This document shows positions 1-64,000 of a stretch of DNA of 64,000 nucleotides, piece by piece. Below the pieces are notes generated by a model. That model was not told the DNA's origin. It saw only the letters and a list, made by a program, of their open reading frames with translations, and did not search any database. The stretch is from the NCBI RefSeq assembly GCF_964355755.1, contig NC_092673.1:25487001-25551000 (forward strand). The letters run 5' to 3'. The stretch's first letter is position 1; every line of letters begins with the position of its first letter. Origin of the DNA: Antedon mediterranea (taxonomy: Eukaryota > Echinodermata > Crinoidea > Comatulida > Antedonidae). The translations under genes and the position numbers were made by a program.

Positions 1-172
1 GTAGAAGACTATAAAGTTTTGTCTCCACTATCAACCTAGTTTGACACAAAAGTGTGATTTGCCCAAATATGGCAGTGATTTGACCAAATATGGCAGTGAT
101 ATGACATCATCATGTCCATATATGGGCACATCACATTTTTTTTGTCGCATAAAGGTTGTAAATAGAGCTTAA
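1..172. repeat. MITE-A copy 1
   Basis: One of seven copies in this window of a roughly 120-170 bp non-autonomous element. Its ends read TCT(AC)CACTATCAA.CT in inverted orientation, and its centre carries the phrase ATGACATCATCATGTCCATATATGGGCACATCACA. Complete copies look flanked by TA, so Tc1/mariner-like origin is inferred. This copy is diverged at both ends and lies upstream of the first visible kinase exon. Confidence 0.7.
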
Positions 173-366
173 TATGTGAAAATTCATTTTAATGTGTAAA
201 CATAGCGTTTTGTCTTATGTAGGTTCGACCAACTTTTATTACATTAGAGCACACGGTAGCCCAAGTTTAAGATTATGACAGAATGAGTGTAATAATACTT
301 CTTTCACTTTGTTTGGTGGTTATTACTGTTATTTATTATTATTATTTACTATTTCTAAATGTACAG

Positions 367-3300
367 ATTAAAACAGCAGACAGAGAAAACGTTGCCTCCA
401 TATAAGTTATTTAATCAGCGAATTGGAATTGGAGGCAAGTTATATCAAGATAAGTTTGCAGACGATATATGGAACCTGGAGCGCAGTTTACTGGAATCGA
501 ATATCGTTGCCGTGAAAATTCCGACATCAGGAACACAACTGAAATGGGAGTGTATTCTAGAAAATGGCAATCACGTGCTTGTTAAACCAATTCGGTAATT
601 ATTAATTATACACGTGTTAAAACAAAACACAATAGAATAGGTAGGCAGGCCTATAATGACGTATATAAATCCATTTTTAGTTTTGATATTTTTGTTATTA
701 TATTAACAGATCTAGAAGAGACTTTATGACTGGAAGAGATTGGATAGGAGATATTGAAAGACATACCTCAGAGATTGCAGCGTATCATCTAGACAGGTGT
801 GTTGACTATCAGCTTTTTTTGCCGTCGTCTGCCCCTCTTGAAGAGAAAGGGAAGATATCCCTAAGTTTCCACTGCCATAGTGTCTCTGTAGTGTGCTGAG
901 AGGTGTGTATGTGGTGTAAATAAGTAACTTACTTTCGTCTCTACTTCTCTACTTAATAATATGTACGGAATGTTTTCTCTTTGGTTATTGTCTTAATATA
1001 ATGTCTTATATATTACTTAAACTATCTGATTTAATTGTTGTTTTTATTGAATTAAAATGATTGGCTCTAATTTAGAATTATTGGATTCAATCGAGCACCG
1101 GTAACAATTGGAAGAACTATCAATATTACTGGCGAATTCCGTGATCTTGTGAAAGACGAAGCCTTTCTCAACACATTCTCGATTCAGAGTAAGTGTGTAA
1201 TTAATACATAGAAAAATATGCAACCTTAAAATAATCAAATAAAGCTCGCATGTCTACACTATCAAACTTTAGTATGTGACACAAAATGTGATGTGCCCAT
1301 ATATGGACATGATGATGTCACATCACTACCATATCTGGACATCACAACCATATTTGGGCACATCACACTTTTTTTTGTCAAACTAGTTACATACAGATAG
1401 TGTAGAGAGATTGTTTGCGGCAGGAAGAACCATTCTGGACCAGAAAGAACCCTATTCAATGAATCAATCAATCAGACTTACATAGCGCCGGTATCCATAA
1501 AATAATGTTCAAAGGCTCATTTCATTCAAAACATTTAAATCAAAACATTTAATTCAAAACATTTCGTTCAAAACATTTCATTCAAAACATTTCATTCAAA
1601 ACATTCATTTCAAAACATTTCATTCATTAACATTTTATTCAAAACATTCAATTCAAAGCATTCAATTCAAAACATTTCATTTATATCGCGTCATAAAATT
1701 CATATAATTGAAATGTTGCGTAAACGGCATTCCATAGTTCTGTGTACAAGTGAGTTTTCAGTCGTATTGTAGAATAAATATAAATTCAAAGTTCGTATAC
1801 AGAACCTCTGATGATAAGGTTTTTCGAAGAAGGATGTCTTTGATAAGACGTATAGACCTAATTGCATATCAATTTTAATATTAATAGATGATGAATATTG
1901 TTTCTACGGCGTGTGCCAAGGTCCTTTCTGTAAACCAAGTAAGTTGATCTGTGCAGTCAATGGATCGCTCGAGATTTCTATGACTACGTACGTGTTCAAG
2001 CCGTGGCACGAGGAAGTTAACCCTTGGACATTCAATCCAGATCGTATTAAAATGTAAGAATAACTGTACTATTTGTTTTTATTGTTCTTCTCCTTATTGT
2101 CTCTTTTTCTTACTCTTGCTCTTAAATAAGCCATTGACTCTATCTGAGGTATAGACCATCAAAACTGCTTTTCTTCTGTCCATTGTTTTGTATAATTGTT
2201 ATTACTATCAGGCTGCGTCCAGATACACGTGTATTTTGAGTAACTAAACGGATGCACAAAAGTGCAAATTAGTTGACTGTGTAAAATGTGATTTTCCTTT
2301 ATTTATTTATCTTACACAGATGGGAAAATAGAAATATCTGTGACGAGGTACTTTTGGTGAGTTTCTTAATTTAATTTTATATATACATATAACTTAGAAC
2401 TAATTCTTGACATTGACAACGTCTTGGTATACAGCTCAGGGCTGTGTTTAGATTCGAACGCAAACGAACTTATTACATTAAGCCTGCTTGCTAATTTTGT
2501 GATAAATATATTTATATAAAAACGTAAACCATATTATTCGTTTTGTTTTAGAACGAATTTAAGTCTGAAGAACAAGCTCTTCTCAACCTGATTGATTCAT
2601 CCATCTTGGACTTTCTTCTCCGTAAGATTATCAATTGTTTGTTAAGTGTACTGTGGTATGTACACGTTTCAAAAAGATCTTTAAAAAAAGTTCTAGACCT
2701 CCATGGTAGAGGACCATAAAAACCGGACCCCTTCCTTTTAAGAGGTCGAAGAATATTCACAAGACATCATAATATATTGTTGATTGATTGACTTATTTCA
2801 ACAATATTTTACGAGGGTGGTCCATCCAATTTTTACCATTGCTTATAAAATTAACAAACTCCAAATACATTAAACACATTCTATATTTTGCCTTGTGTTT
2901 ATTGTTGCATTCAATGTTCATCATCGTCTATCGTAGTAAGCAATGTAAATTTTGCTTGACTCAAAATATGAAATGTATTTTACGGTCTACTGTACTTTTA
3001 TTCTCCTAAGGAAAATATAATATTTTGATATTTACATATATATTACAACAGGCAATTACGACAGACATGCTTACGCCTATTTTGCTGACCTGGGAACGTC
3101 GGCAATGTTTCTACATTATGATCACGGGAAATCGTTTGGAAATTTCACAGATGATGACGTACGGATTTTAGCCCCACTTACACAATGTCAACGGTAGGTT
3201 TTTACTAGGAGCTTTCAATTTGCGACCGCCAGGACGGGCATAGGAAGAGACCGCGACGCATTATGGACATGTCGTTAGTATTCTTCTGGACCACTAATAT

Positions 3301-3904
3301 AACGGCTTGGTTGGGTCCCCACTAGGTCGCAACACAAGCGTGTTGACCAATTACAGGCGACAGTTCGATCCATCGCTTGTGATGGTCAACTAACTTACGT
3401 TGCGTTACGTCCTTGTGTTGCGTAGCTAGCGTGGGAACCAATCCGCGCCAAACTATGGGAGAGATATCAAGCGAGGGACGTCACTGTATGCGCACATATT
3501 AATTAACATGATTTACTAACTAGGTCCTCGTAAAATAGCCAAAGATATTACTGATTAGAAAATGAGAAAAAATGTTGACTGCTGAGTGTACAATAATTGA
3601 TAAAATGGATATTATGATATAGATAAATGATATTTATAAATACAAACAGAAATTTAACACGTCTATTCTATTTCAATGTCGCTTTCCTTTTTATCTCTTA
3701 ACTAGAATATCAAACCAAACCTGGACACAATTAAGTCACCTGGCGTCAAATAGAAAACTTGGAGCTTTGATGAAGGCTTCATTAAGACGTGATTCTTTAA
3801 ACAACATCCTTAGCGATGGACACTTTGAAGCGCTTGACCGCAGGCTTGATACAATAATGCTAATATCTAAATACTACCGCAAAGTGGACAATGGGAATAT
3901 GTAG
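367..3904 (+). CDS. FAM20B-like: FAM20-family Golgi kinase, FAM20B (glycosaminoglycan xylosylkinase)-like, 5' incomplete
   Basis: Eight exons with GT..AG borders and continuous phase: 367-594, 710-796, 1076-1188, 1888-2053, 2320-2356, 2552-2621, 3052-3193, 3706-3904 (stop TAG 3902-3904). They give 346 residues of the secretory-pathway kinase fold. Family landmarks in order: SGTQLK and VLVKPIR (nucleotide-binding lysine strand), EIAAYHLDR plus IGFNRAPVTIGR, the disulphide-rich CFYGVCQGPFC stretch, NICDEVLL, NYDRH with the presumed catalytic Asp237, and YDHGKSFGN with the presumed metal-binding Asp257. The 20-residue spacing of these two Asp residues matches FAM20 kinases. SGTQLK, DDEYCFYG and RILAPLTQCQR most resemble FAM20B, which phosphorylates xylose in the proteoglycan linker in the Golgi lumen; substrate is inferred. 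The usual GN-DRH glycine is Arg here. The signal anchor is missing; 283-366 encodes a hydrophobic segment in a different frame (see findings). FAM20B is about 409 residues. Other FAM20 members are the alternative. Confidence 0.88.
1240..1410. repeat. MITE-A copy 2
   Basis: Lies in the kinase intron between exons 1076-1188 and 1888-2053. It shows TGTCTACACTATCAAACTT at the left and the degraded inverse CAGATAGTGTAGAGA at the right. The centre is an inverted arrangement of the ATATGGACATGATGATGTCA and GGGCACATCACA phrases. Confidence 0.75.
1508..1684. repeat. Tandem array, about 14-bp unit
   Basis: About twelve degenerate head-to-tail copies of TTCATTCAAAACAT in a kinase intron, just downstream of a MITE-A copy. 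No coding or regulatory role is visible. Confidence 0.85.
3296..3443. repeat. MITE-B copy 1
   Basis: Inverted-repeat element of about 150-210 bp whose ends read GGTTCCCACTAGGACGCAACGCAAG in the better copies. This copy runs from TTGGGTCCCCACTAGGTCG to the inverse TAGCGTGGGAACCAA, inside the kinase intron before the last exon. Four more copies lie at 52-53.8 kb. Confidence 0.75.
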
Positions 3905-4103
3905 GGGATCAAACAATGAATAATAGAATGTATATTTATTTTGTGTATTCTTTATATAAAATGTCATCTATATCATATATCATATGTTTAGGTCTAATTT
4001 AGTAGCAAATGAAACAACAAAATAATGTCCGTGCACCCGGGATTTCATTCATGAGTCTCATGCCTTGGTCTGAAACTGAAAGAGTCCCAGTGTCACCACA
4101 TAT

Positions 4104-4270
4104 TATCTATTTCCTTATAGGAATATTTTAGTAATATACAGCATCTCATTTATGTATCACATGTGGTGTCTATATCATGTAAGGTTAGGTTAAGGATTAG
4201 GTTACTATTGAAACACATGTGATGTTGTATTACCAAATATATCTATGATACGTCGGAAATAGATAATACA
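4104..4270. repeat. MITE-C copy 1
   Basis: About 165 bp element with imperfect inverted ends of about 50 bp: TTATCTATTTCC...GTAATATACAGCATC...ATCACATGTG at the left and CACATGTGATGTTGTATTAC...GGAAATAGATAATA at the right. Related copies occur at 52560-52700 and, as one end only, at 63876-63945. Confidence 0.75.
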
Positions 4271-5750
4271 GTACCGAGAACCGGTCGAAGAAATGGGTTT
4301 ACACTAACCGTAATGATTAGTCAATGTACGTGGTTTTATTCTCTTTGTAATGATTATCTTTATAAATTGTTAATAAAAGCATTTTTATAATCTATATAAT
4401 ATTATACATCATGAATCTGAATATTTATTTCATATTGTATTTACACCATATGCCTAATCAATTCAATCTATTAAATACCATTATCATTTTTAATAATAAA
4501 GGGACGAGATTCGGACTTAATTATTACAGATTTTAATTCATTACATGACACATCGCCATCAATTTCGCCACCAGGTTGACGTACATGATATTCAAATTGG
4601 ATCAATATTCAATGACAAACCAGAGACTAAATTAAGTAATTTCCGTTATAAATTATGCGATAACAATTGCTCTTCATAATCATAAATAGAAAATTGGAAC
4701 TTCAACTGATGCAATTATCGATCTTTACAGTACAAAGAGTATAGTCGCGTGTATAGGCCTACTTTCCGAGTTTAATTCAGTGCTATTAGAGAGCACACTT
4801 TAACTGCATGCCATTTTCCCAACTTGCAGTATAATGGACGAGGTTTAGGCCGACTTATTTTAGCCTGTTTGCATTCCCCCTATACAGACCCATTCACTAA
4901 ATCTCAACAACGCCCCTATAAAGTATTTGCCCGCGAGCCTTTTCTATTCATATCCTAGTGCTTTATTAGTACGGTACTATAATTGCATGCTTAATTATAT
5001 CGTATAGCAATTCAAATCAATTCACAAACTATGAAGTAGTAATGCAATTTCTGAACAACCATATCTACGGCCATGTGTGACGTATTGTCTTTTATTTCAT
5101 TCACTCCAACAGAATAGGCCAAAATCAGGGAACAGTGAAATTAAATTTGTCATTTACTTTTCCCTGCTAAAATTCTATAAATACAGCGATAAATCTATTC
5201 TTTCTGTCTTATTATAATATGGTGTAGTGGTTTTGGTTCAATAAGAATTGACTACATGACTCACATAACCTTATTTAAACCAAAATGTATCATACACATG
5301 AAATTTTAAATGTACACAAAATATAATAAGACTATATCTATATATAAATATTACATTTTCAATATATATATCATATTCTAAAATGTGTATACTCCTAATT
5401 ATATATTTTATTTACAATCATCTTTACATAGATGTGGAGACAATTAATTGAACCAAATTGTCATACTGCACAAATAAATGTTGAAACACCGACACACGTT
5501 TATGATTACACGTTATGATAGCAGCCATTATCATCTGAAAATCAACATATTATTCATATCTTAACAACATAGGAAAGACGATTAAGCCATTTGATAAATA
5601 TGATATTCAATAGAGCTAAATAAAAATATACATCAAAACCAGAATATACAGCAGACCATGGAATTGAATTGAATTGATTCATTCGTAAATTAGCCGGGCT
5701 TAGATAGACCTAAATGATAACATTTAAGAAACAGTTTAGATGATTACGAA

Positions 5751-5803
5751 TAGTTTAACCAGGGAAGAGTTAAATTGTAATTTAACTCTTTCCTGGTTTA
5801 ACG
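5751..5803. repeat. Hairpin, 24-bp near-perfect inverted repeat
   Basis: GTTTAACCAGGGAAGAGTTA and its near-exact complement are separated by only a few bases. The related phrase ACCAGGGAAGAG recurs at about 41250, so this may be the remnant of a small inverted-repeat element. Confidence 0.7.
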
Positions 5804-6661
5804 TAACGTTCCAGACCTAAACTATGTAGGCCTAATAAAACGTTTTCTCCCAAATCGGCAAAATAATGGTCCATGAAAACCACGGACTGAGTATCCGTTA
5901 CAGAAAGTTTCGTTTCGTCTATGACAAAATATTACTCTGGTGGGGAAATAATGCATTATTGGGCGTCAAAAGCGAAAACGGTCGATGGTTGGCAGAATAG
6001 AATTTTAGTATTCTGAATCTAGTATCCCCATTCCGTATTATAATTCATATTACTGACTGAAGTGAATAAAAGTTACCAAATAATGGGGTGGCGATTATAA
6101 AGAGCAAGGCTACCTGGATGCTATTATTGGAAATTATAAAGTCATTTATATCGAGTTACCGTATCTGGATTACAATATTACTAGATTCACATCAGGTTAT
6201 ACGGAGTATAATATAATACTATAGGACTATTTCCAACATTTATTTCAATTTTAAACATAATATTCCAAGGCTTCACTGTTACAATATTGAAACAAATTTA
6301 GGGCCCTAAATGATCAGTTCCATTAGGAACTGGATAGGCTACCCTCAGTAAATATGATAATAAATAAATAAATAAAATAAATAAAAATAAGATGAATAAA
6401 ATTTAAAAAAGTAGGCCTCTATATGATTTTCAATTCAAACCCCCTATTTACCTTTAATATAATAAGTACAGTATTCGATAAACATTAATCATCTGTAGCT
6501 CAAAATTATTTATAAACTAGTCATGTTTCACATTCAATATTCTAAGGCACTCTGAATAAATAGCGATACGTTTCTGTTTGAACAGTCCTGATTCTGATCA
6601 ACTAGCACCCGTTTTCATTTGGAAACATTTAGGCCTAGGCCTGCCATGTTCTTTCATCCAT

Positions 6662-9600
6662 TTACCATCCACCACTGCTCGGTGCCAGGCCTTCCTCTTT
6701 TCTCCATAATGCTATTCTGTTCTGAAACCATTTCTGAGGATACAGGAGAAAATAATTTCAGAAAACGTTAAATTCGATGCATCATTAATAATCAAACAAT
6801 ACTTGTATTTATTACGGTTAATATCCGTTTGTACAACAATACGATAAATAGATAGATGTACATTTTTCCACAGAAAAAAAGTAAGATTTTCATTCTAGAA
6901 CCAAGCTCGATAACCAATATTAACATTTTTAGTTCAATTAAATGACGTCATGATCAATACAAGGTTTATCGTATTTCTTATGTTTTCAGTATATATTTAT
7001 GTATCGTCGATTGTTAACGTCCGTAGTATGTGCCTTTTCGATCTACAGTATATAGGCCCATACATTCACATATGTTTTCACAATATCACAGTATATTATT
7101 ATTGATTAATTACATCTCGTAATGTTTTAATAAATGTCATTTGTTCTATAATTTACAAACACTTAATTTCATTATTCGACATGCTAATCCCTTGCGTGTT
7201 GTTCTGAATCCCACTAATGGACTAAAGATAGAATTTACGGCGACTAACAGAGCACATAATGTTATTTAATGGAGCAACAAGAAAACATTATCTGTGAATG
7301 CCTCAAGTCATGTCTAGGTTTGTGTCAGTACACTGATAAATGATGATACCGATGCTGTTAAATGGACATTCACTTTCCACTCAGAAAGGAAGACAACATT
7401 TTAAATGTATAGCATGATCAAATGGAATCATATCAAAACTGTATCAGATGATGAGTGTAATGAGTATAGGCCTTAAAATTAAAAAAAAAAAATTAATAAA
7501 TAAAGAAAAAAAAACATAGTATAGGCCCACGTGTGGGTGACTGGAATCGAAGCAGGGTAGACTATTGTGCACCTTTGACGTTCATACCTCAAGTCTGTTT
7601 TTTTTTCAATGTTTAGTATTACAGTCAATTTTGTCAATGCAGTCAAATGCATTTTGAATTTGGATTTGTTAATTACAAATCAAGGATTACCCTTTACTTT
7701 ATTAAATTTAAAAGCATCCCGAACGCCATCACAATTAATTCATCATTGAGCATCTGTATACAACCTGTAGGCCTAGTACGACCGTTGTTTCTAATTAATT
7801 ATTATGAACGTAGGCCTATAATACGTCAGTATATTTTTGTAAATAAACAGTAGGCTTTCAAATTAAAATCTGCTTTACTGCTAAAACAGTGGAATGACTC
7901 AAAACGTATCGTGCTCAACGTATCCGAATTGAAATATCTGTCGTATTAACGTTTCCGACGAATGCTAGCCTTCATCAATTAATACAAGGCCTACACCATA
8001 AAGCTCTGTACACTATCAAACTAGTTTGACAAAGTCTGATGGGACATCATCATGTCCACATAATGGGCATATCACATGTGTTTGTCACATAAAGTTTGAT
8101 AGTGTAGACAGCTTTAGGTATATCGATCACACAATATTTAAACAACTTCAAGCAAACACTACATCACTATGGTCGCGCTGTTTGCATATATGTTCGACAA
8201 CCTGCAAGGGTCAAAGAAACAGGGCATTTATAATTCACAATTATTAACATTAAAACATATGTTTTTGACTTGTGTCTTGGGACCGAAACTCTGGACTTAT
8301 TTTATTATTACCCAAGGTTAACAAACTACTGGACATGCTTTGTCATTTCCGAGTATGATTCAGATCTGATCGAAACTTTTCTCATCGCTCTTCTTAAAAA
8401 TAAACACACTTAAATATGTATTCGAAATATTGTTGTATTAATGAAATAGAATAAAAAGGTCGAGGTAAAAAAAAATGTATATACCCTACTTTAAATCGTT
8501 TCCAGTCTTGGAAAAATAGTTTTTAAAGTATAATACACAATTTATTAAACAAATGTAGGCCTATTTCAGTCTCAATTCGTTCTAATTTTACATCGATTTC
8601 ATTGCGATGCTTCTACTTTGAAAACTAGTTAATTCATTAGACCTCTAAACAACAAACATCTAACAAGCCGTTTCAAAAGGTCAATAGACATTTTACAGAT
8701 CTATTTTAAAATATTAGAGATATGACAGTAAATTATGGGAAGAGGTTAGTTAATTATGAAATGACCTATAATAACTCTATTAATCAATAACAATCATGCT
8801 AAAAACAGACTGCTAACAGTAAATAATATATTGAAAGGAAAGTATATTGAGTAAGGTTTATATGGACTACTATAACAAAAAGTCGGTTTCGAAAAGACGC
8901 CCATTGTCTTATTTCAAAGAGTTTCAATGGAGGAAATATCTTCTGGAAACTTAATGGACATGGGCTCTTTACGTAGACGTAATTTGTGTGTGTAAATTTC
9001 ATGGACGTCTTCACGAGGACGCCATCTCTTGTAAACGCAAAGCATGCATCATCTGCAGAGTAAGATTATAATAGATAGACGTCTTTTCGAAGACCTAAAT
9101 GACTATCTATATACTATATATTATATCTAAAGGACTTCTTTACGAAGACGTCATCTTGAATGAAGACCACATTGACGTCTTTACGAAGACGTCGTCATCT
9201 TGAATGAAGACCATTGACGTCTTTACGAAGACGTCATCTTGATTGAAGACTATTGACGTCTTTACGAAGACGTCATCTTAAATGAAGACTTTGGACGTCC
9301 ATACTTTACTATAAATTACTTTCTGTAAAGACTTCATCTCAGATAAACGTACGAACTTCTTTTTCGAGTAAAGGATTTCTTCTCTCAAGAAAGGTCATTT
9401 CACTTTATTTCAATCACTATTGCATTATCTACAGGCGATTGAAAACATAATTGTAAATCTGATACGAGTATAAGTTGATTTAAACATTGCATTAATATTA
9501 CAGCGCATTTGAAACATCCTGGCTGCTTTTTCATAATCATGATAGAGTTAATTTACCTCCCTGTTCACGTTTAAGTCCACAGTCGCAGTGGGATGTTTTC

Positions 9601-10547
9601 TACAGCTGGTAATTTTATCATCTAGGGCAGCATAGCCCTCTGATCAGCCATTAACAGTAATTATAATACGGTTTATAATGCATGTACATTGCATTAGAAG
9701 CATCTACTATAATGAGATTATGATCTATTATTGATGCTAATTTTAATATTTATTGTTGTGTGGTGGACTTGACAAGATTGGATTTAGATGTGCGGTATAT
9801 GAATTCAATAGTGCTTAATATATTATATTCTTCAAGGATTAAGCCAAACGCACTTATATGAATTATACAAATAGTGAAGTTTAAAACCAAATAACTGAAG
9901 TTGTTTACTATAAGTCATAAATACCATAAACAGCAAGGTTTACATTATACAGTATTTGCCTTTTCTGTTGGCCTATGTAGATACACAATAGTATATAGGC
10001 CTACTGTGTATGATATAGCCTAATTTACCACCATCACAGGGTCTAATTCGTACTATTAGGCTACTACGATAGTTTTCAAAACCTAACTTAAGGTCTAATC
10101 ATTTATATTATGAAACTATATTTATAAACGATGAGTATTAAATAAATGTGAATTAAACTGAATTATAAAATACATATTACTACAGTAATACATTACAAAT
10201 CGCCAGCACTTTTCTATGGTACTCAATATAGTAGGCATATACCATGTATTATTATCGGATTCTACTACAAGTTCTTCTGTTACTAATTGATTAATTACTG
10301 ACATGGTAAAACGTCCATACGGTATCGGATGTAATAAGAAATAGTACACGATACTCACCTCTGTATCTTTTACACTTAAACCAGCTTCTGCCGCTATAAT
10401 CTCCAACATTATATCATCAACGTTCTTACTTTGCTTAAAGTTGGACTCCAATATCTTTTCTTGAGTTGGACTAAGTTTAACTTTATCCTTGTCTGACGTT
10501 GCCAACTTGGCCTCTACGACCCTGGTAGGTGTTGGTAATGCGTCCAT
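6662..10547 (-). CDS. HOPX-like: HOPX-like homeodomain-only protein
   Basis: Two exons: 10547-10359 (63 codons, donor GTGAGT) and 6733-6662 (23 codons plus stop, acceptor CTCCTGTATCCTCAG), joined in phase 0; 86 residues, close to vertebrate HOPX (73). The product is nearly all homeodomain: helix 1 SPTQEKILESNF, then LEIIAAEAGLSVKDTE, then KWFQNRIALWRK across the intron. IIAAEAGLS, the KWF junction and the short tail (KEEGLAP...) closely match HOPX. Vertebrate HOPX has WFKQR and does not bind DNA; this protein has WFQNR, keeping Gln50 and Asn51. It also lacks the extra residue found between helices 1 and 2 in vertebrate HOPX. Likely nuclear; DNA binding is inferred. The ATG at 10547 is the only one in this open frame; upstream the frame stays open to a stop near 10610 without another ATG. 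The intron holds a MITE-A copy and a GACGTC-rich array. Confidence 0.82.
7998..8118. repeat. MITE-A copy 3
   Basis: The cleanest short copy: TAAAGCTCTGTACACTATCA at the left, TGATAGTGTAGACAGCTTTA at the right, 120 bp apart, in the HOPX-like intron. Both ends start with TA, as expected for a TA target duplication. Confidence 0.85.
8886..9360. repeat. Tandem array of GACGTC hairpins
   Basis: About 40-43 bp units, best preserved at 9125-9300. Each unit contains GACGTCTTTACGAAGACGTC, an 8-bp stem with a 4-base loop, and also spacer ATCTTGAATGAAGACCATT. More degraded units extend left to about 8890 and right to about 9360. The array lies inside the HOPX-like intron, 1-1.5 kb from exon 1. Confidence 0.85.
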
Positions 10548-11791
10548 ATCGAATAGGTCTAACACACGTGACAGAAAAGGAAAGAGAGTTTCCGAAGACT
10601 TTAAACTTCAAATTCAGTAGGCCTATACTAATAACGCTGCTCTTGACGTCTCTGTGTTTTTAGCGTGTGACAGTATTGATGCGTATAACCACGATTGTTG
10701 CCCTTCAACAACGTCAATACATGTTATAATCGATTTCAACTAAAAACAACAATGCAGTGTCGTGTAGTAATAATTACGTAGCGATAAACTCCCACTATAT
10801 AACCGATGTATTGTATATCACTGAATCAAATCGACCAATACGACACGCTTCATCGAACGACTATATCTCGATATAACTCACCAGTCATAATTATATTATT
10901 CGATAAGGGGAGGAGTTTACATATCGCATGCATACGTTAATGCACCACAAGGCCGGATGATGAGTTACCGTTTATAACACTGGGTCCTTGAAAATTAAAG
11001 CGAGAGGGGTAAATTCAACCAGGGTATATCATTCTGGTATGATAACATGCATTGGAATATTTCTAACTCAGAGAACTTGGTTTGTTGATACTGGACCTGT
11101 ATATCTGATATAGGTCGTACCTTAGTCACGTTAGGAACATAGAAACCTGCTTTTAGTATGCCTATACCAATATTGACCATTTATGATAAGTGCCATTGTT
11201 CAATTTATGTAGGCAGTGTATATTTTAAGATAAACGGGATACATGTATTTTGTTGTGTGCTGGCCAATTGGGACATCAAATGCCGTACGCGCAGCGCAAG
11301 TGAGTGTTTCGTTATATCATATATCCAAGTGGGAACCAAGTCTTAGATAATGAGACCATGAATAAATTAATTTCAATTTAAATAATTTAATTGTATGCCG
11401 CTGCAACGCGTTTGATGAGTAGAATATTAAAATAATAATGTCTTTCAATTAAAAACAATAATATGACCTAATTAATACATTTTAAATATAGATGGTATGG
11501 TACAATTCTAGTTGCTCAAAATGAGATGTTTACCGACATTTCCTTGTTTTTTTACGAAGACAAATAAAGTTTCTTGTATCTTTTATCTATTGCAAGAAGA
11601 CATTGCATACAAATTTAAAATTAGCCATCAAAATGGTTAATTATTAATATATTTAATTCGTTCTATTGCACAGTGTTTAAACATTATTACAGTACTATAC
11701 TTAAAATTTTTCACGTCTTCATACCCATCTTAATTTCATAAAATTGACATCTAAAACTATTGGTTACGTTATAACCAGACATACTTGAACT

Positions 11792-11846
11792 AAAGCTCTG
11801 TCCACACTATCAAACTTTATGTGACAAAAAAAACGTGATGTTTACT
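11792..11846. repeat. MITE-A fragment (copy 4)
   Basis: Only the left end is present: TAAAGCTCTGTCCACACTAT followed by CAAACTTTATGTGACAAAAA. The sequence then departs into AT-rich DNA with no right end. Confidence 0.7.
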
Positions 11847-12479
11847 CATTTATCAACTATTTTGTTATTATATATATATTATTACTTATACATCGATATT
11901 TGATATTGCACACAAATATATATATTAACAATTTAGTTCAATTATATTAAATATTTATTTCAATTAATATTAAAGATTATATACATAGCTAGGTTTTAAG
12001 CATTTTTCTTTAAACTTTAACAATATCAAGGTGTTGAGTTATTTTAAAAATATATGTAAAACACTATTTTGATTCAAGGTATGTTTTAGCAATATCTACA
12101 GATTTTTACACAAAAAATACCAGTAGAGAGAAGCTACTAGTTTTCTCTAGCCCCTTTCCTTGCAATTTCCAAACTATAGGAACTTTTGACTAAAAGGACT
12201 TAATACTTTTTTATTTATTTACTACTTTTTTATTAATTAAGGCCACAGAATTAAACAGTTCTAAAAAAACATAAACTATTGCTTTATAAGCAATATATCC
12301 AGTTTTTGTTTAAAAGAGATCTTTGGTTTTTAAGTTCACAGCATTTTGGAATGGTTTTCCACGTACACATGAACACATTTTGTTTATACTGGAATCCATG
12401 TGCTACCTTTGCTAATGACTCTTGGTAAATCATATCACATAAAAAAAATACTGATTCCACTATATTCTTAATAGTATTA

Positions 12480-12685
12480 ATATTCCAATGATAATTTGGT
12501 GTTTTTTTTCCTCTTCATTTTGGGCCAGCACCTAGACTATTTCCAATGATAACGTTGATAAGGATTTGGGACTGATGCCGCATTCATGGGGTGTATATTT
12601 GAGGACTGAAAAAGAGGCTCCACAAGACTAAGGCCCTTGTGAGGAGCCTTTTGAGTGAAATATTGAATAAAAATAAAAATAAATA
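12480..12685 (+). mobile_element. 3' end of a poly(AATAAA)-tailed retroposon
   Basis: A GC-richer segment ends in AATAAAAATAAATAAATAAA. Just before the tail is a stem-loop formed by AAGAGGCTCCACAAG and CTTGTGAGGAGCCTTTT, as in many LINE or SINE 3' ends. The family was not recognised and the 5' limit is uncertain. Confidence 0.5.
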
Positions 12686-13374
12686 AATAAATATCCCACA
12701 TCAAAGTGTTACACTTTGTTGCTCAATTGGTATTAACTTTACGTTTACCACTTGATTTTGGTTAATGGTAAAAATATATATGATATTGATTTTCAGTAAA
12801 GTAGCAGGTAGTATGTCACATGGCAGCTGGTTGGTGACTTTGGTCTATGATACTAGGCTCTACAGTAAGCTAGATTTTGATTTACTATCATATCTTTGTA
12901 CACCAAAACAAGTTGCAATTGCAAACAGAATGGTTTACAAGAGGAGAAACCACATATATGATGTCCTCTCTTGTGGCTCAAGCGATGAATTTCAGTAAAT
13001 GGTGATCAAAATTAATTTTCACTAAGATAGGTAGAGAAATTTTATCATATCATGTGGCTTACTTCTGGTTGGTGTCTTTGGTTCACGCTACAAGACTCTA
13101 CAATATGGTAGATGGTTACCAAGCCGGATTGTAATATAAAACATTTTCATCAGAATCTACAGAGCCCGACAGTAAAACGCTATGGTTGTCTTCACTATGC
13201 CAAATGGCTACCAACACAGTAAAATCACAGACCACAAGTAAAATTAAAATAACCAGACATAGCTGGTTACCTGATAACCATCATTGTTACAGTGTCTACT
13301 ATTTTTAAGTGTACAATTGCACGACCGATACCACATAGTGGACGCTCACAGCTTACGACATAAGTAGTGTGAAT

Positions 13375-13575
13375 TTGCAGAATTTTTAAATAGAGAGGGT
13401 AGGGCCTAAATGTTTTAAAATAAAGAGCTGAGTTTAGCCTAATTCTTTTAAATTGCAATGATATACAGAGGACAGTGCAGTAGTCGATACAGAATGCAGA
13501 ATTTTGAAATGGAGAGGGCATAGGGCCTAAACGTTTTAAAATAAAGAGCTGAAGTTAACCTCATGTCCTATCTTT
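13375..13575. repeat. Direct duplication, unit about 122 bp
   Basis: The block CAGAATTTTTAAATAGAGAG...GGGCCTAAATGTTTTAAAATAAAGAGCTGA is repeated at about 13497 with small changes (ATGGAGAGGGCATAGGGCCTAAACG). Not coding. Confidence 0.7.
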
Positions 13576-14334
13576 TACATTGCAATTATCAAAGTTTAGG
13601 GGCCCCCGAGATGTCGGTGCATGTCTTGTATGTGAACTATGAGATGTATAAATTAAGTGCATAATGCGATTTTGTCTGGTTTTGATTAATGAATAAATTA
13701 TTTTGAATAAATATTATTATATACTGTAACACCTTAAAGTAAATTCCTGTCATTTGATTTGCCTGTTGAAGTTTCGTAATGGTATTGTTGTCTTTCTAGC
13801 ATAGCTACAGTAAGCCTGTTAGTGTTAGGCCTAGGTGCTTTAGCCTGGCTAGCTATATTATGGTACAATCTAAATTACTCAATCACTGTTTTTTTTTTGG
13901 CTTTACTTTTACACTACTGTATGTAGTGTATAACAGGATAAAAGATATATTTTACCCAATTTGGAAACTTCTAGGTAGCAAATATTGGTTGGTTTTTAGT
14001 TTTCTTTGACTTTTTCTTCTTGCTTGATTTTTCTAAAAGATGAATATTTTTTAAAAATTAATTTTTATTAAAATATAGGACCAAACAAAAAGCTTGTACG
14101 TTCGAAACAGTAAGTCCTGGTACTGGCCCTAAAATGGTATAAAGGCTTATTTGACTGGATTATATGCATAAATGATTTTTGCCTATAAGACAAATGGTAC
14201 AGTAGGCCTGAGTGGTTGTATTCACCAATCACACTTAAGGGAGATATTTCCCTTCAATACTAAATATTTCCCTTAGTGGGGCTATGTTAGATCATATAAC
14301 GTAAACATTATTGTATTTTAAATAATCTGTTATC

Positions 14335-31360
<17,026 letters not shown>

Positions 31361-32384
31361 TTTGCGTAGGATTTTTGTAATCTGGTCACTCAGTTCCGTT
31401 AAGTACCATTTCGATTTACAGTATATACCTATCACGTTGCTAAGAAACATAACGCAATAACACGAAAAGGTCATAAAATTTCATTCAAAATGCATTGAAC
31501 AATCTGTCCATATTCATTATTCAAGTTGATATTGAATCTTATAATGATGGTACAGTATATCAAGGGCCATATTACAATACAAATAACAAATGGTTACGAG
31601 TGCCAGAATGGTTGAATATTTTCATGAGTTGAACTGAATAATAATTAATAAGGCAAAGCTGAGTCTGAAAAAATCAGGTATCTTACTGATTACTGTATCC
31701 ACTCCATAAATTAAAAAAATTCAGTATTTACTACTGTATGAATTTCAAATGCTACAGTGCAATAGGTTATGATAGGGCGCATATAGTTCTGTAGGACATG
31801 CGAGGCCCTTAAGGCCTGCTATACTTGTGACGTAGAGAGTTGTTATGTAGAGGTACAACGTGCGGAGACCGCCATGTTGTCATGTTGTTTTGTTTTAAGT
31901 ATTTATTAAAAGTTACCGAAACTAACGCATATCTTTGTGTATTGTCTTTACTAAGTTGTCGTTTGAGATATACTCCAAATTGGGCGCATCCTACTTAATG
32001 TTTACAGCAGCCCTGTGTCACAAAAAATTCTCAAAATGTTTACAAACAAAAATCTTAACATAGTATGCAAATGTACCCACAAACATAAAGGATGGATTCT
32101 CAATTATATTGCATATCATGTGATACATAATCAACCAGTCAAATGCCAAGAATATTCAGCATGATCACTATAATGCACTAGCCTAATTATATAATCGATA
32201 ATTATGTACCGTAATTTCTTTTGAAAGATGCATTGGTTTGATAAAAAGAATTGTTTACACATTGTTAATTTTACAAACCCGATGAAGATTTACAATCATG
32301 CATTGATGATCAAATCCAAAAATTAAACACAAAATTATAATGGATGTATATCTTATTGATGCTTTTATCATTTGTTTAAAAAGA

Positions 32385-32720
32385 TGTATTGTCCCCCAAA
32401 AACATGAAAATATCAAATGAAAAATAAAGATTAATAAAATCAGACTTTGAATAGGTTATTTTGTAGTTTTAAAAAAGTAAATCACTTTCGTAGAAAAAAT
32501 AAACGGAAAAAAATAATGTTTTCACTTATAAAATAACATGATAAATGGTTAAATTCAACCAAAAATCCATTGGCTGGCAGCCAATTTGACCATTTTTTTC
32601 TTTAAATTCCATTTTTGGTCCAATTTTTGGTCGAAGTCAATAACTATTATGTTACATTAAAATGGCATATTTAACAAAAATTTTATAAAGAATTATTTTT
32701 TCAGGGGGACAATACAACTG
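32385..32720. repeat. MITE-D copy 3
   Basis: The most complete copy: GATGTATTGTCCCCCAAAAA at the left, TTTTTCAGGGGGACAATACA at the right, with CCATTGGCTGGCAGCCAATT and TACATTAAAATGGCATATTT inside. Confidence 0.88.
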
Positions 32721-32789
32721 GTTAATCATGGTGGTTAGTAAGCCAGAATTGACTGGTCTTGACTCAAGAGTGTGAATAAATAAATTGTA

Positions 32790-33165
32790 ATTCAATTCAA
32801 CTTTTATTTCAGACAATTGTCCATATGGTACAATACATTACACAAAGAACCAAAACTTTTATCTATTGGTATATCCTCTCTCCATTTGTAGTACATGTTT
32901 GAATCCATCAACAAATATTTATATATACAAATTAACATTCTGTTTTCGCTTTTCATTATTCTTGTAAGAATCGGTAAGTCGAAATCCTCAAATATTCATA
33001 AAATGATGGAATATTGTTTTCCACAAACAAATTCCTCGCACTAACAAATCTGGGTTGTCCCAACAACCGCCTGAAAGCATCATTATAACAAACTTTAAGT
33101 CGGTTGATATCTTTTTTTAAATGATTAGACCATAAAGGAGAACAGTACATGTTAATACAATATGA
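32790..33165 (-). mobile_element. Non-LTR retrotransposon 3' fragment
   Basis: Frame 33150-32956 reads YCSPLWSNHLKKDINRLKV, YNDAFRRLLGQPRF and LFVENNIPSFYEYLR, the extreme C-terminus of a LINE reverse-transcriptase polyprotein. The 3' untranslated tail ends ACAATTGTCTGAAATAAAAG near 32800. A 5'-truncated copy, non-functional. Confidence 0.75.
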
Positions 33166-33638
33166 TCTGAAGAAAAAACATTTGATTGATTTGGAGCAGT
33201 AAAAAAATTTCCTACATAAAACATTAGTTTACCTCTAATACATAGAGATCTATAATGATAATAAATAATAATCATAATTGTATTGAGCCTACTGTAGTTA
33301 TAAACGTTTTTATTTATCAACAGACAACATGGCATGATTCAAACCAGTGACGTCTTGTTGTAATTTATCAATAAAAATTATTCAATTCTACTTTTATTTC
33401 CAGGTTCTGATGATGTGGAGGTTGCAGTCTTTGGTTGTCCCAAATCAAAATCTTATTTGGTGTCTTAAATTAATTGCATGTGATATTTTGAGATCCACAA
33501 AACAGTCAAACAAATAATATTAATAACATGATGATGAAACCGGTCTCGAGGTCATCGCAACGCAAAAGCTAATTAAATTATTTATTAATATAGTACTAAA
33601 TTATATTCTGTACCCACCTGCTGGATATGGGCTAGATC

Positions 33639-34047
33639 AAAGAACTTATAACACAAGAATCTCCTGTTCGTCCCGAAGCGCGTAACAATTTCGAAAGGCA
33701 TTGTGGGATAGAATAGAGCTATGGGTGGCGCCATTGTGAGCCATGGAGTACGGCGCCCGCATCAAATTAGAAAGTCAAAATCATAGAGGGGATCTGCTAA
33801 TGCTCTAGGTGGGATAGAGTAATTGACTGAGGAGTAGGGCGCCCGCATCAAATTAGAAAGTCAAAATCATAGAGGGGATCTGCTAATACTCTTGGGGGAT
33901 AGAGTAATTGACTTCCTAGTTTGGAGGGGGCGCTGCTCCATGCTGTGAAATGGCGTCGCCCAGTTTGACCTTTTAACCCTGTACTTCCGATACTGTGTTT
34001 TGAATGCAAATTGAAGAACAGGAGATTCTTGGGTTATAAGTTCTTTG
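33639..34047. mobile_element. hAT-like MITE with 8-bp target duplication
   Basis: 409 bp bounded by GCTAGATC at 33631-33638 and 34048-34055. Inverted ends: AAAGAACTTATAACACAAGA at the left and the inverse of CAAAGAACTTATAACCCAAG at the right, continuing through AATCTCCTGTTC. The interior holds an 80-bp direct duplication (CGCCCGCATCAAATTAGAAA...). The 8-bp duplication and end structure fit hAT elements. Confidence 0.85.
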
Positions 34048-34077
34048 GCTAGATCTAAAGTGTGAAGGTTATCCCAA

Positions 34078-34200
34078 GTCCTTATACGATGACGTCACAC
34101 ACGTACCAGCACCCCATTGGCTGATTATGACGCAATGCAATTTTACCGTACCTTTAGTAAACAGAAGTTAGAATACGGTACCGTATCTTTAGCCACGGCG
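34078..34200. repeat. Foldback family E, solo arm
   Basis: AAGTCCTTATACGATGACGT, CCCCATTGGCTGATTATGACG and AATACGGTACCGTATCTTTAG in the same order as both arms of the inverted pair at 36014-36769. ATACGGTACCGTAT is a perfect 14-bp palindrome. Confidence 0.8.
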
Positions 34201-35309
34201 TATTATAATTGTAAGTTTTTTGTCGAAGATTAAAAAATAAATCTTTCATTTTCAGTAGTGAATCCAAAAAACTACCCATCAAATGCTAGGCCTAGAATTA
34301 TATCGTATAACAAACATTAAAACCAACGTGTCTTATCTCACGTATGCTTGACTAGAGATAAGGAGCCTCTTCAATTCAAGTCTTCTTCTTTTTGCATGCT
34401 CAACACAGAATCTTATTCTTATTCTTAACTTAAATTAACAAAATAGTCGAAATAAATTTAAGTCTACTAAATAACAACAACACAATGATACGTCTTTCAA
34501 ATAATACTTACCAAATTAAAACATAACAAACTTATCTCGTGTTTGTTTTAATAATAACCTTTTTTCTTTTATACGATCGGTTACCTGCACGCACCACAAA
34601 AACAAACCACTAGGCCCTAGATGTCGTCGCGCGAACGACCTATCTTAAAGTTACCGCTTGGCTGATTTTACACGCTTTATGATTTTAATATTATTATAGA
34701 GGGCGATGTTACCTTTTTCATGATTTTCTTATTACTTTCTCATTCCCCACTTCAGAATTTCGAACCTTGTTTTAACTGCTTCACTATGTACCAGAAAATG
34801 AATACAAAATAGTATTAATAAACAATGTTATCTGTCACTTACGTCAGCCTGTACTATGTTTTTATAATTTATAGAAGTTTTCAGTCAGAAATCTTTGGGA
34901 TAAATCATTAATACAGAAACAAAAATAAAAAAAATTTCAATTTTCAATCAACATATTTATTTAAAGAACACACATCTGTATATTTATTCAACACTATTGT
35001 TTATTATCTAATAATTTTATAATGTAGGTTATTTAAACCACAAAAGGATAGAGAGCAAGCTTTATAAAGAATCACAATGGTTGAAATTAATATTAATTTT
35101 CCATCATCTTGTTTTTAATTGTTGAAGTAAATTCTAAATTTATTGCTGAAAATTAAAGCATCTGAGGTATTGTAAAGTTCCACAAGTGTCTTCATGGTCA
35201 AGCATTCTATTAATTTCATTTGTACTGTTCTAGATAACTGCATGTTCCAGGTAGATTAAACGTTCAATAAACAATCCTTTAGCATTTCCTATTATGGGTA
35301 AACGGTCCA

Positions 35310-35815
35310 TTATGATGAAGTTGAGGCCTTTTTGCGTTGAGATCGAGAACGAAAGAACAAAACTATGGCAAAAGTTGCAGCATATGTTGCTACAACACAC
35401 TGTAAGAAAAAATCATTTATATAGTCCTTAATAAAAGTATAAATTCAAATTTGATAAGATAATCATACTGTTCTGAAAGGATTCATAGTGTGCCTAATTA
35501 GTGGTGTTCTTTAAAAAAAATAACTTACCAAAAGTATAGAAAGACGTAATATTTTGATTTAATTAACTTAAAAAAATGTGCATTTAAAACATATTATGAA
35601 TAAGTATAGACTATTATGCTTGACTTTCATTTTAATAATACATTTAATATCCATGTTACATGATAATATCTAATTCTAACAGAGATAGACAATAGTGTAT
35701 TAAAAAAAGTGAAAGCACTTACATTTCTTTTGCCAAATACTGTATCAGCATTGAATAAACGCTTCAAACCAGTGTAATGGGCAAATTTTGATTCATCAAT
35801 TGCACCACCAGCCAT
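35310..35815 (-). CDS. ATP5MK: ATP synthase membrane subunit k (DAPIT/USMG5)
   Basis: Two exons, 35815-35723 (31 codons, donor GTAAGTG) and 35399-35310 (29 codons plus TAA, acceptor TTTTTTCTTACAG), joined in phase 0; 60 residues versus 58 in human. Exon 1 contains YTGLKRLFNADTVFGKRN and exon 2 begins CVVATYAATFAIVLFF with a basic tail, matching the human layout YQFTGIKKYFNS..GRMN and CVLATYGSIALIVLYFKLR. One membrane segment lies at about residues 34-47. The family protein sits in the mitochondrial inner membrane with complex V and helps enzyme dimers associate. The start ATG is the first in frame near the ORF opening; 36 bp upstream is AT-rich without a clear TATA box. A good, apparently intact gene. 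Confidence 0.9.
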
Positions 35816-36013
35816 TTTGAATGTCAACTAAATTGAAAAACAATCAAATAAAAATACTTTACTAATATTAAATTAGGCCTAGGCTAGGCCTAGGCTAGGC
35901 CTAGTCAAGTGTATTGAGTATCTAGCTATGCTAAATTATGAATATTTTTTTACATTGCACTTAAATATATTTCATTATTTATTAGTAACACCTACAGTAG
36001 GCCTCATTTTAAT

Positions 36014-36769
36014 TATGCCGTGGCTAAAGATACGGTACCGTATCCTAACTTCCGTTTGCTAAAGGTACGGTAAAATTGCATTACGTCATAACCAGTCAAT
36101 GGGGTGCTGGTACACGTGTGACGTCATCGTATAAGGACTTTGGATTTTTTTTCATATCGCAAAAACAGTGATAAACCGCATTTTCTTTATGCTTCATTTA
36201 TCGCTATTATCGCCGTCGTGTGTGACAAAAACTAAATGTAGCCTACGTCTGTTATTATTGAAAAGCCAAAACATGTTGATTTTAATTCTAGAATACAGAA
36301 AACCGTTTCAAAAGAGGCCTAGGCCTACTTACACGTACTACAACCTCATTATATGAGTTTTTTTGTGTATGGAAAGCGGTGCCAGGCTGGGGCCAGCTGC
36401 ATGTGTTCAGTGATTTCTGTGACTCAGCCCTGGGGCTACTGTCTAAATCATAGTATTTAAGGGCCCCTTTATTGTCCGCATTTGCTTGTTGTTTATGGTC
36501 ACCATCTGTAAACAAAGTTTAATAAAAAATATAGGCCTAAATAGGCCATTTGGAATAAAAATATTTAAACCCTCATCAGCGCACACTTATCCATGCAGCC
36601 TGGCGCCGTACAGACGCGATATGAAAAAAAAATCCAAAGTCCTTATACGATGACGTCACACACGTACCAGCACCCCATTGGCTGATTATGACGTATATGT
36701 AATTTTACCATACCTTTTTTAGTAAACCAAAGTTAGAATACGGTACCGTATCTTTAGCCACTGCGTTTT
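36014..36769. mobile_element. Foldback element, about 150-bp inverted arms
   Basis: Left arm 36014-36168 and right arm 36620-36769 are inverted copies of each other, from GTGGCTAAAGATACGGTACC outward to TTTTTTTCATATCGC inward, with about 90% match by eye. The arm also occurs alone at 34078-34200, without the innermost ATATGAAAAAAAAATCC. About 450 bp of unrelated sequence lies between the arms. No target duplication was identified. Confidence 0.78.
36288..36505 (-). other. Exon-like ORF between foldback arms
   Basis: Minus-strand open frame preceded by a good acceptor (TTTGTTTACAG) at 36506. It reads DGDHKQQANADNKGALKYYD, then DSSPRAESQKSLNTC with SWPQPGTAF. The polar, mixed composition and higher GC look protein-like, but I recognise no family and see no convincing donor. 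Either a captured gene fragment in the foldback element or a chance frame. Confidence 0.25.
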
Positions 36770-37906
36770 AATTAATACATCTAGGCCTAGCTTACCTTAG
36801 TAGGCTAGTAGGCCTAGCTAGAAGAAGTAAAAATAAAGGATATTAATTATTATAGGATTCGGATAGGAGGCCTAGCTAGTAGGTTACATTAGGCCTATAT
36901 TATATTATTATTAGTAGGCCTAGAATATCAATATACCACTTAAGGGAGTTCTCTCCCCTCAATTAGGTTAGCAGTGATGTTGGTAAACCAAGGCCTGTGG
37001 CAGGCCCTACTAGTTACACTCATTATTAGGTAGAAGGGCAGACTAGCGACCGGTGCGGTTCGCCGACTCGCTAGCTAGCCTAGCCTACTTGTGATTTTGC
37101 AGTAGGGCTAATTAACAGACAAGGATGAGCCATATATTTGCAGTTATAACACCTAAAGTTCAAACTAAAATGTTCAAACAATTTAATAGTTTAAACCAAT
37201 ACCACGTGCAGTCTAATGTTACCTGTAATGTATAAGTTTCTAGGACAATTATTTATGGCAAAAATCTTCAAAAATTTCCACCGGTCGTGTTGGGTGTCAA
37301 ATTTATTTCCGATGATTTTGTTAATGACCTATGCATTTACCGAGCATGTTCAGAAGAATATGAGGAACATTTTATTACAAAAAATATTAAAAATGAATAC
37401 AATACAGTTAAAAATCATGTCATGTAAACACATTTATATGTATATAACATAAGTATGGTTATAATAACTAAATAAATTTGAATATTCAATTTACAATGAA
37501 AAGGAATAACTTTTACAGAGAAAACTATATTTCGTTAGAACATTATTAGACGTTTTGCTGTCGCACATATTTTGTATAGTTAACTGATCCAGTCGTCATC
37601 ATGATATCTAACAGAGATAGGAGATAGACAATTAAAATACAGTATTGTCTATTCCTGAAAAAATGTAATATTTAAAATAATATTAAACAATATAGTTTAA
37701 TTAATTTAAAGGGCCATTTTAAATTTCACATATCGTTATTCAAACAGTAAAAAAAAAATTATTATTGTTGAAAGTGGATACCAGTAACTTAATTAAAATT
37801 GCTTATTGTCTGATTTTTATGATTCATCTTCTTGGCCAGGGGACATTTTTAGGTTTCAGGTTGTTTTATTTATTTTTTAATGTAAAATAATCCGAATTAA
37901 CTATCA

Positions 37907-37922
37907 CCCCCCCCCCCCCCCC
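37907..37922 (+). repeat. C16 homopolymer
   Basis: Uninterrupted run of 16 C in AT-rich surroundings. Length may be affected by sequencing or assembly. Confidence 0.9.
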
Positions 37923-38238
37923 GGAAACTGTTCATTCTCTGTTAGCGGCCAAAGTTTTCCACAGTGGCTTCTACAGTATAAACAATTGGCCTTGGTAAAA
38001 CGTATTATTACAAACACAAGTAGGCAGTCGCATCTGGGTCTCCGTAAATCAATATGACCTTCAATAGGTTGCGTTTACACAATAGAATAATGGAATGGTC
38101 TACAGATCGATATAATACAGTATACAGAACGGTCTCAAACAATTCTGAATCATTATAGAAGAGCCTGTTGCAAACAAGAGGAATAGTATTGGATATTTGT
38201 GTAATAACTATACTGTGTACTGAACAAGGAAACTCAAA

Positions 38239-40496
38239 ATGCCCAGAGGACACCATGGAGTAAGACTCTTTTAGCCTATACTGTGTTAAACTAGCTAAGC
38301 ATATGATATATCATAGTGATATAATGTATGGATCCGTTAACATACATGGTGGTGGTACTGTGTATGGTTTATGATCATTGTGACGATTACGAAACCATTT
38401 TATTTTATATTAAGTGTCTGTGATCAACGTACAAAGGTTCTTTATTAATTATTAATTATACAATATAGTCTACTGTTAACAAAAATAATTTACAATTTAT
38501 TATTATATTAACTTTTCCAACCGGTATTGTACAAAAGAAAGTGGTTTACTGTGTTTTAAGTACAGTAAAAAATAGTACAGTATACAGTATCTATACATAC
38601 TATATTACTGTATTATACATATTTATATACTGAGTATAAATACAAAATTAGGCCTAGGCAAGTATCATTTCAATCCGACAATGTAGGCCTTACAGTAATT
38701 ATCCTTAATTAATAATTTACACTGTATTATTTTCTCAATTTTAGAGAGGTTTCGGTCATCGCGGTTTTGGACATCACCATCACCACCATCGTGGTTTCGG
38801 ACCCCCTCTTGGAGCCTTGGCTGTTGGCGCAGTAGCAGGAGCAGCGGTTGCCAGTTCAAGTAGGCCAAAAACAGAAGTTGTACATGTATATCACGTAAGA
38901 TAAATTTAAAGGTTCATGGGAGCTATATGATTGGCATGCCATTGAATCTTATAATACTTATATGCCTAGTTAATTAAATGTTCCTTAAAAAGCAAAATTT
39001 AAATATTAGGCCTACTGTACGTGGCCGTCAAACAGTTATTTAAAAACAGTAGGCCTACTTAGAACCCCTATTATTTTAAAGGGACACCTTCGGTACCAAA
39101 CAACGTGTCTAGGGGTTATTGTAGATGATGCACAGTGGGTTTTAAACTCCCCCTCCAAATTCGTTTTACGGAATGTTCTAAGTATGTCCCTGGGCCTGGG
39201 GTGCCCCAATAGAGTTTTCTGTAGTACTGTATTACCGAAAGGAAGACGGCGGTCAGATTCTGTAAATCACAGTAATTGGTTCCGCTTAGTACCAGACCTA
39301 CGACTGTCCTTCGTAAATACAGGCCTAAATATTATCTATACGCATGTACCGCATCGAACTCGGAATACCAACATGTATTTCCTTGTCCGCGTTGGTATGT
39401 TATTATTTGTTGTTTTGAGAGTTTCAGTGCCAAAAAGTTACAAAATTATGTACTCTTTCGTTTGATTTTCTTGTGTGAGAAATTGATGGGCATTTTAAAA
39501 TTCCCAATAATGACCACATTAAAGATGCGTCTTTTAATTCTATTAAAAATATACAAAAACGCGCATCCTGTGTATAAAAGCCCAAATGAATTGTAATTCG
39601 CGTGACGTGGCCCGGTTACTAGTTGCGGGTGGCCTAATACCATTGTTATACAGCAAATAACACTTCGTGTTCGATATGCCTACATTTGTATTAATAATTT
39701 CAGCCGGTTTTTGCACGATTACAAAAGCTTCCAAAACCTATTGTAGAATAATTTACAATAGAATTTAACTGTGTGTGAACAAGATATATATTGCGTACGT
39801 CATGAATTTCCCATTCACTATATCGATGACGTATTTATAGTCCCTACAGCGGTTCAGTAGTAGGCCTACTGTTGAACAGTATTTTGGCCACCGTCCACAA
39901 TTTGCTGCATGAGTTTTTATAATCATATATACATACTGTAATTGTGTGTGTTAAATAATTAATTAAACTCGTTATTTGGCATGACGATTATAATAATTTA
40001 TGTCGTATTATCGTCGTGAATTTTTATCGGTATCACAACGATTTTTGATCATCACAACGATTTTTGATCATCACAACGATTTTTGATCATCTCAACGATT
40101 TTTGATCATCTCAACGAAGTTTTGATTATCACACAAAACGCGATTAGATTATTTGGGCAAAATAAATAGGATAAGGGGAAGTTGATTAAAGTGACTTCAG
40201 GGTGGTTTCAGAATTTTAAATACATTCAAATGTTCGGCCTACTGTTTAATTTAATCTAACTTTTTAATTCACAGCAAACACCAGCACCAGTAACACAACC
40301 GTCAGCACCACCACCATATCCTGGTTATTCGGCACCGCCACCACAAGGATACTATCCACCACCGCAGCCATATCCAACAGGACCTCAACCACCGCCACCA
40401 GCAGGCTATCCACAGCAACCGCCACCGCAAGGATATCAATATCCACCACCACCGGGGTACTACCCACCCCAGCAACAATATCCTCCTCCTCAGTAG
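38239..40496 (+). CDS. Small His/Pro-rich protein, tandem paralogue A
   Basis: Three exons in phase 0: 38239-38259 (MPRGHHG), 38745-38894, 40275-40496; 130 residues. Exon 2 encodes RGFGHRGFG followed by six His, then an Ala/Gly/Val hydrophobic segment PPLGALAVGAVAGAAVASS (one possible membrane or self-association helix, about residues 26-46) and KTEVVHVYH. Exon 3 is low-complexity, Pro/Gln/Tyr-rich with repeated GYYPPP and YPPPQ motifs. There is no signal peptide. The neighbouring gene at 42012-43559 has the same exon plan, the same GALAVGAVAGAA core and the same VVHV(Y/H)H end of exon 2, so the two arose by duplication. I do not recognise a named family; PPPY-type motifs could bind WW domains. 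The exon limits rest on splice sites and paralogue agreement. Confidence 0.75.
40026..40132. repeat. Tandem 19-bp repeat in an intron
   Basis: Five units of ATCACAACGATTTTTGATC with minor changes in the last two, inside intron 2 of proline-rich gene A. Confidence 0.9.
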
Positions 40497-42011
40497 TTAT
40501 GCCTAATCATGATGATTGATCACAACTGGTAATGTGATTACTATTACCCGATGCCTGTAAACGACAGGTTGTTCAAAATGGTTTATATTATATTTTTGTA
40601 TAGGCCTATATTTAGTTACTGTGGTATTACTATTTTTGAAAGAGCAATTATGAATTTTCACCTTGTCTATATCGTTGGTGTTTTAAAAGAAAAATGCACT
40701 ATATACAGTAAACACACATGTACAGGAGGTACATTCACTTTTGTGAAAACTGTAAAAAATAACTTTTGAATATTGTTGTTAGATTGTCACGTGTAAGTTG
40801 AATACGTCAACATGATAATACTATAGTATTATTATTATCCGGGTCGGATTATTATTCGACCAAGAGGACCAAAGAAAGCTATACAGTATACACTCTGACT
40901 AATAATACAAAATGTTGTGGCCTATGTTATTTTGTATGGTATATTGACATTGTAAACGTAATCCTCGTCTCAAAATTGGTGAACATTACATGACAGTAGA
41001 CCTGTTTATTGTTTGGTGTTTTTTTTTCTTATTTTTAATTTTGATAGACTTAGGTTAACTAGACTCATACCCAGGCACTTAATAGGGAAACATAATATAT
41101 GGAGGTACAGTATACAGTACCACACAATTTCAATTATAACTATACTGTCTAATATTTACATTTTTATAGGCTATACGCGTTTAACACCGCTTTTAATATG
41201 AATTATTATAAAGATATAATTAATGAAGTAAAATGAATAGGCTATACCAGGGAAGAGTGAGATAACTGAATACGTTCTTTCTCTTCCTTGATATGTTTTA
41301 ATATTTATATTACATTCGTTTTAATTACTAACAAATAGATGTATTAATAATATTATAATTTTTGTTATTAAATGTTTATTATGAATAAATTGTTATTGGA
41401 ACAGAATACGATTATTGTGTTCATTAAGTGCTCATAATGTATATTATTCGCCACACGAATATTACACGCATCTTACACGGTTTAAAATGTATTAATTATA
41501 TGAATATGTATTTATTTCAACTTCAATAATTGTGTATTAATCGTATGCCACATGAATATTACACGTACGTTACACGACTTTAATATTTGTTGTGACGTAA
41601 TATACCAAAATACAAAAGTCATCAGTCAATGACGAATCACCAATCTCAGCCTAGATACCAGTACATTAATATTCTCATACCAGCAAACACAATAACATTT
41701 TGAAATTTATTCTATTGCAGGGGAGATGATAAATTAAAAACAATTGTTTGTTGAATTATCTATAATTGGCTGGAAATTAAATTTAAAGCTATTATTATCG
41801 ATGATTGTTTGATTGAATACACTATAATTTCACAACGTTCAAGTACAAATCATCAAAACTAAAGATACAAATTAAAAATACATTTACACTAAATTAAATG
41901 GAATAGTCAGAAATAATAACCATGTGATCTTTTTTTACATATTTTGTCCGGAAACAATTATACTTGTCATTATTTGTTTTTTCTATTACTAAAAGTTATC
42001 GAATTGTGAAG
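40497..42011. other. Spacer between the proline-rich paralogues
   Basis: The 3' flank of gene A and the 5' flank of gene B. AT-rich, with a weak echo of the 5.75 kb hairpin (ACCAGGGAAGAG at 41250) and a repeated phrase CACATGAATATTACACG at 41450 and 41550. No exon seen. Confidence 0.45.
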
Positions 42012-43559
42012 ATGCCTAGACGGGTAAGAATAGTTTGTAGTATATCATTTTTTTGTTACATTTTTTATTTAAATTTAAAAACATATTTAGACAGAATAAA
42101 AACAAGAGGTATAGATATTTCACATGTTTTACATATGGTCCAGTTTTTTTTTAATTGATTAAAAACTTTCATAAATAAAAGAAAAAAACTATAATAATAT
42201 AATAAAATAAATAATAATAAAACTATATCATAAATAAAAAATAATGTAATAACTATGTAGAGATGATGACATAATAAACAATGTAGCCTATGTTATAATA
42301 TTATTATTACACTATTACAGTTAAATAAATAAAAACACTGAATTAAAATTAAATTAATACTAATATTAAATAAATCAATCGTTCCAGTCTATATTGATTG
42401 ATAGAAACTCAATATTTTTTATTATTTTTCTTTTTGTTCTTAGTATTTAGTAATATATCTAATAGCCTAAATCTTTAAAAATGTAAGACTTAATTAAAGA
42501 CTTAATTCTAACCGTCCCTATTTACTTTAAGAGAGTAGTTGTGGTCGGGCCTCCGAGAAGAAGAGGCGCTCCTTTTGGCGCCCTTGCAGTCGGGGCTGTA
42601 GCTGGTGCAGCCATGGCATCCGCTGGATCAAACAGAACACACGGATCCACCGAAACAGTCGTTCATGTTCATGTAAGAAAATAAAAGTACTGGCCTACAC
42701 ATTGTAATATAACATTTGGAACAGACAAAAGCTCGAAATAAAAATCCTCCCAAAATTAGCCCCTACTCGGCTATTGATCATAACAGAATGAATAAAGATG
42801 ATTTCATATTATAATGGATAGGCCTATATTAAAGATGTATTATCCCCCAAAAACATGAAAAATTAAGATTAATAAAATCATTTGAATAGATTATTGTGAA
42901 GTTTTAATAATAAAATAATGTTTCACTAATAAAACAAAATAGGTTAAATCCAATCAAAAACATTGGCTGGCAGCCAATTCGACTATTTTTTGCTTAAAAT
43001 TAGACTTTTTTCAGGTAAATAATTTTTGTTTCGATCTAATTTTTGGTCAAAGTGGATAACTAAATTATAAATTATGTGGCATTTTCAAAAACAATTTTTT
43101 AAGAATTATTTTTTCTGGGGGACAATACCTCTTTAATAAGTCAACGCCAATCAAGTTCAGTGAGCTATAAAGTGAAATGTTGTTTCAAACTGGTACTGAA
43201 ATATAGGCGTACTAATTAATATAATTTAATTATAGGTTGACGGTCAGCAACAACCACAGCAGCAACAAGGTTACCATTATTCACCACAACCAATGACGTC
43301 ACAGAATTACTACCCCAATGGTACACAACCTCACTCGTCCGTCCCGTATCCTGTACCTATGCAGCCTCCTCCGCCCGGTATTGGTTATCCGCCGCAGCCA
43401 CCGTATGGGACAGTGTACCCTCCTTCTGGTCCCACATATCCCCCACCAAGTACCACATACCCGCCAACAAGTGGTCCATATCCACCTGTCCAGCAACCGA
43501 TGCCACAACCTGGTGCAGGCTACCCGCCACCACCAGCCTCGCACCCTTCACCATATTAA
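42012..43559 (+). CDS. Small Pro-rich protein, tandem paralogue B
   Basis: Three exons in phase 0: 42012-42023 (MPRR), 42532-42672, 43236-43559 (stop TAA); 158 residues. Exon 2 has RVVVVGPPRRRGAPFGALAV continuing VGAVAGAAMAS, then TETVVHVH. Exon 3 has a Gln-rich start and then proline-rich repeats (YPPPSTTYPP, GYPPPP) ending HPSPY. Compared with paralogue A the His-rich leader is replaced by an Arg-rich one and the tail is longer. Both start MPR. A MITE-D copy lies in intron 2. The acceptor for exon 2 must be at 42531, because the alternative two bases later gives an immediate stop. Function unknown; the shared hydrophobic core with a YPP-rich tail suggests a membrane- or membrane-organelle-associated scaffold, which is inference only. 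Confidence 0.75.
42832..43138. repeat. MITE-D copy 4
   Basis: TTAAAGATGTATTATCCCCC at the left, TCTGGGGGACAATACCTCTTTAA at the right, CATTGGCTGGCAGCCAATTC inside. In intron 2 of proline-rich gene B, ending about 100 bp before its last exon. Confidence 0.9.
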
Positions 43560-44097
43560 AGTCAGCACCAAATCATTTAAGTAGCAGAATTAAATAGAAA
43601 ACAAACTTAATTTATTCAGAAAATGTGTGTACAGTTTTTAAAATTTTAGCCTAAAATTAATATAAGTAATTGCAATAGAACTCATCATAACACTGGAAGT
43701 GAACTAAGATGGTATTATGGACATATTATATTAGGTTTTAAGAACTTTACTTTACCACTTTATTTTCGTAAAATTGTCAGTTCAAGTTCAAAAAACATTT
43801 ATTTGTTCAACAACGGCATTATACAGTATAATGTGTTCTTTTATATAAGTGATATCATATTGGTTTCATTGTTTCAGGAAATAAAGGAATTTTAACTTAA
43901 AAGTGTGAAGTGCGTTAATTTATGTTTGCCGCCCTCTCTATTTTCTACACTTATTTTATATTTAGCCTCAGCAGTCACCACCGCCACTCCCAAGTTAAGA
44001 CAGAGCATGACATTCCGAATGGTTCGAACAGCTGATATTGGTATACAATTAGGCCAAAATAAAATATTACATTCATGTTATATCTCGTAACAACAAG
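43560..44097. other. Spacer, proline-rich gene B to actin-like gene
   Basis: Short AT-rich gap holding the 3' end of gene B and presumably the promoter and leader of the actin-like gene. No specific promoter motif or coding exon was identified. Confidence 0.45.
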
Positions 44098-47000
44098 ATG
44101 TCTGGTGATAATGCTGCAGTAGTTGTTATCGACAATGGTTCTATTATGTGTAAAGCTGGTTTTGCTGGAGAGGATGCACCTCGGGTCATGTTTCCAGCAA
44201 TCGTTGGTAGGCCTAAGCATCAGGTACGAACCGTCTATGAGTATGTACTCTGCCGTAGAGAACCGGTTTGAAGCCAACCAAGTTAAAGTATCTAGCCTAT
44301 CCTACATTGCGTATCTAATGAATGAGAGAGTAAAGCTAAACAGAATATATGGATTAATAATGTTTTAATTGAAATTTTAGAAAGACAGAAATGTGCTTTT
44401 AGTGCTATGCATATTTTATCTTGTGTTTTTTTTTGTAATGTCAAAGATAAATCAATCGGTAATATAATAGTCATACATACCTCTAACTAAGGTAATGAAT
44501 TATTGATGATTTATGCCTTAACCTCATAGGAAAAAAATAATGCTTCCCTACCTAGTGGCTATTAATCTTTCAAAATATTATTTTTTGTTTACCAAAAGTT
44601 ACTGGAGCAGAAAGAATATTATGTTGGGGATGAAGCCTATTCACAGTTAGACAATCTTGATATTGAATATCCCATAGAGCGTGGTGTTATAACTAACTGG
44701 GATGCAATGGAAAAAATATGGCATCATTGTTTTTACAATGAACTCAAAATCAAGCCAGAGGAACATTTAGTTCTTGTATTGGAACCAGTTATGAACCCAA
44801 CCTCAAACAGAGAGGGGATTATGAAGGTAACTATATAAATGCCAACTTTCCACTAACATATTTTCAATGGTTAGTATTAGAATTATTATTATTAATGAGT
44901 TATGGTATTACTTTCAGAGGAACAAGATGAAATGATTAGAAATGTCACCATATGACCTATTTATTATAACAAACAGTTATTCTTAACTTGAAAAAATGAC
45001 ATTTCTGGAGAATTTGTGAAAGCATATCCAAACAAGAGAGGGTGTTATACAATACAAATTATAAAAGACATCAAACAGTAGGGTGCTATTTAAACAATCT
45101 TGGGTATCTTAAACTTCTCCAATAAACAATGAGCTACTTGTCGTATTCAATTTAGACTTTCACCGTTGAGTACAGTTTTTTTTTTTTTTTTTAGTACTTC
45201 TACGGAGTATTTTGAGCGTTGAGATTGTTCTTAACGAAAAAGCTTTCATTGTCAACGTTTTCTATTCGAATGACTTTCTGTTGAGCACAAATTTACAATT
45301 CGAATACAAAAAGTACTCAACGAATCTTTACGTTGACAACGAAAGTTCCCAATCGAATACGACAATTGATATGATTGAGATGTTTTTTTTCCAAGCAGAA
45401 GAAATTGCACATTAATGGCATGATGAAGGAAGTGGACTCAACATATTAATTAGGTCATATTTCAGTAAACCAGTAAAACAAATTCTTGAAATTTATTTTT
45501 TCCACGGTTTTATCCATTATGTTATTAAAATGATTTCTTCTGTGCAGCCTAATGGTCCATCATCAAAAGACACTTAGTGACTGTGACAGTCACTATCAAT
45601 ATTACAGTATTATTATTTTATAGGTGTTATTTGAGAAATTTAATGTACCTGCAATGTATCTGAGTATCCAAGGTCAAATGTCAATTTATGCGTCCGGTAG
45701 AGGTAGTGCAATAAGTGTGGATATAGGTGATGGGGTGATTCACATCGTACCGATCTATGAGGGATTTGCCATTATGAAAGCTATTCAAAGAATTGAATTT
45801 GGAGGGTGTGACCTAACGCAGTATATGGCTCAGTTGCTTGCTGAAAGAGGATATACATTCATGAATACAGGTTTGTATCAGTCATTTTTGTAATGTTCAA
45901 GTAACATACCATTTGAATGGTCAAGAAACAAGGCCATGTACATGGCTGCAGTCGCATGCTCAAGTTAGTGTTTACCGACCGACCAACCGATCAAAATTGC
46001 TGAGCATGTTTATAAAATGTTGAAAACATTTATATTTTTTAAATTTACACGTGCAAAGCCTGTCACTTTTGACGTTCTCGTATAACGTAATTTCGAGTTG
46101 GAAAGTGAATCAAATATGATGACATTATTAAAGAAAGGTTGTAAAACAGAAATCGGGCAAAAAGAGTGCGTATTAATGTTTAACGTGCGCACTCATTGCA
46201 ATTTTTTAAACGCTTAAAATTGCCTGAAACGTACTCTCATTTCATCGAAAATAAATTTGAAAATTTTGAAAATTTTAAGTGCGCGAACGCATGTGTTATA
46301 TGCGCTACGCACGTAATTGTATTGCCGTATTACCAACCAACATAGTAAGCTGTAGAGTCGCGTTGTACGCGACTAAAAACAAGCCATTTGAATGGTCAAG
46401 AAAAATAGGCCATTCGAATGGTCAAGAAAAAACAGGCCATTTAAATGGTCAAGAAAAAAACAGGCCATTTGAATGGTCAAGAAAAAACAAGCCATTTGAA
46501 TGGTCAAGAAAAAAACAGGCCATTTGAATGGTCAAGAAAAAAAAGGCCATTTAAATGGTCAAGGAAAAAACAAGCCATTTGAATGGTCAAGGAAAAAACA
46601 GGCCATTTAAATGGTCAAAAATCAACTGGCCATTTGGATGGTCAAGAAAAAAGTCATTTAAATGGTCAAGTAAAAAACATGCCATTTGAATGGTCAAGGA
46701 AAAAACAGGCCATTTAAATGGTCAAAAAACAACTGGCCATTTGGATGGTCAAGAAAAAAGTCATTTAAATGGTCAAGTAAAAAACATGCCATTTGAATGG
46801 TCAAGGGAAAAAAAACGGGCCAGTTGAATGGTCAAGGAAAAAACAGGCCATTTGAATGAAAAAATGAAAATGAAAAAACGGTGCCGGCCATAATCAAGTA
46901 GTTTCTATCAGTGGTTTTTTAATTTTGCAATTTGTGCGTTTGACATAATCAGACGATTATGTTGTTTCAAAGAACGGAGTGAGAATATTCTCAATAATCA

Positions 47001-47635
47001 TTGTTAACAGCAGGTAGCCTTGATTAACAAGTCAATATGTAAAAATATTCATTAATATTGAATTTAACAGCTTGTCCATTTAGATTTAATTAAACAAAAA
47101 TTATGTGGTTTTTTTAGCCGAGATGGAAAGCGTAAGAAAATTAAAGGACAGCCTCTGCTACGTCGCTGAAGATTTTCAACAAGAGTTAGCATCAGCATCG
47201 TCAAATCCATCACTAGCAAAGAGTTACCAACTTGCAGATGGTCGCGAGATAACCCTTGGAGAAGAAAGATTCCGATGTCCGGAAGTTCTTTTTGATCCGT
47301 CTTTGATGGAACTGGATCATTGCGGCATTCACCAGATTGTTTATAACAGTATAATGAAGTGTGATATTGATACACGTGGTGACATATACTGCAGTATTGT
47401 GATCTCTGGCGGAACTTCTCTAATACCAGGATTTGCCGAGAGGCTCCAGAAGGAAATAAAATCACTGGCTCCTAAGTCCATGAGAGTAAGGGTAGTAGCC
47501 GCACAGGAACGAAAGTTTAATGTATGGATAGGGGGATCTATTTTAGGGTCGTTGAGTACATTTCAAAAGATGTGGATTACTCGGAAAGAGTACGACGAAC
47601 TTGGCAATCGTGCTATTAAAAAATTAGTTTTATGA
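44098..47635 (+). CDS. Divergent actin-like protein
   Basis: Four exons: 44098-44223, 44599-44826, 45624-45870, 47118-47635; 372 residues (conventional actin 375-376). Nucleotide-binding loops are kept: [35 protein letters not shown] and [10 protein letters not shown], as are NERFRCPE-like [11 protein letters not shown] and [19 protein letters not shown]. So the fold and ATP site look intact. Differences from filament-forming actin: the D-loop between HQ and YVGDEA is four residues shorter (LLEQKEY), the methylated His73 position is Arg ([11 protein letters not shown]), and the C-terminus is IKKLVL instead of RKCF. It is not a recognisable ARP1-ARP11 class. Actin-derived lineage-specific or germline-type actin-like protein is the best guess; filament incorporation is doubtful. 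Intron 3 contains a 27-bp satellite interrupted by a small mobile element. Confidence 0.85.
45927..46379 (+). repeat. Rolling-end element copy 2, inserted in a satellite
   Basis: Longest copy, about 450 bp: starts ACAAGGCCATGTACATGGCT (containing the perfect palindrome GCCATGTACATGGC) and ends GAGTCGCGTTGTACGCGACTAAAAA. It is flanked on both sides by units of the 27-bp satellite (CCATTTGAATGGTCAAGAAA), showing it inserted into the array. In intron 3 of the actin-like gene. Confidence 0.78.
46380..46856. repeat. 27-bp satellite, about 18 units
   Basis: Head-to-tail variants of AGGCCATTTGAATGGTCAAG AAAAAAC. Variants alternate between CCATTTGAATGG and the perfect palindrome CCATTTAAATGG. A higher-order unit of about 107 bp is duplicated at 46570-46680 and 46680-46790. 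One more unit lies left of the inserted element at 45910-45926. Confidence 0.93.
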
Positions 47636-47788
47636 GACAAAATTTAGTATCAGTACTCTCCCAACTCAGAACAGAATTGAAAATTTTAAACTGTCGGACA
47701 TTTATTTTTTATTAGGGAGCTTAAGATTTTCATCTTTAAGATTTATGAATTTGACAAAAAAATGTCTGTCTATTACCATACATGATGT

Positions 47789-47895
47789 ACATTGTTCAAG
47801 CAAGCCAATCTAACAACAGGATGCTTAGCTTCGGATATTAAAGAGTTTATCTGTGGCTGCGACACGATCAGTTCCATGCCCCTTACCACGTTTGC
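47789..47895. repeat. Repeat F copy 1
   Basis: CAATCTAACAACAGGATGCT...TTTATCTGTGGCTGCGACAC GATCAGTTCC...CCCC. The same ordered phrases recur at 50938-51045. The GC-rich core GTGGCTGCGACACGATCAG is identical. Class unknown. Confidence 0.7.
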
Positions 47896-48837
47896 GCTGA
47901 GAATGTACACATAGTACAGTAATGTTGGTATTTGTCACAGCCAGACAAAAGATCAAAGGACTTGGCAAAGCGAGCTCAGTGTCCTGTTGTCTGATTGCCT
48001 TGGTTCAAGTCATTTTAATTTTCAAATTCCTAGTCTCCTAATTTTAAACAGATTATACTGAAAATAAATATTAACAATGTATTTATCTTGCCTAGATTAA
48101 GTGTAATATGTTATAGTAAATAGTGCAATTAGAATTAGTTGTTTTATACTAAGCATGGCTAATGAAATGAATGCTAATGAAATGTATTTAAAAAGGCTTC
48201 TGTTTTGTAAGTACTAAATTTTAATTTAACGAAAGCGGCAAAGAGATGCAGGAGATGGAGAAGCCTTAGGATGGGGGTCGACGGTAAGGGTGGGTGGGAG
48301 GGTTCCTACGGTAATGGTGGGTGCGAAAGAATAAATAGTACACAAACCAGATGTAGTGGGTGCCGTGTTGAAATGTAAACCATAATATGTATATATAATA
48401 ATATATTATATAAATTATATTTCATTTAACTGTAAACTGTTAAATATGTTTAAACTTGCATTTAATGTTTTTCCTCCATGGTGCTAACACTAAACCCAAT
48501 AATATTAACAATTTAATATTAGATTATTACATTTTGTGTAAATAGATTTATTTAACATAGAATTAAGGTTTATACTATTATATACTAATATACTATATAG
48601 TTGTATACCAGCCTATAATAGTCACAATGGATCGCTGTAGGTGTGGTTAACATTTGAAATAATACATTTATATACATTTTATATTTTACCAGTTTATATT
48701 TGATAAATTTTAGAGTAATTTGTATTAATGGATTATGCACTTTAGTGTTTTTAGAAAAAGAAATCACGTACTTGTTTATTAAATTGTTCAACGAAAAGAT
48801 TTTTTAGAAGTTTTTAGATTTGTTTTGTTTTGAAAAA

Positions 48838-49040
48838 AATAGGCCATTTGAATGGTGAAGAAAAAAACAGGCCATTTGAATGGTCAAGAAAAAACAGGCC
48901 ATTTAAATGGTCAAGAAAAAAGCCATTTGAATGGTCAAGAAAAAAACAGTTAATTTGAATGGTCAAGAAAAAACAGGCCATTTGAATGGTCAAGAAAAAC
49001 AAGCCATTTGAATGGTAAAATAAAAAACAAGCCATTTGAA
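48838..49040. repeat. 27-bp satellite, second block
   Basis: Eight units of the same AGGCCATTTGAATGGTCAAG repeat seen in intron 3 of the actin-like gene, in the same orientation, 1.2 kb past its stop codon. The last coding exon therefore lies between two direct satellite blocks. Confidence 0.92.
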
Positions 49041-50644
49041 TATAAAGAGGTTAACTTGAAATTTATTATCGCAATTTATTATATATAAATAAATTGAACA
49101 TAAAATATCGCATATAAAACATACAAAATATAGCACTTTAAGTAATCAAAAATCAAAAAGATGCATAAAGAACAAATACACATTATTCGCAGGGCTGTGC
49201 AGGATGAAAACATGAAAACACAATGGTTTGTAATGAATGATTTTGATTTTTTAGTTTTACATAATGGTAAACAAAATTCATTACTGTGTCTATTGTAAAA
49301 TCCCATCGTTTCGGTAATGAAATGATAAGGCCCAATTCTGTGATTTTCATTCTTAAATTTCTGAAAATATTGCCTGCACATCCAGGTTCGTCGTAGTTAA
49401 GCTACTAGTAGGCCTACTGATAAAACCAAAGCCCCTCATCCTATAATATTTAACACAATACCTCGCATGCTATACTCGTGTATCCGCTTTTTTTTAAGTC
49501 GCTGCATGGATATCAACCCTCGGGGAAAAAAAGAAGTTTTTCATACATATCACATTTTGTGAATTAGATTACCCTGTTAAACAAAATCAATACATACATT
49601 CAATACCTAGATTACAACATCACATACACCTTTACAACTAATTAAAAAACACCACCTTGAATATGTCGTAGATTTTTGTACAAAACCGTACACCTGCATC
49701 TTGCCGCCAGACGTCTCGTGAACGGATAAAGCATATTGATTAATAGTATAATTCTAACATTAGTAAAAGTAAAATACCCGTCTATCCGTTTCATGCGCCG
49801 ATTCACACGGCATTATGTTACAGTACTTATAAAAATCCAAGGCGGTCAATCGGCTACTGTACTTCATTAAAAATTGCTATTAGGGTTCAATAGGAATTTG
49901 CGTGCCATACACGAATTATCAATATTAAAAACTAATCAATGGTTGTACATTCTATGAGAGATGTTATAGGCTAAATCATTTTTGGAAAATGTGTATGAAC
50001 GAAAATTCTGCGGTAAGCCTACTCAACACTTTAGATATCAGAAGGTCTCTATGAAATTAACTACAGTAGGGCCTATTAGTTATTATATTGACAGTGGAAT
50101 GTATTTTCCAAAACCATGGCGCTTAATCCTTTTGGCTGTTTGCTTTACCGTTTTGATTTAGCTTTCATGCTTATTTTATTTGGATCTTCATTGCTATAAA
50201 GTTTTCAGTAATTTTAAATATTTAATAGTTATTTAATTTGTGCGCTTTTATTGATCCCATTAAGAACGTAGCACGTGTGCAATTATTTTTTTTTAAATAG
50301 ATTTACGAACTGTGTAATCTTGAACTCAAACAGAGAATGAATTACATTAATGTTTCTGAAAGTAGGTCAGAAAGATCCGGTCGTATGAAAGGAAGGCGAT
50401 AGTAAAATCCGTTATACATTTTGCTGTATTTCTGAAATACCACGAACAATACTTGCGACATGTATATCTACTTAATCTTAATGGTTTGTCAATGATTTAC
50501 TTGCTTATAAAAAGAAGCAGCATTATAAGAGTGCTAATTCCATTTAATAATGTGATAAATCACGACTCAACCGATACTAAGTATCATTATACGGTACTCT
50601 ACAATTCCTTCCTTTCTTAGGTCATTTTTTCGATAATAGAGAGC

Positions 50645-50790
50645 AGTGGCCGTATTCACCTATCACACATAAGTGAGATATTTCCCTTAAAAAGTATTCA
50701 GTTAGATAGGCGATTGTTCTTTTAATTCTCAGGGTAAGCCTTTTCTCTTAGCATAAGTGTAACTGGTAAATATGGCCATAGGAAACTCAA
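50645..50790. repeat. MITE-F
   Basis: About 145 bp with inverted ends AGTGGCCGTATTCACCTATCACAC and GTGTAACTGGTAAATATGGCCAT. A partial relative (GTGGTTGTATTCACCAATCACACTTAAG) lies at 14214-14265. Confidence 0.65.
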
Positions 50791-50937
50791 TTTAATACAG
50801 AAAATAGGCTTACCACAATAAACTAAATAGGCCTATTATTGTTTTTGTAAATTAGGTTCAAATGACATAGAGTAGAGTCTGGTTTTAATAGGACACGTCG
50901 ATGAAAATTATTTTACGGTCGCCATAAGTCACAGCAC

Positions 50938-51045
50938 GGTTTAACCAAGACAATCTAACAACATGATGCTGCAGGGCTCCGAAGACCAAATGGTTTATCT
51001 GTGGCTGCGACACGATCAGTTCCGCCCCTCAAACTCGCGCGTTTA
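50938..51045. repeat. Repeat F copy 2
   Basis: CAATCTAACAACATGATGCT, GGTTTATCTGTGGCTGCGAC and ACGATCAGTTCCGCCCCT, paralleling 47789-47895. Confidence 0.7.
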
Positions 51046-51426
51046 GTTTAGAACTAAAGACCTAAGTTAGATTAAAACCGTTTAAAACTAAAGTTAAATT
51101 TAAAATATCTAAATATACAAACAATATCTCGTATATATAAGCTTAAAAACAACCCATTAACGTAATATTTTAATAGATAAAAAGAACATTCCAATCCCAG
51201 TGGGTAGATAATGACGATTTAAGTATAATCAAACAAGCCGATTTTAACATTAATTAGTTAAAAGCATTATTTTATATTAAATATCGATGTTTAAAGACGA
51301 CAAAGAATATTTATATTAATTTAACATGTGCACACAAACTATTTTCATAATAACGGCGCCACACATTCGAGTCGGATTCGAGTACAGTACTTTAGTAAGC
51401 CTTACTGTTTTTTCTTCGCCATATTT

Positions 51427-51469
51427 AATAATAATAATAATAATAATAACAATAATAATAATAATTATA
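51427..51469. repeat. AAT microsatellite
   Basis: About 14 units of AAT/AAC trinucleotide in the actin-like to GPCR spacer. Confidence 0.9.
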
Positions 51470-52011
51470 TTTAATGCGCTTACCATAGTAATGAACCTAT
51501 GAATTTCTAGGCTTTAGATAAATCATACTTCACTTAATAATGATAAAATGAATTTAATAAAATATGGATATTAATATTACAGATAGGCAATTTATATCGT
51601 TCTCATTGTTTCGCGGACAATACGCGTTTATTATCCGCGCGTGACACTCGCAGATTAGATGATTTTTTTCTACATTAAATAACCCACGAATTTTGCACGA
51701 GCAATGCACGCGAGTATATATTTGACATACCGCTGAGTGGCAATTGCACTTTAATGTCATTGCACTGTGCGAAGAATCAATCGATAATATGATTCTCTTA
51801 TGCATTTAATTGACCGAAAAACAGTTTAGTTGCAATTAAATAAAAAATAACATACAAAATATATCATAATGGACATTTATATGAAAAAAAACACAATAGC
51901 AGCCTTTTAGCAATATCAATTTATCTATCTACTCAATGCCATAACTCATATTGAATAGTCAATAATGTAGTTATTATTTTAAAAAGTAAAAATAAAAACA
52001 TACACGGCCTC

Positions 52012-52222
52012 AAGCTTGGTTCCCACTAGCGACGCAACGTAACGCAACCTACACGACGTAAGAAAATGCCCTTCCAATAATTGTGTTTGCCCCACCTGCG
52101 TGAAATCAAACTGCGATTTTTGCAGCACTGTTGCGTCGTCGGTTCCCACTTGTGATTACGAGCAATACAGCACTTTGCGTCAATACGTCGCTGCGCTACG
52201 TTCTAGTGGGAACCATGCTTCA
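52012..52222. repeat. MITE-B copy 2
   Basis: AAGCTTGGTTCCCACTAGCG at the left and TTCTAGTGGGAACCATGCTT at the right. The interior AATGCCCTTCCAATAATTGTG and GCAGCACTGTTGCGTCGTCGG is shared with copy 4, so copies 2 and 4 are one subfamily. Confidence 0.88.
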
Positions 52223-52559
52223 AAATGGGTTTCTTCCGCTGCATATTATTGCTTTCGTTCTGTGGCATTGAACAGCAGCATGCAATGGTAATCCACAGGT
52301 AGCATACAGTATTCAACCTGGCTAAAGATTTATGCAAATGTACGTACTCATCAATGAAAGCAAGATAGGTGGCAGCAAATTTTACTTTTCACTTTTACTT
52401 ACAAACCATACTGGCGCCCTCCTACATTATTTAATGTTTGTTTAACAGGTAAAAATAAATTCGATTTTATTAAACATTTATTTGTATAAATTAGATGATC
52501 AAATAAGTATTACCGATTCCCAGTGCTCTCTCCATATTATGACAATACTTGTACAGTGT

Positions 52560-52700
52560 TAAAGGAAAATTTCATAATACATCATCTCATGTGCAACACA
52601 CGACATGACTGTATCGTGGTTATCTATGATGCAATGCGATACGTTATGAGACACATGTGATGCTGTATTACATAATTTTCCTATGATACTGGAGACATTT
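52560..52700. repeat. MITE-C copy 2
   Basis: AATACATCATCTCATGTGC at the left and CACATGTGATGCTGTATTAC with TTTCCTATGATACTGG at the right; diverged from copy 1. Confidence 0.65.
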
Positions 52701-53054
52701 TCTCGACAAAACCAGTGAAAGAGGCAGTTCCAGATTCTTAGTTTAACCACCAGAAGCAGACCTATAACGACAGATATGGCAGAACAGAGTAAAACACACA
52801 GAATATTTTATTCGTTATAAGCATTTTATTAAGAAAAACTTCATAGAAACCGGTATTCAACACACGTGTTCGATTAATAGTTCGTATTATGTACTGACGT
52901 TAATGACTGTAAAATGTTGAGTTTCTAAATATTTTATTTGCATCTTTAAAATGGCCATATTTTGTAATATTTTACAACAACAACATGGTGAGAGATTGCA
53001 CATCAAGTGAACTTAACAAACTACCATTAGACCACGTGTCACGGTTATTCCGTT

Positions 53055-53222
53055 TAAAGTGTGGTTCCCACTAGGACGCAACGCAAGGACGTAAGCGCAA
53101 CGTAAGCGAGTTGACAAATCAAAATCGATGGACTATTCAAACTGTCGCTTGTCATTGGTCAACTCTCTTGCGTTGCGTCTACGTCCTTGCGTTGCGTTTT
53201 TGTGGGAATCACGCTTTATAGT
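53055..53222. repeat. MITE-B copy 3
   Basis: GGTTCCCACTAGGACGCAAC at the left, CGTCCTTGCGTTGCGTTTTTGTGGGAATCAC at the right. The interior TCGCTTGTCATTGGTCAACTC differs from copies 2 and 4 and matches copies 1 and 5. Confidence 0.88.
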
Positions 53223-53395
53223 CAATTTCATTGATGCTTAAAATAACAAAACATAGAAGTAAGTCGAGATACCTTTTTACTGAGTTGATGCTTTGAACTT
53301 TTTTGTTTGTTTTTTTTCGATATCGGTAATAGTGACGGTCGGGTAGCCGGAGAAGAAGGTCACGTTGCGTTTTTTAACGAAATCTGGATGAGTAC

Positions 53396-53612
53396 AGCTT
53401 GGTTCCCACTAGCGACGCAACCTACGCAACGTAGGAAAATACCCTTCCAATAATTGTGTTTTCCTCCACCTATCCCCACCCCCCGCCGCGCCTGCGTGAA
53501 ATCAAAACTTCGTTCGATGTTTGCAGCACTGTGCGTCGTCGGTTTTCACTTGTGATTATGCAATACAGCAATTTGTTGCGTTGCGTCCTAGTGGGACCCA
53601 CGCTTAAAGATT
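53396..53612. repeat. MITE-B copy 4
   Basis: AGCTTGGTTCCCACTAGCGA at the left and GCGTCCTAGTGGGACCCACGCTT at the right, with the copy-2 type interior including a C-rich insertion near 53465. Confidence 0.88.
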
Positions 53613-53656
53613 GAACGGTTCTACTCGTTTTACTATTTTGAGGGAATGTACCTTAA

Positions 53657-53797
53657 TGCTTGGTTTTCACGAAACACAATAACGTAACGCAAAGTAAGTG
53701 ATTTTACCAATCACAAGTGAAGGATTATACAAACTGTAGCTTGTCATTGGTTAGCTCGCTTGCGTTATGTCTACATCTTTGCGATGCGTTTCTAGGC
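53657..53797. repeat. MITE-B copy 5
   Basis: TGCTTGGTTTTCACGAAACA at the left, TTTGCGATGCGTTTCTAGGC at the right, with GCTTGTCATTGGTTAGCTCG inside; the most eroded copy, 170 bp from the GPCR stop codon. Confidence 0.7.
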
Positions 53798-53967
53798 TAT
53801 AAGATCTCGTGTAAAATAGACTTTTAAAGCAGGTATGTCCTAAATGCACACAATAAACAGATTCACGTGCTTTTCGATGGACGAAATGTTTAATATTAAA
53901 TAAAAAAGCTCATGGGTGGGATATAATTATTATTTTATATATGTTTTTAATATATTTTATATATATG

Positions 53968-55275
53968 TTATACTTGATCAATACGCACATATTCTTTACC
54001 ATTTAATGGTTCTGTTTGTTCCTCTGTGATATCGTTTAAACACACTTGAAGTTCAGGAGATATATGGTGGTTTTTGTTAGCGTCAATCGTGGTCGAACTG
54101 CCGTTTCCATTGACTGATTTATTTGGTGAGACGAATGACATGACGTTTGTCAATGCGGTAAATTCAGAATTATCTCGGTCTCTGTAAAAAGCTTTACGAC
54201 AGAGAAGGCGCTTAAATCCACTGCGAAATTCAGTGTTTGTGGAATATATCAAAGGGTTAAGTGAACTATTGATCCAACCAAGCCAGACAACAACATAATA
54301 CGTTGTAGGTCCTACGCAATCGCTGCAAAATGGCTTTATACAATTTACAACAAAAAAGGGCAGCCAACAGCAAACGAAGGCACCCATAATTGTTCCAAGC
54401 GTTTTTGCCGCTCGACGCTCACCGCGTGCGTGTTTTTGATGACGTGACAGTTTAGTTTGAAGACGTATCTGCCTTTCCTGTTTTTGTGCTTCTAAATATA
54501 TACGTAAGTACAGACCAACCATGATAGCAGACGGAATGTAAAAGCTAATACAAGACGATATAACGGAGTAATACCTATTTAAGGCGAAATCGCATTTTGG
54601 GATATCACAATCAAGTAGTCCTAAATCTCCTGGTTCCCGGTGTATTTCAGTTAAAACGGGTACAAACGACAAAAGAGCAGAAACTACCCACGCAGTCATT
54701 ATCATTATTCGTGACTTTCTTTTTGTCATTTTACTCTGGTATTGAAACGGCATCATTATAGCCCAATATCTATCCAAACTGATAACAAACAAATTTAAAA
54801 TGGAAGCGGTTGACATCATTATATCCAGCGCCGTGTGTATATCACAAAAACGACCAAACGGCCAATATCCAGCCGTTGTATAAACAACGTTAAAACTCAT
54901 AACAAGTAAAGCGACGAGAACGTCCGAGAAGGCTAATGATACAATGAAATGATTTGTTATTCTTTTCCGTAGATGTCGCCAATTCAATACCGATGCGATG
55001 ACTAGGCAGTTTCCAAAAAACGTTGCAAGTGTTATGCACGTGAGTGCAATACCTGCCGCAACTTGCGCATTGCCCTCTGTAGGGCAAAGTGGATTTCCGG
55101 AAGAATTTGTAGATGATAAATGATCGAATCCATCGTTAATCAAAGCACTTGTTGGAACCCTTAACTCATATGTACTATTTGGTGAATTTTCATCCAACAC
55201 CGCTGTTCTATACGGCGATGTAAGTCCGATTACAGTCACGGAATATAAGTTAGGTTGAACGGCTTTTGTAGACAT
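53968..55275 (-). CDS. DRD1-like: D1-like dopamine / biogenic amine GPCR, intronless
   Basis: A single 435-codon frame encodes a full rhodopsin-class receptor. The N-terminus (about 70 residues) has NST and NSS glycosylation sites and no clear signal peptide. TM1 72-96 (GNCLV), TM2 with Asp118, TM3 with Cys144 and the amine-binding Asp151 in the D1-like string ALDIMMSTASILNLFVISLD, then DRY 168-170, TM5 with Ser240, Ser241 and Ser244 before Pro248 (catechol contacts), TM6 CWLPFF at 303-308, and TM7 NPLIY 340-344. The tail has a likely palmitoylated Cys359 and a moderately long cytoplasmic end. The AQKQ motif after TM5 and the lack of introns also fit D1-type receptors, which couple to Gs. Octopamine-beta or another amine receptor is possible; ligand is inferred. 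The ATG at 55275 opens the frame; a 5' untranslated exon may lie beyond 55320. Confidence 0.88.
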   Translation of the reverse strand: MSTKAVQPNLYSVTVIGLTSPYRTAVLDENSPNSTYELRVPTSALINDGFDHLSSTNSSGNPLCPTEGNAQVAAGIALTCITLATFFGNCLVIASVLNWRHLRKRITNHFIVSLAFSDVLVALLVMSFNVVYTTAGYWPFGRFCDIHTALDIMMSTASILNLFVISLDRYWAIMMPFQYQSKMTKRKSRIMIMTAWVVSALLSFVPVLTEIHREPGDLGLLDCDIPKCDFALNRYYSVISSCISFYIPSAIMVGLYLRIYLEAQKQERQIRLQTKLSRHQKHARGERRAAKTLGTIMGAFVCCWLPFFVVNCIKPFCSDCVGPTTYYVVVWLGWINSSLNPLIYSTNTEFRSGFKRLLCRKAFYRDRDNSEFTALTNVMSFVSPNKSVNGNGSSTTIDANKNHHISPELQVCLNDITEEQTEPLNGKEYVRIDQV

Positions 55276-55387
55276 ATTTGGTGACTTGAAGCGTTCGACC
55301 AGGACACGAGATCCTTACGTTGTGATTTTCATATCATGGCTGTAAAGATATATAAAAAAGAACATGACATTAATACAAAATATACAA

Positions 55388-55520
55388 AAATATTTATAGC
55401 TTGGTGGTTAAGCTGCTTCCAAGGTTCTGGGTTCGAATACTGTCATCTCATGACAAAATAACGACTCCATTCCAAAGATAAAAGTTGGTACTGTTAACAG
55501 TTTGTCACTCTTTGAACAAG
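55388..55520 (+). mobile_element. tRNA-derived SINE, second family
   Basis: ATAGCTTGGTGGTTAAGCTG (A box), TTCTGGGTTCGAATACTG (B box), then AACGACTCCATTCCAAAGAT as in the copies at 28974 and 63560. Lies about 110 bp upstream of the GPCR start codon. Confidence 0.72.
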
Positions 55521-56469
55521 AACAGTGAGTAAATATTCGCTTATGGTAGGTCTATATCGTGGACAGTTTCCTTATAAAAACAAACAAGCACTGTACCCTC
55601 ATTACTGTAAAGTCTACCTTAAGTAAAAAATCAAGAGAAAATCTTAAAATCAAAACCGTATTTACAAGAATGTCAGTAAGTAAGAAGACAACACACTCAT
55701 GGGGATCGTCTTATGCTCAGTTGAGTGGAAATACCAACGCGGTGATGTTCCACGACAGTAATGATTATGTATTAGCTTTTTTATATAGTCATATCCAAAA
55801 CCTCAAACCATTGTTATATCATCAAACAGACTAATACACATTATTAAACCACATTTTGTAAACAGTGCCTTATTTGATCGTTTAATATGGGCCCAGCAGA
55901 AACGATAAAACTAATTGACAAAAGAACCGGAATTTGTAGTCAACAATCAATTGAATCGAATTTCCAAGATAGCCTGGAAGCTTTAGAACCTCCAGAAGAT
56001 ATGATGATCTATAAAATGCGCAAAAATCGATTCTTGTCGCCATAAATAGTCATTTCACGCCTAGGATCCAAAAATAGTTACGAAGAGCTACTCCAGGCCT
56101 ACTCACTATGCAATTATGGCCGTAAAGTCAATCGCCGAGTTCTTTCGTCATTAACTTGGTGGCCTCTGATTTTATCGCATCGAATATTAAGAATGATAGG
56201 CCTATAATAATGTAACACAATGGTGGGTTACTAATTTTAAAGCTATAAATCGAGATGGTTCTAAGTTTGTGTCTAAATTGTGTCTTTGAAGACATTATTT
56301 TAAATATAGAAAAATCTTACTTAATTGATTGAAATTTTCTAAATTCCATTACAAATTGTATCAACGCAAGGAAGTAACGTAAATCGAATTAAAGATTTTG
56401 CACGATACCTAAAATGTAAATTAAAGTTTAAGTCATCTACTCAATTTATTGAATGATATACTTTACTGT

Positions 56470-56915
56470 ACTTACTGCCTACTCAATTTGGTATGTATTG
56501 ATAATAGTAGTTAGTTAGTACTTACTGTAGGCCTACATAATATTATGCACGATAATACCTTATAAAATCAGTTACTCAATTTGGTGTATTGATAATAGTA
56601 GTTAGTTAGTACTTACTGTAGGCCTACATCATGATATGCACGATAATACCTTATAAAATCAGTTACTCAATTTGGTATGTATTGATAATAGTAGTTAGTT
56701 AGTACTTACTGTAGGCCTACATCATGATATGCACGATAATACCTTATAAAATCAGCTACACAATTTGGTATGTATTTATAATAGTAGTTAGTTAGTTAGT
56801 ACTTACTGTAGGTCTACATCATGATATGCACGATAATACCTTATAAAATCAGCTACACAATTTGGTATGTATTTATAATAGTAGTTAGTTAGTTAGTACT
56901 TACTGTAGGCTTACA
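56470..56915. repeat. Tandem array, unit about 105-120 bp
   Basis: Four to five units containing CTCAATTTGGTATGTATTGA, TAATAGTAGTTAGTTAGTAC, TTACTGTAGGCCTACATCAT and GCACGATAATACCTTATAAA. Later units gain an extra TTAG. Confidence 0.93.
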
Positions 56916-57861
56916 CCGTATTTCCAAAACAGACGAACAAGTACAATCACATAAAATCTTGCAACTCACATTTATTGTAAAAAAACACGTATTTTTATTT
57001 TACAAAACTCAATTGTCACACTTGAAACTAAATCAGACGGTAACATGTTGGCGGCAAACGTGATGGAATCAAAAAGATAGCTAAACAGTTCTTCACTCCA
57101 GAGTACGATCATTGCGTACCATGCTGATATCACAATATTAGACGTGTTTACTTTACTAAGCATCTTCCACAGCCTTTACCAAACTGACCAGCGTAGCCTA
57201 TTGTCATATCGAAGCAGATAGACGGCTTTGTGTTTAATAACACTTAACCTGTTGAACAACATGCAAAATACATATCGATTTGTTTGAATGTCAAACAGCT
57301 ACAGATGCCTGCGAGGCGTTATACGCTCTCCCTGGACAACACAACCAATTTGCAGGTCATTTACACCTTGTCAAAATATGTTTACATATAAAAAAAAAAC
57401 TTTTGACCGAAGTTCGTAGTCAGTTTACTTAATTTAACGTTTATCATCGACATGATAATAATAATAATAATACTAATAGAATATAACATATAACATAAAT
57501 GTTTTTAATTGGTCAATATTAAAGCCGTATAAACACATTTAATAAGTTGATGGTAGGCATACCTCACAGCGCATGCGTAATTATGAAATAATTTGGATAC
57601 GGTAGTGTGTAAAATAGGCTTTATATTAGCAATAGGTTCTCTAGCGTATGCCTAAACCATAATACAGCGCGTACAATAAAATTATATATCAAAGGGCAAT
57701 TTAAAATAAATATAATCCAGTAAATATTAACAGAAATGTATTTTTTAGAGCCTGGATGGCAGACCATCTGGGAATGTAGTATAGAGCTGGGGGTCCCATC
57801 AGGCGTTTAAAATCAGCACTGCTAACTCTTATAGCAGCCCCTGCATCTAGTATCCGCCTCA

Positions 57862-57970
57862 GATAAATATTTTGGCACACATGGCGTTTCATACGTATAC
57901 TACCTGAGCTTGTATTTCAAAATTCAAAAACGTCGACTGGTGGACTAACAAAAAAGACAATAATAAATAT
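57862..57970. repeat. Repeat G copy 1
   Basis: TTTTGGCACACATGGCGTTT, CATACGTATACTACCTGAGC, CGTCGACTGGTGGACTAACA and AAAGACAATAATAAATA. It lacks the CAGACTTGGGGCAAGTCTAG terminus present in the other copies. Confidence 0.75.
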
Positions 57971-58174
57971 ATATAAAACGTATCATGCCTTTTCTCTGAC
58001 CAAGAAGGACACTAGACGACAGAAACCATCGATCAATGATAATAGGTAATGTAGGCCTAATGACATTGTTGTTTGCGACAGACTTCGGCCATACAATAAA
58101 AATCATTGTATAAACATTAGAATTGTTAAACTAGAGAACTTGACTAATGCAAAGCTATTTTTCACGTTTGATTG

Positions 58175-58365
58175 TGATTAGTCTGGGTTCTAGACCAAAT
58201 TTTGACTTAATATTAGTAAAAAGATAAATATTTTGGCATATATGGCGTTTCATACGTATACTACTTGGGCTTTTATTTTCAGACAAAAATCGAAACGTCG
58301 ACTGGTGGACTAACAAAAAGACAATAATAAATACAGACTTGGGGCAAGTCTAGATTGTGGTTAGT
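58175..58365. repeat. Repeat G copy 2
   Basis: Starts near GTCTGGGTTCTAGACC, contains the GGCATATATGGCGTTTCATA and CGTCGACTGGTGGACTAACA phrases, and ends with the hairpin AGACTTGGGGCAAGTCT followed by AG. It provides the empty site for the insertion seen in copy 3. Confidence 0.8.
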
Positions 58366-58637
58366 GAAATAAACATATGAAAATATTATTTACAATATAC
58401 ATCTATCGATGTTCATGGTTTTTACATCAATATTAACGATGTTTGTGGTTCACTTGACTTTCATATAATCCTAAATTGATTCGATAGATTAGTCATAACT
58501 GATTGTTTCAGTTGTTGTTGTTGTTACTTTAGAGTTTCACAGAAACACACACATGTTGATTAACTTTGACTTGTTCTTGTTTGATTATACAATGTGATCG
58601 GTAGTACACGATAATCACAACATACTCCTCCTAATGT

Positions 58638-58653
58638 GGGGGGGGGGGGGGGG
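58638..58653 (+). repeat. G16 homopolymer
   Basis: Uninterrupted run of 16 G, equal in length to the C16 run at 37907. Possible assembly-sensitive site. Confidence 0.9.
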
Positions 58654-59290
58654 TGGCGGCACCTCTTACAGGGGACACTCCTATTAATGAGAGACACATT
58701 TCTTAATAACGATTCTACTGTATAGCAATTCATAAACAATTTAAGTATGGTAGTAGTTTTACATTAGAGAAAAAACTCCATGATGCAAATAATTTTACTA
58801 ATTTTGTACCAGATTTTGAGGGTTACGGGTGGGGGACGAAATGGGTTCTGTATATAGATATTCACAGTATCCTAAGAAGATTCCGTAATATACAGCATCG
58901 AATGTGATACAGTCTTATGAGATTTTGCTACTGATGAAATAATTGTTGTACCCGAGATAGAGCACTAGACATTGGGTTGAGTGTTACATGTGATACCGGT
59001 ATATTAACAATTATAAACATTATCCAACGCAAGAAGAAAATAAACATTTTATTTAACTGCGACGACGCTTACTTCTCGAGGTAAGCTGATTTGTTCTTTA
59101 AAGTAGAAATTAATTTCTTTAGCACTTTGTGACTAAATGATAAATTGGCTTGATTAATTTAAAGCTGAAATTATTTATTATTTAAATATATAGAATTTAA
59201 CAACAACTCTTCGCCACAAGGGGGGTATTAGTCATTAAATCTTCATCACTGAACTTCAAAGACTTTAAACACCGCATAACTAAACTACCA

Positions 59291-59743
59291 ATGGCGTTAA
59301 AACAGTGGCTAAAAGAATACGTCTTGTTCAAAGTATATACAATTATAAAGTGTATTGAATGTTTAATGTATATAAAATATTCAGGTATATCGAGCTTTCA
59401 AGTCTTGCATTACAGCTATATAAAAGGGCGGCCGCAGGCTACATCAATTTCCAGATTGCAACTCTGTGTTATCCTCTTATATACCAACGTTATTCTAAAT
59501 ATAATAGCAGTATTATTTTATATTACACATAAGAGGGAACCCGCTCCAATCCCCCATCCCAAAAAACACTTCTTTGAGACGGGGTTTAAAGTGGGCCTAC
59601 AGGATAGTTTAACACTTTCAGTTCCGGTCATTTTGATACCGGACCCCGTTTGTTTAGATTGTAAAAACGTACAAATGCTCTTACCTGTCCATTCCCTGGC
59701 ATTTTATATTCTTATACTTATAGCACAGAGAAATAAAAAATAA
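59291..59743 (+). CDS. Unsupported 150-codon ORF
   Basis: The longest open frame in the right end. Hydrophobic stretches occur (LQLCVILLYTNVILNIIAVL, SLAFYILILIAQ) and there are several cysteines, but nothing resembles a known family and splice or promoter support is lacking. Chance remains likely in this AT-rich region; kept only because of its length. Confidence 0.15.
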   Translation: MALKQWLKEYVLFKVYTIIKCIECLMYIKYSGISSFQVLHYSYIKGRPQATSISRLQLCVILLYTNVILNIIAVLFYITHKREPAPIPHPKKHFFETGFKVGLQDSLTLSVPVILIPDPVCLDCKNVQMLLPVHSLAFYILILIAQRNKK

Positions 59744-61184
59744 CTTATTTTGCCATGCTTATAGTAATAATCTCAATAATATGTCTGGTTGTCTCTCCTG
59801 GGACAGGAAGATTGAGGCAAAGGCCTATTCTTTCTTATTTATTCCGTATATGGTCTAGCTTTCGGTAGCAACAGCTCGGTAAATGTTAATAATTGTCGAA
59901 GAAAGTAATATGGCTGAAGGAAAGTTGAACGTTTAAATACATTCTTTAGCTGAGGGAGTACTCAAATAGACGAATGCTTTATCATGAATAAGAAGATAAC
60001 CATCGGTCACTAGATGACCATCTGACACTATAGAAGATGACCAGTCGGCAACTTCAAACAAATTCAAAACAATAGCATTTCTTACCTTCATTAATTCGCA
60101 GACATTTTAGATATTCTTCTGGAAATGATAATATACTTTCTTTAAAGTTAAACATGAAAAATACTAAAAAGAAATCAATAATGCGTTGTTCTTAAAAGCT
60201 ACACGAAATCAAAATAAACAGTTGTTGTTGAATTGACGCTTCTTATAGAATACTGTATCACCATGCATGGAGGAACATAATATCAATATAATGGTTATAC
60301 CGGAAATGCGTATTTACACAGAACGACATAAAACACAACAACAATTACATTATGTAGTAACAACACAGAGGCTTAGGAATAGATCGATCGTTTTACCTTG
60401 ACTTTGGTCTAGTTTAATATAGCAATAGAAAGATCCGTATGCGTCATAAGGAAAAAGATCAGAAACTACGAAATCATTATCGACTGTCAGAACATGAACA
60501 AACGTTAGGCCAATCATGGGTAACCGTAACAGGAACAGACCTTACACTTACAGTAGCCTATTGTATTGTTCACAATGTTATCTCAGTTAGTTACTGTTTG
60601 TTGAAAAAAATAATATAGGCCTAATATTCATTCTTATGAGCGCATAGATCTCGATGTGCTGTATAAAATTGATGGCAGAAAAGGCAACATAAATGGTTAA
60701 AAAGGTTGTTAGAAAAGACAGCCTTCAATTGTAGTTGTATGCCGACATACATAAGAATTTCTTTCAGAAATAAAAAATTAAGTAATTCGAATGTTCGCAA
60801 TTGCTAAAAGAACACTGCATAACACCATGATAATTGGAGCAGTCAAAATGAGTGCCGCGATCAAATAAAAGTCGCGTTGAAACCGCTGAAAATGTCATAG
60901 CGGCACTTAATTCATTAATTATAGTACTGCAATGGGACCTATGAAGCTTAATTGAAATGAAAAATTTGTTTCAAATCATAACGTTAATTTTAGAAAAATC
61001 TATCAGCTTATCAAGCTATAGTCAATTACAACAACACTAAAAACAATCCGTAATAATTAAAATAGATACCGTACATTTTATGTTTTAAACGTGCATAATG
61101 ACATGAGGTTGTGGATCCTGCTTTCTTTTAAGCAATTGTCAATAGCGTATGCGTGTGAATCTTGAATACCATGTACATATGTCT

Positions 61185-61505
61185 AGTTAGTCTTGGGTTC
61201 TAGACCGAAATTAGTGAAAAGATAAATTAATATTTTGGCACATATGGCGTTTCATACGTATAATATATAAGCAAGTAGTATTCATAGAAAAATCGAAACG
61301 CCGACTGGTGGACTAATAATTACATATATAATAATTACATAAAAACATAAACAAGGCCATATACATGGCTGCAGTCGCGTTCTCAAATTTGACCAACCGA
61401 CCGACCAATCTATCGACCAACCGACCGACATAGTAAGCTGTTGAGTCGCGTTTGCACGCGACTAAAAAGACAATAACTACAGACTTGGGGCAAATCTAAG
61501 GGCTA
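61185..61505. repeat. Repeat G copy 3, interrupted
   Basis: Same phrases as copy 2 (TTGGGTTCTAGACCGAAATT, GGCACATATGGCGTTTCATA, CGCCGACTGGTGGACTAA, CAGACTTGGGGCAAATCTAA), but a foreign segment of about 150 bp separates GGACTAA from AGACAATAAC. Confidence 0.8.
61348..61467 (+). repeat. Rolling-end element copy 3, inserted in repeat G
   Basis: ACAAGGCCATATACATGGCT at the start, CCGACCGACATAGTAAGCTG, then GAGTCGCGTTTGCACGCGAC ending CTAAAAA. Same ends as the copies at 24.7 and 45.9 kb. An AT-rich segment at 61318-61347 precedes it and may belong to the insertion. Confidence 0.78.
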
Positions 61506-62002
61506 GTGTTCATTTTACAACAAATATTTAACGCAATAACACAACATTAGGTCTTCGATAACAGGCGGACATTAGTCACACTAAAAAATAGTGGATAAAA
61601 ATGTATAATCCTAAAAATCAATTTAAATGCTTATTCTTTACTTTAATTGTAAGAAAAAAGAGAGGTCTCACACAGCTCTTAGTGTCCGTTATAATTTTGA
61701 GGAATATTAAAAATGAACCTTGAGCCCCGGAGGTTGATCTTGTTAGTCAAATGGTACTGTACAACCTTATTTTCAGAATAACAATTTAACTGCCGGAACA
61801 CAACTTAATTTATTCATGACACTAATTCATCGTGTCATTCATCTAAAAAGTAGTTCAGGGTACATTATTTAGGCATGTGTTGTAATTTATGTTCATCTTC
61901 ATTAATTATACGGTATAGTGTGCCTAAGCCGGATATGAGTTCCAGTTCCAGTAGAGTCCTGAAGGAATCTTTCTTGTCTAGCGAAATTAATGAAAATTTA
62001 AA

Positions 62003-62087
62003 TGTGAAAAATAGACGTTTATGTGTACAGTCGTTTATGTATATTAACTGTGCATAAACGACTGTACATTGACGTCTATTTTCCACA
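62003..62087. ncRNA. Long imperfect hairpin, possible structured RNA
   Basis: Arms 62003-62039 and 62053-62087 pair over about 35 bp (TGTGAAAAATAGACG with CGTCTATTTTCCACA; GTACAGTCGTTTATG with CATAAACGACTGTAC), with one small bulge and a loop of about 13 bases. Size and shape resemble a miRNA precursor, but a small inverted-repeat transposon relic would look the same. No expression evidence. Confidence 0.3.
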
Positions 62088-62124
62088 GTGGCATTTTGTC
62101 ATTAAAAGTACTTAACGTTCTTTT

Positions 62125-62400
62125 TTTTTTTTTGTCTGTTTTACATTTGGTTTGTGCTCACTACGGACCCACGCTGGCCACAGTCAAGCCTACCATGAAC
62201 GATGGGCTGGCTGAGATGGACCAACCGGGGTAGTTCTCCCCTACTATTCCGAAAGATACACTGGTTTATTTGAAGTTCACACGAAGCAGATGTGTACACT
62301 GGACCTTATCCGAGAAGACTTGGACAGTGCTCATGTGTCATTCACTATCTTGATCATGGAGTAGCACTCAAACTGGGACAGAATGCCTTTAATAAAACAA
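62125..62400 (-). mobile_element. SINE sharing the central domain of the 14.5 kb SINE
   Basis: Read on the minus strand: GGTCCAGTGTACACATCTGC, TATCTTTCGGAATAGTAGGG and AACTACCCCGGT match the central domain at 14650-14740. The flanks (GTTTGAGTGCTACTCCATGA before, CAGCCAGCCCATCGTTCATG after) are different. Confidence 0.65.
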
Positions 62401-63559
62401 GAAATATTTCTTACAAAAAACGCTGCTCGCTTATTGAAAAATATTTTTTATTTCAAATGTTTTTGAATGTGTCATTTTATTGTCACATAATAGTTATTTT
62501 ACCTGAAAAAAATTTAATTTAAAGCAACAAATACTTAAATTGTCTGTCAGACAATGGTTTTTGGGTTTCTTTTCTTTTTTTTATACGTGAATAAATATTA
62601 TTTTTTTGTTACAGAAGTGAATACTCAATTTCTGTCACTTTAGTTAATTTTATTGCTAAGGTCAAATCTGGGGGTCACTTCATCACCCTAGATATTTCAA
62701 TTGTGAAGTATCCTATTACTAACACAAACTTTAATGGACTGTTTTGATAATAATTCAATGAATATCTGACAGTGAATATACCAGAAATGCTTAGGGATTT
62801 GTAATTTTAGCATGACATGTCCTAATAGACTCTTTCCCAGACGTTTTTTGGGTCTACTGTAGCAGCTGGAATCAATAAATCATAGTGGAGTTTCCATTTT
62901 CACAAAACTGTCTGTCCTTAGAACTATAACTGCTGCTTGCTTTAGCTTCTGATTTAGTAGTCCTAATGGGACGTAGCGGGCTAGAGCAGCAGCGTGATTA
63001 ATAATCTACGCTAGTTTACCGTTTTTCAAGTCCTTCGTTTCTAGCCTATTCGCGGTTATTTCCATTTTGTTATATTTTACTCATCTTCTACTAAACGGAA
63101 ACGATTTGTGTTCATAAATGTCTATTCTACAACATCCTTCTACGATTAGAGTTTTTTCACCCAATAATAGTTCAACAAAAAGCCTCAAGGAATCAATAAA
63201 AGCCAGAAATAGTTATGATCAAAATGTAAAGAAAAGATTCAACCAAAATCTAATAGATATGTTTTGGTTAAAATCTGATTAAACTTTAGTAGTGTAACAT
63301 GCATGGTTATTAGAAAGCAGCAGAATATGATTGTTATTGCTGTTTGATATTGTCATCTACATTAATCAAAGGGATTATGACAGAAACGGGAAGCATCGCA
63401 TATTCTCGTTACAACAGTAATTAAATTAAACGAACCGCGACCTCAAAAGCAAAAAAAGTAATAAAATACAAAGCAAATGGCAAGTAACGGATTCAAGCAC
63501 AATAGCGCAGATGTTACAGGGAAATTAATTTATTAAAACAATATTCATGAGGATGTAAG

Positions 63560-63745
63560 TGGAGTATGGCTTGGTGGTTGTGATGCTTGGCTACCACTCC
63601 AAGGGTCCTGGGTTCCCGTCACGTTCACGTCAGGATTTTTTTCTAAGGACAAAATTACAACTCCACTCCCAAAGACTTGTGATATGACTTTGTTTATATA
63701 GAGCAGCTTTTTTCTTCACCCTCATTAAATATGGTAAAAAAATAG
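63560..63745 (+). mobile_element. tRNA-derived SINE, second family
   Basis: ATGGCTTGGTGGTTGTGATG (A box), GGGTCCTGGGTTCCCGTCAC (eroded B box), ATTACAACTCCACTCCCAAA and CACCCTCATTAAATATGGTA with an A-rich end, matching the copy at 28974. Confidence 0.75.
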
Positions 63746-63875
63746 ACACTATTGAAGGGATTACAGATGACGCAACCTTCTCGTTGTCGTCTGGGACATC
63801 ACTAGGGGAATGTAACCATTTTTTAGGAGACACCTCGATTAAGGTCACCCTATTCCCATTGCTGTATGTCCACAC

Positions 63876-63945
63876 TATCTATTTCCGAAGTATCATAATA
63901 TTTGGTAATACAGCATCTCATTTATATCACATAACTGAAGCGCCC
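63876..63945. repeat. MITE-C end (copy 3)
   Basis: TATCTATTTCCGAAGTATCA followed by ATTTGGTAATACAGCATCTC and ATATCACAT; the second inverted end is absent before the window edge. Confidence 0.65.
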
Positions 63946-64000
63946 ATGACTCTCATCTCATCTCCTAGTAACGCTATAGAAACTCAGTCATGAACGAAAA

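Follow-up and report, generated by a model that had tools for sequence, protein, structure and literature searches.

HOPX is the textbook case of a homeodomain in which DNA binding has been lost, and Asn51 is the best conserved of the base contacts made by homeodomains. The vertebrate protein does not bind DNA and works through SRF and HDAC2 (PMC9179269). The human gene has its intron between homeodomain residues 46 and 47, the human protein has one extra residue between helices 1 and 2, and Holland et al. count HOPX as PRD class on grounds other than Arg53, Lys55 and a basic arm (PMC2211742). Hopx was regarded as an orphan family with no invertebrate members in 2007 (PMC2211742), and Paps et al. 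described chordate and mollusc members in 2015 (PMC5322547); a HOPX gene was therefore to be expected in the genome studied here. For the lophotrochozoan orphan homeobox, Lopx, its authors report a separation from every PRD-class family but the divergent Hopx (PMC6118893). A literature search of partial coverage, which is hence no proof of absence, found no paper on HOPX in echinoderms or hemichordates and none discussing Asn51 of an invertebrate HOPX.

Here we describe a HOPX candidate from a window of 64,000 nucleotides (the whole stretch of DNA analyzed) of an invertebrate genome and compare it with these systems. Judged by its Hox genes, the genome is probably that of an ambulacrarian, the group that includes sea urchins, and perhaps of a feather star. 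The candidate is a new and informative member of an already known family. The mollusc and chordate Hopx proteins belong to the same named family, a likeness drawn by family name only. Lopx, set beside the candidate by description only, is confined to lophotrochozoans and has its own C-terminal motif, whereas the predicted tail of the candidate runs just a few residues past EEGL.

Results

Gene structure

The candidate is composed of two coding exons on the minus strand, with a predicted product of 86 amino acids (Table 1). The donor (GAG/GTGAGT) and acceptor (TCCTCAG/AAA) join the exons into a single reading frame, MDALPTPTRVVEAKLATSDKDKVKLSPTQEKILESNFKQSKNVDDIMLEIIAAEAGLSVKDTEKWFQNRIALWRKEEGLAPSSGGW, that ends at a stop codon. 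An in-frame stop lies at about 10608, 20 codons 5' of the ATG at 10547, which is the first Met after it, so that, barring an upstream exon, the predicted protein contains little beyond the homeodomain. The joined protein scored 36.4 bits with the Pfam Homeodomain model, above its cut-off of 22.9. The exon 2 peptide scored 63 against the C-terminal 17 residues of mouse HOPX, while the next-best place in the window reached 34 and simulated 64-kb windows (n = 15) never gave more than 26, which argues that the splice is not due to chance. The intron point matches that of human HOPX and of most spliced PRD-class homeoboxes of the same genome; in these the donor is positioned 138 nt past the start of homeodomain residue 1, in the same phase. 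The two-exon HOPX-family gene predicted at 10547-6662, known here from sequence alone, is thus confirmed as genuine. The exon coordinates and the 10359/6733 splice given in the preliminary description proved to be correct (GT-AG, phase 0, frame open throughout), as did its account of an almost homeodomain-only protein, the 86 residues being counted from the first in-frame Met.

Table 1 Coordinates of the HOPX candidate gene and associated motifs within the window
Feature	Position	Strand	Description
Exon 1, coding part	10359..10547	-	63 aa: N-terminal residues and homeodomain to position 46; similar to the N-terminal portion of mouse HOPX; donor GTGAGT at end
Intron	6734..10358	-	3625 bp, GT-AG, phase 0, between homeodomain residues 46 and 47
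Exon 2, coding part	6662..6733	-	KWFQNRIALWRKEEGLAPSSGGW and TAA stop; recognition helix with Gln50, Asn51, Arg52, Ile53 and Leu55
Probable start codon context GATATGG	10544..10550	-	G at -3 and G at +4; further upstream exon possible
Possible polyadenylation signal ATTAAA	6453..6458	-	about 200 bp past the stop; motif only
Intronic 39/83-bp tandem repeat (GACGTCTTTACGAAGACGTC...)	9133..9299	.	inside the HOPX intron; noncoding for the HOPX gene

The tandem repeat within the intron is made of 39-bp units that are themselves built of GACGTC...GACGTC inverted units.

Placement in the HOPX family

A search of the PDB with the candidate was led by two mouse HOPX chains (E = 2.9e-11), followed by PAX6 (E = 1.4e-4). 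For comparison within the genome we used 75 other homeodomains, with split ones joined at their splice sites. With mouse HOPX as the query, the candidate scored 46.4 bits and the runner-up 27.8; it still ranked first when residues 47-53 were masked (31.4 against 21.2 bits), a comparison in which shuffled candidates (n = 200) reached at most 11 bits. In a maximum-likelihood tree with the 75 homeodomains, the candidate paired with mouse HOPX with support of 97/96, and of 99/95 after columns 50-51 and the longest rows were removed; the tree is based on 57 columns and holds only two HOPX-family members, the candidate and the mouse protein, both on long branches. The genome search returned no second HOPX copy, leaving the candidate as single copy. 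The best PDB match, the reciprocal best match and the tree pairing all bear out the HOPX identity first proposed for this gene, and the phylogeny that had been named as its check places it with mouse HOPX. These comparisons support the candidate as the single-copy HOPX orthologue of this invertebrate genome.

Residues shared by the candidate and mouse HOPX that are rare in the comparison set include Ala38 and Lys47 (each 0/75), Thr45 and Asn19 (each 1/75), Glu37 (3/75), Ile15 (4/75) and Leu31 (5/75). The mouse protein (1uhs, 2hi3) is likewise near homeodomain-only (73 amino acids) and shares with the candidate the 46/47 intron, the IAAEAGL motif, T45 and K47, a hydrophobic residue at 53, a non-basic residue at 55 and the W-R-x-x-EGL end, with 24 of 50 aligned homeodomain residues identical. 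The candidate differs from it in having Gln50/Asn51 rather than Lys50/Gln51, no insertion between helices 1 and 2, a charge of -1 rather than -4, a longer N-terminus and a different C-terminal tail (APSSGGW). The PRD-class proteins PAX6, aristaless and ALX4 resemble the candidate in the phase 0 intron at 46/47, Gln50 or a similar residue, and Asn51, but they have a basic arm, Arg53, Lys55 and Tyr25, and score about 20 bits below HOPX with the candidate.

One other homeodomain, L034, apparently of the LIM class, was considered as a better match to mouse HOPX and rejected. An exon-by-exon genome search placed it above exon 1 of the candidate because the homeodomain is split between exons; mouse HOPX does not separate exon 1 by itself from L034 (17.7 against 17.6 bits), and the order was reversed with the spliced protein. 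SRP72, PAICS and EXOC1 are presumably the neighbors of HOPX at human 4q12; SRP72 is found on the contig of the candidate (C4), 5 Mb away, and PAICS and EXOC1 are on C5, a split that speaks against the HOPX placement but is not decisive.

Residues 50-52 and the spacing of helices 1 and 2

The recognition helix reads W48 F49 Q50 N51 R52 in the candidate, where mouse HOPX has WFKQR(L), and the count from Leu16/Phe20 to Trp48 gives standard spacing of helices 1 and 2, lacking the one-residue insertion of vertebrates. Both the Gln50/Asn51/Arg52 retention and the standard length had been noted in the preliminary description, and both are borne out. Asn51 is present in 74 of the 75 other homeodomains of the genome, which serve as an outgroup and therefore indicate that Asn51 is ancestral. 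On this comparison, Asn51 together with standard spacing of helices 1 and 2 looks ancestral, and both vertebrate states look derived. We read the insertion and the replacement of Asn51 as traits of the vertebrate lineage and not as defining the HOPX family.

The sole homeodomain of the 75 without Asn51 is L098 (G000:C9:3625687-3629700), a PRD-like split homeodomain, WFQHRRRRERTEV, with His at position 51; its phase 0 intron is at 46/47 as usual, and its acceptor is good.

Other DNA-contact positions and charge

Contact roles beyond positions 50-52 follow those of homeodomains in general. The candidate has Ile at position 53 (Arg in 74 of the 75 other homeodomains), Leu at 55 (Lys or Arg in 73), Asn at 25 (Tyr in 65), Leu at 31 (Arg in 56) and Lys at 5 (Arg in 72), together with the Lys47 found in none of them and the acidic residues Asp44 and Glu46. 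Its N-terminal arm reads D2-K3-D4-K5, and the basic arm, Arg53 and Lys55 of the PRD type are not seen. Except for 48, 50-52, 54 and 57, the DNA-facing positions of the candidate are already HOPX-like or worse. Across positions 31, 44, 46, 53, 55, 57 and 58 the candidate and mouse HOPX each have 2 basic residues, compared with a minimum of 3 and a median of 6 in the 75 other homeodomains. The net charge of homeodomain residues 9-57 is -1 in the candidate and -4 in mouse HOPX, while the comparison set spans -1 to +12 with a median of +5; two ordinary homeodomains, L034 and L079, are also at -1, so that charge alone proves nothing.

Discussion

The explanation that we favor, with moderate confidence, is that the candidate is a HOPX orthologue from a family that lost its DNA contacts stepwise, and that it would now function mainly as a homeodomain-fold adaptor. 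HOPX would have been derived from a paired-type homeodomain. On a stem shared with vertebrates, Arg53, Lys55 and Tyr25 would then have been lost as the protein became neutral to acidic; later, and on the vertebrate side only, Gln50-Asn51 would have been replaced by Lys-Gln and one residue gained between helices 1 and 2. I53, L55, N25, L31, K5, K47 and the charge of -1 suggest that most backbone contacts had already gone from HOPX by the time it lost Asn51. The equal count of 2 basic residues at seven positions in the candidate and the mouse protein suggests that the changes at 25, 31, 45, 47, 53 and 55 probably came first. These changes would thus probably lie on the common HOPX stem, with those at 50-51 and the insertion arising later, toward vertebrates. 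By analogy with vertebrate HOPX and its partners SRF and HDAC2, the candidate most likely acts mainly as a small homeodomain-fold adaptor for other transcriptional regulators, although Asn51 may still allow DNA contact that is weak or depends on a partner. Against the adaptor reading, it would be strange for Asn51, Gln50, Arg52, Trp48 and Arg57 all to have survived by chance once DNA contact had been given up.

A more specific and more tentative proposal, which we hold at somewhat less than even confidence, is that the phosphate-backbone grip (Arg53, Lys55, Tyr25 and the basic arm) was lost before the base-reading Asn51, so that the candidate would be an intermediate that is already a protein-binding module yet retains Asn51. 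If this is true, partner-assisted DNA contact is perhaps still present in living invertebrates. With Asn51 and Gln50 kept, and with Arg53, Lys55 and the vertebrate insertion absent, the candidate orders the steps of the HOPX loss and provides a natural test protein for how HOPX lost DNA binding.

The principal alternative is a true DNA-binding HOPX that recognizes specific DNA through Gln50 and Asn51, a function then lost in vertebrate HOPX. We consider it unlikely: Gln50, Asn51, Arg52, Trp48, Phe49 and Arg57 are retained in a homeodomain of standard length, and Asn51 is near-universal (74/75) among the homeodomains of the same genome, but Asn51 by itself is no proof of a DNA binder, and Ile53, Leu55, Asn25, Leu31, Lys5, Lys47, the acidic Asp44 and Glu46 and the net charge of -1 all count against it. 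The preliminary description, whose look at the contact positions stopped at residues 50-52, had read the protein as fitting an ancestral DNA-binding form; the ancestral part holds, in Gln50/Asn51/Arg52, the missing insertion and the polarity of the changes, while the DNA-binding part is opposed by I53, L55, N25, L31, K47, E46, D44, K5 and the charge of -1. Judged from these residues, the protein more likely binds DNA by itself weakly or not at all than acts as a normal DNA-binding factor.

That the candidate is instead a divergent paired-class or LIM-like homeodomain, resembling HOPX by convergence or long-branch attraction, is very improbable. The alignment is short, the branches are long, exon 1 taken singly is ambiguous with L034, and HOPX is known to destabilize homeodomain trees (PMC2211742); against this, the spliced protein is the reciprocal best match by about 20 bits and ranks first even with the recognition helix masked, the tree support stands when long rows and columns 50-51 are removed, and mouse HOPX has the same rare residues, EGL end and minimal length. 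A pseudogene, or a chance join of an open reading frame with an unrelated exon, is the least probable of all: the exon 1 frame does continue into the intron, but the spliced frame is open, the splice sites are consensus, the intron has the position and phase of the family, and exon 2 matches far beyond chance.

Other features of the window and genome

An intronless open reading frame of 448 codons elsewhere in the window (53971-55314, minus strand) encodes a class A amine GPCR whose nearest PDB matches are D1-type dopamine receptors (E = 1e-83). The window also contains ankyrin-repeat protein exons (16101-24285, minus strand) and exons of an actin-family protein (44566-47632, plus strand), the last of which matches Pfam Actin with E = 1e-57. 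A 28-bp repeat array lies between the actin-family exons (46375-46858) and the same repeat recurs at 48834-49041; at 29546-30223 a 66-bp tandem array of near-identical copies has open frames on both strands.

Homeoboxes were found on eleven contigs of 22-41 Mb, which make up nearly all of the 354 Mb. A search of the assembly for mitochondrial COX1 found no copy. A single ordered Hox cluster spans about 410 kb (G000:C2:7793581-8206132), with one posterior gene inverted. We take the homeobox adjoining its start to be Evx-like and the cluster to open with several posterior, Hox11/13-like genes and to end at Hox1, with a Hox4-like gene and central genes present; the posterior members presumably resemble the ambulacrarian Hox11/13 group.
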